NCBI GenBank assembly: GCA_029259115.1
Contig: JAPDJO010000076.1
Coordinates: forward strand, 1 to 64,000
Origin: Thermoplasmatota archaeon
Lineage (GTDB): Archaea; Thermoplasmatota; E2; DHVEG-1; B18-G2
DNA length: 64,000 nt
Direction: 5' to 3'
In this document: positions 1 through 64,000 of the stretch, piece after piece
Position numbering within the stretch: the stretch's first letter is position 1
How the letters are laid out: every line of letters begins with the position of its first letter
Notes under the pieces: generated by a model
What the model saw: the letters and a program-made list of their open reading frames with translations, nothing else
Database searches by the model: none
What the model was told of the DNA's origin: nothing
Made by a program: the position numbers and the translations under genes

Positions 1-1635
1 GGAATATGTCACCAGGTTCATCTGGAGAGATTTGCTGTACCAGGAAAGACCCTTCTTGGCTCAGACTCTCATACTCCAACAGCTGGCGGAATAGGGATGC
101 TTGCAATAGGGGCGGGAGGTTTAGATGTAGCATGTGCGATGGCTGGTGAACCCTTCTACCTGAAGATGCCAAAGGTAGTGAATGTCTATCTTGAGGGAGA
201 ACTTCCGCCGTTTGTTTCAGCAAAAGATGTTATACTCGAAGTCCTCAGGAGAATAGGTGTGAAAGGCGCTGTTAACAAAGTTCTTGAATACACCGGTCCT
301 GGAGTTAAAACCCTGAATGTTCCCGAGAGGGCAACAATAACAAACATGGGAACGGAGACGGGAGCAACCACGAGCATATTTCCGAGCGATGAGATCACAA
401 AGAAGTTCATGGAGGCGCAGGGCAGAGGAGACCAGTGGATTGAGCTAAAGCCAGATGAGGATGCCGAGTATGACGAGAAAATAGAGATAAACCTGAGCGA
501 ATTAGAACCACTCATTGCTCTTCCACACTCGCCAGGCAATGTAAAGCCAGTTAGTGAGGTCGAGGGCATACCTGTAGATCAGGTCTGTATCGGAAGCTGT
601 ACCAATTCGTCTCTCAGAGACATGAAGGTTGTTGCGAACCTTCTCAAGGGGAGAAAGGTTCATCCAAGAGTCAGTCTAACCATATCTCCCGGCTCAAGAC
701 AGGTCGTTCTGCATCTGATAGAATCGAGAGAGCTTTCTTATATCGTTGAGGCGGGAGCAAGAATTCTTGAGAACGCATGTGGACCATGTATAGGTATGGG
801 CCAGGCCCCACCTACTGATGGTGTATCCGTGAGAACGTTCAACAGGAACTTCCTGGGAAGATCTGGAACAAAGAGCGCAAAGGTTTATCTTGCATCTCCA
901 GAGACAGCGGTTGCATGTGCAGTCTTTGGAGAGATAACCGACCCGAGAAAGCTCGGTGAGTATCCAAAGATAGAGCTCCCGGAGAGGTTCATCATAGATG
1001 ATAGCATGATAATTCCTCCTCCAGAGGATGGGAGCAAGGTCGAGATAATAAGAGGGCCAAACATCAAACCACTTCCTGAGTTCAAGCCACTGCCCGAGAA
1101 ACTTGAGGGAGAGGTGCTGATAAAGGTTGGCGATGATATAACTACAGATCACATAATGCCAGCTGGAGCAAAGATTCTGCCATTGAGGAGCAACATACCT
1201 GAGATCTCGAAACACGTCTTCGAAGTCGTTGATCCGAACTTCTACAGCAGAGCCATGGAGAAGGGTGGAGGATTCATCATAGGTGGCGAAAATTACGGTC
1301 AGGGCTCAAGCAGAGAGCATGCGGCGCTTGCGCCGAAGTATCTCGGAGTCAAAGCGGTTATAGCAAAGTCATTTGCAAGGATACATCTCGCTAATTTGAT
1401 CAACTTCGGAATTGTTCCACTGCTCTTCGAGAACAAGGACGATTATGACAAGATAGAGCAGAACGATAAGCTGGAAATTGACTTATCAACGCTTGAGCAG
1501 GGAAAGGTCATTGCAAGGAATGTGAGCAAGAATGTTGAGATACCTCTTGTGCACACTCTGAGTAGGAGGGATATTACCATCCTGAAGGCGGGAGGTAAGT
1601 TGCTGTATATTAGGAATAAGCAGGAGGTGAGTTAG
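1..1635 (+). CDS. acnA: Aconitate hydratase (5'-truncated by window edge)
   Basis: Frame is open from base 1 (GICHQVHLERFAVPGKTLLGSDSHTPTAGGIGM...); aconitase motifs CIGSCTNSS, ACGPCIGMGQ, GENYGQGSSREHAA. Confidence 0.95.
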   Translation, partial: GICHQVHLERFAVPGKTLLGSDSHTPTAGGIGMLAIGAGGLDVACAMAGEPFYLKMPKVVNVYLEGELPPFVSAKDVILEVLRRIGVKGAVNKVLEYTGPGVKTLNVPERATITNMGTETGATTSIFPSDEITKKFMEAQGRGDQWIELKPDEDAEYDEKIEINLSELEPLIALPHSPGNVKPVSEVEGIPVDQVCIGSCTNSSLRDMKVVANLLKGRKVHPRVSLTISPGSRQVVLHLIESRELSYIVEAGARILENACGPCIGMGQAPPTDGVSVRTFNRNFLGRSGTKSAKVYLASPETAVACAVFGEITDPRKLGEYPKIELPERFIIDDSMIIPPPEDGSKVEIIRGPNIKPLPEFKPLPEKLEGEVLIKVGDDITTDHIMPAGAKILPLRSNIPEISKHVFEVVDPNFYSRAMEKGGGFIIGGENYGQGSSREHAALAPKYLGVKAVIAKSFARIHLANLINFGIVPLLFENKDDYDKIEQNDKLEIDLSTLEQGKVIARNVSKNVEIPLVHTLSRRDITILKAGGKLLYIRNKQEVS

Positions 1636-2919
1636 TTGGCGCAGAGAGGAATTAGAGAGTATCACGCCAAGAAGATGCTGGCAAAATACCTGCCTGAGTT
1701 CTCAAACGGCAAATTCTCGATACCCGATAAATTCGCTCTGGTAACTCCGGAGAAATCTATAGATGAGGTTGCAAAAGAAAACCCATGGATCAAGGAAGAG
1801 AAACTCGTTGTCAAGCCGGACCAGCTCTTTGGAAAGAGAGGGAAGCATGGTCTTATACTGCTGAATGCAACCTTTGATCAGGCAAAGAAGTGGATTGAGG
1901 AAAGGATGGGCAAGGAAGTAACAATCGGAAAGGTAACTGGCAAGCTTACTCACTTCCTTATAGAACCATACGTTGAACATGACAAGGAATACTATGTTGC
2001 TATCAAAGATGATAGAGAATGTGATCACATCTACTTCTCCACGGCTGGCGGCGTAGACATAGAGGAGAACTGGGACAAAGTTCTGACCATAGATGTTCCG
2101 ATAGACAAGGAGATAGATGATGTTGATGTCAGAGGAGTGATTTCAAAACAACTATCCGGAAAGGAACTCGATACCATTGAAGAATTCATCAAATCCCTTT
2201 ACAAATTCTACAAAGAACTCTTCTACACGTTCCTGGAGTTAAATCCGTTCACCATCGTTGATGGCAGTAAGATCATTCCTCTTGATACCGTAGCGAGACT
2301 CGATGATACCGCAATGTTCTGGATGGCAAAGAAGTGGGGAGATATAGAGTTTCCAGCTCCATTTGGAAGAGAGCTTACTCCAGAAGAAAAGTACATCAAG
2401 GAACTGGATGAGAAATCTGGTGCAAGCTTGAAACTGACAATCCTCAATCCAAAGGGTAGAGTATGGACGATGGTTGCAGGAGGAGGAGCAAGTGTAATTT
2501 ATGCTGATACGATTGTTGACCTCGGTTATGGCAAGGAGCTTGCGAACTATGGTGAGTACAGCGGAAACCCAACGACAGATGAGACCTACGAGTATGCAAA
2601 GACAATCCTTGACCTCATGACCAGAGAAAAGGATCCGAGGGGCAAGATACTGATAATTGGAGGAGGTATAGCGAACTTCACGGATGTTGCGAAGACATTC
2701 GAGGGAATAGTCAAAGCAATAAGAGAGTACAAGGACAAACTCAAGGAGCACAATGTTAAGATATATGTCAGGAGAGGAGGTCCTAACTACCAGGAAGGTC
2801 TCAGGATGATGAGGGAACTTGGAGAGGAACTCGGAATACCTATAGAGGTTTATGGTCCGGAGCTTCACATGACGAGAGTTGTCAAACTCGCTCTTGAGGG
2901 CGAGGGAGGTGGTAAGTGA
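1636..2919 (+). CDS. aclB: ATP-citrate lyase, ATP-grasp/citrate-binding subunit (AclB-like)
   Basis: Resembles N-terminal part of ACL (REYHAKKMLAKYL, IEPYVEHDKEYYVAI, VAGGGASVIYADTIVDLGYGKELANYGEYSGNPT); TTG start directly after aconitase stop. Confidence 0.9.
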   Translation: MAQRGIREYHAKKMLAKYLPEFSNGKFSIPDKFALVTPEKSIDEVAKENPWIKEEKLVVKPDQLFGKRGKHGLILLNATFDQAKKWIEERMGKEVTIGKVTGKLTHFLIEPYVEHDKEYYVAIKDDRECDHIYFSTAGGVDIEENWDKVLTIDVPIDKEIDDVDVRGVISKQLSGKELDTIEEFIKSLYKFYKELFYTFLELNPFTIVDGSKIIPLDTVARLDDTAMFWMAKKWGDIEFPAPFGRELTPEEKYIKELDEKSGASLKLTILNPKGRVWTMVAGGGASVIYADTIVDLGYGKELANYGEYSGNPTTDETYEYAKTILDLMTREKDPRGKILIIGGGIANFTDVAKTFEGIVKAIREYKDKLKEHNVKIYVRRGGPNYQEGLRMMRELGEELGIPIEVYGPELHMTRVVKLALEGEGGGK

Positions 2920-4790
2920 TGAGAAAACTTCCAGATTATGAGTTGTTCGACAGGGATACTCAGGCAATAGTTTATGGAAATCAGCAGAGAGCTGTTCAGA
3001 GGATGCTTGACTATGATTATCTTTGCAGAAGAGAGAAACCATCAGTTGCTGCGGTTATAGATCCAACGAGAGAGGGTTACATGAAAGTATTCTTTGGAGC
3101 AAAAGAGATTCTCATCCCGATTTACAGGAGCATACAGGATGCTGTTGAGAGGCATCCAAATGCGGATGTCATGGTAAATTTTGCATCATACAGATCAGCG
3201 TATCCAACAACAAAGGAAGCATTGGAGACAGATACGATAAGAACTGTAGCAGTCATAGCAGAAGGCGTTCCAGAGAGATATGAGAGAGAACTTGCCTATC
3301 TGGCAAAGAAGAAGAACAAGTGGATTATTGGTCCAGCAACTGTTGGAGGATTAAAAGCTGGTGCTTTCAAGATAGGTAACACCGGAGGAGCCATAGATAA
3401 CCTGAAATCTCTCAAGCTTTACAGACCAGGCTCTGCCGGTCTGGTTACAGTATCTGGAGGAATGGTCAATGAGATGTTCAACATTCTACATCAGAATAGC
3501 GATGGAGTGTATGAGGGTATAGCCATAGGAGGAGACAGATATCCAGGTTCAACACTTGTTGATCATCTTCTGAGGTACGAGAAGAATCCAGAAATCAAGT
3601 TCATGGTGATGCTCGGAGAGGTCGGAGGAACAAAGGAATATGAAGTCGTCGAAGCACTCGAGAAAGGATTGATAACCAAACCTCTGGTAGCATGGGTAAC
3701 TGGAACATGTGCAAAGGTATTCCCCGGAGAGGTTCAGTTTGGACACGCAGGCGCAAGAGCCGGCGCCGAGCGGGAGAGCGCAGATGCAAAGAACGAAGCA
3801 CTGAGAGAGGCGGGAGCAATAGTTCCGAACTCATTTGATGAGATTGGTGAAAAGATAAAAGAGGTTTACCTGAAACTAAAGAAGGAGGGTAAGATAAAGG
3901 AAATCAAGGAAATCGAGCCACCGGTTGTTCCAATGGATTATGATGTTGCCCTGAAGAGAGGTCTTATAAGGAAACCAACGAACTTCATCTGCACCATATC
4001 AAATGACAGGGGAGAGGAACTCCTCTATGCGGGTATACCGATAAGCAAGGTCATAGAGGACGACATTGGAATAGGTGGGGTCATTGGATTACTGTGGTTC
4101 AAGAAATTGCTCCCGGATTATGCAAGAAAGTTCATTGAACTTGTTCTGATGATAACTGCAGACCATGGACCATGTGTAAGTGGAGCGCACAATGCCATAA
4201 TCACCGCGAGAGCAGGCAAGGACATTATAGATTCGCTTGTTTCGGGATTACTCACCATAGGTCCAAGATTTGGTGGAGCGATATCAGATGCTGCCAAGTA
4301 TTTCAAGGATGCTTACGAGAGGGGTCTCAAACCAGAAGAATTCGTTAACGAGATGAAGGCAAAGGGAATCTACATTCCTGGTATAGGTCACAGAGTAAAG
4401 AGCATTCATAATCCGGATAAGAGAGTCGAATTACTCAAAAAGTTCGCATATAAGCACTTCCCGGGGACAGATTTACTCAACTATGCTCTGGAAGTCGAGA
4501 AGATAACAACCGCAAAGAGAGCGAATCTGATTCTCAATGTAGATGGCTGTATAGGAGTGCTGTTCGTTGACCTGATGAAGAGCTGTGGACTCTTCACAGA
4601 CAAGGAAATCGATGAGTTCATAAACATGGGTGGATTGAATGCGCTGTTCGTGGTGGGAAGAAGCATAGGATTCATAGGTCATGCCTTGGATCAGAAGAGG
4701 CAGAAAGCGAGACTTTACAGACATCCGTACGATGATGTGCTGTACCTCTCTCCAGAGGAAGAGAAGGAGTATTTTGGAGGTGGAGAATAA
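2916..4790 (+). CDS. aclA: ATP-citrate lyase, CoA-ligase/citryl-CoA lyase subunit (AclA-like)
   Basis: GHAGARAGAERESADAKNEALREAGA (phosphohistidine region) and citrate-synthase-like C-terminus (HGPCVSGAHNAIITARAGKD, GIGHRVKSIHNPDKRVELLK); ATGA overlap with aclB. Confidence 0.93.
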   Translation: MMRKLPDYELFDRDTQAIVYGNQQRAVQRMLDYDYLCRREKPSVAAVIDPTREGYMKVFFGAKEILIPIYRSIQDAVERHPNADVMVNFASYRSAYPTTKEALETDTIRTVAVIAEGVPERYERELAYLAKKKNKWIIGPATVGGLKAGAFKIGNTGGAIDNLKSLKLYRPGSAGLVTVSGGMVNEMFNILHQNSDGVYEGIAIGGDRYPGSTLVDHLLRYEKNPEIKFMVMLGEVGGTKEYEVVEALEKGLITKPLVAWVTGTCAKVFPGEVQFGHAGARAGAERESADAKNEALREAGAIVPNSFDEIGEKIKEVYLKLKKEGKIKEIKEIEPPVVPMDYDVALKRGLIRKPTNFICTISNDRGEELLYAGIPISKVIEDDIGIGGVIGLLWFKKLLPDYARKFIELVLMITADHGPCVSGAHNAIITARAGKDIIDSLVSGLLTIGPRFGGAISDAAKYFKDAYERGLKPEEFVNEMKAKGIYIPGIGHRVKSIHNPDKRVELLKKFAYKHFPGTDLLNYALEVEKITTAKRANLILNVDGCIGVLFVDLMKSCGLFTDKEIDEFINMGGLNALFVVGRSIGFIGHALDQKRQKARLYRHPYDDVLYLSPEEEKEYFGGGE

Positions 4791-6017
4791 ATGGCAATAG
4801 ATGTTGAGAAGTATAGGGAACAGATCGAGAGAGCAAAGGAGCACTTTGAAAAACTCATCATAGAGCAACTCGAGAGAATCGAGAGAATGAAACAGGCTGA
4901 GGACTGGATTGATTACTCAAAGGTCAAACCAATAATCATTGGCGTCGTCGGAGGAGATGGTATAGGACCATATATATGCAGGCACGCAAGAACGGTTCTT
5001 GAATTCTTGTTAAAGGATGAGATAGAAAACGGCAAGATAGAAATCAGAGACATAGAGGGACTAACCATAGAGAACAGAGCAAAGGTTGGGAAAGCGATAC
5101 CCGATGATGTTCTGGAAGAGATCAAGAAATGCCATGTTATACTCAAAGGACCAACAACTACTCCAAAGAAGGGTGATCCCTGGCCAAACATAGAGAGCGC
5201 TAATGTTGCAATGAGAAGAGAACTTGATCTCTTCGCGAATGTCAGGCCTGTAAAAATACCACAGGAAGGCATTGACTGGGTCTTTTTCAGAGAAAATACA
5301 GAGGGAGCATACATCTTGGGAAGCAAGGGAATAAATGTTACCGAAGACCTCGCAATGGACTTCAAGGTGATAACAACTCAGGGTGCTGAGAGGATAATAA
5401 GACTGGCTTTTGAGTATGCAAAGAAGAACAACATAAACAGGGTTACTGTTGTAACCAAGGCGAATGTGGTGAAGACAACCGATGGAAAATTCCTGGAAAT
5501 CGCCGAAAAGGTGGCAAAGGATTATCCTGAAGTAAAATGGGATGACTGGTTCATAGATATCATGACCGCGAAGCTCCTTGATCCAGCCAGAAGGAAGGAC
5601 TTCAGGGTCATTGTTCTTCCGAATCTGTATGGAGACATTATAACTGATGAAGCCGCACAGTTGCAGGGAGGCGTTGGTACGGCTGGCGCCGCCAATATAG
5701 GAAAGAGATACGCCATGTTCGAAGCAATCCATGGAACTGCACCGAGAATGGTTCAGGAGGGTAGAGCGATATACGCAGATCCTTCGAGTATACTGAGAGC
5801 AACGGTTATGCTTCTCCAGCACATCGGTTATCAGGAAGAGGCGAAGAGACTCGATATGGCTCTCGATATATGTGGTATCTTTGAGAGGAAGGTAGTGATA
5901 ACAGGGAGATCCGATGGTGCTACGGGAGAAGAGTTTGCGAAGTATGTAATGCAAACAATAGAAGATCCAGAGCTTGAAAAGAAGTGGAAGAAATATCAGG
6001 AGAGCATAGCACAATAA
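4791..6017 (+). CDS. icd: Isocitrate dehydrogenase
   Basis: GDGIGPYICRHAR, FRENTEGAYILGSKG, LPNLYGDIITDEAAQLQGGVGTAGAANIG, FEAIHGTAPR; immediately follows aclA. Confidence 0.92.
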   Translation: MAIDVEKYREQIERAKEHFEKLIIEQLERIERMKQAEDWIDYSKVKPIIIGVVGGDGIGPYICRHARTVLEFLLKDEIENGKIEIRDIEGLTIENRAKVGKAIPDDVLEEIKKCHVILKGPTTTPKKGDPWPNIESANVAMRRELDLFANVRPVKIPQEGIDWVFFRENTEGAYILGSKGINVTEDLAMDFKVITTQGAERIIRLAFEYAKKNNINRVTVVTKANVVKTTDGKFLEIAEKVAKDYPEVKWDDWFIDIMTAKLLDPARRKDFRVIVLPNLYGDIITDEAAQLQGGVGTAGAANIGKRYAMFEAIHGTAPRMVQEGRAIYADPSSILRATVMLLQHIGYQEEAKRLDMALDICGIFERKVVITGRSDGATGEEFAKYVMQTIEDPELEKKWKKYQESIAQ

Positions 6018-6061
6018 ACCTTCTCACTTCTCTATTTTTGGCTAATTTTGAACAGAAGGGT

Positions 6062-6072
6062 TTAAATATATA
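6062..6072 (+). promoter_or_regulatory. Putative archaeal TATA box upstream of the 975-aa protease-like gene
   Basis: tttaaatatat in the AT-rich intergenic gap before the 6131 start. Confidence 0.4.
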
Positions 6073-6130
6073 GAAAAAAATATATATAATGCTACCATAT
6101 CAAGGTTGAAAAATTTGGGGGAAGGAAGTT

Positions 6131-9058
6131 ATGAAGAACGATAAGGTTATTGTAACGATAGGGGTAGTAATCCTATTAATAGCTGCAGTTGGTGTCTACT
6201 TCTACAAACCAGCCGGAGAGAAAGTATTCCTAGCGACTGGAGAGACGTTGAATTTAATGTGTGGAGTAATGAAAGATGTGCCAAGCGCTATAGAAGTATC
6301 AGACTCTAATCCATTCTACGCTTTGATAGCAACTCCTCTGGCTGTGCATTATGATAAGGAAGGTAACAGAGAAGTTATACCCATGTATATCAAGAACATG
6401 TCCAATCCATCTAGAGCTGTCATAAGAACTGAACAGATGGTTGGTAGATTGGTAGATTTGGTGATAGATGGAAAGAAGTCACCCAAAGAAGTTTCACTTG
6501 AATTAGCTGAAAAATATTGGGACAAAAGCGATCTTGCTTTGATAATTAAAAACGATAAGGAGGGCTATGAGGTTGGTTTGGTGGCTACACCAATAGCAAG
6601 CTATCTTTCGATACCTGTCATAGTTACTGATGAGATAGATTCTGATGTTATCGAAACACTTAGCAAACTCAAGGTAAGACATGCTTTAATATGTGGCAAC
6701 CTCTCCACTGATTTATTTAGTCCATACAAGATCGAAACGGCAGATGACGCTTTGAATATAACTTTAAGCCTTGTAGAGGAGAAGTTTGGAGAGGTAAATT
6801 ACATAACAATGACAAATCCACTTGATGCTTGGAGACCAAAGGTGTTGGATAAAGTATTCTACTCTTCGCCTGTTATCGAGTTATGGTCATCCTCCTCAAC
6901 ACAATTATTTAGAATGGCAGTAGGTCTTGTATTACAAAAGACTACGGCAAATTTCTCATTCCGTATCCCTGATGATTATAAGTATGCCTTAGTCAAAGTC
7001 GAAGTTATTAATCTAGATCCGGAGGGGGTTGATGATTTTGGCGATGCAGTTGGCGTGATGGGAGGAATAGTTGATCCAAGCGAACCAAAACTCCTTCGGG
7101 AGGCGGAGTTGCTTAGCTATGGAGTAACCACTGCATCTAATCCTGTAGTAAGGGATGCAACAGGCAAGGTAATTAAGGATAGATTCTACCAAGAGGTTTT
7201 ACTATACGATAGAGGTGGTGCAGAGTACAAATTAAATATAACAGGAAGCTGGCTTTCTAGAAAATCTGGAAGGGTACAAGTCAATGTTGAGGTGGATAAA
7301 CTTGAAAATCCATACTACGCGATGATGAAAGGATTATCTACTGTAACCCCCTATCTAACGGCATATCATAAGGGAATAATATTTGCAAGGCCAGATTTTG
7401 CATTCTATCCAGATGATAATGTCAAAACTTTGAAGGGAGAAAGATGCCCAGGTTACTATTCAGTTAGAAAGAATCCAAAGTTAGCTTATGCTCATAACAT
7501 GCATGTGTTTAACAAGATACACAAACCCTTAAATAAACTCTTGGCAAAGCTTGCGGATATAGACATTTCAACTCCAGATGGACTAAAACAACTCAGAAAT
7601 TACTACAAAGACAATCCAGTCTACATAGCAATAGTTGGAGATGCAGAGATGATGCCAAGAATTGTCTACGATAATTTCTTACTCCCGTTGTCAGAAGATG
7701 CGTTAAATGAGTTGAGCTCATATCTTGGGAGCTATGGTCTTGGGACACCTAGCGATTTTATATATGGTAATATAGATCCAATACCAGGAGACTATTCCAA
7801 TATGGCAAATGATACTTTCAGCTATTATCCATATCAAGAAAATATAGTTGGAAGATTGGCTGGCTGGGATGCACAAGATGTGTGTGCACAGGTCGTAAGA
7901 ACAATCTTCTACTATGATATCATAGAAAAGCTCGGGGATTGGAAGAACAGAGCCACTGTGTTGGTTGGCGGCGGACAAGACTTCCAGAGACCACCTTTAA
8001 GATACTTTATATCTAAATTGACTGGAAATGATGAGGAAGCAGTTAAATTACCGACAGGATTCGGAAAGATAATGATGGAGAGAACCAAGGAGGTAACTCT
8101 AGAACCGCTAGGATTCAATGTAACTACCGCTTATGATTGCGAAGCATCTGCAGCAGGATATAGTGATGAAGCGCTCGACACAATAAAGAAAACATGTCTC
8201 CTTAACAGATTAGTATTCTTTAAAGGCCTTGTGGCCAAATATCTTGGAGAAGATGCTGTAAAAGGAGGAGAATACATGGAGAATAGCAACTTTATATGGG
8301 CAAATGCACATGGTCAGCCACATATGTTTGGTATGCCCGGACCATCGATACTTGGTTTAGGATTTGGTGGGCCAGTAATGAGATGGATACTAGAAAGAGC
8401 GTTATCATGTATAGATGGTGGCTTTTTCGGACCAGGATTTTCTCTATCGGCAGTTGGAGACTATACTCCAAGAAGAGTATCAGAAATGAACTTAGGACCA
8501 TCTGTTATGTGGATAGATAGCTGTCTGTGTGGAAAAATAGGCGGAGTTTATCCACAAAACTCTATATCTATGGCATTCATTCATGCTGGAGTAAATGCTC
8601 TAATCTCTTCTCCAATGGAGTCAAACATAGCAGGAGGATACCTTGAACCAAAGAAACACCTATACGATACACCTTGGTCCGTTGCTAGGGCTTACCTCAA
8701 TGCCACAAGAAATGCAAAGAAGGGCATCTATCCAGAACCACACTTTGGTTACATGCTATTTGAAGATCTATGTAAAGAGTTGGCAAAGAATGCAACCATA
8801 GGATTAGCACTCAGAAATGCTAGAAATGCATATCTACCAAAGGACGCAAATTCAACATTCTGGTGGTCTCCACCTCTAGTGACTACTGGCAATCCTCTAC
8901 TTGATCTTAAGCTATTCAAAGAGAGACAAACAAAATTCAAAGAAATGTTTGGTACCGAGAAAACAAAAGTTCTACCAAACAAGTACTTTGAATTCCAGGA
9001 GTGGTGCCTTTACGGAGATCCAGCATTTAACCCATATGTGCCTGGAGAGGCTAGCTAA
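6131..9058 (+). CDS. Membrane-anchored C25 (gingipain)-like clan CD peptidase
   Basis: N-terminal TM anchor; PVYIAIVGDAEMMPRI, putative His in WANAHGQPH, putative Cys in MWIDSCLCGK, C-terminal LYGDPAFNPYVPG resembling the C25 L.GDP motif. Confidence 0.65.
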   Translation: MKNDKVIVTIGVVILLIAAVGVYFYKPAGEKVFLATGETLNLMCGVMKDVPSAIEVSDSNPFYALIATPLAVHYDKEGNREVIPMYIKNMSNPSRAVIRTEQMVGRLVDLVIDGKKSPKEVSLELAEKYWDKSDLALIIKNDKEGYEVGLVATPIASYLSIPVIVTDEIDSDVIETLSKLKVRHALICGNLSTDLFSPYKIETADDALNITLSLVEEKFGEVNYITMTNPLDAWRPKVLDKVFYSSPVIELWSSSSTQLFRMAVGLVLQKTTANFSFRIPDDYKYALVKVEVINLDPEGVDDFGDAVGVMGGIVDPSEPKLLREAELLSYGVTTASNPVVRDATGKVIKDRFYQEVLLYDRGGAEYKLNITGSWLSRKSGRVQVNVEVDKLENPYYAMMKGLSTVTPYLTAYHKGIIFARPDFAFYPDDNVKTLKGERCPGYYSVRKNPKLAYAHNMHVFNKIHKPLNKLLAKLADIDISTPDGLKQLRNYYKDNPVYIAIVGDAEMMPRIVYDNFLLPLSEDALNELSSYLGSYGLGTPSDFIYGNIDPIPGDYSNMANDTFSYYPYQENIVGRLAGWDAQDVCAQVVRTIFYYDIIEKLGDWKNRATVLVGGGQDFQRPPLRYFISKLTGNDEEAVKLPTGFGKIMMERTKEVTLEPLGFNVTTAYDCEASAAGYSDEALDTIKKTCLLNRLVFFKGLVAKYLGEDAVKGGEYMENSNFIWANAHGQPHMFGMPGPSILGLGFGGPVMRWILERALSCIDGGFFGPGFSLSAVGDYTPRRVSEMNLGPSVMWIDSCLCGKIGGVYPQNSISMAFIHAGVNALISSPMESNIAGGYLEPKKHLYDTPWSVARAYLNATRNAKKGIYPEPHFGYMLFEDLCKELAKNATIGLALRNARNAYLPKDANSTFWWSPPLVTTGNPLLDLKLFKERQTKFKEMFGTEKTKVLPNKYFEFQEWCLYGDPAFNPYVPGEAS

Positions 9059-9273
9059 AACATCCCTAGTATCTCTTTCTTTCCCAATCTTTTCACATTG
9101 TTTTTTATTGTGTTTGATAAAAGAAGTGCTTTTTATTGACAGCAACTGAACTAACTTATTTTACTCTCAGTACCCTCTTCCATCACATCCTCAAACTGAT
9201 AAAAATAAAGTCAAAAAAGAGAAATTGTTTACTGGTGTGTTATCAAACATAATAGACCATTATCATCTAGTTT

Positions 9274-11757
9274 CTATGAAACCGAGGGTAGATTGTATCC
9301 ACCCAGCTTCAAACTCGGGTCCCCAAATAGAACCCACTGTTCCACTGTCTTAGCATGACCAGATTCTAGGTCACTCATATCGAACGTATTGACGTATTCT
9401 ACAACTGCGTGAGCAAATGCATCTCCTAATATATCATGACCTTTCTCTCCATACTGCCTAAAGAATTCTATAGTGATCCATCCATCTCCACCCGTAGATG
9501 TACATTCTCTTCCCATCCTTCCATATCCTAAGCCAGTGTTTCCAATTGTCGCAATAGCTCCTCTACCTGGCAGTTTCACCAAATACCACGAAAAACACTC
9601 CGGAACAGGCACTCCATAAGTCCACATCTTTGTATCCCTGCCAAGCAAATAGAGAGGGTAATGCATAAATGCAGGAATTGCCGATACATTGAATTGAGAA
9701 TTGTGACACCCTCCGATGACAATGACCGGAAGTTTGCCAAAATTCCTAAGCTTTTTCATTGGAAAAGGTCTTATAGGATTGAAAGAGACAACCTCTAGAC
9801 CTGTTACGCTTCCATGTCTTCTATTGCCCGGAACCCCAGGCAAGTGATCCGCCCATACATTTGGACTACCATGACCTGACATGAATACAAATCCCGCTCC
9901 CTCGCTTATAGCTCTTATAACGTCGCTCATGCTTCTAAACTTTCCATTGGATGTCCATAGCACTACTTTTTCGAAATCATCAGGCATGTAGTACAAAGCT
10001 CCACCTCTACCATTAAGCAATTTCTCTCCAGTTATCCACTCTCCTTCATAGTACATCTCTGTGTTATTTCTCCATGCAGAAAACACAATTTCATGATCTT
10101 CATTCTCTACCCATACATGTATGCTAGTTATATTCCCGTAAGGTCTAGGATCATAGCATTTTCCCCTTATATGCATTACACCTTTCTTGTATGTTACATT
10201 TGCCCAACCAGTAAACTGATTACAATATGCTTTATTCTCTCCTGGAGAAAAGAAAACATCGGTTTTACCAAGAATATCTCTGTTTGATGGAGATGTTATC
10301 TCTGCAACCGGTAAAGCAGGATAGGTTTTCACCTTTTTATGATCATCATGATTGAAAGTTATTTTAGATCTTTCTTTTCTGTCTATTTTCACAGTTACTC
10401 TATCTATATTTCCAGCTATTCCATCTTTGTTGATGGCCTGCGCATATATCGTGTAGGTCCCATCTGGAAGACCAGTCGTATTCCACTGTATATCTAAATC
10501 CTGCTGATCCAGAAAGCCATCCCCAGATATCACGATAATTCTCTTGAACCAATTGTAATTATTCTCGCTATTTTCGTACCTTATTATCTTGTTAATGACC
10601 GTTCTGAGTTCAAACAGATTTCTGCACGGCAATCTTCCAACTATGACATCTGGACAGAGATCTATGTCAGTATCGTTTTCTACGCCTGGTTTGCCCCATG
10701 CTGCAAATATTCCATCGTTATTTGTGTCCCATGAAGAAAAGTTACCATTTCCGTCATATATATCAGCATAATAGAGATCACTGATTACTCCAGGATCAAA
10801 TATCTTCTTTTCTCCAAGTGGATACTTTGGATGATCGTATAAGTTCGTATATCTGACAGGTAAATACCAATACTTAGATCCTTGATTTGGATCATCTCTA
10901 GGTTTAGCCCATATTTTGCTCTTCAAACCACCAACAAGAAGAACATAGGTTATGTTGTAATTCTCTTTAGCGTATTTTATGAAATATTTTATCTTCTCAG
11001 GTTTGTCTCTTCCTGGAAACTCTCTGTATATGTCTTCTGTTGTCTTCAGAAAAGTCTTTACACCAACTTTGTTTTTATGTTCAACCAACCTCTGCAGTTC
11101 CTTTGCAAAACATGAAGGAGCTATTATGACCATGTCATATTCGTTTTTGGAAGACAACTTTTTGACGTTTTTTGGAATTAGATAGGTTACAGTCACTTTA
11201 AATTTATCCGTATAAAGTAATTTTTTGCTTGCAGGAATGTATCGATAGGGATAGAGATATACAGAAAGGTGCTTGACTACAACATTCCTCTCATTCAGTC
11301 CACTTCTGACGTAAAACTTGAACCAACTTGATGGATAAGGTTTGTCACTTGTGTAGATATCATGGTCTTTGAAAGATTTTATGTGGATATCAGAATCATA
11401 TACCAAGGGTAGCATTGGAGCGGCTGGTTCTATATCTTTATCTAAGATCCTTTCTTTTGTTGATCCTACACTTATCTTCACGTTAATATCTCTTGCAGAG
11501 AATGGTAATTCTACATGTTTAACTATCATAGGAAGTTTAGGTTTTCCTCCTTCCGCAAGGTAAGAAATTTTTTCTTCATCATATTCGCTTACATCAAGTG
11601 ATGCGCATTTTCCAGCATTTATTACATTAATTCTTGGCACCTCAACATCGAAATTAACCATTTTTATCTCATATCTAATTTTGTCATTCTGGGTAGCCGT
11701 AGCAGTTACACTCATCATTAAAACAAGCATCACAACTATCGAAAACCCTCTCTTCAC
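9274..11757 (-). CDS. Secreted peptidase C25 (gingipain family)
   Basis: Signal peptide; YDMVIIAPSCFAKELQRLVEHKNKVGVKT, YVLLVGG, DTNNDGIFAAWG, VFMSGHGSPNVWADH (His), VIVIGGCHNSQFN (Cys), LFGDPSLKLGG. Confidence 0.85.
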   Translation of the reverse strand: MKRGFSIVVMLVLMMSVTATATQNDKIRYEIKMVNFDVEVPRINVINAGKCASLDVSEYDEEKISYLAEGGKPKLPMIVKHVELPFSARDINVKISVGSTKERILDKDIEPAAPMLPLVYDSDIHIKSFKDHDIYTSDKPYPSSWFKFYVRSGLNERNVVVKHLSVYLYPYRYIPASKKLLYTDKFKVTVTYLIPKNVKKLSSKNEYDMVIIAPSCFAKELQRLVEHKNKVGVKTFLKTTEDIYREFPGRDKPEKIKYFIKYAKENYNITYVLLVGGLKSKIWAKPRDDPNQGSKYWYLPVRYTNLYDHPKYPLGEKKIFDPGVISDLYYADIYDGNGNFSSWDTNNDGIFAAWGKPGVENDTDIDLCPDVIVGRLPCRNLFELRTVINKIIRYENSENNYNWFKRIIVISGDGFLDQQDLDIQWNTTGLPDGTYTIYAQAINKDGIAGNIDRVTVKIDRKERSKITFNHDDHKKVKTYPALPVAEITSPSNRDILGKTDVFFSPGENKAYCNQFTGWANVTYKKGVMHIRGKCYDPRPYGNITSIHVWVENEDHEIVFSAWRNNTEMYYEGEWITGEKLLNGRGGALYYMPDDFEKVVLWTSNGKFRSMSDVIRAISEGAGFVFMSGHGSPNVWADHLPGVPGNRRHGSVTGLEVVSFNPIRPFPMKKLRNFGKLPVIVIGGCHNSQFNVSAIPAFMHYPLYLLGRDTKMWTYGVPVPECFSWYLVKLPGRGAIATIGNTGLGYGRMGRECTSTGGDGWITIEFFRQYGEKGHDILGDAFAHAVVEYVNTFDMSDLESGHAKTVEQWVLFGDPSLKLGGYNLPSVS

Positions 11758-11882
11758 TTTATCACCAAATCTTTAAATGTTTAAAGATTTATAAAATTGA
11801 TGTATTTTATCAGGAATTGCTTAGTAAGATATAACTTTTTTACAAACGACCGAAAGGTATTTAGGGCATTGCATTTAGATAA

Positions 11883-12257
11883 TCAAATACATCTACATCT
11901 TGTCGGTATGAAACTACATAATGTCGGCATTACTGGGCAAAGAGTAGGTGTCATACAGCCAGTGGGTGCTGTATATGGTTTATAGAAGAAACGATAGTTG
12001 ATATTTTCAGACCCTGATAATTTAATCCATCTAATCTTCCATATTAATGACGAGAGTATCAAAACCCTCGACTTCAAATAAGAGAATTTTATATCCTCTT
12101 TGTGAAACAACGATTTTCCAGATTTTAATCTAATAGTAAAGAGAGGACTTTCCTCAGCTTTATCAGTACTATTGTTGCCAGAGACTATAGGTGTATTTTG
12201 AAGTGCTATTGTAATTAAAATCAAGACCATCCCAGCTGCAAGTATGATTCGTTTCAC
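11883..12257 (-). CDS. Small secreted peptide, PLFxIR family, paralog A
   Basis: Signal peptide, ESPLFTIR, YLKSRVLILSSLIW, Cys-rich tail PTGCMTPTLCPVMPTLCSFIPTRCRCI; GTG start with upstream TATA-like tract. Confidence 0.7.
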   Translation of the reverse strand: MKRIILAAGMVLILITIALQNTPIVSGNNSTDKAEESPLFTIRLKSGKSLFHKEDIKFSYLKSRVLILSSLIWKIRWIKLSGSENINYRFFYKPYTAPTGCMTPTLCPVMPTLCSFIPTRCRCI

Positions 12258-12280
12258 AATTATGGTTATATATAAAGATC

Positions 12281-12290
12281 TATAAAAATT
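12281..12290 (-). promoter_or_regulatory. Putative TATA box of peptide A
   Basis: AATTTTTATA (minus strand) about 24 nt upstream of the GTG start; matches the tract upstream of peptide D. Confidence 0.45.
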
Positions 12291-12325
12291 TTATTATCAA
12301 CTCTGCTGTGTTGAATAATTCTTAA

Positions 12326-12377
12326 GTTCCTCCTCTGCATCCAGTATCATGGAGGGGATGGAATGCAGAGGAGGAAC
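12326..12377. repeat. Perfect 15-bp inverted repeat at 5' end of transposase gene
   Basis: gttcctcctctgcat (12326-12340) and atgcagaggaggaac (12363-12377). Confidence 0.85.
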
Positions 12378-13153
12378 TGGAAGGATTATAACGAGAAATT
12401 AGTAAGAAGGGGAGAGGTTTATATATCTTTGGATTTCCTTGATAGCTGGGATGATGAGCTTGCAAAAATGAACAAAGGTAAGGTTGGTAAACCTTTTGTC
12501 TATCCTCAAACATTCATCTATTTCTCTTCTTTCATCTACATCGCTTTTCTACCATATCGACAGATAGAGGGATTCTTCAGAAAACTTTCAGAGTTTATAC
12601 CTAAATTAAAATCTGCAGATTACTCTACCCTCTGTAAAAGGTTGAAGAAATTGGACGTTAATCTTCCAGAAAATCTCGGGAAAGAGCAAAAGAAGAGGGA
12701 TTTCAAAAAGGTACATATTCTCGTCGATTTGCTATCCAAGAAAATAATCTACTGTTTGTTAACAAAAGGAACATCATCAGATTCAAAACAACTCAAAAAG
12801 ATGCTAAGGGGATGCAAAGGATGGACCAAGATAGAGATCATTTTGGGTGATACAGGCTATGATACAAGGGAATGCTTTGATGAAATCGATGAGTTTGGTG
12901 CGATTCCCGTAATAAAGGTAAGGAAAAATTCCTCCTCTTTATCAAGAGGTTCCCCAGTTAGGAGGAAAGCTGTTATTGCCCAAAAGCGTGACAATGAAAA
13001 ATGGAGGAGAGAAGTTCATTATACTATGGAGATGCGTGGTTGAAAGCATATTTTCAGGGGGTAAAACGCAGATTTGGAGAATACCTCTTTAGTGTTAAAG
13101 AGGTATTTAGGAGAGTTGAGGTATGGTTGAGAACATACTCTGGAATGTACTGA
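12363..13153 (+). pseudogene. IS5-like (IS4/IS5 superfamily) transposase, frameshifted
   Basis: 226-aa ORF with VHILVDLLSKKIIYCLLTKGTSSD and EIILGDTGYDTRECF; C-terminus continues in other frames (VVESIFSG ... VKRRFGEYLFSVKEVFRRVEVWLRTYSGMY, stop 13151-13153). Confidence 0.75.
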
Positions 13154-13691
13154 TATATCTGAGGAGAGAATATATTACACAAAGTATATCAACTCGATAA
13201 ACTATTGTTATCAGAGTCAAAACTAATTTTTCCTAGAAAATACAGCGGAGAGTGGAGAGGGAAAGAGCTGCTGTGTATTGATAAAAAATAAATTGGAAAA
13301 GAGTATGGAATAGATATTTCCCATATCCGAGGTAAACCGATATTAGTGAAATGATGCCACTATATAAATAATTAGAATAATGCAAGCAATCGAGAAAGAT
13401 AGATACAACTCCAGAAATAAAATATTTAGATAATGGATATAGAATTTTTTTATATAATCATGGCTAGAACTTAAACTGTCATATCTCAAGGAACCCAAAA
13501 TGGAAATTTTGTGAGCGATGCAGGATGCTTGGTCGTCAAATCTTTACCGCATGTTCAGAATGTTCAGTCAGCAGACCATGTAACATGATTGTAACGCGGA
13601 TGTCCGTATGCACGAATCACTTTCGTACACATGATAAGTATATAAAAAATCAATAACAGTTATATGTGCTAAAGAGATTTATAATTTCAAA

Positions 13692-16181
13692 ATGGATATC
13701 GAGAAATTGTATCATGCGATTAATATTGCAATACTGTTTGTTGTGATATCAATCGCAGGCAATATGGTAGGTTTTTTAGGCAAACCATTATCTTCCTTTT
13801 ATATTTCTATTTCTGTACTTACTCTATCTTTTTTGAATCTATATAGGGATCGAAAAAATACAAAATTTCCTAAATCCTATAAAGAAACCAAATTAATCAC
13901 AGGATACCTTTTGATTATACTTTCTCTAATTCTAGCATTTAGCTACAATTTTAATCATCTTTACCCTGTCATATCTATCCCTATTCTATTCATAGGTCTA
14001 GACATTATTGGAAAAACAAAAGTAGAAACTGATGTAATGGTGGTATCTTCAACTCTATGTATACTTCTTCTAATTCTTTTAGACACAAATTCAATAGCTT
14101 GGTTTATAGTAAATGATTTTTCCAAAAACATATCAATCTCGGTCACATCACTTACAGGTAGATACTATATCCTTGGATATTCATCAAGCGGATTCTTTAT
14201 GTTTATCCTTTCGCTTTCAATCGCTCTTGTAATAATACTATTCTCAAAAAGATTAAAGCAATTCTTCATTTACCCACTTTTGCTACTTCTGATCTGGATC
14301 ACATATATACTTACCTTGGGTGTAATAAATTTCGATACAAACGGTGATACTGTTAGATTCTTACCAATTCTATGCTTAGCCTTCGCATCTATCTTAGCAT
14401 TTCAGATTTATAAGAGTGAATTGAGAAAACAAAAGAAAAAAAGACCAAAATTCATCATTAATTTCATCATCTTCTTATTAATATCAACTTCGGTACTCAT
14501 GCTCATTATTTCACCATGTCAAATTAAACCAACTAAAAGAGAAAGAATACTCTTTTATGGGGAAAATATGCTGGGGACATGGGATACCCCAGAATATGGA
14601 AAGTATGGTAGGCTTGCACCTGGTATGTTTGGTCTGCTGCCTTACTATCTGAAAATTTATGGCTATAACTGCACAATTTTTACAAAAAATATCACGAAAT
14701 TTGTAGAAAGAAATCAACCAACATATGAAAATCTAACCAGATATGTCAACCTGACAGAATTTGTAAATTTTATAGAGGATGAAAGAGTAACAGAGGATAT
14801 TCTTAAAAAATTCGATGTTTTTGTTGTAATAAACCTTAATACCACATTCTCAAACGAGGAAAAAAAAGCGATATGGAAATTTGTTGAGGATGGTGGATCT
14901 CTTCTTGTTTTAGGAGATCACACTGGCATGGATAATCTCATGACATCTTTGAATAATCTCCTTGAGGGTAAGGGTATAGCCTTTAGATTCGATTCAGCCT
15001 TACCTTTAGATCCAGCAAATAGCTGGTTGACCTGTTACAATAAGATGAATAATCCAGTAAATTTCGGAATATCAAATGAGGAAATAGAAATAAGCATAGG
15101 TGCATCCTTGAACATAACTCCTCCAGCATTCCCAGTAATAGTTGGTGATTTTGCATTTTCAGATTACGGTGATGTTACAAATGTCGAAAATGCATATTTA
15201 GGAGATTACAAGTATGGTAAAGGAGAATTGCTTGGAAATGTGGTATTGGTTGCAGGACGATATTATGGTAAGGGGAGAGTTCTAGTTTTTGGTGACACAA
15301 CAACATTTCAAAATCCGTCTCTTTCCCTATCACATAGATTTGTATCAAGAATTTTTAGTTGGCTAGCGAATGGCAATAGTTGGGAGATAGATGTTGCAAA
15401 GCAGGTATTATCCTTTGTATTACTCATCTTTGCCGCAATTTTACTCTCTAAGAATCAGGATTTCAAATTACTCCCATTTGCATTGTTACTTGCTATAATC
15501 CTCTCTATCTTCATTAATTCTCAGCTGATAAAAGATGCTGAGCCTGAAGGTCCTTTGATGTATATAGATACAACGCATGTCAATGGATTCTCGATCTCTC
15601 CTTTTAATACAAAATCTCTAACTGGAACAATAATAAACTTTGCAAGAAACGGTTACCTGCCTTTGATTTCAGAAGATTTTAGTTACAGCAGAATTAACAA
15701 ATCATCGATACTTCTAATTGTTGCTCCAAATGAACCATTTTCTGATGAAGAAGTCAAAGATATGATGAGATTCATGGAAAGCGGTGGATTGATCATACTT
15801 AGTTCTGGATATCAATGTAGAGATTGTGTAATACCTCTGTTAAATAAGTTTAAATTAGATATAGACAACATTCCTTTAGGTCCAGCCCCTTACGTTGAGG
15901 AAAATCCAGAGGAGCACCAGATGGAGCCAAAATTTGTCGATGCCTGGCCGATATTGGTAATGAACAAAACAGCTGTATCATACTACGATCTTTACATCGA
16001 AAACCAGACATATACTCTAGCAGTTTTTATAAAGCATGGAAAAGGAGGGCTAATACTAATAGCGGATAACGAATTCTTCTTAGACAAAAATATAGAATCG
16101 ATAAACTCGATTTGGCCTGGAAATATCCAGTTTATTAAAAATATGATCGATGATGTTAGGGAGAGAGGTGTTTTAAGATGA
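13692..16181 (+). CDS. Multi-TM membrane protein with two GldG/DUF4350-like (GATase-fold) extracytoplasmic domains
   Basis: DVFVVINLNTTFSNEEKKAIWKFVEDGGSLLVLGDHT and SILLIVAPNEPFSDEEVKDMMRFMESGGLIILSSGY; hydrophobic N-terminal and central segments. Confidence 0.65.
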   Translation: MDIEKLYHAINIAILFVVISIAGNMVGFLGKPLSSFYISISVLTLSFLNLYRDRKNTKFPKSYKETKLITGYLLIILSLILAFSYNFNHLYPVISIPILFIGLDIIGKTKVETDVMVVSSTLCILLLILLDTNSIAWFIVNDFSKNISISVTSLTGRYYILGYSSSGFFMFILSLSIALVIILFSKRLKQFFIYPLLLLLIWITYILTLGVINFDTNGDTVRFLPILCLAFASILAFQIYKSELRKQKKKRPKFIINFIIFLLISTSVLMLIISPCQIKPTKRERILFYGENMLGTWDTPEYGKYGRLAPGMFGLLPYYLKIYGYNCTIFTKNITKFVERNQPTYENLTRYVNLTEFVNFIEDERVTEDILKKFDVFVVINLNTTFSNEEKKAIWKFVEDGGSLLVLGDHTGMDNLMTSLNNLLEGKGIAFRFDSALPLDPANSWLTCYNKMNNPVNFGISNEEIEISIGASLNITPPAFPVIVGDFAFSDYGDVTNVENAYLGDYKYGKGELLGNVVLVAGRYYGKGRVLVFGDTTTFQNPSLSLSHRFVSRIFSWLANGNSWEIDVAKQVLSFVLLIFAAILLSKNQDFKLLPFALLLAIILSIFINSQLIKDAEPEGPLMYIDTTHVNGFSISPFNTKSLTGTIINFARNGYLPLISEDFSYSRINKSSILLIVAPNEPFSDEEVKDMMRFMESGGLIILSSGYQCRDCVIPLLNKFKLDIDNIPLGPAPYVEENPEEHQMEPKFVDAWPILVMNKTAVSYYDLYIENQTYTLAVFIKHGKGGLILIADNEFFLDKNIESINSIWPGNIQFIKNMIDDVRERGVLR

Positions 16182-18643
16182 AAAAATCTCTTCTCTGGTT
16201 AGCTGCGATATTAATTTCATTTTCTCCACTTTATTTATTATATGTAAATGAACCCCCAAATGTAGAGATTGGGCTTTTTACGGTATTTGTGGCGACATTT
16301 CTTCTTATATTTTCCGATTATAGATTCGAAATGGGTAGTAAAACATCAATTTTCCTTCTAATTCCTTCACTCATCGTAGTTTTCCTACTCGACTTTCCCT
16401 TCAACATAGGCTTTATAATGCTATCAATAGCTATCATTCTAAATATAGCGTTATCTTATGTTGGTATACTTGAGAAAATACAGAAACTAGTCAGTGGCAT
16501 TTTTCTCAGCGGCATTTTACTACTAATCGTGTATGCCTTTTATCCGCTATATTCTGTGATATTCTCTCGCTACCATAGAGTCGACATTTTGAATAATCTC
16601 TTTTCTGGATTGCTTCATCTTTTCGGAATCCAATCAAGCGTTAATAATAATCTAATTTACATCCAAACGTATAACCAAACCTTCCCCTTTACAGTGACAT
16701 GGGAGAAATTATGCATCCTCATCTGGTTAAATCTTTTCTTAATATTTTTATTCATCTCCTTTCTATCGTTCAACAAAAAGAGATTTCTCAGAAATCTTGG
16801 GATATTCATCCTGATAGCTTTGTTTTACTCAGTATTCAGACTTCTCCTCACTACGATAATTTACTCCCAAAACTCCAAACTAAGTACATTCTGGGATACA
16901 AACCTAGCCCTTTTAACCTTTATACCTCTCTTCATCCCCCTTTCTTTACTTATAAAAACTAATGAGGTAAAAATCGATATGTCTTTCGGAAAGATCAATA
17001 AAAAAACATCTGTAACCATGTTGACACTCTTCCTATCGATATTCTTCCTAATAGGATCAATAGCTTTTGAAGATCCTGGAATAAGGAAATCTGGAAAAAT
17101 TCTCATAGATGAGGTTCATAGCGATTGGGAGGATACAACAAGAGAGATGGATAAAGAATGGTATGGTATGCTGTCAACCTACAATTACTACTGTTGGGCC
17201 AAGTGGTTGGATGTTTACTATGATGTTGATATAAACACCAACAGAAGCTTGACTTATGACTTGCTGAAGAATTACGATATTTTAATAATAAAATGCCCTA
17301 CTAGTCTATTTTCAGATAAAGAAATTGATGCCATTCTTAGATTTGTGAAGGAGGGCGGCGGACTCTATCTTATAGGTGATCACACCAACGTATTTGGAAT
17401 GAATTTTTACTTAAATCAAATCTCGAAAAAATTAGGAATAGAATTTAAGACGGACGCAACATATGAGCTGAACACAGGATCATTATCTGTATATAAACCC
17501 CCTTCTTTATTTGCACATCCGATTGTTAAAAATATTAATAAATTCGAATTTCAAACATCTTGCTCATTAAATGCACCTCTGTTTTCAGAGAACGTCATAA
17601 TAGGCTATGGTTTACTTGGTGAGCCTGGGACCTATTCAACAGAAAATTTCTTTAGAGAACCACTCTCTTCACCAGATGTAGAATATGGGTTACTTCTCCA
17701 GACAGTAGCTCTCCAGTATGGTAAAGGAAGAGTGGTTGCGTTTACAGATAGTACATGTTTTTCTAACTTCTGCGTATTTATGGATGGATACAGAGAATTT
17801 AACCTTGGAGTTATAGAATATCTCAATAGGATAAACGCCTACAACTACGTCAACACCCTGTTTGTGATAGCTTTTATCATTCTCCTTATAGTCTCGATAA
17901 TCTTTATCAAGGAGGAAAAAGTGGGGAAAATAGTATCTATCTTCTTTTTCTCTACATCGATCGCGTTTGCAACATCGGCACCCCTTTTTGATTACATTAA
18001 CTCAATTAACTACGAGCTGCCAAGCATAGAAGAGCACCCAATGGTATGTTTTGATATGGAACATTCAGGAATAGAAATATCTCCATATGCCCATATGGAA
18101 CTCCACGATCCTGCGGATGTGTATAACACATTCTTTGTATGGACTCAAAGAGTTGGATGGATGCCCTCGGTGGAGAAAACGATAGAGAAATCTATTGAAA
18201 AGGGAGATGCTATAATTATCATAAATCCAAACAAATCATTCAGCGATGGAGAAATTGAAAAGATTAGAAAATATGTCGAGGAAGGAGGAAGATTATTAGT
18301 TTTAGACTCCATAAGAAATAAGGATTCCACTGCAAATCAAATTTTAAATACATTTAACATGGAGTTATCCACGGAAACATCGAACTTATCTCTGAGATGT
18401 GATAACTCTAGTATAGGGAATATCACGATTCCATATCTCTCAATCATCGGTGGGGACGTTAATTTTTCCTTCAATAACAACACCTATATTTCTATTAAGG
18501 AGTTTGGAGAAGGAAAAATCGTGGCAATAGTTGATTCCTATACGTTTAGCGATGAGGTTATGGGGGATGTCTTTACTGAGCCAGATGAGAAACTCAGAGC
18601 AATATATGATGTAGAATATTACATACTCGAAGCTTCTAATTAA
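16178..18643 (+). CDS. Paralogous multi-TM protein with two GldG/DUF4350-like domains
   Basis: DILIIKCPTSLFSDKEIDAILRFVKEGGGLYLIGDHT and DAIIIINPNKSFSDGEIEKIRKYVEEGGRLLVLDS; ATGA overlap with upstream paralog. Confidence 0.65.
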   Translation: MKKSLLWLAAILISFSPLYLLYVNEPPNVEIGLFTVFVATFLLIFSDYRFEMGSKTSIFLLIPSLIVVFLLDFPFNIGFIMLSIAIILNIALSYVGILEKIQKLVSGIFLSGILLLIVYAFYPLYSVIFSRYHRVDILNNLFSGLLHLFGIQSSVNNNLIYIQTYNQTFPFTVTWEKLCILIWLNLFLIFLFISFLSFNKKRFLRNLGIFILIALFYSVFRLLLTTIIYSQNSKLSTFWDTNLALLTFIPLFIPLSLLIKTNEVKIDMSFGKINKKTSVTMLTLFLSIFFLIGSIAFEDPGIRKSGKILIDEVHSDWEDTTREMDKEWYGMLSTYNYYCWAKWLDVYYDVDINTNRSLTYDLLKNYDILIIKCPTSLFSDKEIDAILRFVKEGGGLYLIGDHTNVFGMNFYLNQISKKLGIEFKTDATYELNTGSLSVYKPPSLFAHPIVKNINKFEFQTSCSLNAPLFSENVIIGYGLLGEPGTYSTENFFREPLSSPDVEYGLLLQTVALQYGKGRVVAFTDSTCFSNFCVFMDGYREFNLGVIEYLNRINAYNYVNTLFVIAFIILLIVSIIFIKEEKVGKIVSIFFFSTSIAFATSAPLFDYINSINYELPSIEEHPMVCFDMEHSGIEISPYAHMELHDPADVYNTFFVWTQRVGWMPSVEKTIEKSIEKGDAIIIINPNKSFSDGEIEKIRKYVEEGGRLLVLDSIRNKDSTANQILNTFNMELSTETSNLSLRCDNSSIGNITIPYLSIIGGDVNFSFNNNTYISIKEFGEGKIVAIVDSYTFSDEVMGDVFTEPDEKLRAIYDVEYYILEASN

Positions 18644-18659
18644 TTATAACTAAAAGTGA

Positions 18660-18915
18660 ATGCTGTAAGAATGAGTCTTTGATCTTAGTAGATAGAGGAC
18701 CCTGGTATAAATGAGCTCTATAGAGATTGGGATTGAGATACGTTCGTCAAACCCTTGGAGAAAGGAGTGTTATAGAACAATGGTGTAGTCTGTTCAAAGC
18801 TAGAGTAAAACGATTCTGGAAAAGATTTCCATATCACAGCTTACTGGATAGTATTAAAACTTGGACAATAGTGTGGTGTGCCATCTATAATCTATGCTGG
18901 AGGTGGGAAAGTTGA
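18660..18915 (+). pseudogene. C-terminal relic of an IS6-like DDE transposase
   Basis: Reads LILVDRGPWYK*AL*RLGLRYVRQTLGERSVIEQWCSLFKARVKRFWKRFP...WTIVWCAIYNLCWRWES* with two in-frame stops. Confidence 0.75.
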
Positions 18916-18940
18916 CAGTGTCAGCAAAAGTGAGATAAAA

Positions 18941-18950
18941 TTTTATATAT
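18941..18950 (+). promoter_or_regulatory. Putative TATA box of peptide B
   Basis: ttttatatat about 25-30 nt before ATG 18973. Confidence 0.45.
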
Positions 18951-18972
18951 GAGAGAATATATACTCTTATTG

Positions 18973-19347
18973 ATGGTTAAAAGGAGAGTTGGCATAGTCG
19001 TATTATCAATTCTTCTGGTGATATTATCCTACCATACTTTGATAACTCCAGTCAGTACAACGAGAGCCATTTTACATAAAGGTAACCAACCACATCCGCT
19101 TTTCAAAATAAGAGCATACACTGCTGCAGAAAAAAATCTCCCAGAAATAGATGCAAAATATCTAAATAAGATCTCTATCATTTCGTCGTTAATATGGCTA
19201 AGCCATCAGAAGTTCACTCACAATCAAAAACATGCTACATTAGTACCACCTACGTGTAACTGTAAAACAGGTCCTATAAGTTGCTTCTGCTGTATTCTCG
19301 GCACAACTTTAGCCTGCTTCCGCCATACGGTTTGGTGCAACATGTAG
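18973..19347 (+). CDS. Small secreted peptide, PLFxIR family, paralog B
   Basis: MVKRRVGIVVLSILLVILSYHTL signal/TM, HPLFKIRA, AKYLNKISIISSLIW, Cys-rich tail CNCKTGPISCFCCILGTTLACFRHTVWCNM; start placed at ATG 18973 rather than the ORF-track 18949. Confidence 0.7.
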   Translation: MVKRRVGIVVLSILLVILSYHTLITPVSTTRAILHKGNQPHPLFKIRAYTAAEKNLPEIDAKYLNKISIISSLIWLSHQKFTHNQKHATLVPPTCNCKTGPISCFCCILGTTLACFRHTVWCNM

Positions 19348-19355
19348 AAACAATG

Positions 19356-20744
19356 TCAGACAAACAGAAGAGTCACATTGTCCCAAACAGAATTCCCATA
19401 TTTATCGTATGCCTTCGCCTCTATTCTATGTTCCCCCTTTAAATTCTTTTTAATTTTCCACTCGAACGGAGCAGAGGTAGCTGTATGCTCTAAGTTGCCA
19501 TCAAGATAAAATTCCACCTTTTTACCCCCCTCTACGTATGCTACTACTGTTATATCTCCAATAATAACCGTCTTACCGATTCTCGCTAAAATCCTTTCTA
19601 AAAGTTTCCCTGTTTTGATCTCTTTGTCATTTACATACAGCCTGTAAATCATTTTGCCTTGAGGTTTTGTTATAAAGACCATCAATTCGTTACATGGAGG
19701 AAGATCCTCATCTGGAACTTTTGCTAGCCATGCCACAACTCTTCTGTGAATCCACCAATTTTTACTCATGTTCAATGTTGTACCATTATACCAAGCGTAT
19801 ACTATTCTTGGAATGCCCAGGGTATTTCTTCCAAAGAACTCTTTTATGGTCCCATTTACCATTACAGGAATCTCAGGATGGGATGAAAGCAGAACAATTC
19901 TCCCACTATTGTTATATGTTGTTGCGATACCTGCAAATTGCCCTTTGATATCAGTCTTTATCACCCTATCCTTTATCCATCCTATCAAAGCTTTCTTCCA
20001 GAAATGTATAGGTTTAGTTTCCATTAGCTCCTCATTGTATATCAGAAGAGGTGTAATTTTACCTAATCTAGAGTCATTAGAATCTGCTATATACATTCCC
20101 GCGCCGCCGCCGTAAGAGATGTTAAATACATCCTTCTCAAAAGGTAGAAAAATTGGATTGTTAACTTCTCTATTTATTCTAACTTCTATTGGTATTTGAC
20201 CGAATCTTGGACTTACCCACTCAGACTCTTTCAACAAATATTGCAACTCCCCATCAAAGTCATCATTTAGATATATGTTAGCTATTCTGAGCACGCCTTT
20301 GTTCACCTCTTTTTCGAACCAATTATCGGGATTCTCATAACCCTGAGATGCCAAGAATGCTCCTGCACACACGCCATAAAAACCTTTTCCATCTGATAGG
20401 AATCTTTTAATAGCTTTCCTAAAATTTGGATTTTTCCCATCTTTGAGATATGATCTGTAGTTTGCTCCAGCGATAAAGACATCGTAATCCTTTAAAATGG
20501 AATAAAAGCCCTTAGATCTTACTTCTTCATAACTCAACTCGTGCACCTCGAATCTGTATGACTTGTTATGAATTCTCCAAGCATAATTTAGAGACAGTTT
20601 GAGAGATTCATCCGAACCCGTTCCTTTAGGGTAAATAGCAACCTTTATTATTCTCTCATTGAGATTTCCTGTGGAACTATGGACTATCAGTGTGGAGAAG
20701 ACGAAAGAGACGGCAATCAATAGAGATATTATCCTGATCCACAT
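19356..20744 (-). CDS. Secreted class-I GATase-like / BPL_N-like protein with C-terminal Ig-like domain
   Basis: Signal peptide from MWIRIISLL; KDYDVFIAGANYRSYL, nucleophile-elbow-like FYGVCAGAFLAS, GRIVLLSSHPEIP; C-terminal VEFYLDGNLEHTATSAPFEWKIKKNLKGEHRIEAKAYDKYGNSVWDNVTL. Confidence 0.65.
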   Translation of the reverse strand: MWIRIISLLIAVSFVFSTLIVHSSTGNLNERIIKVAIYPKGTGSDESLKLSLNYAWRIHNKSYRFEVHELSYEEVRSKGFYSILKDYDVFIAGANYRSYLKDGKNPNFRKAIKRFLSDGKGFYGVCAGAFLASQGYENPDNWFEKEVNKGVLRIANIYLNDDFDGELQYLLKESEWVSPRFGQIPIEVRINREVNNPIFLPFEKDVFNISYGGGAGMYIADSNDSRLGKITPLLIYNEELMETKPIHFWKKALIGWIKDRVIKTDIKGQFAGIATTYNNSGRIVLLSSHPEIPVMVNGTIKEFFGRNTLGIPRIVYAWYNGTTLNMSKNWWIHRRVVAWLAKVPDEDLPPCNELMVFITKPQGKMIYRLYVNDKEIKTGKLLERILARIGKTVIIGDITVVAYVEGGKKVEFYLDGNLEHTATSAPFEWKIKKNLKGEHRIEAKAYDKYGNSVWDNVTLLFV

Positions 20745-20819
20745 ATCACTAATAATTTCTACTTGATTAAATATATATTTTATCATACAATTACTTTCAC
20801 AAGAGTTAAAACAAAAGAT

Positions 20820-20829
20820 TTTTATATAA
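20820..20829 (+). promoter_or_regulatory. Putative TATA box of peptide C
   Basis: ttttatataa tract about 30 nt before ATG 20858, followed by ggtgat RBS-like sequence. Confidence 0.45.
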
Positions 20830-20857
20830 TAAAAACCAATATAAATTTGGTGATCTA

Positions 20858-21295
20858 ATGAATGTAAGACTTGCAGTAACTGGGATGGTGATGATTTCCC
20901 TGATAATCTTTGCAGGTCTAGGAGTAGCAATGACCAAATCCAAAACAGAAGAAAAAGTTTCACCATTATATAAGATCAGAACACTTCAGTCAATAAAAGA
21001 AAAAGTCAGCACACTGAAAGCATCCTACTTAAGTAACAGAATCTTTGTTTGGTCACTGCTGAAATATTTACTTGAAAGATATAAGGAAAACCATCAAGAA
21101 TTTTCTACCGTGTGTTCCATATGTAAGACAAGAGGCTGCAGACTATCCCTACCACTGGATGATGGGAGAGAGGATCTATCAACGAGAGAATATTTCTGTA
21201 AAACATATGTAAAGTGCAAACCGCCAGTAGGCTTGCAGAACCATCAGATGATTTCTAGAGTAATAGCACCTTCATACTGCATAAAGTGCCTATAA
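20858..21295 (+). CDS. Small secreted peptide, PLFxIR family, paralog C
   Basis: Signal peptide, EEKVSPLYKIRTLQSI, ASYLSNRIFVWSLLKYLLE, Cys-rich tail ending MISRVIAPSYCIKCL. Confidence 0.75.
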   Translation: MNVRLAVTGMVMISLIIFAGLGVAMTKSKTEEKVSPLYKIRTLQSIKEKVSTLKASYLSNRIFVWSLLKYLLERYKENHQEFSTVCSICKTRGCRLSLPLDDGREDLSTREYFCKTYVKCKPPVGLQNHQMISRVIAPSYCIKCL

Positions 21296-21371
21296 TTTAA
21301 TCAGGAGCAATTTCCTTACCTCTTTTGATCATCTCTTCAATTTGTGAATCATTTTATAAAATCAAATAGAA

Positions 21372-21381
21372 ATTTTTATAG
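21372..21381 (+). promoter_or_regulatory. Putative TATA box of peptide D
   Basis: aatttttata tract; the upstream region resembles that of peptide C. Confidence 0.45.
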
Positions 21382-21413
21382 TACCAAAAACAAATATCAA
21401 ACTGGTGAGAACA

Positions 21414-21809
21414 ATGGATATGAAGTCTATAATTCTTGTGTCTATAATAATGGTATCCTTTCTATTTGCCAGCCTAGCAAATGCCTTCTCAACAGAACGC
21501 ACAGAGAAGAAAGTCTCACCCCTATTCAAAATCAGAACCCTACAATCTATAGAGGATAAGACTATCAATCTAAAGGTAGACCACCTAAAGGAAAGGATTT
21601 TCATTTGGTCACTACTGAAGTTCCTAATCGAGAACAGAGGAGAAGGGCGAATTTTAGAAGGATTCACTGTTACTTGGATATGCACATACAACTGTAAATC
21701 TGTATATACTCCTGTATGTCCAGGAATAACAAGGCATTCACAAATTCAACAACCTCTCATTTCCAGGGTTGCGACGACCCCATCATACTGTATAAAGTGT
21801 CCATCTTGA
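21414..21809 (+). CDS. Small secreted peptide, PLFxIR family, paralog D
   Basis: Signal peptide, EKKVSPLFKIRTLQSIEDK, VDHLKERIFIWSLLKFLIE, tail CTYNCKSVYTPVCPG...LISRVATTPSYCIKCPS; start placed at ATG 21414 after ggtgag (GTG 21405 possible). Confidence 0.75.
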   Translation: MDMKSIILVSIIMVSFLFASLANAFSTERTEKKVSPLFKIRTLQSIEDKTINLKVDHLKERIFIWSLLKFLIENRGEGRILEGFTVTWICTYNCKSVYTPVCPGITRHSQIQQPLISRVATTPSYCIKCPS

Positions 21810-21867
21810 CAGAATTAAAACCTCTATTACCAGTCGCAATCTTTTAGATTAGAGAATCCATAAATGA

Positions 21868-22809
21868 ATGGTGTACGAACCAGAGAACAATCCAAAATAT
21901 ACCTTTATGGAAAAGAACCCTTCCTTTTATAGTAGATACTTGAACATAGATAACAGTGAGGCATTCTTCAATTACATGCTAAAACCGATAAAACCCTCTG
22001 TGAGAATAAATACTCTGAAAGCAGATATGGATGAGGTTGTCGAGAGACTAAGTGAAGATTTTGAACTTGATAATATAAAATGGTGCAAAGAAGGATTTTA
22101 CATAAATACAAACAATTTTGGAGGCATAATCGAGCATAGACTCGGCATAATATTCCCTCAAGAAGCAGCATCCATGATTCCAGCAAATTTAATGGAGCTA
22201 AGATCAAAGATGAAGGTTTTAGATTTATGTGCTGCGCCAGGCGCAAAGACTACGCAGATAGCTCAGTACATGGAAAATGAGGGATGTGTAATAGCAAACG
22301 ATCCAAATGCAAGAAGGATAAATATACTCATATCCAATCTCCAGAGATGCGGAGTTTTGATAACTAGGGTGACAAAGAAAGATGGTAGATACTTTTCCAG
22401 ATATGAGGAAAGATTCGATGCAGTTCTTGTCGATGCCCCTTGTAGCAATGTTGGAATGATAAGAAAGAACTTCAAGTATCTGAAGTTTTGGAGAGAGAAG
22501 GAAATAGGATATCTATCGAATTTGCAAAAATCTTTGATCTTGGCTGGATACAGGGCTTTGAAACCTGGAGGAATCTTGATCTATTCAACCTGCACTCTGG
22601 ATCCGTTGGAAAACGAAGAAGTCGTAAATCACTTGTTGGTGAATACTGATGCTGATATAGAGAGTATAGATCTCCCTATCAACAGAAGAGAACCTTTTCT
22701 CAAGTTTGAAGATAAAATTTATACGAGTGAGGTTAAAAGATGTTTGAGAATACATCCGCAGGATAATGATACAGAAGGCTTCTTTGTTGCAAAGATAAGA
22801 AAACCCTAG
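21868..22809 (+). CDS. RNA cytosine-C5 methyltransferase, NOL1/NOP2/Sun family
   Basis: LDLCAAPGAKTTQIAQ, VLVDAPCSNVGMIRKN, LKPGGILIYSTCTLDPLENEEVV. Confidence 0.92.
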   Translation: MVYEPENNPKYTFMEKNPSFYSRYLNIDNSEAFFNYMLKPIKPSVRINTLKADMDEVVERLSEDFELDNIKWCKEGFYINTNNFGGIIEHRLGIIFPQEAASMIPANLMELRSKMKVLDLCAAPGAKTTQIAQYMENEGCVIANDPNARRINILISNLQRCGVLITRVTKKDGRYFSRYEERFDAVLVDAPCSNVGMIRKNFKYLKFWREKEIGYLSNLQKSLILAGYRALKPGGILIYSTCTLDPLENEEVVNHLLVNTDADIESIDLPINRREPFLKFEDKIYTSEVKRCLRIHPQDNDTEGFFVAKIRKP

Positions 22810-22817
22810 GTGATAAG

Positions 22818-23261
22818 ATGAGCGAAACAAAGGAGAAGATAATGAAGTATCTAAGGGAGCAGTATGGTGTCGAAAATATAGACTTTGAAATTAAGGAAAA
22901 GGAGAATAAAAAGCTCTATGCCTTTAAGAAATGCGAGGATATAGATATTGAAGAGCATAGGCATTTCAATGGTTTGTACTTCGGTAGACTCTGTAAAGAT
23001 GGGTTAAGATTGTCTATAGAAGGTTCTTTCCTTATAGGAAGAATAGCGAAATATGGTGTAATTGATCTAAATAGAGAGGAAGCAGAGAGATGGTTATCTG
23101 GTGAAAATCTAAAAAGGAAGGAAAAAGGATACGTTATATTGAGATGGAGATCTTATTATCTGGGTTGTGGAAAAGGAGATGGAAAGATGATTAAGAATTT
23201 TGTACCAAAAGAGAGGAGGTTGACCCATGGAGATAAAAGAGTTTCAAAGAAAGATGCATGA
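22818..23261 (+). CDS. Small PUA-like RNA-binding protein (NOL1/NOP2/fmu-associated)
   Basis: FNGLYFGRLCKDGLRLSIEGSFLIGRIAKYGVIDLNREEAERWLSGENL ... GYVILRWRSYYLGCGKGDGKMIKNFVPKERRL, next to the methyltransferase. Confidence 0.6.
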   Translation: MSETKEKIMKYLREQYGVENIDFEIKEKENKKLYAFKKCEDIDIEEHRHFNGLYFGRLCKDGLRLSIEGSFLIGRIAKYGVIDLNREEAERWLSGENLKRKEKGYVILRWRSYYLGCGKGDGKMIKNFVPKERRLTHGDKRVSKKDA

Positions 23262-23523
23262 GATTTATGGGGAAAGAGACAAAAAGAGAGGAATAGAGAA
23301 GACATACATGTGGGTAATAGAGGAAATAGGAGAGCTTGCTAGAGCGATAAGGAAATCGAATAGAGGAGAAATCGAGAACGAGTTTGCAGATGTCGTAGCC
23401 TGGATATTTTCTCTTGCAAATCTCCTTGAAATAGATATCGAGGATACACTCAAGAAATACGCTGCTGTCTGTCCAAAATGCAAGAAAAACCCATGCGGAT
23501 GTGAGGAGGGTTGGAAGAGTTAA
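23227..23523 (+). CDS. MazG-like nucleotide pyrophosphohydrolase with Cys-rich C-terminal tail
   Basis: [42 protein letters not shown]; tail [15 protein letters not shown]. Confidence 0.85.
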
Positions 23524-25931
23524 CTTTCCAATCTAGCTACACACACTATTTTGTCACCTTCTTTCAATCTCATTATCCTCACGCCAGCCGTATTTCTTCC
23601 CTGCCTCCTAATATCTTTTACTCTCATCCTTGATATCATTCCAGTCCTACTCAGGACCATTATTTCATCTTCTTCTTCGACAGATTTGGCAAATACAACT
23701 CTTCCATTCCTTTCATTCGTTATTATCGTCCTTACACCTTTGCTGCCTCTATGTGTTTTTCTGTAATCTTTTAATGCTGTTCTCTTCCCAAAGCCATTCT
23801 CTGTTATCGTTAGTATATCTTTATCATCTCTCGTTACATCTAAAGAGACAACCTCATCTCCTTCACTTAATCTTATACCTATAACTCCCATCGCATTTCT
23901 ACCCATAGGTCTTATCTCTTTTTCACTGAACCAGCTGGCTTGACCGTTTTTGCTGGCTATGAAAACATCATCACTCCCGCTTGATAGAATTACATCGACC
24001 AATTCATCCTCTCTAAGATCTATTGCTATTATACCATTCGATCTGATGTTTTTGAACAAATCAACCTTACATCTTTTTACTATCCCCTCCTTAGTCGCAA
24101 ATATCAGGTATCCTTCTTTTTCAAAGGATCTGAGAGGTATGGCTGTTATAACTTTCTCATCTTGATCAAGTTTCGGGAGGAGATTGATTATGGCTTTGCC
24201 CTTTGCTCTTCTCCCCCCTTCTGGAATTTCATAGCATTTTAGTCTGTACACTTTACCAAGATTTGTGAAAAATAGAATATAGTCATGGGTTGATGCCACA
24301 AACGATAGTTTAAGAAAGTCATCTTCCTTGGTTTCCATGCCTATTAGACCTACACCTCCCCTCCTCTGTGTCCTATACGCATCTATGGGCATCCTCTTGA
24401 TGTAACCTTGATGAGTAAATGTTACTATGACATCTTCTTCCTGAATAAGATCTTCTATCTTGAGTTCGCCTTCTTCCTCAACGATTTCTGTCCTTCTTTC
24501 ATCTCCAAATTTTTCTTTAATCTCTATGAGTTCTCTCTTTATCTCTTCGAGTATGTTTTTCTTATCACTCAAAAGCCAGTTCAATCTCTCAATCTCTTCC
24601 TTTGTACATTTATACTCTTCTTCTACATTCCTTCTTTCCATTCCTGTTAATCTTTGCAATCTCATATCGAGGATAGCCTTTGCCTGAATCTCAGATAAGG
24701 AAAATCTTTTCATTAGATTGTTTCTAGCTTCGTCTACACTTTCGCTCTTCTTTATTATGTCTATAACCTCATCTATGTTATCCAAAGCTATGAGGAAACC
24801 TTCAAGGATATGCAATCTCTCTTTAGCTTTTCTTAACAGGTATTTTGCTTTTCTTGTTATAACATCTACCCTATGTCTTACAAATGCCTGAATCATCTCT
24901 TTCAGGGAGAGAATTCTGGGTTCTCCATCGACTATTGCTAGATTCAGTATTCCAAAAGTTACTTGAAGCTGTGTATGCTGAAATAGCTGATTTAAGATAA
25001 TATCTGGTATGACATCCCTTCTTAGCTCTATAACGACTCTTAACCCTTCTCTATCACTCTCATCTCTTAGATCAGTTATCCCGTCTATCTTTCCATTTTT
25101 AACAAGATCGGCTATATGTTTCAGAAGATCAGATTTGTTAACCTGATAAGGTATCTCTGTTATGACTATCCTTTTCCTCTCTTCTCCCTCTATACTAACC
25201 TTTCCTCTAACTCTTATAAGCCCTCTTCCTGTTTCATATGCTTGCTTTATTCCGCTCTTACCACATATTACTCCACCAGTTGGGAAATCGGGTCCCCTTA
25301 TTATCTTCATGAGCTCATCTGTTTTTATCCTTGGATTATCAATAACAGCTATTATACCATCAACTATCTCACTCAGGTTGTGGGGAGGTATATTTGTAGC
25401 CATTCCTACAGCTATACCAGATGAACCATTCACCAGAAGATTTGGAAATTTTGCAGGTAAAACCTCGGGTTCTTTCAAGGTTCCATCAAAATTATCTCTC
25501 CAATCAACCGTATCCTTATCTATATCTTCTATCATCATCTCTGCAATCTCGTTTAATCTCACTTCTGTGTATCTCATCGCCGCAGGAGCGTCGCCATCAA
25601 CACTTCCAAAGTTACCCTGTCCATCTATCAGAGGATATCTGAGAGAAAAATCCTGAGCCATTCTTACTAAAGCGTCATAAACAGCTTGATCTCCATGAGG
25701 ATGATACTTTCCAAGAACTTCTCCAACAACTCTTGCGGATTTTTTAAAAGGTTTATCGTGATGTAGCCCCATTTCACTCATTGCATAGAGAATTCTTCTA
25801 TGTACAGGCTTAAGACCGTCTCTGACATCTGGTAAGGCTCTACTCATTATGACACTCATTGAGTAATCGATAAAGCACCTCTTCATCTCGTTCTCTATTG
25901 TTCTAACGATGACATCTCCTATATTTTCCAT
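23520..25931 (-). CDS. gyrA: DNA gyrase subunit A
   Basis: [70 protein letters not shown]-terminal beta-pinwheel repeats. Confidence 0.97.
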
Positions 25932-25939
25932 AAGATCAC

Positions 25940-27877
<1,938 letters not shown>

Positions 27878-28004
27878 CTACACCTTTACATCCCATCGGG
27901 AGATAAAACCCATATAAGGTATTTACTAATAAATGTTCTCCTTATATAGTATCTAGCTAGAAAGATTAAAGATTGCAGAAACCTTTTTGATTTTAGGTAT
28001 ACGG

Positions 28005-29222
28005 ATGTTGATAAACGCAGATCTCCACATACACTCCAGATTCTCCGGAGCAACAAGCAGCTCGATGACAATAAAAAGACTAGCAGAGTCAGCTCCCAAA
28101 AAGGGGATAGATGTTCTTGCTACTGGAGACTGCTTGCATAGGGAATGGCAAAAAGAAATCAGAGAGTGCAAAAAGATAGATGATGGAACATTTGAGATGG
28201 GAAAGACAAGATTCATATTAAGCACAGAGGTTGAGGATAAAAACAGGGTGCATCACCTCCTTTATTTTCCATCATTTTCCCAAGTTGAAGAATTTAGGAA
28301 GAGAATAGAAAAGTTTTCCAACAATTTAGATGCGGATGGTAGACCAAAGTTAAAAATCGATGGAGAAGAGATTGCACAGATAGCAAAAGATCTGGATGTA
28401 CTGATAGGGCCAGCACATGCTTTCACTCCATGGACAGCGATATACGCTTATCATAACTCCTTGAAAGATTGCTATAGAGACCTTTCAGAATATGTTTCTT
28501 TCCTAGAACTAGGATTGAGTGCAGATTCAGACTATGCTGACAGGATATCTGAACTTCATAGACTGACGTTTCTGACAAATTCAGATTCTCATAGTCCACA
28601 TCCAGTGAGATTGGCTAGAGAATTCAATAGGATGGAGGTTAGCGATGTGACATTCGACGAGATAAGAAAAGCCATACTGAGATTGGGAGGAAATAAGGTG
28701 ATTCTCAACGTTGGCCTTCCTCCTCAGGAAGGAAAATACAATGAAACAGCCTGCATAAAGTGTTACAGACATTACACATTAGAAGAAGCAATAAGTAGGA
28801 GATGGAAGTGCGTATGCGGGGGAAGGATAAAGAAAGGGGTAAAGGACAGGGTTAGAGAACTAGCAGATCTAGATGAGCCTAAACATCCAAATCATAGACC
28901 ACCTTATCTCCATATAATTCCTCTTTCTGAGATCATAGCAAAGGCCATAGGACAAAGTAGTGTATTTACAAAAAAGGTTAGTGATATATGGGAGAGTCTT
29001 GTATCGGAGTTTGGTAGCGAAGTAAGAATACTCGTAGATGCTGATATAAGGGAGATAGCAAAATATAGTAATCTTGCGGTTGCAGAGGCTATAAAGCTAT
29101 TTAGAGAAGGAAAAGTGAAGATAATTCCCGGTGGCGGCGGCAGGTATGGTGTAATAGAACTCTCTCCTTCAGATTCAGACCCTATAACTTTTAATCAGCA
29201 GAAAAGTTTACTTGACTTCTAA
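28005..29222 (+). CDS. PHP-domain protein, endonuclease Q (EndoQ/TIGR00375)-like
   Basis: INADLHIHSRFSGATS...IDVLATGDCLHREW, LIGPAHAFTPW, SDSHSPHPVRLAREFN, zinc-ribbon-like CIKCYRHYTLEEAISRRWKCVCGG. Confidence 0.85.
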   Translation: MLINADLHIHSRFSGATSSSMTIKRLAESAPKKGIDVLATGDCLHREWQKEIRECKKIDDGTFEMGKTRFILSTEVEDKNRVHHLLYFPSFSQVEEFRKRIEKFSNNLDADGRPKLKIDGEEIAQIAKDLDVLIGPAHAFTPWTAIYAYHNSLKDCYRDLSEYVSFLELGLSADSDYADRISELHRLTFLTNSDSHSPHPVRLAREFNRMEVSDVTFDEIRKAILRLGGNKVILNVGLPPQEGKYNETACIKCYRHYTLEEAISRRWKCVCGGRIKKGVKDRVRELADLDEPKHPNHRPPYLHIIPLSEIIAKAIGQSSVFTKKVSDIWESLVSEFGSEVRILVDADIREIAKYSNLAVAEAIKLFREGKVKIIPGGGGRYGVIELSPSDSDPITFNQQKSLLDF

Positions 29223-29223
29223 G

Positions 29224-29688
29224 ATGAGGATATCGAAATTGAGAGAGGAGGACTTCAGGAAAAGGCTCGGAGAAATCATAGATGTGTATCTCGACGGATA
29301 TGCAGATGTGAAAGAGTATGCTTACCATAAAAGAAGAGATGTAAAGAATTATGTTAAATGGCTTTATAGATGCGATCCAGATGCATTTATTGTTGCCTTT
29401 GAAGAGGACAGCATTATAGGATTCGTAGCCGGAGCTAAAAACTGGTGGGATAGAGTTTATGGAGATATAGGAGAGATTCATGAGTTAGTCGTCAAAAGAG
29501 ATTCTCGAGGTAAGGGTGTAGGAAAGAAAATCCTCGAAGAGGAGATAAGACTCCTGGAAGAGAAAAACAAAATCATCGGGTTGTGGGTTGGGGAGAAGAA
29601 TTACAGAGCTATAAAATTCTACGAAAGGTTTGGATTTGAAACAGTTGGAAAGGTGGGTGTATGGCTGAGAATGATAAGAAAAAGTTAG
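29224..29688 (+). CDS. GNAT-family N-acetyltransferase
   Basis: IGEIHELVVKRDSRGKGVGKKILEEEIRLL...WVGEKNYRAIKFYERFGFETVG. Confidence 0.9.
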   Translation: MRISKLREEDFRKRLGEIIDVYLDGYADVKEYAYHKRRDVKNYVKWLYRCDPDAFIVAFEEDSIIGFVAGAKNWWDRVYGDIGEIHELVVKRDSRGKGVGKKILEEEIRLLEEKNKIIGLWVGEKNYRAIKFYERFGFETVGKVGVWLRMIRKS

Positions 29689-30728
29689 AAGAGATTTTAA
29701 AGAAACTGATATCGATAAAAAGCAAGACCGGAGAAGAAAATAAGATAATAGATTTCCTAGAGGATTACCTAACAGATATAGGATTAGAAGTTGAAAGAGA
29801 ACGTATAGATCACAGGGAGAACATCTTCGCTTACCGAGGAAAGCCAAAATATCTCATAGCCACTCATGTCGATACAGTACCAGCATGGGGATTCAGGAAA
29901 GCTTTTTCTCCTAAAACACTCAAAGGAAAAGTTTATGGTAGAGGAGCTGTAGATACAAAGGGGCAGATATCACCTTTACTTCTAGCCTTAGAAAAGACAA
30001 AGGAATCATGCGCGATAGCCTTTTTTGTTGATGAGGAGAAAGATGCTAAAGGCTCAGAGAAATTTAATCCAAAATTCAAATTTGATGGAGCTTTGATTCT
30101 AGAACCAACAAATTTCAAGATATCTACCATGCAAGCCGGAAGCATAGAGATTTATTTAGAGGTTAGAGGAACAAGCTCGCATGGTGCTGTACCAAGGAAA
30201 GGAAGGAGTGCTATAGATAATTTCATAGAAATCTATAGGAAATTGAAATGCCTGGATCACATAAAGAACAGACCAAAATTTTTCAGAGATTCTGGAGTAA
30301 ATCTTGGGTGGATAAGAGGAGGAGTTGACTGTCAGATTGTTCCTAAAGTTTGTAGAGGGGAGATCGATATACCTATCTTTCCAGATGATGATATGGAGAA
30401 GATTAAGAGAGAAATCGAGGATATAGTCAAAAGGCATGATGCGAAAATGGAGATAAAGACATTTGATAAACCATTCAAGATTTCAAAGAGCGAAAAGATT
30501 GTTAAATTCCTTGAGAAATCAATAAGAGGAATAAAAAGAGTAGAGTATTCTGGTATGCCAGCATGGACTGATGCTGCAAACTTGATAGAGAAAAGCATTC
30601 CGTCGGTTGTTTTTGGTGCTGGAGATCTATCTTTAGCTCACACTGAGAGAGAGAACATAAGAATCAAGGATATGGTAGATTTATACATGATATTGAAGAG
30701 ATTTATAGAACTATCAGAGAAATACTAG
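29661..30728 (+). CDS. M20-family metallopeptidase (LysK/ArgE/DapE-like)
   Basis: YLIATHVDTVPAW, GRGAVDTKGQISPLLLAL, FFVDEEKDAKGSEKF, GTSSHGAVPRKGRSAID. Confidence 0.85.
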   Translation: MAENDKKKLEEILKKLISIKSKTGEENKIIDFLEDYLTDIGLEVERERIDHRENIFAYRGKPKYLIATHVDTVPAWGFRKAFSPKTLKGKVYGRGAVDTKGQISPLLLALEKTKESCAIAFFVDEEKDAKGSEKFNPKFKFDGALILEPTNFKISTMQAGSIEIYLEVRGTSSHGAVPRKGRSAIDNFIEIYRKLKCLDHIKNRPKFFRDSGVNLGWIRGGVDCQIVPKVCRGEIDIPIFPDDDMEKIKREIEDIVKRHDAKMEIKTFDKPFKISKSEKIVKFLEKSIRGIKRVEYSGMPAWTDAANLIEKSIPSVVFGAGDLSLAHTERENIRIKDMVDLYMILKRFIELSEKY

Positions 30729-31138
30729 TCTTCTATTTCAATCTCCCATTTAATATCTGCAACCTTCCTGAGCATCGCTGAGACAGAGCAATATCTCTCT
30801 TGAGATAGTCTGATAGCCTTTTCTATCTTATCTCTGGGTAGATCTTTGCCTTTGAATTTATACTTCAATTCTATCTTTGTAAAAACCTTCGGATGATCCT
30901 CTGTTCTATCAGCGTTAATCTCTATTTCAAAAGAATCGTATTTTACCTTCATCTTAGATAGTATTGAAACCACATCCATACCCGTGCATCCACCAAGAGC
31001 AATAAGTACAGCTTCCATAGGTTTTACAGCTGCATTAAAACCTCCAAACTTTTCATCTCCATCCATGACCATCCAATGGCTACTATCTGCTTTTCCTACA
31101 AATGTTAGACCTTTTACATTTACTATCTTTGCCTTCAT
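30725..31138 (-). CDS. OsmC/Ohr family protein
   Basis: NAAVKPMEAVLIALGGCTGMDVVSILSKMKVKYDSFEIEINADRTEDHPKVFTKIELKY...AIRLSQERYCSVSAMLRK; start placed at MKAKIVNVKG. Confidence 0.88.
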   Translation of the reverse strand: MKAKIVNVKGLTFVGKADSSHWMVMDGDEKFGGFNAAVKPMEAVLIALGGCTGMDVVSILSKMKVKYDSFEIEINADRTEDHPKVFTKIELKYKFKGKDLPRDKIEKAIRLSQERYCSVSAMLRKVADIKWEIEIED

Positions 31139-31178
31139 GGAGAAACCAAAAGAGAAGCGTAGCTTAAACTTTTTCCAA

Positions 31179-31970
31179 TCAGAACGCCTTCTCAAATTTT
31201 ATCTTATAATACTCGCACCATCTCTCGAATTCTTTGGAGATATTTTCGTAATACGATTTGTTCTCGAAGAGCCTATACCTGTACACCCTGATCATATCTC
31301 TCGGTAAGTTTCTTTGAAGATTTTCCCACACACCTCTCTTTAAATGCAACGTATCAAATATTATGATATTGGCTCCTGCATCTTTGAAGACCTCTACCAT
31401 ATCCTTCACTTCCTCTATCTCGGTAGTTGGATAAAGAGGACCAACGAATACATATGTCTTTATTCCTTCCTTGGACAATCTTCCTATAGCATCTAATCTC
31501 TTTTCTATAGGCTTTGCTCTTGGCTCAAGGATTTTTCTTTCATCATCTCTTAGTGTTGGGATCGTCAAGCCAACTTCCACATCCTCTATCCTTTTAATGA
31601 TATCTATATCTCTCAAGACCAAATCAGACTTAGTTTGTATATCAACTGGAAAATCATACTTACAGATTTGTTCAAGACAAAGTCTAGTTAGCCTGTATTT
31701 TTCTTCTAGAGGTTGATAAGGATCAGTAACTGTGGATATACCAATGACGCCTTTTTTCTTCCTTCTCAATTCCTTAGATAAAATGGTTGGTATGTTTCTC
31801 CTTATATCAACAAAACTTCCCCATTCTTCTCTAGGAATTGACAAGACATTTGGAACATAACAATAAATACACCCATGCTCGCAGCCTCTGTAAGGATTTA
31901 AGCTATAATCTAGATCTGGAAGATCAGATTTTGATAAAGCAGTTCTACAGTACACCTCTCTAACTATCAT
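31179..31970 (-). CDS. Radical SAM protein, SplB-like
   Basis: YSLNPYRGCEHGCIYCYVPNVL (CxxxCxxC), IGISTVTDPYQPLEEKYRLTRLCLE. Confidence 0.88.
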   Translation of the reverse strand: MIVREVYCRTALSKSDLPDLDYSLNPYRGCEHGCIYCYVPNVLSIPREEWGSFVDIRRNIPTILSKELRRKKKGVIGISTVTDPYQPLEEKYRLTRLCLEQICKYDFPVDIQTKSDLVLRDIDIIKRIEDVEVGLTIPTLRDDERKILEPRAKPIEKRLDAIGRLSKEGIKTYVFVGPLYPTTEIEEVKDMVEVFKDAGANIIIFDTLHLKRGVWENLQRNLPRDMIRVYRYRLFENKSYYENISKEFERWCEYYKIKFEKAF

Positions 31971-31971
31971 A

Positions 31972-33243
31972 TCAAAAATCCTCTAATCTCCTCTGCAACA
32001 TCAAGTCTTTCAAAATCGCGCTATTCTTTATCCATCTTTCAACAGGTATATCCATGAACATCCTAATCTCCTCTAAAACCTCTTTCAGTCTCTCGCATTT
32101 CTTATATTCCTTCTTCAGAGCAGACCTTACCGCTTCTCTGACATTCCACACACCTACCGGCAATATGTATCCTGGATGTGCTTCTCTCAGCACAATCACG
32201 CCAGCCTGGCGCCTTTCTTCATTCAACTTTTCATTCACAGCCAATCTTGCTGCATAGTAGCAACCACCTATCTCAGCATATGTTTTTCTTCCATTGTAAA
32301 ACTCATAGCTGTTAAACATAGCGATTCTACTTCCATAAGGATTCCATGTCGTTTTTGGATACCAAGCCTCAATCAATTCATATCTCCAAGATGTAGGGAG
32401 AAATATTACCATCCATCTGTTATCAAGCTTCTTAAATTTGTAAACCCTGTACTCGTTTATCAGAGGATAGGTCTTCGTATCCCTCATTAACTCTTCTCCT
32501 ATGATAGAATCCACTGCCGTTATGCTCCACCTTGTTGGTACAAACCTTCGATATTTTTTCTCGCCAAATGCACCTACGCTGAAAGCCTTTTGAATCTTCG
32601 ATACCATCACACCATTCTTGTAAAGCTCTAGGACCGCATCTCTTGCTTTGAGATCTACATCATAGAAAGCTTTCTCTAGATGATGATCATACTTTGGATT
32701 AGATATATCCAGATATTTTATTGGAGCAGACGGTCCATGAGGCTGAGCATCATCAAAGAAAGTGATCTTACCATAGGGCTTCTTTTCAAATAACACCTCT
32801 GTATCCACAGGATTTCTAGATAGAGCCAACTCTCTTGTGAATTCTATGACCCTATCACTTTTATCAACATCATAGACATTTACGATATACTTACCTCTTA
32901 CAAGTTGAGATCTGAATTTCACGATATCATCTATTGTTACATCTTGCCATAGCTCTGGAATATCTATATAGGATGTATCTCCTGAAAAAGGAGGAACAAG
33001 AGGACCTATGGCTACCTTTGGATAACCTATTCTTCCAACAAAGACGCCCGGAGGAGATGATCCCTCTATGAAAATATCATCTATCATGGGTTGAACCTTG
33101 CTGTAATGATAGAATCTTACCAAAACAGGGCATCTATCCTTTCCACACAGCATCTTTGTTCCTCTACAAAGTATGCAGAGGTTGAATCTACGCTTATCTG
33201 AAACCTTGAATCTCGTCTGATAAGCCCTACTATTATAATCCAC
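31972..33243 (-). CDS. nreA: NreA-family archaeal DNA repair protein
   Basis: N-terminal Cys motif CILCRGTKMLCGKDRCPVL; GSSPPGVFVGRIGYPKVAIGPLVPP; C-terminal QRRLEDF resembling a PIP box. Confidence 0.85.
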   Translation of the reverse strand: MDYNSRAYQTRFKVSDKRRFNLCILCRGTKMLCGKDRCPVLVRFYHYSKVQPMIDDIFIEGSSPPGVFVGRIGYPKVAIGPLVPPFSGDTSYIDIPELWQDVTIDDIVKFRSQLVRGKYIVNVYDVDKSDRVIEFTRELALSRNPVDTEVLFEKKPYGKITFFDDAQPHGPSAPIKYLDISNPKYDHHLEKAFYDVDLKARDAVLELYKNGVMVSKIQKAFSVGAFGEKKYRRFVPTRWSITAVDSIIGEELMRDTKTYPLINEYRVYKFKKLDNRWMVIFLPTSWRYELIEAWYPKTTWNPYGSRIAMFNSYEFYNGRKTYAEIGGCYYAARLAVNEKLNEERRQAGVIVLREAHPGYILPVGVWNVREAVRSALKKEYKKCERLKEVLEEIRMFMDIPVERWIKNSAILKDLMLQRRLEDF

Positions 33244-33450
33244 TGTGAAAACAAAATTATGCAGAAGTAAAAAATCTTTTCTGGAAATAGTTCATTTTAC
33301 AGATGTTACAGCACATACTGGTGAAAGGAGACGCTAAACTTTACTAGAGAATAACAAATTTATTCACGCAGACATAGTCGATATCACCCCGATATTCGCA
33401 CTACACAGACAAGGTTTTAAAAGGTAAGGGGATAATATCAAGGGAAAGAG

Positions 33451-35082
33451 ATGTCAGAGAAATATAGCGGAATATTATCAAGGAAAGAAAAGATAGCCAT
33501 GCTAATTGGACTATTTATTACTGTAATTTCTGTAGGAATTCAGATCTTAATATATACCTTTTCACACAACAATCAAACTCTTACAACTGAAGGTACTGTA
33601 CTCTTTATTACATCATATATAGGCATAGTAGTTGGATTTTTGATGGTTGTTAAAATAGTTGTAGGAAAACACCTCAATAGACTATCCTACATTGTGACAT
33701 CTTTCATGGTGGGTTGTTTTATAGGAGGATTAAGTGTTCTTATAGTGGCAGGATGGTCTAGACCATGGGTCATATACGGAGCATATCTCTATACCATATT
33801 GATATATGCACCGGCTATTCTCGTTACTCTCTCTGTAGTATCTGTTGCTACGTTGAAATTTTCCAATAAGGTATCTTTCATTGTATCCGTTTTTTCTGTA
33901 GTAGTTACCATTATCATATTGACTCTAATTTTAGTCCCTACTCTCTCACCAATTAGAACAGATAGGGAATGTATAACAGCCTTATCATTTTCTACTGATG
34001 GAAATAAGCTTTTATTGACGACAGGGGATTGTTATTCCAAACGTCTTTATATCGAAAAAGACGGGAAAAAGATGTATAGTGGAGTTCTACAGATATGGGA
34101 CATAGAAGAAAGAAAAAAGATACATGAGGAATTTCCAGGTGAGGATATATTATTTGGATATACTCTCTCCCCCTGCGGAAGATACTACGTAGTTGAGAAT
34201 ACCATCTACAATTCTACCACAGGTGAAATAGTCACAGAGATAGAGGGAGAGATATTGGATTGGTCAGAGGATGGTAAATATTTGGTGGCGAAAGATCCAG
34301 AAGTTTATGTATCCTCTTTTGGTTGGACATCGAAGATCCTGTTTCTTCAGATACCAAACTTTTCAATAGCTAAAGAGATAGAAATTCCAGAGATACATCC
34401 TGAAAGAGGTGATAAATTCAAATTATCTCCTGGAGAAAATTTTCTCTCTCTTTGGTATAATGAAGAGAGACAACTGATGGTATTTTCTATAGAAGAAAAT
34501 ACATCACTGTGGAAAAAATCGCTGGGAATAGAAGGTGAAAACTTATGGATACACTGGTCTACCGATGAGAAACTTCTGCAGATCATTAAGAGAAAAGGAA
34601 GTCTAGAAAACACCAGTTATAATGTCATAGTAATCAATGCTACTGATGGAAAAGAGATCCAAAACATCTCTCTATACGACGATCTAATCAAAGACGAAAA
34701 GAAAACTTACTTACTGGGGGCAACCTTTGGTAGGTTGTACTTTTGTACGAGCAAATCATACCTTGAGAAAGGCTTATTTTTCAATAGATGGGTATGTAAA
34801 CGTTACATCCTCATCTATAATCTTACCGGATTGAAACAAATCATTAATATAACCGGTACAGCAACCCGTATCTCTCTCAGCAAAGGACTGATTGCTGTCG
34901 GTTACGATAATGGTATCGTTGATATTTTTAATGAATCAACAGGTAAGTTGATTTTCAGCATAAAAACACCGGTCTATAACTATAAAGTGAGAATACCTGC
35001 ACCTGGTATACCTTTCATAATCATCGTTATCCTATTAGTCTATATCATAAAGAAGAAATGGAGGAGTTATGGCGATGCCTAA
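33451..35082 (+). CDS. Membrane protein with WD40-like beta-propeller
   Basis: Several N-terminal TM helices, then ITALSFSTDGNKLLLTTGD...LQIWDIEERKKIHEEFPGEDILFGYTLSPCGRYYVVENTIYNSTTGEIVTEI..., C-terminal TM. Confidence 0.65.
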   Translation: MSEKYSGILSRKEKIAMLIGLFITVISVGIQILIYTFSHNNQTLTTEGTVLFITSYIGIVVGFLMVVKIVVGKHLNRLSYIVTSFMVGCFIGGLSVLIVAGWSRPWVIYGAYLYTILIYAPAILVTLSVVSVATLKFSNKVSFIVSVFSVVVTIIILTLILVPTLSPIRTDRECITALSFSTDGNKLLLTTGDCYSKRLYIEKDGKKMYSGVLQIWDIEERKKIHEEFPGEDILFGYTLSPCGRYYVVENTIYNSTTGEIVTEIEGEILDWSEDGKYLVAKDPEVYVSSFGWTSKILFLQIPNFSIAKEIEIPEIHPERGDKFKLSPGENFLSLWYNEERQLMVFSIEENTSLWKKSLGIEGENLWIHWSTDEKLLQIIKRKGSLENTSYNVIVINATDGKEIQNISLYDDLIKDEKKTYLLGATFGRLYFCTSKSYLEKGLFFNRWVCKRYILIYNLTGLKQIINITGTATRISLSKGLIAVGYDNGIVDIFNESTGKLIFSIKTPVYNYKVRIPAPGIPFIIIVILLVYIIKKKWRSYGDA

Positions 35083-35698
35083 GAGAGATAACAAGATAGA
35101 GTTAGAAGAAATGAGATATGTGACTAGAGGACTGCTGAAGAATTCGTATTATATAATCATAGTTATAGCCGTAGTTTTTCTTATCCCATTGGTATTATCC
35201 TATCTGCAGAGCTTCCTCAGAGATCTAGGTATATCAAAAGATTTTGATCTATATATTTCGATATTACTCTACATCATTGCTGGAGTAATATCTGTAGAGT
35301 GCATAAGAAAGATGATATCAAACTCCCTCAGAGAGGTTCTAGATGATTACAGCATAAGAGGAATAACCTCATTCTTTAGGATAGTGGGTTATGTGATACT
35401 CCTAATAATTATAACCTCAGCGCAGCAGGGGAGCGTTGTGTTTGGCGCTACACTAGGAGGCTTTCTGGGATTACTCTTAGGTATGGCAAGCAAAGAGCTT
35501 ATAGGGAATGCGATATCAGGAATATTCGTGATAATAACGAAACCCTTCAGAATCGGTGATGAAGTAAATGTTGCAGGTGGTGAAGGAAAAGTAGTTGATA
35601 TAAAAATGATGTATACTGTAATAGAGAAAGAGGAACAAAAAATACTTGTTCCAAACTCGAAGATAATTGGTAACGTTATAAAGGTGAAGAGGCAATAA
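35069..35698 (+). CDS. MscS-family mechanosensitive channel (short)
   Basis: VVFGATLGGFLGLLLGMASKELIGNAISGIFVIITKPFRIGDEVNVAGGEGKVVDIKMMYTVIEKEEQKILVPNSKIIGNVI. Confidence 0.9.
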   Translation: MAMPKRDNKIELEEMRYVTRGLLKNSYYIIIVIAVVFLIPLVLSYLQSFLRDLGISKDFDLYISILLYIIAGVISVECIRKMISNSLREVLDDYSIRGITSFFRIVGYVILLIIITSAQQGSVVFGATLGGFLGLLLGMASKELIGNAISGIFVIITKPFRIGDEVNVAGGEGKVVDIKMMYTVIEKEEQKILVPNSKIIGNVIKVKRQ

Positions 35699-35699
35699 G

Positions 35700-37613
35700 A
35701 TGCAGATATCATCATTCGAAGTCCTAGCAATAGTGAGAGAACTTCAAGATCTAGTTGGAGCTTATATTGATAAGATATATCAGATCGGAAAAGACGAAAT
35801 ACTTCTGAGATTGAGAAAGAAAGGAATTGGTAAGATATACCTATTGATAAAAGCTGGAGGATTTCTGCTTAAAACAAGGAAAACATTCGAAACTCCAGAA
35901 AAACCAAGTATGTTTGCTATGATCTTGAGAAAATACTTGGATGATGGTAGAATCTCGAAGATTTATCAGTATGACTTTGATAGGATAGTTGTTATAGAGA
36001 TTGAAAAGAAAGGAGAATTGTATAGGGTAATATCAGAGCTTATACCCAACGGAAATATCGTTCTGGTTGATAATGAATGGAAGATAGTAATGCCAATAAG
36101 AGAGCAGACATGGTCACATAGAACCATTAAACCAAAGGAGTTGTATATCTTTCCACCATCAAAAAACAATCTCATCGAGATGGATGTGGAGAGTTTCTCG
36201 GAGATCATCAAAAAATCAGAGAAGGATCTGGTAAGAACTCTAGCAATAGATCTTGGACTTGGAGGAATATATGCTGAAGAAATTTGTTATCTATCGAATA
36301 TTGACAAGAATAAATCTACCAAAGAACTCACTGATGAAGAGATAAGGGATTTATTCAGATCAATGAGAACCATAATTGATACCATAGACAAAAAGGAGCC
36401 ATCCTCTGAGATAGTCAAGGAAGGTGACAAGATCATAGCTGTAACCCCCATCCATCTTAAGAAATTTGATGGTTATGAGATAACGAGGAAAAATTCGATA
36501 AGCGAAGCTCTCGAGGAGATTATTGATAAACTTGAGGAAATAGAAGGTAAGGATGAGGAGAAGGAAAGGATAGAGAGACAGATAGAACAGCAGAGGAAAG
36601 CGATAGAAGATCTTATGAGACGATCTGAAGAGAAGAAAAGAGAAGGAGATCTACTCTACATTCACATGAAAGAAGTGGACGATATAATAGAGAGATTGAG
36701 GAAAGCCTCAAAAGAGAAAGACAAAGAAAAATCAATCAGGGAAATAGAATCTCTAGATATAGTTGAGAGTGTAGATCTTCATGATGGGATTGTTAGACTC
36801 AGAATAGATGACAAAATCTTTGAGATAGACTTTAGGAAAAGTGCAGCAGAAAATGCAAACCTTGCATACAAATTAAGCAAGAAATTCAAAGAAAAGGCAG
36901 AGAGAGCAAAAGAAGCTTTGAAAGAAAGCGAAAAGAAGCTTAAAGAGAGGAAATTAGAGAAAAAGGAGAAGAAAGAGAGAGAATTCTGGTTCGAGAAATA
37001 CAGATGGTGTATATCTAGCGATGGTAACCTGATAATAGGTGGCAAAGATGCTAAAACAAATGAGAGAATAGTGAAGAAACACATGGAAGAAAGAGACATC
37101 TATGTCCATGCAGATATACATGGAGCACCAAGTTGTATACTTAAGTGTAGAGATATATATGGAAAAGAAAGAGAAATTACAGAAAAATCCATAGAAGAGG
37201 CATGTCAGTTTGCTGGAATTTACTCCAAAGCATGGAAGCAGTTTGGAGAGGTTATGGTTTATTGGGTTTACCCTGATCAAGTGAGTAAAACTCCGGAAAG
37301 TGGAGAGTTTTTACCAAAGGGTGCTTTTGTTATTAGGGGTAAAAGAAACTATGTTAGATGTAGAATGGAGATGGCAATAGGAGAGATTTCTATAGAAGGT
37401 ATAAAGAAAGTCATGGGGGGGCCTGTAGATTCAGTAAAAGCTAGAAGTGATAGATTTGTGGTGATACAACCTGGATATATTAAGAAAGAAAAATTTGCTA
37501 AATTACTCGCAGAAAAACTAGAAGTAACCCCTGATAAAGTATCGAAAGCACTTCCGCCAGGCGACGTGCAAGTTATAGAAGTTAAGGGATTGGACATAGA
37601 GGAATTAAGATGA
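35700..37613 (+). CDS. rqcH: NFACT / RqcH (Rqc2/NEMF) family protein
   Basis: SSFEVLAIVRELQDLVGAYIDKIYQ, coiled coil, NFACT-R domain WFEKYRWCISSDGNLIIGGKDAKTNERIVKKHMEERDIYVHADIHGAPSCI. Confidence 0.93.
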   Translation: MQISSFEVLAIVRELQDLVGAYIDKIYQIGKDEILLRLRKKGIGKIYLLIKAGGFLLKTRKTFETPEKPSMFAMILRKYLDDGRISKIYQYDFDRIVVIEIEKKGELYRVISELIPNGNIVLVDNEWKIVMPIREQTWSHRTIKPKELYIFPPSKNNLIEMDVESFSEIIKKSEKDLVRTLAIDLGLGGIYAEEICYLSNIDKNKSTKELTDEEIRDLFRSMRTIIDTIDKKEPSSEIVKEGDKIIAVTPIHLKKFDGYEITRKNSISEALEEIIDKLEEIEGKDEEKERIERQIEQQRKAIEDLMRRSEEKKREGDLLYIHMKEVDDIIERLRKASKEKDKEKSIREIESLDIVESVDLHDGIVRLRIDDKIFEIDFRKSAAENANLAYKLSKKFKEKAERAKEALKESEKKLKERKLEKKEKKEREFWFEKYRWCISSDGNLIIGGKDAKTNERIVKKHMEERDIYVHADIHGAPSCILKCRDIYGKEREITEKSIEEACQFAGIYSKAWKQFGEVMVYWVYPDQVSKTPESGEFLPKGAFVIRGKRNYVRCRMEMAIGEISIEGIKKVMGGPVDSVKARSDRFVVIQPGYIKKEKFAKLLAEKLEVTPDKVSKALPPGDVQVIEVKGLDIEELR

Positions 37614-38653
37614 GATTGGTCTTTAAGGATCTGAAAAAGGGGATTGTTAAATTAATTCCTGAGAACATGGATGATCTGTGGCATCTCTATCATATAATAG
37701 ATAAGGGAGATCTTGTGAAAGCATTAACATTTAGGACTGCTGAGCAGAAAGGAGATAAGATTAGAATAAAGAAGGCTGAAAAGAAGCCGATGGTATTAAC
37801 TATAAGAGTCGAAGACGTTGAATTCCATGACTTCTCAGATAGATTGAGGATACATGGGATAATAGAGGAGGGACCTCAAGATCTGGGATCTCATCATACC
37901 ATAAATCTGAGAGTTGGAGATTACAAAGAAGTAACTATAATCAAAGAAGAGTGGAAACCCTCGCATCTACAAAGGCTTGATGAAGCATTGAAATCTAGGG
38001 GTAAGAATGACATTATTGCTGTATCTTTGGATGATGAAGAAGCATGCATAGCTGTGATAAGGAATAGCGGTATCCAGATAGTTGCGGAAATCGAATCAGG
38101 AAAATCTGGAAAACTTTATGAGAGCAAGGATAGAGAAAAAGATTACTTTGCAAAGATAATAGATGTGATTAGGAACTTGGCAGAGGATTTACCTATACTA
38201 ATATCAGGTCCAGGATTTACAAAGGAAAGATTGGTATCGTATGGCAAAGAAAAGGAGCCAGAGATATTCAAAAGAGTTTTCATTTGCTCTACCGGGAATG
38301 CTGGTTTAAATGGTATATACGAAACAATAAGATCAGGAGCTGTAGATAGAATAGTTAGTAACAACAGGGTTATAAAGGAAACAAAACTCGTTGAAAGATT
38401 TATAGAAGAGTTAGCTAAGGATGGAGCGGTAGCATATGGTAAGGATGAAGTTATAGATGCACTCAACAGGGGAGCAGCATCTCATATACTCATGATAGAT
38501 AACATGGCAAGAACCAAGGAGGGTGAAGAAATTCTGAGTCTAGCAAGAGAGATGAGAAGCGACTTCACCATAATAAATTCAAAAATAGAGGCCGGAAAGA
38601 AACTAGAAGGATTTGGAGGGGTGGTGGCTTTCCTAAGATTTAAAATAGATTAG
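37610..38653 (+). CDS. pelA: mRNA surveillance protein pelota (Dom34)
   Basis: LIPENMDDLWHLYHIIDKGDLVKALTFRT, IRVEDVEFHDFSDRLRIHGIIEEGPQDLGSHHTINL; ATGA overlap with rqcH. Confidence 0.95.
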   Translation: MRLVFKDLKKGIVKLIPENMDDLWHLYHIIDKGDLVKALTFRTAEQKGDKIRIKKAEKKPMVLTIRVEDVEFHDFSDRLRIHGIIEEGPQDLGSHHTINLRVGDYKEVTIIKEEWKPSHLQRLDEALKSRGKNDIIAVSLDDEEACIAVIRNSGIQIVAEIESGKSGKLYESKDREKDYFAKIIDVIRNLAEDLPILISGPGFTKERLVSYGKEKEPEIFKRVFICSTGNAGLNGIYETIRSGAVDRIVSNNRVIKETKLVERFIEELAKDGAVAYGKDEVIDALNRGAASHILMIDNMARTKEGEEILSLAREMRSDFTIINSKIEAGKKLEGFGGVVAFLRFKID

Positions 38654-39396
38654 TGGAAACCTGGGTATGCGAAGATTGGATACATCCTTTCTCTTAGAGA
38701 CATTGCTTTCATCGCTGTCATCTCAGATGTTGAAGAAGATGCCGTCACAGACGATGTTCCAATCTCTGGTTCGTAATAGACATACTCTACTTCTATAGTA
38801 AAGTTATTACCTTTGTCAAGCAACCTCTTGAGGGGTCTGAATATCTTCTCCCCAACCTTTACACTGACATTTACTTTGAATGGTTGATCCTTCCACTTCT
38901 CACTGTAATAATCCTGTAACTTATCCAGAGCCTCGCTGGAGCTGTTAGCTTTGATTTCATCCACGTACGGGACCGGATTTATATTGTCAAAGACGATCTC
39001 TATGGTTCCATTTCCTACGCTTTCCTCGCTCTTTACTGTTCCGTCTGGCGCAGTTACCTCAAAAGTCAGGGTATCTAGACCTTTCTTTCTTAGAAGTCCA
39101 TACGTGTGATCGTCTTCCCATGTCAATATGAATCTGACACTCTTCAAGTTGTATTGAGAGATCGTAACGTTTGCGGAATATGGTATGTCCTTGAAGAGTT
39201 TGTCGTATGCAACCATGTCTGGATTATCTGGCGAAGCGTAGCCTGTTTTTTCTGTCCATGTAACAGCGTATGTCTTCACAGCCTCTGTTCTCTTTTCCTC
39301 TTCTTTTGGTACAGGTCTATATAAAAATATTCCTATTGCCGCTAGAACTATTATCACTACACCGATTATCACAATCAACTTGTCCGTGGACTTCAT
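38650..39396 (-). CDS. Membrane-anchored extracytoplasmic protein, unknown
   Basis: N-terminal anchor DKLIVIIGVVIIVLAAIGIFLYRP then beta-rich domain; no family recognised. Confidence 0.55.
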   Translation of the reverse strand: MKSTDKLIVIIGVVIIVLAAIGIFLYRPVPKEEEKRTEAVKTYAVTWTEKTGYASPDNPDMVAYDKLFKDIPYSANVTISQYNLKSVRFILTWEDDHTYGLLRKKGLDTLTFEVTAPDGTVKSEESVGNGTIEIVFDNINPVPYVDEIKANSSSEALDKLQDYYSEKWKDQPFKVNVSVKVGEKIFRPLKRLLDKGNNFTIEVEYVYYEPEIGTSSVTASSSTSEMTAMKAMSLRERMYPIFAYPGFH

Positions 39397-39534
39397 TTCT
39401 TCACCTTCCTACTATCTATAAGGGTTTTACCCCTTTATTAAATTTTTCTTATTTTTATATTTTTGCAATAATTTGTATACTTCTTGCTTAATAACCTTTT
39501 CTATACGTTTCTAGCCTAATCTCTGAAAGGTCAT

Positions 39535-39665
39535 AGAATGCTGTGAAAACGAGCTTTTAATCCTAGTATATAGAGGATTATCTTAAGTTATAGTCGTCAA
39601 GCATTATGAGAAAGGAGTATCGCTAGAATAATGGCACAGTCTATCCAAAAGTTTTGCTGATTTTT
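39535..39665 (+). pseudogene. Short degenerate relic related to the 18660-18915 transposase fragment
   Basis: gaatgctgtgaaaacgagcttttaatcctagtatatagagga...cgtcaagcattatgagaaaggagtatcgctagaataatggcacagtctatccaaaag parallels the 18.7 kb relic. Confidence 0.55.
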
Positions 39666-39729
39666 CATTGTACCTCTATTGATATATCATCAAATATGGA
39701 ATGTCGTAATTTGAGGTTTAGCATGATGC

Positions 39730-41406
39730 TCAACGGTCTAGAAAAGTTATCAATTGATTGAACTTAAATAATCGTAAAAAAAATTCTATGATGGAATTTA
39801 TCGAGTGGAGAATCTTCTCTATCCATTTCAGTAAAATAGACTTCTTTATTACTTTCACCTCAACCTTCTCGGACCTAACATATCCTTCCTTTTCCGCATA
39901 CACCTCATATACTCCCTTCTTGGAAATCTTCACCTCCACTGAACCATTCGAGTCAGTGGAGAAGGTGTATGAATCTATATGCACGGTCGCATTCTTGACA
40001 GGATTATTACTTTCATCCTTAACCGTTATCCTGAAAATCTCATTCATTTCCACTTCTTTCTTCTCTACAGATATCTTTAATGCGTGCGCCTCCCAAGTTT
40101 CAGCATATCCCCACAGAACCTCTCTATCATCTTCAGTGAGCCTACACTTATCACAACTCACCATTGGTAGTTCATAATCGACCCAATAGTGCCACCAGTC
40201 AGAATCTCCGTCTATGCTTTTGACGTAGAGAGCATCCCAGCTTGGATAGTAAAGAATTGTACAATCAAATCCGCCTTTCTCTGATGCCTCAACCAACGCC
40301 CCGAGAACGGATGGATAATGAATATGAAATTCCTCTGACTGGTTTGAACTAACATTTATTGCAACAACCGTTGTATCTCTAACGGTTACGATACCTTCCC
40401 ATATGGTTTCATACTTTCCTTCAATCCTTACATATCCCGTCCAAGTTTCAACTGGAGAAGAGTGGTATATCTTCACTGGATAGTACTTTCCTAGGAGAGC
40501 AGGTATCGCATAGGATGTCATCCACTCAGGATTTAGATCTAAAGTTTCATTCCATTTAAAACTACCATCATCATTCTGTAGGCTTAACAGATAATCTACC
40601 GGGCTCTTTCCATTCTTTATCCAATTATTGGGGTTCTCACCAGCGCAGCTTATAGCCATGATAGCCCATGATGTTGTCGCAGAATTTACTGCTCCCCAAG
40701 AGGAGAAACCTCCATTATCTGTCTGTCTCTCTCTTAAAAAATCCAAAGCTTTTTGTATGATGCTTGCACCTCTATCAATTCCACTAGCTAAGAGAGCCAT
40801 GATTGTAGCCGATGTTGAATCCACATCGCTACTTCCATTTATACTAACGCCCCACCCCCCATCTGCATTTTGATGCTCAATGATGTAGTTCCTAACGCTT
40901 CGTACAACAGGATCATCCTTTTCAACCCCACAAGATATTAGAGATATTATACCCCAAACATCATCGTTGAGCAAGCCCCTGATGCCTATCTGCTCACCAT
41001 CATAGAAGCTCTTTATCTTCTCGACAAAATCTACTCCTCCAAAATTCCTTGGATTCTCGTTGCATGCAACTATGGCGAGCGCATGCCTTTCCCAATCCGT
41101 TGCCCTTTCTGGGTCAAGACTTTCTATCGATCTCTCCAGGTAGTCGGGTATGTTTTCCATTTCCGCATTTGCAGAGCATAGGGCCATTGCGGCCCATGCG
41201 GTTGTCAATGGATCTCCTATCTCTCCATTCTCTTTCTGTCTCGATTTCAAGAAATTTATAGCCTTTAGGATCTCTTCGTCCGATGGATTTAACGGGAAGT
41301 GATTTGAGGTGAACACATCTCTTGATGTTGCGGGAGTTGCCGAGATTATGAGGCTAGGGATAATGATTAAGCATACGGAAACCATTGCAAAGAACCATCT
41401 CTTCAT
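39730..41406 (-). CDS. Secreted transcobalamin-like protein: alpha/alpha toroid repeats + DUF4430-like domain + PEGA/CarboxypepD_reg-like domain
   Basis: Prenyltransferase/toroid repeats (HQNADGGWGVSINGSSDVDSTSATIMALLAS, RQTDNGGFSSWGAVNSATTSWAIMAI, LQNDDGSFKWN), then PSVLGALVEASEKGGFDCTILYYPSWDALYVKSIDGDSDWWHYWVDYE; start placed at MKRWFFAMVSVCLI. Confidence 0.7.
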   Translation of the reverse strand: MKRWFFAMVSVCLIIIPSLIISATPATSRDVFTSNHFPLNPSDEEILKAINFLKSRQKENGEIGDPLTTAWAAMALCSANAEMENIPDYLERSIESLDPERATDWERHALAIVACNENPRNFGGVDFVEKIKSFYDGEQIGIRGLLNDDVWGIISLISCGVEKDDPVVRSVRNYIIEHQNADGGWGVSINGSSDVDSTSATIMALLASGIDRGASIIQKALDFLRERQTDNGGFSSWGAVNSATTSWAIMAISCAGENPNNWIKNGKSPVDYLLSLQNDDGSFKWNETLDLNPEWMTSYAIPALLGKYYPVKIYHSSPVETWTGYVRIEGKYETIWEGIVTVRDTTVVAINVSSNQSEEFHIHYPSVLGALVEASEKGGFDCTILYYPSWDALYVKSIDGDSDWWHYWVDYELPMVSCDKCRLTEDDREVLWGYAETWEAHALKISVEKKEVEMNEIFRITVKDESNNPVKNATVHIDSYTFSTDSNGSVEVKISKKGVYEVYAEKEGYVRSEKVEVKVIKKSILLKWIEKILHSINSIIEFFLRLFKFNQLITFLDR

Positions 41407-41476
41407 TCTATCACCATCTTTAAGAATAAGAGGGAAAGATTTAAGGATAACAAATTTGATAACGACTGTTGCAGAA

Positions 41477-41986
41477 ATGGATAACAAACTCTTTAAAGCA
41501 TTGAGCAGTAAAACCAGACTGGATATATTGCGGAAAATCATGGATAAGGAATATCATCTCTCAGAGCTTTCAAGAGAGATGGGAATATCGAAACCTGTTA
41601 TATCTAGGCATGTAAAGATACTGGAAGATGCGAACCTGATAAAGAGGAAAAAGATAGGAAATGTTCATGTTTTGAAGGCAAATATGGATGCGCTTGAAAA
41701 GGCCTTCGAACCATTCGTTGAGGAAAAAAGGATAAAGATTAAGGAAGGGAAGACGGTATTTGATATCCTGAAACAACTCCCAGAGATAGAGGTAAAGGAG
41801 CACGATGGAGACAGGTTCATCACCGCGGTTGATGGTGAGGAAGGTCTGTACATCTATGAGATCGATGGAGAAATACCTGATAGAGCAATAAACAGATATA
41901 AACTTGAAAGGTCAGCCTTACTACAACTCAAGAAATTAGTACCGATAACAAAGAAGAGGATAAGGGTGGAAATAGAGAAGGATTAG
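41477..41986 (+). CDS. ArsR-family winged-helix regulator with C-terminal ligand-like domain
   Basis: NKLFKALSSKTRLDILRKIMDKEYHLSELSREMGISKPVISRHVKILEDANLIKRKK; start placed at ATG 41477. Confidence 0.85.
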   Translation: MDNKLFKALSSKTRLDILRKIMDKEYHLSELSREMGISKPVISRHVKILEDANLIKRKKIGNVHVLKANMDALEKAFEPFVEEKRIKIKEGKTVFDILKQLPEIEVKEHDGDRFITAVDGEEGLYIYEIDGEIPDRAINRYKLERSALLQLKKLVPITKKRIRVEIEKD

Positions 41987-42606
41987 TGAATCAAGATTTT
42001 TTCGCTTAAGTTAGATAGGAAGCTAGGAATCTTGATCTCTATCTCATGCTCCTTGATATAAACAACTGGCAAGATGACAAATGTTATTGCCAAACTCATT
42101 GATAATAGATGCCATAAGGTAAAAGGTATAGCGAGGGTATAGCAGAGAATCAATCCTTTGATGGTATGAGGATACCACAGGAGCCAGCATCCAAAGTTGG
42201 TCCAGAGGTCATATAATAGTACGCCGGCTATGCCTGTGCCAAATATCATGGATTTTCTTTGCATGCAAAACATTCCCCTTGATTTTAAGGTATAGCTCAG
42301 CAGGGCGAGCATAGCAAATCCGGACCATGTGAACAGAAAGATCAGGTTGTTTCCTATGATTAGATCTGTGATGAGCATTGTAGATACGGGAACAAGAAGA
42401 GAATATCCTCTTCTATCTAAAAGAAAACCGCTCAGCATGGAGATGGTTGCTATCAGGAAGAAGAGATCCATCATCAAGAGAGGTTGCGTTATACCGTTAA
42501 GATTGATGAAAATATCTGGCGATGGTGGAAGAAACTTGCTTAAGCTCAACCTTCCAATTACTCCTGCAATTATCAAGGTTAACATCAGCCCTATCTTCTT
42601 ATCCAT
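41983..42606 (-). CDS. Multi-TM membrane protein, ECF S-component/DUF6580-like
   Basis: Hydrophobic throughout; LTLIIAGVIGRLSLSKFLPPSPDIFINL...YDLWTNFGCWLLWYPHTIKGLILCYTLAIPFTLWHLLS. Confidence 0.55.
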   Translation of the reverse strand: MDKKIGLMLTLIIAGVIGRLSLSKFLPPSPDIFINLNGITQPLLMMDLFFLIATISMLSGFLLDRRGYSLLVPVSTMLITDLIIGNNLIFLFTWSGFAMLALLSYTLKSRGMFCMQRKSMIFGTGIAGVLLYDLWTNFGCWLLWYPHTIKGLILCYTLAIPFTLWHLLSMSLAITFVILPVVYIKEHEIEIKIPSFLSNLSEKILIH

Positions 42607-43147
42607 CCTTTCCCTCCAAGATTTCTATCTTTGGTTCCTGTAATTTCCATTCGATTATATCCCCATCTCTCACCTTCTGCAGATCAACACCTACTGGTGC
42701 GTAATTACCGTTGATGTAATACTGCCAGAACTTATTAGCTTTTGGATCTTCCTCGGTTGAGTTTATCGAGTAAATGTAATGGCTCTTATACTGAGGAAAG
42801 TACTCTGCCTCAAAGGTTAACCCATATTCGTTTTTTGCCGCCAGCAGAACGTGGTAGGCCGTCGAATTCTTAGAATCTAAAGAGATATTAAACCTGTCTA
42901 TCCTTCCATCTCCGTAATCTATGATCAGAGAGACATTTATGGTCTCGTTTGATGGGAAGCTTTCAGGATACTCAAATACTATTACTCCCTTATCAATCAA
43001 TTTCAATATCCCTATACTCGAGAAAGCTACGATGGATATTCCGATTACCGTGATCAGCAGAATCCTCCTTGACACGCAATATCCAATGAGAGAAACATCC
43101 TTAAAATATAGGATTCTGATAACAATTGATACCCACTTAGATAACAA
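42599..43147 (-). CDS. Membrane-anchored DUF4430 (transcobalamin C-terminal-like) protein
   Basis: TAYHVLLAAKNEYGLTFEAEYFPQYKSHYIYSINSTEEDPKANKFWQYYINGNYAPVGVDLQKVRDGDIIEWKL; overlaps 41983-42606 by 8 nt; true start may be internal. Confidence 0.75.
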   Translation of the reverse strand: MLSKWVSIVIRILYFKDVSLIGYCVSRRILLITVIGISIVAFSSIGILKLIDKGVIVFEYPESFPSNETINVSLIIDYGDGRIDRFNISLDSKNSTAYHVLLAAKNEYGLTFEAEYFPQYKSHYIYSINSTEEDPKANKFWQYYINGNYAPVGVDLQKVRDGDIIEWKLQEPKIEILEGKDG

Positions 43148-43216
43148 TCAATTCGCGCATTCCGTAGAAGAAATTAAGAGAAAAATACTGAGAAAAGTAG
43201 CTTTGCCTTTGGAAGA

Positions 43217-44224
43217 CTAATCTATAACAATATTTATCTTTTCTCCACATTTCTTACATCTATCCTTCTCTAGACCTTTTACATTGGCATTGAATCCGTA
43301 TCTCTCGATAAGAAGATTTCCACAGCTTGGGCAATACGTATTTTCATAATCTCCATGAGGTACATTACCGAGATAGACAAATTTCAATCCCTTTTCTTTA
43401 GCAAGATCAAAAGCCTTCATCAAGGTTTCAAAAGGCGTAGGAGGCAGATCTAACATCTTATAGTGAGGATAAAATCTTGTAAAATGCACTGGGGTGTCTT
43501 CTCCTAGCTCATCAATAATCCATTCACAGAATTCTCCTATCTCTTTCATAGAATCATTTTTCGTTGGTATAATCAGATAGGTTATCTCAAGATGGATACC
43601 AAGCTCTTTAGATAAAACACAAGTATTTAACACAGGTTCAAGCCTTCCACCAGATATCTTTCTGTAAAAATCATCTCTGAAAGACTTGACATCTATATTT
43701 ATGCCATCAAGATATCTTCCTATTTCTCTGAAAGGATCTTCATTTATGAAACCATTGCTCACATATGTTATGTAAAGGCCGTCTTTCTTCGCTATTTTGG
43801 ATGCATCGAGAGTGAACTCATGCCATATAGTTGGCTCGTTGTATGTCCATGATATTCCTTTGCATCTATACTGTTTTGCTAGTCTTGTAGGTTCATCAAC
43901 CTCTAATTCTCTAAGATAGATATCTTCCGGATCTACCATAGAAATCGTGTAATTCTGACAGTGCTTACATGATAGATTACAGCCAGCTGTACCAAATGAA
44001 AGAGCATAGCTGCCTGGATAGAAATGATAGAGAGGCTTCTTCTCTATGGGGTCTACAGCTACAGAAGATGCGGATCCATAGATCAAAGTGTAAAGTTTTC
44101 CTCCTCTATTCTCTCTCACTCTACATATCCCTCTCTTTCCTTCGGGTATCAAGCATCTGTGGGGACAGAGCAAGCACCTGATCTTATCTCCGTCCCTCTC
44201 CCAAAATTTAGCCTCTCTTATCAT
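43217..44224 (-). CDS. amrS: AmmeMemoRadiSam system radical SAM enzyme
   Basis: IRCLLCPHRCLIPEGKRGICRVRENRGGKLYTLIYG, SFGTAGCNLSCKHCQNYTIS, SWTYNEPTIW; C-terminal CPSCGN...CKKCG. Confidence 0.92.
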   Translation of the reverse strand: MIREAKFWERDGDKIRCLLCPHRCLIPEGKRGICRVRENRGGKLYTLIYGSASSVAVDPIEKKPLYHFYPGSYALSFGTAGCNLSCKHCQNYTISMVDPEDIYLRELEVDEPTRLAKQYRCKGISWTYNEPTIWHEFTLDASKIAKKDGLYITYVSNGFINEDPFREIGRYLDGINIDVKSFRDDFYRKISGGRLEPVLNTCVLSKELGIHLEITYLIIPTKNDSMKEIGEFCEWIIDELGEDTPVHFTRFYPHYKMLDLPPTPFETLMKAFDLAKEKGLKFVYLGNVPHGDYENTYCPSCGNLLIERYGFNANVKGLEKDRCKKCGEKINIVID

Positions 44225-44258
44225 TCCTAAAATTCATATACCTTTCAATTATAAAGAG

Positions 44259-45533
44259 TTAATCCCCAAGAAACATTTCTCCTCTGTTGAAAGGATATTT
44301 GTGAGGATACATGTCATTCATCTGGGGTTGCATCCAGATAAAGTCCCTATATTCTTTTCTTATCATGTACTTAGCATAGTAGAAAGCCTCTTCAACAGAG
44401 ACCCTTCCATCTTTGAATATGTTAAGGTGAGATCTCTTTGCTACACCAAATAGTCCCTTCCTAAATCCATCTGCCTTTCCTGTTTTTAATCCTTCGAACC
44501 ATAGTTGAGTAAAGAGAGGACCGGATACATTACTTGCATAGCCAATAGAGAACTTACTCTCGCCTGTTATAACTATTCTACCATCTTTCGGGATATTAGA
44601 TCTTAGAAGAGAAGGTACATTAAAGATGATCCTGTTTGCAAATCCTCCACTATAACAAGAATCCACTATCAGACATAACTTTGCTTTTAATCCTTCTAAA
44701 AGCTCACCCAACTCTTTATCTTGTATAGTGCCATCCCATAGCACCACTTCACTTCTTTCCAAAATCTTGCCACCCGTAATCTTTTTATCTGGATCTCCAA
44801 CACCATGACCAGATATCCATATAAAAACCTCGCTATCGTTGTACTTGTTTGCTTCATCCTTTATCCTCTTTATAGATGATATAAGATAATCCTCTGTTGC
44901 TGGGCCGTACGATACATAATCTATCTTATCGTTTCTCTCTTGTAAAGTTGAGATCCTTTTCCCCTCTCCATTTTTGTCTCTTATCCATCCATCATCGAAC
45001 AGTATGGTAATATGACTTGCAGGATAACCCAAATCAGAAATGAAATATCTAGCCATATCTTCAGCGAGTTCGAGCATTCCATTTCCAAGTTTTATCTCAA
45101 TATCTTCGACATTCGCTGCTGATACAAATAAAGCCCATCTGTGGATATTATCTGCGATTTCATTCTCAACTAGAATCTTCAATTTTACAATGTCTGAATA
45201 ATCGGTACCATCCCATGCCCTCGCATAAATACTGTGATAACCGTTCTCTAAATCCTTGGTATCTATCGTAAAACTCCAATTGTATGTACCATCGGTTACA
45301 TCCCAAGAGCTATCATCTATCTTTATCTCTACAGATTTTACATCACCATCGAGATCTTCAGACCTCCCAGTAATGGTTAGTATGCCATAGACTTTATCTC
45401 CATTCCTAGGATAATCGATGTAGACTATAGGCTTTTCATTAGCCTTTACGGGAATATTTCTCATGGATAGAGTTACCAATATGATAGCTACAGCAATCAA
45501 AATTGATACTACGATTATACCTTTGAATCTCAT
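44259..45533 (-). CDS. Secreted caspase/legumain-like (clan CD, C13/C14-type) protease with N-terminal Ig-like domain
   Basis: Ig-like YPRNGDKVYGILTITGRSEDLDGDVKSVEIKID...; His in VFIWISGHGVGDP; Cys in LIVDSCYSGGFANR. Confidence 0.8.
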   Translation of the reverse strand: MRFKGIIVVSILIAVAIILVTLSMRNIPVKANEKPIVYIDYPRNGDKVYGILTITGRSEDLDGDVKSVEIKIDDSSWDVTDGTYNWSFTIDTKDLENGYHSIYARAWDGTDYSDIVKLKILVENEIADNIHRWALFVSAANVEDIEIKLGNGMLELAEDMARYFISDLGYPASHITILFDDGWIRDKNGEGKRISTLQERNDKIDYVSYGPATEDYLISSIKRIKDEANKYNDSEVFIWISGHGVGDPDKKITGGKILERSEVVLWDGTIQDKELGELLEGLKAKLCLIVDSCYSGGFANRIIFNVPSLLRSNIPKDGRIVITGESKFSIGYASNVSGPLFTQLWFEGLKTGKADGFRKGLFGVAKRSHLNIFKDGRVSVEEAFYYAKYMIRKEYRDFIWMQPQMNDMYPHKYPFNRGEMFLGD

Positions 45534-45572
45534 CCAGTTAATATTTATAGAGTTTTATTTAAAACACTTCTT

Positions 45573-46520
45573 TTACAGACGTTGTCTAAAATGTTCCCAA
45601 CCCCGGTCTTGGAGTTTCCTTTTCTTCCCATGACAGATTATACTTATCTCCTTTTCTTTGGTAACCTTGCCCATTTCGTAGATCTTCACCTTTTTCTTTA
45701 TCTCATCAAACTTATCTTTTGATAGAGTAACCAATAGTTCATAATCCCCACCAAAATCTATGGCTATAGAGTAAGGATCTATATTCAATATCTCCCCAAC
45801 CTTAAAAGCTTCTTCAGAGACGGGGATCTTTTCTCTTTCTATGGTAAAGCCAACATCATTTATCTTTGCAAGTTGGTATAAAGATGAAGACAAACCATCA
45901 GATATATCCATACAAGAGCTTATACATCTTGATTTTGCAAGTTCTCTACCCTCTCTTATTCTTGGTTCTGGTCTTATCAACCCTCTTAACTCTACTCCAT
46001 CTAGTTTATTCTTTATCGCTAGATAACCAGCTCCAGCTTTTCCGAGATGCCCTGTGACGGCAACAATATCTTCCGGCTTTGCTCCTTTCCTAAAAAGAAT
46101 CTCCTCCTTCGAAACCCTACCTATAGCCGTTCCAGACACCGTTATCTCGTTGTGTTCCTTTGTATCTCCTCCGAGAATCCTTCCGCCATATTTACCAACG
46201 CAATCTTTAGCCCCTTTGATAAGGGAAAGAACAAAATCCTCATCCAGATCTGAAGGTAGCGATAGAGATAGTAAAACACCTATTACTTCGCCACCCATTG
46301 CTGCAATATCGCTTAGATTTATTGAGGTAACAAACCAACCTATGTCATATGGAGTCATAACGTTTGGGAGATGAGTCTCTTTTCTGATTACATCAGATGA
46401 TACAAGGAGATAACTATCATCTACGTCTATATATGCGGAATCATCACCGAGATGGTTATCACCTATAATGGATAGAATCTTATCCACAATCTTTCTTTCA
46501 CCAAGATCAGAGAGTTTCAT
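45573..46520 (-). CDS. thiL: Thiamine-monophosphate kinase
   Basis: LSDLGERKIVDKIL...GDDSAYIDVDDSYLLVSSDVIRKETHLP, NLSDIAAMGGEVIGVLLSLSLP, GGDTKEHNEITVSGTAIG; start placed at MKLSDLGE. Confidence 0.93.
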   Translation of the reverse strand: MKLSDLGERKIVDKILSIIGDNHLGDDSAYIDVDDSYLLVSSDVIRKETHLPNVMTPYDIGWFVTSINLSDIAAMGGEVIGVLLSLSLPSDLDEDFVLSLIKGAKDCVGKYGGRILGGDTKEHNEITVSGTAIGRVSKEEILFRKGAKPEDIVAVTGHLGKAGAGYLAIKNKLDGVELRGLIRPEPRIREGRELAKSRCISSCMDISDGLSSSLYQLAKINDVGFTIEREKIPVSEEAFKVGEILNIDPYSIAIDFGGDYELLVTLSKDKFDEIKKKVKIYEMGKVTKEKEISIICHGKKRKLQDRGWEHFRQRL

Positions 46521-46579
46521 AGTTTTAGAAAAAGATACTTCCCAAAAAAGTTTATCTCCTCCAGCTGCATGCTTTAACC

Positions 46580-47605
46580 ATGGAAGGACTGACCTATGCA
46601 AAGAGTGGCGTAGATATATTCAAGGAAGAAAAAGCAATCAAGAGCTTGATCTCCTCAATACAATTTAACAGGAAAGGGATAGGAAGATATTTAGGAGGGC
46701 ACTTTGCAGGACTGATAGATTTTGGAGATCATGCCCTAGTTCTTTGTACAGATGGGGTTGGTAGCAAAGTCATGATAGCAAATGAGATGAGAAAGTGGGA
46801 TACCATAGGTATAGATTGTATAGCCATGAATGTCAACGATTGTATATGTGTTGGTGCTGAACCTATCGCCTTTGTTGATTACTTAGCAATGGAAAAACCG
46901 GATCCTAAGATAACAAGAGAGATAGGAAAGGGTTTAGCTAAAGGAGCCAAAATTGCAAATATATCAATAGCAGGTGGAGAGACAGCTACACTTCCAGAGA
47001 TTATTAAGGGCTTCGATCTTGCTGGGACATGCCTCGGTTATGTAAAAAAGGAGAACATAATACTTGGGGATAGAATAAGAGAGGGAGATATTATCATAGG
47101 ATTAGAGAGCAGTGGCTTACACTCCAATGGATTTACATTAGCCAGAAAAGTCATAGAGAATAGTAAGTTGTCTTATAGAGATGAATTTCCAAACGGAATC
47201 TACGAAGGAAAAACTATAGGAGAAGTTCTACTAACACCAACAAGAATATATGTCAAAGAAGTTCTAGAAGTAGTAAGGAACTTTGAGATACATGGTCTAG
47301 CTCATATCACAGGCGGAGGAATGAGAAACCTTCTGAGATTGAAAGATGTGAAATTTATCATAGATAGCCCATTTGACCCACAGCCTATCTTTAAATTTAT
47401 ACAGGAGAAAGGAAATATAGAACTTAAAGAGATGTACCAGACATTCAACATGGGGATGGGATTTGCTATAATTCTGGCAAAAGATTATGCGGATGATGTT
47501 CTAGATATTTTAGAGAAGAAATCCGAGGCAAAACCAAAAATCGTAGGGCATGTTGAGAGAGGAAAGGGGGTCAAGATACCTTCATTGAATCTTGTCTTCA
47601 TTTGA
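46580..47605 (+). CDS. purM: Phosphoribosylformylglycinamidine cyclo-ligase (AIR synthase)
   Basis: LTYAKSGVDIFKEEKAIKSL, GHFAGLIDFGDHALVLCTDGVGSKVMIA, VNDCICVGAEPIAFVDYLA, HITGGGMRNLLRL. Confidence 0.95.
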   Translation: MEGLTYAKSGVDIFKEEKAIKSLISSIQFNRKGIGRYLGGHFAGLIDFGDHALVLCTDGVGSKVMIANEMRKWDTIGIDCIAMNVNDCICVGAEPIAFVDYLAMEKPDPKITREIGKGLAKGAKIANISIAGGETATLPEIIKGFDLAGTCLGYVKKENIILGDRIREGDIIIGLESSGLHSNGFTLARKVIENSKLSYRDEFPNGIYEGKTIGEVLLTPTRIYVKEVLEVVRNFEIHGLAHITGGGMRNLLRLKDVKFIIDSPFDPQPIFKFIQEKGNIELKEMYQTFNMGMGFAIILAKDYADDVLDILEKKSEAKPKIVGHVERGKGVKIPSLNLVFI

Positions 47606-47618
47606 CGTAGGAAAAAAT

Positions 47619-48596
47619 CTAACCTTCATCAAAAATCAGTTCTTTTCTCCTTTCTAGGGTTATCTTAGGAGTCATCATCCTGTATTTTCTCCTAGCTTCT
47701 CTGTCATAGTTCTCCTCGCCCATCTTTTCCAAGATTTTTCTTCCTTTTTCAATCTGCTTTAGTATATTGACATTTATTCTTTCAACAGTCTTCGGAGCTA
47801 GTAACATTAGAGCTTTTGTAATCATACCTATTCCATATGGTAGAGATTCCGTTACGAACATTGTTCCAGGGATAGGCTTAAACCATAGACCCATAGATGA
47901 TTCACCAAATTTGGTTATCGGCACCCCCATTGCCGCCTGCCTCTCAGGCGTAGGCCCTGCGTGAGCAGGTAACCATTTTCCATCTATATATACTTCTATC
48001 TCTCCTTCCAAGGAAAAATATCCTAAAGCATCGTACCATCTTCTCATCATCGAATCGTAAATCTCCTCATACATTGATTGACTTTCAACAGCTGCAAAAA
48101 GCCTGTATCTAGCCTTAATCCCAGCAGCTCTACAGAGTGCCGCGAATACAGAATTTATATGCAGGCAGGTGCCAGTTCCTCTCCTTAGAGTATCCGAGAC
48201 ATCATCCATAGGTAATATTTCCAAGATGAGATTCCTTTTTGCAAACTCAAATGCAGATTCAGCAAACTCATAATCCGATTTTTTAAACGCTCCAAGTTTG
48301 TTTGCTAGTGCTATTATCTCTGGCGCTCTGCAGTTGCAATAAAGAGTAGGTCTGAGATATTTCTCGTCAGAATCGCAGTATTTCATACCCTCCCTGTATT
48401 TGGGAATTTCATACTTTCTCTTCGGTCTAACATATCTTTCTTCTGATGGACTAGATTCTCTCAGCCTCCTTATATCTCCTAGATTGGTGAGTAAGGTTTT
48501 GGCTAGGGAAAATGTGCCCACAGTTAACATTTTTATAAAAACTCTATTTGGAAAGTACTCCTCGTCTTTAATTTCTTTTAGAGAAGCCATCCCCAA
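47619..48596 (-). CDS. Transglutaminase-like domain protein
   Basis: TLRRGTGTCLHINSVFAALCRAAGIKARYRLFA...YFSLEGEIEVYIDGKWLPAHAGPTPERQAAMGVPI. Confidence 0.7.
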   Translation of the reverse strand: MGMASLKEIKDEEYFPNRVFIKMLTVGTFSLAKTLLTNLGDIRRLRESSPSEERYVRPKRKYEIPKYREGMKYCDSDEKYLRPTLYCNCRAPEIIALANKLGAFKKSDYEFAESAFEFAKRNLILEILPMDDVSDTLRRGTGTCLHINSVFAALCRAAGIKARYRLFAAVESQSMYEEIYDSMMRRWYDALGYFSLEGEIEVYIDGKWLPAHAGPTPERQAAMGVPITKFGESSMGLWFKPIPGTMFVTESLPYGIGMITKALMLLAPKTVERINVNILKQIEKGRKILEKMGEENYDREARRKYRMMTPKITLERRKELIFDEG

Positions 48597-48689
48597 TCAA
48601 TTCGAGGTGTACTAAATAAAACTTTTGCTACAAAGTTTATCCTACAGTACCCACAACCTTTAAAAGTAATAACCCTATACCGCTAGCCA

Positions 48690-48854
48690 ATGAAGCTTAT
48701 AGATAGATGCAATTCATGCGGAAAGGGACTTGTAGAGAGAGGCTTTGTTACGTTTCCATGTCCAATATGTTCTAATCCTATAGGTAGGTGTGAAAACTGC
48801 AGAGAGCAAGGCGTTGAGTATGTGTGTGAAAATTGTGGTTTTAGAGGACCTTAG
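48690..48854 (+). CDS. Small zinc-ribbon (COG2888/HVO_2753-type) protein
   Basis: Not in ORF track; translated by hand: MKLIDRCNSCGKGLVERGFVTFPCPICSNPIGRCENCREQGVEYVCENCGFRGP*, directly upstream of aEF-1beta. Confidence 0.85.
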   Translation: MKLIDRCNSCGKGLVERGFVTFPCPICSNPIGRCENCREQGVEYVCENCGFRGP

Positions 48855-48864
48855 GTGATCACAA

Positions 48865-49137
48865 ATGGGAGAGGTAATAGCTCTGATAAGAGTAATGCCA
48901 TCCGATATTTTGGATGACAAACAGATGGAAGAACTCAAGAACAAAGTCAAGGAAAAGATAAAAGAGCCTGCACGATTAGCTAGGATGGATATAAGAGATA
49001 TAGCCTTTGGTTTAAGGGCACTGGATGTTACTGTTGTTGTTCCAGATGCAGAGGGCGGGGTAGATCCTATAGCTGAGGATATCTCTAGCATAGATGGAGT
49101 CGAAAGTGCCGAAGTTGTTGATGTAGGTAGAATTTAG
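48865..49137 (+). CDS. Translation elongation factor 1-beta (aEF-1beta)
   Basis: GEVIALIRVMPSDILDDKQMEELKNKVKEKI...DIAFGLRALDVTVVVPDAEGGVDPIAEDISSIDGVESAEVVDVGRI. Confidence 0.93.
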   Translation: MGEVIALIRVMPSDILDDKQMEELKNKVKEKIKEPARLARMDIRDIAFGLRALDVTVVVPDAEGGVDPIAEDISSIDGVESAEVVDVGRI

Positions 49138-49823
49138 GAACCTTTACCCACCTTTTTTATCTGCTCTTGGAACTTATTTGATACTGATTTTTCTAGAGCC
49201 TCTATACCCAATTCTGTTGGGAAATAAACAGGGTATGCAGAATTACTTCTATCTCCCTCGACCATCTCCGCCATGATCATCTTCTTCAAGTGCCATTTTA
49301 CAGTATGGTGATTCAGATTTAGAGCCTTTGCGATTTCAAGAAGATGCTTGCCGGGATTATTTCTCAGGTATTCCATTATTCTCCTAGCATTTTTGTTCCT
49401 CAATATAGATTCCGCTATCGCTCTTTTTCTAGCCTGAATACCTCCTTCCACTAGGTAATACACCTTTTTGCCGCCGATCTTCCTACTTCTTATCAGGTTG
49501 CACTGCTCAAGTTTCCGAAGATGCCACTCAACGTTACTTGGCTTAAGATCCAGATCTCTAGCTATTTCTCTTAGATGTGATCCAGGATATTCATCTATAT
49601 ATGAGTATATCGTTCTTCTTATCTCTTTATCAAGAACGTTTTCTGGTGTTACGTATTTTATTCCTCCCCATAGGGCGAAGAAAGTCACTATTATGGCTGC
49701 TACTACTATTATTGCTGCAATCCCTATTCCGAGACCAAGGCTAGGTGTGAACTCTATGGACATTGCACTTACAGAAGGCAGAAGCATTATAGATATGCCT
49801 AACATTAGTACCAAACTCTTCAT
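49134..49823 (-). CDS. Membrane-anchored regulator with two tandem winged-helix domains
   Basis: Signal/TM segments, then RRTIYSYIDEYPGSHLREIARDLDLKPSNVEWHLRKLEQCNLI and ARRIMEYLRNNPGKHLLEIAKALNLNHHTVKWHLKKMIMAEMV. Confidence 0.8.
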   Translation of the reverse strand: MKSLVLMLGISIMLLPSVSAMSIEFTPSLGLGIGIAAIIVVAAIIVTFFALWGGIKYVTPENVLDKEIRRTIYSYIDEYPGSHLREIARDLDLKPSNVEWHLRKLEQCNLIRSRKIGGKKVYYLVEGGIQARKRAIAESILRNKNARRIMEYLRNNPGKHLLEIAKALNLNHHTVKWHLKKMIMAEMVEGDRSNSAYPVYFPTELGIEALEKSVSNKFQEQIKKVGKGS

Positions 49824-49869
49824 TGCATCCCATCCTCAGGTTATGTAAGTATGAAAAAACTTATATATT

Positions 49870-51579
49870 TTACTTATGTGCAAATATTCCTATGATTTTT
49901 TCTCCTTTTCTTTCTATTCTCACAAAACCAAACCTCTCGAATTGAACAATCTCACCATCTTTAACATTCTCGAGCGCTTTCTCTACAAATCCTTTTACCA
50001 CTTTCAAGCTATCTGGATTATATTTCTCTCCTATAAACAGAGGTCCTGGAATGAATATTGATAGCTCAAAATACTCTTCAGTTACCCACTGAATTTTTTC
50101 CAAATTCTTTATCAGCTTATCACCGGCAAACTCACCTTCAATATTTTCATTTTTCTTTAGGACTTTCACGTTGTATAGATCCTTCAATCTGAAGATATCT
50201 CCCTCCCTCATTCTATCAGCATCTTCTTTTGGTATGTAGAATATGGAACCAGTCTTCACTGTTCTGTAACCCATATCCTCAGTTGGGTGAAATCTTAACT
50301 TTTTCTCAAGATGCGGCGCACCCCTCACTCTTAGCCTTACTGGATCAGGAACGAAGAAGAATCTCCTAGAAAATTTGTCTATAATCTTTCTATTTACTGC
50401 TTCCAACTGATCAAAAGTAACTACAGATTCACTCTTTGATATCCCTTGAGACAAAACGAAAATTCTTATTGCATCAGGAACAATACCTCTCCTCCTCAAA
50501 CCTCTCAGTGTAGGTAATCTAAAATCATCATAACCACTTACCTTTCCTTCATCAATCAGAGGTTTTATTTTCCTCTTAGAAACAGGCATGCCTTCTATGG
50601 ATAATCTCGAAAATTCCATTAAATGAGGTTTCCTGAGACCAAGTTTATCCAGGAGATAGAAATACACCTCATCTCTTAATTCATACTCCTTTGTTCTGAA
50701 AGGATGGGTAACTCCAGATAAAGAGTCTTCAACAGCTCCAGCAAAATCATAAGTTGGCCAAACTCTATATTTGTCTCCTTGGATGGGATGTTCAGCATCT
50801 ACTATTCTAAAAAGCGTTGGATCTCTCATCGCTGTATTCTTACTCTTTAAGTCTCCTTTCAATCTCAAAACAGCCCTACCTTCTTCTATACTTCTATGCA
50901 TTTCTTTCCAGAGAGAAAAATTCTCCTCTTTACTCCTCTCTCTACATTCACATGGTACGCCTTTGAATCTATTTCTTCTTATAGTTTCCTGATCACATTT
51001 GCAGACATATGCGTCTCCTTGGGATATTAACTTCTCTGCAAGTCTATAATGCGTTGGAAGATTTGAGGAAGTGCAGTACTCCTTATCCCATTCTATGCCA
51101 AGCCACTCTAAGTCTTCTTTCTGAGCATCATAAAACTCGATACTCTCATTTTCAGGATTCGTATCGTCAAACCTGAGAATAAAGATACCATCATACATTC
51201 TAGCATATTCGTAATCTATGAATGCTGCCTTTGCATGTCCTATATGCAAATAACCATTCGGTTCCGGAGGAAATCTTGTAACAACTTTTCCAGGTTCTGC
51301 ATATGGCAGGGGAGGAAGCGAAATTTCTTTCTTCCTTTTTTCCTTGATCAAAAGTTTTGGATCTATTTCACTCAAAGCTTTTTTCTGCTCATCAATACTC
51401 AAGTTATTTATTTCCTTGACAACTCTTTCTACAATTTCCATCACAGACTTTATTTTATTCTTCAGATCTTTTCTTTCTGCTAGGATTTTCCCTATAACCG
51501 CTTTACTGTTTGCTTTCCCATCGTGCTGTAAAGCATTTTGTAACGCATACTTTTTTGCCAATCTCTCTATCTCTTCCAT
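49870..51579 (-). CDS. gltX: Glutamate--tRNA ligase (archaeal type)
   Basis: TRFPPEPNGYLHIGHAKAAFIDYEYARMYDGIFILRFDDTNPE, LSIEGMPVSKRKIKPLID. Confidence 0.95.
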   Translation of the reverse strand: MEEIERLAKKYALQNALQHDGKANSKAVIGKILAERKDLKNKIKSVMEIVERVVKEINNLSIDEQKKALSEIDPKLLIKEKRKKEISLPPLPYAEPGKVVTRFPPEPNGYLHIGHAKAAFIDYEYARMYDGIFILRFDDTNPENESIEFYDAQKEDLEWLGIEWDKEYCTSSNLPTHYRLAEKLISQGDAYVCKCDQETIRRNRFKGVPCECRERSKEENFSLWKEMHRSIEEGRAVLRLKGDLKSKNTAMRDPTLFRIVDAEHPIQGDKYRVWPTYDFAGAVEDSLSGVTHPFRTKEYELRDEVYFYLLDKLGLRKPHLMEFSRLSIEGMPVSKRKIKPLIDEGKVSGYDDFRLPTLRGLRRRGIVPDAIRIFVLSQGISKSESVVTFDQLEAVNRKIIDKFSRRFFFVPDPVRLRVRGAPHLEKKLRFHPTEDMGYRTVKTGSIFYIPKEDADRMREGDIFRLKDLYNVKVLKKNENIEGEFAGDKLIKNLEKIQWVTEEYFELSIFIPGPLFIGEKYNPDSLKVVKGFVEKALENVKDGEIVQFERFGFVRIERKGEKIIGIFAHK

Positions 51580-51580
51580 A

Positions 51581-52564
51581 TTACCTTCTTCTACTTATAC
51601 AGTAATCCACGAGTTCTTCCAGGTAATGCTTTGCATCATTATCTGGTAAAATTGAAAGACTTTGCTTGGCTCTCTTTGAAAATTCTATAGCCTTCTTTCT
51701 TGAGTAGTCTAGAGAGCCAATCCTCTCTAATATATCTATAACCTCCTTCACTTCCTCATCACTCGCATCTTTCTTACCCAGTACAGATAAAATCATCTTC
51801 TTCTCATCATCGTTCGCGTTTGACAAAGCGTGTATGATCATGAGAGTTTTCTTCCCTTCTCTTATATCATTCCCTATCTTTTTTCCAAACTCATTTTCTT
51901 CTCCTTTGAGATCAAGATAGTCATCCCATATCTGAAAGGCTAATCCAAAGAATCTTCCATAGGTCGATAAAGATCCTATTTCTTCTCCACTTCCTTTACC
52001 TATTATCGCTCCCCCTTCAGCTGAGCATGAAAAGAGCGCAGCAGTTTTTCTGTTTATCATATCAAAATATTCTTCTTCGCTGACATAATCTCTCTTCTCA
52101 AACTCCATATCTAATTCCTGACCCTCGCATATTTCCTCGATACATTTTGTCAGGAGAAAACACAATCTTCTGAAAGATTCCGAATCAATATCAAGATTGT
52201 GAAGAGATTCGTAAGATTTAGCAAAAAGAACATCTCCAGCTATTATTGCCGTTTCTTCTCCGAACTTTATATGAACAGTTTCTATACCTCTCCTTATAGG
52301 AGATCTATCCATTATATCATCATGAACCAGGGTAAAATTATGCATAAGTTCAAGAGATACAGAGAAGGGTATAGCTTTTCTCCAGTTACCACCAACAACT
52401 TCTGTTGATAGCATGGCTATCAAAGGTCTCAGTCTCTTACCCCCAGCTATAGGAAGATACCTCGCCGCTAAATAGAGATTTTCTGGCTTCTTTATCTCCA
52501 AAATTCCTTCTATTTCTTTATTGACCTCTCTTATTCTGTCACTGAATCTCTCTATTAAATCCAT
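51581..52564 (-). CDS. idsA: Short-chain polyprenyl (geranylgeranyl) diphosphate synthase
   Basis: GGKRLRPLIAMLS, LVHDDIMDRSPIRRG (first DDxxD-type), FQIWDDYLDLKGEENEFGKKIGNDIREGKKT. Confidence 0.92.
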   Translation of the reverse strand: MDLIERFSDRIREVNKEIEGILEIKKPENLYLAARYLPIAGGKRLRPLIAMLSTEVVGGNWRKAIPFSVSLELMHNFTLVHDDIMDRSPIRRGIETVHIKFGEETAIIAGDVLFAKSYESLHNLDIDSESFRRLCFLLTKCIEEICEGQELDMEFEKRDYVSEEEYFDMINRKTAALFSCSAEGGAIIGKGSGEEIGSLSTYGRFFGLAFQIWDDYLDLKGEENEFGKKIGNDIREGKKTLMIIHALSNANDDEKKMILSVLGKKDASDEEVKEVIDILERIGSLDYSRKKAIEFSKRAKQSLSILPDNDAKHYLEELVDYCISRRR

Positions 52565-53595
52565 AGCTCCACCTCCGCGGATTTCAAATCATCAACATCT
52601 TTAGCACCAACGAGAAACATTGCTGATCGCAATTCTTCTATTATGGCGTGCATCTCTCTCATTGCACTATCTAAGCCTCTGACAGCTTGTTTCAATATTA
52701 CATATGCTATACCTGCGCAGTCTGCTCCAAGAGCAATGGCTTTTGCAACATCCAGACCATTCCTTATTCCACCTGTGGCAATTATTTCTACCTTATCCTT
52801 TACAACATCAGCCACCTCAATTAGAGATAATGGAGTTGGTATTCCCCAATCCCAGAATGTCTTACCCAACCTCTCATATAGCCAATCATTCATCTTCTTT
52901 GCCCTGTAATATTCTATGGCAGCAAAGCTAGTTCCACCATATCCTCCAACGTCTATAGCAGAGATGTCTAGTTTTGCTAATCTTCTTGCGACATCTCCTG
53001 ATATTCCTGCTCCTGTCTCCTTTACTATTACAGGGATATCAAACTCCTTTGTTATTATCTCTATAGAGTTCATGCAACCCTTTGCATACGCTTCTCCCTC
53101 GGGCTGTATTATCTCCTGTAAAAAGTTGAGACAAATAGCTAGAGCATCAGCATCTATCATTTTGATAATCTCATCTATGCTTCTTATCAGCTCTTTCTTG
53201 TTCCATCTCACTATCTGAGATGCACCTATATTCGCAATTTTTAGGGGTATGTCAAAATCTTTTATTATTCCATATGTATCTTCCAAACTCTTATTTTCGA
53301 GGGCAGACCTTTGTGAGCCAACACCCATCCCTATTTGGTAATTCTCTGCCACTTTCGCCAAAACCTCATTTATCTTTTTTCCACCTCGGTACCCTCCGGT
53401 CATGCCGGATATTATTATTGGTGCTTTCAGCTTTTTCTCCAGAAATCTTGTTGAGATATCGATATCATCTATATCTATCTCTGGTAGGGCATTGTGTATA
53501 AGCCTGACATCATCCCAAAAGTTGTAGCTGGCTCTAACATCTTCATTGATTGCTATATCAACATGCTCCGCCTTCCTTCTCTCGGTTTGATTCAT
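52555..53595 (-). CDS. fni: Type 2 isopentenyl-diphosphate delta-isomerase
   Basis: ERRKAEHVDIAINEDV, IISGMTGGYRGGKKINEVLAKVAENYQIGMGVGSQRSAL, VIVKETGAGISGDVARRL, IIATGGIRNGLDVAKAIALGAD. Confidence 0.95.
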   Translation of the reverse strand: MNQTERRKAEHVDIAINEDVRASYNFWDDVRLIHNALPEIDIDDIDISTRFLEKKLKAPIIISGMTGGYRGGKKINEVLAKVAENYQIGMGVGSQRSALENKSLEDTYGIIKDFDIPLKIANIGASQIVRWNKKELIRSIDEIIKMIDADALAICLNFLQEIIQPEGEAYAKGCMNSIEIITKEFDIPVIVKETGAGISGDVARRLAKLDISAIDVGGYGGTSFAAIEYYRAKKMNDWLYERLGKTFWDWGIPTPLSLIEVADVVKDKVEIIATGGIRNGLDVAKAIALGADCAGIAYVILKQAVRGLDSAMREMHAIIEELRSAMFLVGAKDVDDLKSAEVELWI

Positions 53596-53597
53596 AT

Positions 53598-54368
53598 TTA
53601 CCCTCCAATTACAAGAGTTCCTTTCACTTTTTTACCAGTCAGAGAACCGAATAATCTATCTCTCTTATTACCATTTACAACCAAAACATCGATATCCTCT
53701 TTTGCTATCTCTCTAATGACCTCTATCTTACCCCCCATACCACCAGTCACATCAGTATATATGCTTTTCTCTGCAACAGGTAAATCATCGTATTTTATCT
53801 CTCTAAGGAGCTTTGCATCTTTGTATTTTTTTGGGTCTTTATCAAATATGCCATCCTCATCTATAACAAAGATAACCTTTTCTGGTTTAAAATATCTGGA
53901 TAAATTTAAGACAAGAATATCTCCAGAACATATAGAAAATCCAAGCTCATCATCAAAAACTATATCGCCGAACGTTACCGGTGTTAAACCTATACTTATT
54001 GATTCTTCGAAGCACTTCAGATCGATGTATTTTAATTTCCCGTTGTTCATTTCTACAAAGGAGAGCGGAGGTAGAGATACAGAAAAAATATCATGGTTGT
54101 ATAGAGAACTCATCACAATTTGATTCAATATCCTAACACTGCTATGAGTGATGTGAAAACCTTTAAGTTGATTCCTGCTTTTGAAACCCCTATCGAGTTT
54201 GTATTCTTTCGCATGAATGTGCCCAAAAGATCCGGCGCCATGCACAAGTATTATCTCTTTTTTTGATTTTTTTATCTCTCGAACCAATCTATCTATAACC
54301 TTTTTCCTAGCTCTATTTTCTCTCTTTTTATCTGTTATTACGCTTCCTCCCAACTTTACGATGATCAT
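53598..54368 (-). CDS. ipk: Isopentenyl phosphate kinase
   Basis: MIIVKLGGSVITDKKREN, ILVHGAGSFGHIHAKEY, TDVTGGMGGKIEVI; next to fni and idsA. Confidence 0.93.
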   Translation of the reverse strand: MIIVKLGGSVITDKKRENRARKKVIDRLVREIKKSKKEIILVHGAGSFGHIHAKEYKLDRGFKSRNQLKGFHITHSSVRILNQIVMSSLYNHDIFSVSLPPLSFVEMNNGKLKYIDLKCFEESISIGLTPVTFGDIVFDDELGFSICSGDILVLNLSRYFKPEKVIFVIDEDGIFDKDPKKYKDAKLLREIKYDDLPVAEKSIYTDVTGGMGGKIEVIREIAKEDIDVLVVNGNKRDRLFGSLTGKKVKGTLVIGG

Positions 54369-54477
54369 CCTCTATGCATAGGTTTTTTTGATAATAGTTT
54401 TTTGTTGAGACCACGTTCTACCAAAGGTTTTTAAAGGTGAACTTGACATATATATTAGGTGGAGGCAAATTAGAGAA

Positions 54478-54864
54478 ATGTTAGAGAATAAAAAGATAGA
54501 TCTGTTAAAAGATATTTTAAGCAAGGGTAGAGAAGAGTTGATGGTATGTCCAGAGTGTGGCGCTCATGTAACTATTGTTCAACTTCCACCTAGATATGGG
54601 CCATATGGCGTAGTCTATGATACCTATCTAGAATGCAGCAAATGCAATTTCAAAATGAAGGTAAATTCCTATACTCTGTATGGTGCTGTTAAAGACTACG
54701 ACGAGAAAACCATTGAAATAAGTAGTTGGTCTGATATGGGCAGTAGAGAGGTTAACAGATTCTATCATGTTCTTGATGAAAACTTACTAAAAAAACTCAA
54801 AGAAAGCGGGGATCTAGTTGAATTCCTTGTAGTTAATGATGTAGTTTTACTCGTTGTGGGCTAG
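54478..54864 (+). CDS. Conserved small protein with N-terminal Cys pairs
   Basis: ELMVCPECGAHVTIVQLPPRYGPYGVVYDTYLECSKCNFKMKV. Confidence 0.6.
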   Translation: MLENKKIDLLKDILSKGREELMVCPECGAHVTIVQLPPRYGPYGVVYDTYLECSKCNFKMKVNSYTLYGAVKDYDEKTIEISSWSDMGSREVNRFYHVLDENLLKKLKESGDLVEFLVVNDVVLLVVG

Positions 54865-54995
54865 AGACCTTCCGTGGACAAAAGAACAGCTAGATTTATC
54901 AGCGTAAGTATACTGAGTATTCCCACAAAGGGGCTTAAGAATAGCAAAGTAATCCATAGAAATAATAGGGTTTTAGCGGTCCTATAACCATGCAT
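54861..54995 (-). CDS. Putative 44-aa small membrane protein
   Basis: Not in ORF track; hand translation MHGYRTAKTLLFLWITLLFLSPFVGILSILTLINLAVLLSTEGL* with upstream GAGGGGCT RBS-like sequence. Confidence 0.5.
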   Translation of the reverse strand: MHGYRTAKTLLFLWITLLFLSPFVGILSILTLINLAVLLSTEGL

Positions 54996-55077
54996 TTTAG
55001 CCCCTCCTCACACTTTAATGATCAACTAAATAATATAGCAATTATTATATTAAAACTTGTGAAAGATAATTATAGAG

Positions 55078-55416
55078 CTAATCTCCATCCAGAAGCCCAA
55101 GAGCTTTTCCACTTAGAACATAGATCTTTGCACCACTCTGCTTGTAACAGCCAAGTATGCATTTGCTGCACTTCTTGTCGCAACTTATCTCTACAAGATA
55201 TCCATCATTGATCAAACTATCTACTATTGCTGAGAACAACTCTTCACTAATGCCTGTATCTTTTATTGATGCAATCTTATCCTTCCTTTCTCTTATACCT
55301 TCGAGAATCTTTCTCACTACAGTTGGTGTATCAACATTAGTCCGAAAGAATAAAAATAATTGCACCCCATTCCCTCCATTGTATACCACCTCAAGCAAAA
55401 GAGGGATGGGGTGCAA
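55078..55416 (-). CDS. FeoC/wHTH-like small Cys-containing protein; N-terminus apparently replaced by IS sequence
   Basis: VVRKILEGIRERKDKIASIKDTGISEELFSAIVDSLINDGYLVEISCDKKCSKCILGCYKQSGAKIYVLSGKALGLL; first ~25 aa lie in the transposase end. Confidence 0.55.
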   Translation of the reverse strand: MHPIPLLLEVVYNGGNGVQLFLFFRTNVDTPTVVRKILEGIRERKDKIASIKDTGISEELFSAIVDSLINDGYLVEISCDKKCSKCILGCYKQSGAKIYVLSGKALGLLDGD

Positions 55417-55418
55417 TT
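55358..55418. repeat. Inverted repeat (hairpin, one bulge) at left end of IS element
   Basis: aattgcaccccattccctc (55358-55376) versus gagggatggggtgcaatt (55401-55418). Confidence 0.8.
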
Positions 55419-56151
55419 ATTAAGAGAATTGTTGAGAGAAAAATCTATCGTTATAAGAGAAAGAACACCTGTAGAGATTATCCTCTACAGCGTGTTTCTT
55501 CATCTCTTTGGTCAGTCTTTCAGGAAGGTATCTTCTACGATAGAACCTTTCATAAAGAGAAGCAGAACATTTGTATGGGAATGGGTGCACAAACTCGGAG
55601 ATATCTTGAGAGACTGTTACTCTGACAGATTACCAGAGGTTGTTGCGATAGATGAAACTTCCCTCGAAGTAGGAGATATACCTCTATGGTTCTGGTTTGT
55701 CATTGATCCTGAGAGTAGGAAACTGGTGTTTTTCATGATAACAAGGAGTAGAACAAATCTAGCATGTAAAAAACTTGTGCGAGGGATACAGAGAATGTAT
55801 GGATGTCTACCATCTGTTGCTATAACAGATGGTGGTTCGTGGTATCTCGTGCTGAGAAGGTATGGTATAGAGCATAAGATTGTATCTGGTGGAGTGAGAA
55901 ATTACATTGAAAGATTAATAGAAATGGTCAAGGACAGGACAAGAGTGTTCGATAATTACTTCCCAAGTGAGAGATGGAAAGTAGGGCGTGTTTACAGATG
56001 GTTGAACCTGTATGCATTTTATTATAACTGGGTCAGAAGTCATCTGACCTTGCATAGACTCTCACCAGTTTTCTATGAGAGAGGAGTAGATGTTAAGAAT
56101 GAATTTGGGAGGTTTACCATAGCATTGCGGGAGGTGCTCCGCAATGCTTAA
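55360..56151 (+). CDS. IS6-like DDE transposase
   Basis: See mobile element; uninterrupted reading frame. Confidence 0.8.
   Translation: MHPIPSIVYHLKQKRDGVQLLRELLREKSIVIRERTPVEIILYSVFLHLFGQSFRKVSSTIEPFIKRSRTFVWEWVHKLGDILRDCYSDRLPEVVAIDETSLEVGDIPLWFWFVIDPESRKLVFFMITRSRTNLACKKLVRGIQRMYGCLPSVAITDGGSWYLVLRRYGIEHKIVSGGVRNYIERLIEMVKDRTRVFDNYFPSERWKVGRVYRWLNLYAFYYNWVRSHLTLHRLSPVFYERGVDVKNEFGRFTIALREVLRNA
56121..56148. repeat. 10-bp perfect hairpin overlapping transposase C-terminus
   Basis: agcattgcgg - gaggtgct - ccgcaatgct. Confidence 0.8.
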
Positions 56152-56188
56152 GTTGACAGCATCTAAAAAGTAGATAAAAATTTAACTA

Positions 56189-56262
56189 CGGGCTCGAGGG
56201 GATTCGAACCCCTGACCAACAGGTTAAGAGCCTGTCGCTCTACCTGGCTGAGCTACGAGCCC
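56189..56262 (-). tRNA. tRNA-Lys (anticodon CTT)
   Basis: Reverse complement GGGCTCGTAGCTCAGCCAGGTAGAGCGACAGGCTCTTAACCTGTTGGTCAGGGGTTCGAATCCCCTCGAGCCCG folds as cloverleaf; loop CTCTTAA; no encoded CCA. Confidence 0.93.
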
Positions 56263-56346
56263 CAAGCGCTATCAGAGAATAACAGAAGTATATATAGATA
56301 TTACGTTAAAAGGAGATTGTTACGAAAATTAACACTAAAATCATTC

Positions 56347-57000
56347 TCATCCGTCAAGTAAAGATATATACTTCTTATCTACAAAATCCGTAACATACAC
56401 ATCCTTCCCAGCTTTATAGATTTTTACACCATCTTCCCTGGCTTTTTTTGCATCTATCTTAAGTATGACAGGTTTATCTGTTCTCACCTTCCCAGCCTCT
56501 ATTGCTTTCTCTATGCTCCCGCTGAGGTGAACCTTCCTTCTATCACTAGGATGCAAGCCACTTTCTAAAATAAATTCTAATTCCTCCTTGGTTACAGGAT
56601 AATATAAAATATCCACATCAGCCTCAGGTAAGTCATCTAGTTTTACTTCTATGGTGTGACCATATGTAGCTCTTATCATTCCACCATATATTTGATATCT
56701 GCCTTTTGGATCAGTTTCAACCAATGCTCTGAGATGTTCCTCTCTTAACCACTGAAAGCCAGATCTGCTTATTTTCAAAGCATCCAGTAGTTCTTTTATA
56801 TCTACCCATCCTCTTCCATCTATCTTCAAGTTTAACTTATCCGGAAAATGCCTCAATAATCCAGCTAACAACCTGCCGAGAATATCTATCTCCTTGTCAC
56901 TCATCAAAAATTTTCCCTTCTTTCCGCACTTGGGGCAGAATTCACCTCTATAGTAACCATGGTCTGGGCATGTTGCAAGCATCCTTTCAGGTAATGACAA
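56347..57000 (-). CDS. kptA: RNA 2'-phosphotransferase (Tpt1/KptA) with N-terminal zinc ribbon
   Basis: LLAGLLRHFPDKLNLKIDGRGWVDIKELL, DPKGRYQIYGGMIRATYGHTIEV, LHPSDRRKVHLSGSIEKAIEAG; N-term CPDHGYYRGEFCPKCGKKG. Confidence 0.93.
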   Translation of the reverse strand: MSLPERMLATCPDHGYYRGEFCPKCGKKGKFLMSDKEIDILGRLLAGLLRHFPDKLNLKIDGRGWVDIKELLDALKISRSGFQWLREEHLRALVETDPKGRYQIYGGMIRATYGHTIEVKLDDLPEADVDILYYPVTKEELEFILESGLHPSDRRKVHLSGSIEKAIEAGKVRTDKPVILKIDAKKAREDGVKIYKAGKDVYVTDFVDKKYISLLDG

Positions 57001-57050
57001 TCTATGGTATAAATTTTTGTACCAAAGTTAGATACCTAATTGGTGTTAAA

Positions 57051-57737
57051 TTGGACAGAGAGGAGATGAAAAGATTAGCTGCTGAGAAAGCTCTAGATTA
57101 CATAGAGGATGGTATGATTATAGGAATAGGAACAGGCTCGACCGTCGAATACTTCATACCAAAGCTTGGAGAGAAGATAAAGAAGGAAAAATTGAGTATC
57201 ATAGGCATACCAACCTCACATAGAACAAAAAATCTTGCCAGAGAGTACGAAATCCCGCTTTCTACTTTGAAGGATCACCCAGAGATAGATGTCACTATCG
57301 ATGGTGCCGATGAAGTAGACCCAGAACTTAATCTGATAAAGGGCGGCGGCGGTGCATTAACCAGAGAAAAGATAGTTGCCTTCTCTTCAAAAAAAGAAAT
57401 CATAATAGTTGATGAATCAAAGCTTGTTCAGAAATTAGGAGTGTCTTTTCCTCTCCCTATTGAGGTTATACCATTTGGATGGTATCCAACCAAGCTAAAG
57501 ATAGAAGAGAGGTTTGATTGTAAAGCTGAGCTGAGAATGAGCAATGAAGGTCCTTTTACATCAGACAACATGAACTATATATTGGACTGTGAATTTTCAT
57601 CCGGGATAGAGGATCCAGAAGACCTCGAAAAAGAGTTAGATCGTATACCAGGTATAGTTGAAACCGGTTTATTCGTCAATCTTGCAGATATCGTTATAGC
57701 TGGAACCAGAGAGGGCATAAAGATATTTGAAAAGTGA
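57051..57737 (+). CDS. rpiA: Ribose-5-phosphate isomerase A
   Basis: AAEKALDYIEDGMIIGIGTGSTVEYFIPKL, DVTIDGADEVDPELNLIKGGGGALTREKIV; start TTG 57051 or ATG 57066. Confidence 0.95.
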   Translation: MDREEMKRLAAEKALDYIEDGMIIGIGTGSTVEYFIPKLGEKIKKEKLSIIGIPTSHRTKNLAREYEIPLSTLKDHPEIDVTIDGADEVDPELNLIKGGGGALTREKIVAFSSKKEIIIVDESKLVQKLGVSFPLPIEVIPFGWYPTKLKIEERFDCKAELRMSNEGPFTSDNMNYILDCEFSSGIEDPEDLEKELDRIPGIVETGLFVNLADIVIAGTREGIKIFEK

Positions 57738-57741
57738 TTAG

Positions 57742-58347
57742 ATGAACAGTTTCGATTACTGGTTTAGAAGATCAGCCCACATATTTGCAACAACATTCAT
57801 ATCTTATTATTTTCTTCCAGATAGCGGTTACATTGGAATCCTAAAGAGGATAATCGTTCTTTCTCTGCTAATCATCTTTATAGTATTTGATATAGCGAGG
57901 CTAAAAAGAAAGAGATACAAATTGACTGGATTAAGGGATTACGAGGAGAATAGAATCGGGAGCTACGTATATTTTGGTATAGGAACATCTATACTACTTT
58001 TGCTTTTTCCACAGCAAATAGCTATCCCATGTATAGTTTCTGCGGCACTCGCGGATCCTGTGGCTGGAGAGCTAAGGAAGATCAATCTAAAACTATCTTA
58101 CTTAATCGTTTTCATGCTCTCTTTTTTCATCTTCTACTCAACTTGGTTAACATCTCCATATGCAATCTTAATATCTGTAATCTCATCTCTTTCACTAACA
58201 CTCAGTGAACTCAAAAAGTTTAGATATCTAGACGATGACCTGCTCATGCAAATAGTTCCTGCACTCACAATATTGATATTCTATTTAGTCCTTGGAAAAG
58301 AGATCATGCCGAGAGAGATTATCTTTCCCCTCTTGGAGGTGAGATGA
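57742..58347 (+). CDS. Dolichol kinase / phosphatidate cytidylyltransferase-like membrane protein
   Basis: Multi-TM; FRRSAHIFATTFISYYF...ALADPVAGELRKINLKLSY. Confidence 0.6.
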   Translation: MNSFDYWFRRSAHIFATTFISYYFLPDSGYIGILKRIIVLSLLIIFIVFDIARLKRKRYKLTGLRDYEENRIGSYVYFGIGTSILLLLFPQQIAIPCIVSAALADPVAGELRKINLKLSYLIVFMLSFFIFYSTWLTSPYAILISVISSLSLTLSELKKFRYLDDDLLMQIVPALTILIFYLVLGKEIMPREIIFPLLEVR

Positions 58348-58539
58348 TTGAATAGATATAGGTTTCTCTCCATAGTCCTTGTAATCTCACCTATACTTCT
58401 CTCTATAGCTTTAGTCAAGGAGTATATAAGGTACGGCTTAATAGAAAATCTCCTTCTTTCTTTACCTATATTATTCCTAACACTCGCATTTTCTGTACCA
58501 TTAATCAAATCCCTTTTAACCTATAGAGAGCAGGCATAA
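58348..58539 (+). CDS. Small two-TM membrane protein
   Basis: TTG start directly after upstream stop; overlaps 3' end of the RND gene on the other strand. Confidence 0.4.
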   Translation: MNRYRFLSIVLVISPILLSIALVKEYIRYGLIENLLLSLPILFLTLAFSVPLIKSLLTYREQA

Positions 58540-60697
58540 AGAACACAGCTCCTAGGAGAGAAAGAGCAATCATAGAGATAACAACTTTCATGAACTCCTG
58601 AAGAGCTGGAACATTCACAAAATAAACAGATATTAATCCAGCTATAGTAGTTGATGCAGCCTCTACCAAGGATAGTCCAGTTTTCTCGATAGCCTCTTCC
58701 ATTGCTTTTTCTTTGTTCAATCCTTCTTCAATCCCTTCTAGATATCTCTTTGTTACATGCACACCATAGTCAACGCCTGTTCCCACGATTATCGATGCTA
58801 TGGATATAGTAACTACGGATAGAGATATGCCCATTGAAACCAGTATGCCAGGCTCCAGCAGCAGAACGAACATTATTGGAACGATAGTTAGAAATGCATA
58901 CAAAGATGATCTGAATATTATTATTAAAGTTGCGAATACAAGAAGTATGGAGATGAAAAGAGACCTTATCTGTTGTTCGAAGAGAAGATCATTTATGGCT
59001 ACGTTTATGGCAGTCGTCCCAGTGATTGGATAGATTTTTCCTCCAGGTATAGAAGCATTTTCTATTATTGAATTAATCGCCAATACAACCTCTCTTTGCT
59101 GCTCCATGCTTAGCCCTACAGGAATATTAACATTTATTAAAGTCTCAGAGAAGTCTTCGTCAACCATCATCTCGATCTTATCTTCTAGGAGAGTATAGAT
59201 TATCTGTAATCTGGTAGGATCCTTTGGTAATTCCCCAAGATTCAACTTTTTTACAACATCAGCAATCGATGTAAATGTTACTCCACATCCAGAAATTCTC
59301 GAATCACTTCTCATCCTTTCTTCCATATTGTATATCTCCTCTATCACATCCGGATCTTTTAGGTCAGCCTTTACCATTATGAGATTTAGACCTCCACTAC
59401 TGCCAAATCTTTCTGAGAATTCTTGAGTCTTGAGAACAACTGGATTGTCTTTTGGTGCCATAGAGAAATAATTGACATCAGTTCCAACCTTTGGAAGAAC
59501 AGCTAAAGATAGTACAGCTATTGCTACCCCAAGAAAAACTATTCTACCGCTATTCTTAACAGAAAATCTTGCCAGTTTTTTCCAAGCCGGTAATCTCACT
59601 TTCTTTCTGAAATCCAGAATAACAATCAGAGGCGGGACCATAATAATAGTAGAGAAGAAGCATAGAACTATGCCAAGAGAACAGCCGAAACCAAAATCTC
59701 TGAGAGGAATCATGCTTGATATCATCAAAGATCCAAAACCTATGGCTGTTGTGATCGTTGATAACAGAACTGCTTTTCCTGTAGTTCTTATAGATCTTCT
59801 AGCCCTCTCTACGTAATCTCCCTCCTCTTCCAGAAACCTATTCATAAGGTGTACGGAATAGTCTACACCTAACCCTAACAGTAGAGCAACGATAGCTATT
59901 GATAACATTGTTAGCTGAGGTCTAACTACGCCAAGTATACCAAACGTCATGAATATAGAGTATGCTGTCGGTAAGAATGTTATAATTAGTCCTTTAAGAG
60001 ATCTGTGAAAGCCAAATAGAACGATGGAAACGAAAATTATGGCTAAGGGAAAAATGATAGCCATGCTTCTTAGATTCCATTCCCTTAGAGATTCTGTTAA
60101 TGGCAACGTTCCAACTAGATACATCTTTGTACTTACATCATCTATAGCGTCTTCAGCTCTTGAGAGAATTGCTTTTTTATCTGCATCACTCGATAGCATA
60201 AATATAACAGCAGAAGCTTTGTAATCGTCTGTAATTACAGCCTTCCTTCCCTCTCCTATTCTTGCCACATACTTCATTATTTTGTTTTCACTGGAAGGCA
60301 ATTCAAACTTTCCTTCTCCGAGTGGCGGCGAAAGGCTATTTTCGAGCTTAATGAGAGAAGTTATAGATGTTTCACTAACAATCCCATCTATCTCTCCTTT
60401 ATCATGCCTATAGATGTTTATCTTACTCACGACATAGTCGATATCTCTTAAAGTGTCTAAATCCAAAACGTTATCACTCTCTACATAGATTATTAAAGTG
60501 TCTCCTATATTCCATTCCTCACCTATATATTTGAGAAGTTTGATGGTGGGTTCATCCTCTGGTAAGAACTTGCCAAGATCAGATTCCATGTAAAGATTTT
60601 TTGCGTTGAACGCTATGAGAAAAGTGAGGATAGTAAATAAAAGTAATACAGTTTTTGGCTTCTTCACTAGGATCTCTGTTATGTCTGGATATCTCAT
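58505..60697 (-). CDS. RND superfamily (MMPL/HAE3-like) exporter
   Basis: Two repeats of RND TM motifs (LLLGLGVDYSVHLMNRFLEE, IIVGTGVDYGVHVTKRYLEG); N-terminal KPKTVLLLFTILTFLIAFNAKNLYMESDLGKFLPEDEPT. Confidence 0.9.
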   Translation of the reverse strand: MRYPDITEILVKKPKTVLLLFTILTFLIAFNAKNLYMESDLGKFLPEDEPTIKLLKYIGEEWNIGDTLIIYVESDNVLDLDTLRDIDYVVSKINIYRHDKGEIDGIVSETSITSLIKLENSLSPPLGEGKFELPSSENKIMKYVARIGEGRKAVITDDYKASAVIFMLSSDADKKAILSRAEDAIDDVSTKMYLVGTLPLTESLREWNLRSMAIIFPLAIIFVSIVLFGFHRSLKGLIITFLPTAYSIFMTFGILGVVRPQLTMLSIAIVALLLGLGVDYSVHLMNRFLEEEGDYVERARRSIRTTGKAVLLSTITTAIGFGSLMISSMIPLRDFGFGCSLGIVLCFFSTIIMVPPLIVILDFRKKVRLPAWKKLARFSVKNSGRIVFLGVAIAVLSLAVLPKVGTDVNYFSMAPKDNPVVLKTQEFSERFGSSGGLNLIMVKADLKDPDVIEEIYNMEERMRSDSRISGCGVTFTSIADVVKKLNLGELPKDPTRLQIIYTLLEDKIEMMVDEDFSETLINVNIPVGLSMEQQREVVLAINSIIENASIPGGKIYPITGTTAINVAINDLLFEQQIRSLFISILLVFATLIIIFRSSLYAFLTIVPIMFVLLLEPGILVSMGISLSVVTISIASIIVGTGVDYGVHVTKRYLEGIEEGLNKEKAMEEAIEKTGLSLVEAASTTIAGLISVYFVNVPALQEFMKVVISMIALSLLGAVFFMPALYRLKGI

Positions 60698-60817
60698 TTC
60701 TCTAAAGAGTAAGGAAAAGAGGTTAATTTAGTTAATGGATACGGGGTGTTAAATTCGTTAATAAAACAATAAGAAAATATTTATATTACGTTGGCATATA
60801 AATATTGAGGATTAGAT

Positions 60818-63800
60818 ATGAAATCGAAAAGATTGTTTGTATTTACGCTACCAGTTCTACTAGTACTATCTGGATTCTCGGTAATAGTTAATCCAAAAAC
60901 TACTGTTCGAGAAATAAATATCAATGATATAGAGCTTTATCCCGATATACAAATAGAATTGTATGTTGATGCAGGGGGGCCCTACTATTCTGACACATTC
61001 ACGGTTACACTAAGAGGGTATGCTAAAATCTTGAATGCAACCATCAATGCAACCATCATATCATATGCTTGGAACTTTGGAGATGGAACATCGGAAAGGA
61101 TACAGTTATCGTCTCCTTCAACCGAAATATCGTGCACCATCACCCATACATATCCTCACGGAGGATATTTCAATGCTCTATTAAGTGTGGTTGCGAGTAT
61201 TCGAGGTACCAAATTTCTAAACATCGAGACGGACACAACCTTAGTCTGCATAAACAAACCTATACCACCGGAACCTTCCGAGTATCCGAGATGGTATCGT
61301 TACCCTTACGGAATAACAACAAGCAGAGAGCTGGATGATTTTGACAAAAAGGTATGGAGTCCTGTGGCAGAAGAATGGGGCGACTACGCCGGTTTCCTAG
61401 TAGGAGAACCCATAAAATTCAAGATAACCTGGGAACCCCCAGATGAACCTTTTGGCTGGCCCCTTGTATATCCTGATAGCTATTATGCTGATATTAAGAT
61501 TATAGATATGCTTCCCCCAACTGTCAAATTTATAAATGCATCAAGAGAACCTACAAAAATAGAGAAAAAGGTATATTTCGACTATGATAACATGATGTTC
61601 GTACCATTTACGGTGTTGGAATGGGATCTCGGAAAACATCACGTTTCACACAGAGTGGGGAAACCCATAATTATCAACTGTGTTGTAGAATATCTCAACT
61701 ATAGCTACTTTGATATACCTGAAAAATACTGGGGTATACCGATTAATTATCTCACAACGAACTATGCGAGAGAAGAAGCAAGGAGCAAGTATGGAAGCGG
61801 CTGCCCCCCACCTTATGATCAGCATTTAGTAACTCATGTCGCCATAGCTACCGATATAGTAGAGTTCTCGGTTAGAGAATCACCTGAGTGTGGTGGAATA
61901 AAAATAACTAAAACCGTAAATAAATCCTTAGTCTATATTGGAGACGAAATCAAATATACAATATTTGTGGAAAATACAGGAAATATAAAACTTTATGATA
62001 TATACGTCAATGATACTATGTTTGGATTTTCGGAATACATAGATTCACTAGAGCCAGCTGAAATAGTAACTTTGCATTTCAATTATACGATATCTCCGGA
62101 TGATCCACCAATCATAAAAAACATAGCAACTGTAGAAGGATACGATGGCAATCATACGAGATATAGCGATTGGGACAAAGCAGAAGTAAAAGTCATAAGG
62201 GGAGGAATCAATGTTACCAAGTGTTCGGATAAAACATCTGCCCATGTTGGTGAAATTATAAACTATACTATCAATGTCACAAATACTGGAAATGTAAACC
62301 TAAGTAATGTGACAGTATATGATATAACTCTTGATTTCTATAGAGAGATTGGTAACCTTGGACCAGGAGAATATTACAAATTCTATATAGAACATCAAAT
62401 CTCTTCTACAGATCCAGATCCATTCGTAAACGAGGTAGTTGCTAGAGGTTACGATGAACTTGGCAAAATTTATACAGACAATGATACAGCGGTTGTAGAC
62501 ATCATTTGCGAGTCAAACTTCTCTCTCCAGAAACTAGTTAAGTGGGACTGTCAAGGACCATACGTTAAAGATCTGACCATAACACAAGATCAGTGGAACC
62601 AAGCAAAATGGGTAACATTCAGGATATATGTAAATAATACAGGAGATACTCCACTTGATATTTATGTAAGAGATGATCTTCCAGAAGGTTTAATCTACAG
62701 AGAAGGAACATCGACACCGAAAGAGCCAGAAAAATTAGGAAAATCTCTCTATTGGAATTTCACCGATGTACAGCCAAATGATAAGATAACTATAGAATTC
62801 GTTGCAGACGTAACAGAATGCGGGAACTTCACAAACATAGTTCACGTGACAGCAAGATACGATTGTAACGAGATAGAGAAAGAGGATTATGCGATAGTAA
62901 GAACACCTCCTTGCACATGCATTCCAGGTATGAAAATAGATAAAAAGGTCTGGAATAAAGAGACGGGAGAATGGGTAGACTCTATATCAATCGATGAAAG
63001 TCCGAAAGAACTAAGATTCAACATAACTTTGGAGAATAATGGCACATGTGACATCTTTAATTTAACAATTAATGATAAACTTGGATGTGTATTACATAAC
63101 TTGAGGGACTTCTACGAGTCTGATAAAGACCTGATTAGGAAATTAGTGGATGAGACCCATGGATTTGTATCTTGGAAACTAAACAGGACATTGCATCCAG
63201 GAGAAAAAATATACATGGAATTCAATGCAACTGCATATCTTCAACAGGGAGGCTCCACTTATAACCGTGTAGATGCAGTAGGTGACACATCGAAAGTTCA
63301 TCTCAAAGCAGATGATACGGTCAATATTTACTATCCTATAGAGGAGCCAAAGCTCGCATTCTATCCAACAAGTATCGAGATTACAGATCCTATATACATA
63401 GGAGACCCAATTTCCAAGACTTTCGAAATCTGGAATGATGGAACTGGAACATTAGTGTTCAACATAACCGGCTATCCAAGCTATGTAACTGTAACCCCAA
63501 AGGATGGAACCTCTGCAGATTCTTCAGATAAGAAAACAATAACTGTAGAAATATCAACATCCTCTTTGGGTGAAGGAGAACATTCTGTAGCGATACCCAT
63601 ACAGTCTAACGATGGAAATGGTATATTCTATGTGAATTTCACTCTGATAAATCCGCCGCAGCTATCATATACGCCATTGAATATCTATCTCTATGACGTA
63701 GAAAAGGGAACAATATTCGATAAGACAATCGAAATCTGGAACGAAGGAGATGGAACATTGACATACACTCTAGCAGCAAATTGTGAATGGATAATCTTAG

Positions 63801-64000
63801 ACCCTGAAGAAGGAGAATCCACCGGAGAGAAGGATACCATAAATGTAACAATAGACACATCTTCTCTGGACGTAGGCATACACGAATGCAACATAACCAT
63901 AAACTCAAATGGAGGAAGTGGAATAGTAAGGGTACACGTTGAGGTTATTCCGCCAGCGCAACCGCCAAACGTTAGCATAGAAAAACCAATAGACGGAGCG
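60818..64000 (+). CDS. Large secreted/surface protein: PKD-like domain, DUF11 repeats, BACON-like repeats (3' end beyond window)
   Basis: Absent from ORF track because incomplete; signal MKSKRLFVFTLPVLLVLSGFSV; AWNFGDGTSE; INYTINVTNTGNVNLSNVTVYD; two tandem KTFEIWNDGTGTLVFNI / KTIEIWNEGDGTLTYTL repeats; frame open to base 64000. Confidence 0.8.
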   Translation, partial: MKSKRLFVFTLPVLLVLSGFSVIVNPKTTVREININDIELYPDIQIELYVDAGGPYYSDTFTVTLRGYAKILNATINATIISYAWNFGDGTSERIQLSSPSTEISCTITHTYPHGGYFNALLSVVASIRGTKFLNIETDTTLVCINKPIPPEPSEYPRWYRYPYGITTSRELDDFDKKVWSPVAEEWGDYAGFLVGEPIKFKITWEPPDEPFGWPLVYPDSYYADIKIIDMLPPTVKFINASREPTKIEKKVYFDYDNMMFVPFTVLEWDLGKHHVSHRVGKPIIINCVVEYLNYSYFDIPEKYWGIPINYLTTNYAREEARSKYGSGCPPPYDQHLVTHVAIATDIVEFSVRESPECGGIKITKTVNKSLVYIGDEIKYTIFVENTGNIKLYDIYVNDTMFGFSEYIDSLEPAEIVTLHFNYTISPDDPPIIKNIATVEGYDGNHTRYSDWDKAEVKVIRGGINVTKCSDKTSAHVGEIINYTINVTNTGNVNLSNVTVYDITLDFYREIGNLGPGEYYKFYIEHQISSTDPDPFVNEVVARGYDELGKIYTDNDTAVVDIICESNFSLQKLVKWDCQGPYVKDLTITQDQWNQAKWVTFRIYVNNTGDTPLDIYVRDDLPEGLIYREGTSTPKEPEKLGKSLYWNFTDVQPNDKITIEFVADVTECGNFTNIVHVTARYDCNEIEKEDYAIVRTPPCTCIPGMKIDKKVWNKETGEWVDSISIDESPKELRFNITLENNGTCDIFNLTINDKLGCVLHNLRDFYESDKDLIRKLVDETHGFVSWKLNRTLHPGEKIYMEFNATAYLQQGGSTYNRVDAVGDTSKVHLKADDTVNIYYPIEEPKLAFYPTSIEITDPIYIGDPISKTFEIWNDGTGTLVFNITGYPSYVTVTPKDGTSADSSDKKTITVEISTSSLGEGEHSVAIPIQSNDGNGIFYVNFTLINPPQLSYTPLNIYLYDVEKGTIFDKTIEIWNEGDGTLTYTLAANCEWIILDPEEGESTGEKDTINVTIDTSSLDVGIHECNITINSNGGSGIVRVHVEVIPPAQPPNVSIEKPIDGA

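What the first reader, a model, noticed from the sequence alone, without database searches (positions are those of the whole stretch)
39730..43147. Transcobalamin/intrinsic-factor-like corrinoid-binding cluster candidate
The 39730-41406 product combines an alpha/alpha toroid (several DGGW/DGGF-type repeats) with a DUF4430-like domain, the two-domain plan of animal transcobalamin/intrinsic factor. Next to it are a membrane-anchored DUF4430 protein, a multi-TM ECF S-component-like protein overlapping it, and a divergent ArsR regulator. This reads as a surface cofactor capture and uptake locus.
Basis: partly seen in the sequence, partly recalled or inferred. Interest (0 to 1): 0.62.

Follow-up and report, generated by a model that had tools for sequence, protein, structure and literature searches.

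The report
Archaeal vitamin B12 scavenging gene cassette
Four neighbouring genes of an uncultured archaeon appear to catch vitamin B12 outside the cell with a relative of the proteins animals use for the same job, carry it across the membrane, and switch themselves according to B12 supply; the parts were foreseen in 2007, but this complete self-regulated unit, in an organism with no other recognised B12 importer, looks new.

Summary
41406..39730(-) is a secreted alpha/alpha-toroid + DUF4430 (SLBB) + Ig-like protein. Its AlphaFold model's best PDB matches are transcobalamin, intrinsic factor and haptocorrin, aligned over both domains and ahead of terpene cyclases. Beside it lie an anchored DUF4430 protein and an overlapping DUF6580 membrane protein whose fold resembles ECF S-components (BtuM included). 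The cassette is conserved across Thermoplasmata. Orthologous regulators elsewhere sit at a cbi operon, CbiM or CbtA cobalt transporters, tetrapyrrole methylases and (in a cassette relative) methylmalonyl-CoA mutase, pointing to a corrinoid ligand. A 16-bp palindrome (GATAACGATTGTTATC-like) lies before the regulator in most loci; built without the window, its matrix ranks both cassette promoters first and second of 64 kb. The host genome has methylmalonyl-CoA mutase, a B12 radical-SAM enzyme and CobA, but no CbiD, CobS, EcfT/CbiQ or genuine BtuC, so this is its only visible corrinoid route. Toroid-SLBB and ArsR-SLBB proteins were described in 2007 (Burroughs et al.). Binding and transport are untested.

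The parts
39730..41406 (-). Transcobalamin-like binder: signal peptide, alpha/alpha toroid (aa ~44-305), DUF4430/SLBB (aa ~322-430), Ig-like/CarboxypepD_reg (aa ~446-520), C-terminal hydrophobic/amphipathic helix
   Evidence: Pfam; AF2 pLDDT 84.7; PDB matches TC/IF/HC; alignment
41477..41986 (+). ArsR-DUF4430 one-component regulator (HTH + SLBB sensor domain); ATG 41477 matches homologue starts
   Evidence: Pfam, genome search, alignment, 44 archaeal loci
41983..42606 (-). DUF6580 membrane protein, ECF S-component-like, putative translocating subunit
   Evidence: Pfam 2.7e-23; AF2 pLDDT 75; fold matches RibU/FolT/BtuM
42599..43075 (-). Membrane-anchored solo DUF4430/SLBB protein (GTG start 43075 preferred over TTG 43147)
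   Evidence: Pfam 5.2e-15; homologue starts; codon check
41458..41473 (.). Predicted operator GATAACGACTGTTGCA in the divergent regulator/binder promoter, just before the regulator's ATG
   Evidence: PWM from other loci: 2nd best of 64 kb, 12.5 bits
43118..43133 (.). Predicted operator GATAACAATTGATACC, ~50 bp upstream of the solo DUF4430-DUF6580 operon
   Evidence: PWM from other loci: best site of 64 kb, 16.8 bits; same spacing (50-54 bp) in relatives
41407..41476 (.). Divergent intergenic promoter region with TATA-like GATTTAAG and a second GATAAC half-site
   Evidence: sequence printed; AAAGATTTAAA conserved in relatives

Best explanation
A corrinoid (B12) scavenging unit. The secreted toroid-SLBB protein captures corrinoid between its two domains, as transcobalamin does; the anchored solo SLBB protein passes it to, or caps, the DUF6580 S-component-like protein, which moves it across the membrane without a recognisable ECF module, as BtuM is thought to do. 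Inside the cell the ArsR-SLBB regulator senses corrinoid with a domain of the same family as the receptors, binds GATAAC-N4-GTTATC-type operators at both promoters of the cassette, and raises expression when corrinoid is scarce. Shown here: the four genes, their domains, predicted folds of two of them, cassette conservation, cobalt/cobalamin context of orthologous regulators, the conserved palindrome, and the host's pattern of B12-using but not B12-making or B12-importing genes. Inferred: ligand binding, transport, direction of regulation.
For: Domains; TC/IF/haptocorrin are top PDB matches over both domains; DUF6580 S-component fold incl. BtuM-cyanocobalamin 8c7p; cassette conserved in ~10 relatives. 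Regulator orthologues: first gene of a CbiT-CbiG-CbiC-CbiD-CbiX run, flanked by two CbiM genes, divergent from CbtA in three Methanoperedens loci, next to a TP_methylase, and, in the cassette of a family member, close to methylmalonyl-CoA mutase + MeaB; several independent branches of the tree. Operator PWM. Host: MCM 3e-244, CobA 1e-52, B12-radical SAM on the same contig, but no CbiD, CobS (only a sub-threshold hit), CbiQ/EcfT or full-score BtuC. Strong BtuC hits occur only in genomes without the binder cassette (G157, G111, G008).
Against: No binding or transport datum. TC is not found by sequence, only by fold; by sequence the toroid is closest to squalene-hopene cyclase repeats. B12-pocket residues could not be compared. 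DUF6580 fold matches have E>1. Many regulator orthologues (about 17 of 41) have neighbours not evidently related to cobalt or B12. The motif is not enriched genome-wide (38 sites vs 39 in the control) and is missing at DUF6580 genes not linked to the regulator. The genome is a MAG (98.7% complete, 5.5% contaminated), so absences, and the MCM on another contig, carry some doubt. The one bacterial toroid-DUF4430 locus checked showed no cobalamin riboswitch.
Confidence: 0.7

Rival explanations
1. The cassette scavenges a different cofactor or small molecule (another tetrapyrrole such as haem or F430, or an unrelated nutrient); the SLBB domains bind that ligand.
For: SLBB domains bind varied ligands and a referee of Burroughs 2007 warned of this; about 17 of 41 regulator loci have no evident cobalt/B12 neighbour; the DUF6580 fold best matches RibU and FolT rather than BtuM.
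Against: Regulator orthologues at cbi, CbiM and CbtA genes; TC/IF/HC top fold matches; host needs B12 and has no other visible importer.
Confidence: 0.2
2. The ArsR-DUF4430 protein is a cobalt (metal) sensor, not a corrinoid sensor, and the cassette handles cobalt or a cobalt complex.
For: The ArsR family includes metalloregulators (HTH_metalloreg 1e-16); cobalt transporters lie next to orthologues.
Against: The sensor domain is DUF4430, not a known metal site; the host's order lacks CbiD, so cobalt would not be turned into corrin; the cassette has no recognised cobalt transporter; one orthologue heads a cbi operon.
Confidence: 0.07
3. The toroid protein is a terpene/squalene cyclase-like enzyme or complement-like adhesin and the clustering with DUF6580 is incidental.
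For: Best sequence matches are squalene-hopene cyclases.
Against: No DxDD motif; signal peptide and DUF4430/Ig domains; fold search ranks TC/IF/HC first; cassette conserved.
Confidence: 0.03

Closest known systems
Animal transcobalamin / intrinsic factor / haptocorrin
   Same: N-terminal alpha/alpha toroid plus C-terminal SLBB (DUF4430) domain; best PDB fold matches over 425-459 columns
   Different: No detectable sequence match to them; extra Ig-like domain and possible membrane anchor; domain orientation in the unliganded model differs (rmsd ~22 A)
Prokaryotic toroid-SLBB and ArsR-SLBB proteins of Burroughs et al. 2007 (PMC1796856)
   Same: Both architectures were described and a B12-responsive one-component regulator was proposed (Methanosarcina example); operons with a second extracellular SLBB protein were noted
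   Different: There linked to CbiO/CbiQ (ECF) genes in bacteria, and archaea with SLBB were said often to make B12 and so might scavenge something else; here all parts are one cassette with DUF6580, no CbiQ, a host that cannot make corrin, and a conserved operator
BtuM, solitary B12 S-component (PMC6072759)
   Same: S-component-like fold in an organism without EcfT; B12 auxotroph context
   Different: Different family (DUF6580), paired with dedicated extracellular binders; BtuM's Cys axial ligand was not tested for; a Cys in TNFGCW is not invariant in DUF6580 relatives
ECF-CbrT of Lactobacillus delbrueckii (PMC5997447)
   Same: S-component route for B12 in an auxotroph lacking BtuCDF
   Different: CbrT needs its ECF module; no EcfT found here
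BtuFCD ABC importer
   Same: Same task
   Different: No full-score BtuC-type permease in the host or in the cassette genomes

Membership tests
Transcobalamin/intrinsic factor family | Alpha/alpha toroid followed by SLBB/DUF4430 domain | tested here: met
Transcobalamin/intrinsic factor family | Sequence match to Pfam Cobalamin_bind (animal binders) or to TC chains in the PDB | tested here: not met
   no such hit
Transcobalamin/intrinsic factor family | High-affinity corrinoid binding in the interdomain cleft | not testable with these tools
   needs assay or ligand-bound structure
ArsR-SLBB one-component regulators | ArsR HTH fused to transcobalamin-like SLBB domain | tested here: met
   profile comparison 3.6e-5
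ArsR-SLBB one-component regulators | Corrinoid-responsive DNA binding | not testable with these tools
   context and predicted operator only
ECF transporter (S-component) | Six-helix S-component fold | tested here: inconclusive
   top fold matches RibU, FolT, BtuM, prob 0.77-0.92, but E>1
ECF transporter (S-component) | EcfT module protein encoded in the genome | tested here: not met
   no PF02361 match in G000
ECF transporter (S-component) | EcfA ATPases encoded in the genome | not tested
   ABC ATPases were not sorted by subfamily
Class II terpene/squalene cyclase | DxDD catalytic motif | tested here: not met
BtuFCD | FecCD/BtuC permease in genome | tested here: not met
   only a sub-threshold hit, 2.6e-6, in G000

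The most novel reading that the evidence does not exclude
In corrin-auxotrophic Thermoplasmata, a transcobalamin-like surface protein plus a DUF6580 solitary S-component replaces BtuFCD, and an ArsR-SLBB protein that senses corrinoid with the same domain family as the receptors is the archaeal counterpart of the B12 riboswitch, used across several archaeal lineages to control B12 uptake, cobalt uptake or cbi synthesis through one conserved palindrome.
Probability: 0.45. Interest if true: 0.78.

Novelty: new variant of a known kind. Interest (0 to 1): 0.62.

Why it matters
It gives a testable answer to how archaea that need B12 but cannot make it, and lack known importers, obtain it, and to how archaea sense B12. 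It would also tie the animal transcobalamin/intrinsic-factor fold to a microbial uptake system with matching receptor and sensor domains, and give function to DUF6580 and archaeal DUF4430 proteins.

Tried and rejected
Cobalamin riboswitch in the window: none; at a bacterial toroid-DUF4430 locus: none. Plasmid homologues of the solo DUF4430: none. The 248-aa gene 38650-39396 and genes 33451-38653 were considered as members and rejected: not conserved with the cassette. Global regulon: rejected, motif not enriched genome-wide and absent at unlinked DUF6580 genes. HflX-type GTPase next to fused DUF6580-DUF4430 genes in relatives read as an incidental neighbour. PduO adenosyltransferase absent, but CobA present. 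TC detection by sequence profile failed. ArsR-DUF4430 structure not predicted (both jobs used).

Full report
Observation. On the minus strand run solo DUF4430 (42599-43075 or 43147), DUF6580 (41983-42606, overlapping by 8 bp) and, further on, the toroid protein (39730-41406). The ArsR gene (41477-41986) runs the other way between DUF6580 and the toroid gene. Two corrections: the ArsR protein has a C-terminal DUF4430 domain of its own (aa 93-146, 2.2e-6; confirmed on DNA; profile-profile 3.6e-5 against the solo DUF4430 proteins), and the solo gene probably starts at GTG 43075. The toroid protein also has an Ig-like domain.

Fold of the binder. An AF2 model from 11 related sequences (pLDDT 84.7) was compared with the whole PDB. 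The first eight matches are transcobalamin, intrinsic factor-cobalamin and haptocorrin-cyanocobalamin, E 1e-9 to 1e-8, aligned over 425-454 columns, i.e. both domains; squalene-hopene cyclases and farnesyltransferases follow over the toroid only. The overall rmsd is large (about 22 A), which I read as a different orientation of the domains in the model. By sequence the toroid resembles squalene cyclase repeats, but there is no DxDD motif. The hairpin after the SLBB helix, where TC contacts the base of cobalamin according to Burroughs et al., holds a Trp (YYPSWDA) conserved in relatives; this is a lead, not a test.

Membrane protein. DUF6580 (2.7e-23). A model from nine sequences (pLDDT 75) matches RibU, FolT, BtuM bound to cyanocobalamin and BioY, at probabilities 0.33-0.92 and E above 1: the S-component fold is likely but not proven. 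In some relatives DUF6580 and DUF4430 are one polypeptide, which supports a physical partnership.

Conservation. Searching the phylum and then a collection of 84,980 species genomes brought 44 loci with an ArsR-DUF4430 relative, nearly all archaeal. In about a dozen Thermoplasmata loci it is next to toroid, solo DUF4430 and/or DUF6580 genes; a toroid or DUF4430 gene also adjoins it or lies near it in a Methanocellales MAG and in Diapherotrites-, Falkowbacteria- and Nanoarchaeota-labelled MAGs.

Ligand. Elsewhere the same regulator sits at corrinoid or cobalt genes: first gene of a CbiT-like methyltransferase/tetrapyrrole methylase/CbiG/CbiC/CbiD/CbiX run opposite HemA/HemL; between two CbiM genes; divergent from CbtA in three Methanoperedens loci; beside a tetrapyrrole methylase (two loci); and, within the cassette clade, near methylmalonyl-CoA mutase and MeaB. 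On the tree these fall in several separate branches. About 17 of 41 loci have no such neighbour, including Hydrothermarchaeota loci next to anaerobic ribonucleotide reductase.

Operator. Upstream of the regulator most loci carry a 16-bp palindrome, consensus GATAACGATTGTTATC, even in Methanoperedens and the tiny-genome MAGs. A matrix made from 19 other loci ranks, of all positions in the 64-kb window, 43118-43133 (solo DUF4430-DUF6580 promoter) first and 41458-41473 (regulator/toroid promoter) second. The score alone is not exceptional for 64 kb (best of random windows averages 12.8 bits, maximum 19.9 in 100); the positions are what count. Relatives have the site 50-54 bp before the solo gene too. 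The regulator-side site is partly expected from homology; the solo-side site is independent. It lies between the TATA-like box and the start for the regulator gene, but upstream of the TATA-like box for the two target genes, so autorepression with either repression or activation of targets is possible. The motif is absent from unlinked DUF6580 genes and not enriched genome-wide, so the regulon looks local.

Host need. The genome (1.40 Mb, 98.7% complete, 5.5% contamination) has methylmalonyl-CoA mutase, CobA adenosyltransferase and a B12-binding radical SAM enzyme on the same contig, but no CbiD, no credible CobS, no CbiQ/EcfT and no BtuC over the cut-off. All 29 members of its order tested, itself included, lack CbiD. 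Genomes with strong BtuC hits (G157, G111, G008) lack the binder cassette. The cassette is therefore the only visible corrinoid route.

What is known. Burroughs et al. 2007 described toroid-SLBB proteins, ArsR-SLBB regulators, and proposed B12 scavenging. New here: all parts joined in one archaeal unit, coupled to DUF6580 without EcfT, in a corrin auxotroph, with a shared operator and corrinoid-gene context for the regulator. In the open-access library searched I found no paper on DUF6580 and none on archaeal DUF4430 function later than that; subscription papers are not covered. It works like transcobalamin plus BtuM; membership in the animal family is not claimed.

Verdict. New variant of a known kind; interest 0.62. 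Shown: genes, domains, predicted folds, conservation, contexts, palindrome, gene inventory. Inferred: ligand, transport, direction of control.

Noticed in passing
window 44259-45533 (-): Surface protein with Bacterial Ig domain plus a caspase-like Peptidase_C14 domain (weak), next to AmrS radical SAM (43217-44224); the AmrS and C14 pair is also next to the solo DUF4430-DUF6580 genes in relative L082/L175.
   Followed up: partly
L115, L119, L120: Hydrothermarchaeota ArsR-DUF4430 genes lie close to an AsnC regulator and an anaerobic ribonucleotide reductase (NRDD; both typed in L115, the others by gene layout), a B12-independent enzyme; might be alternative-enzyme control by B12.
   Followed up: no
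L072, L084, L171-L180: DUF6580 and DUF4430 fused in one ~350-aa protein; in several genomes directly downstream of an HflX-like GTPase and without the operator motif.
   Followed up: partly
L004 (own genome C29:3-395): A further DUF4430 protein fragment cut by the contig end, next to an arginyl-tRNA synthetase-like gene.
   Followed up: no
L125, L126: Diapherotrites- and Falkowbacteria-labelled MAGs carry a similar cassette; in L125 DUF4430 is placed N-terminal to the toroid. Suggests transfer into tiny-genome lineages or misbinning.
   Followed up: no
window 35700-38653 (+): NEMF/RqcH-like gene overlapping the pelota gene, a possible ribosome-rescue operon (RqcH assignment from reading the sequence, pelota).
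   Followed up: no
L108/L109: Alkane-oxidising archaea have the regulator divergent from a DUF2162 predicted transporter, with a glutamine amidotransferase gene on its other side in L109; DUF2162 may be a cobalt or corrinoid transporter.
   Followed up: no
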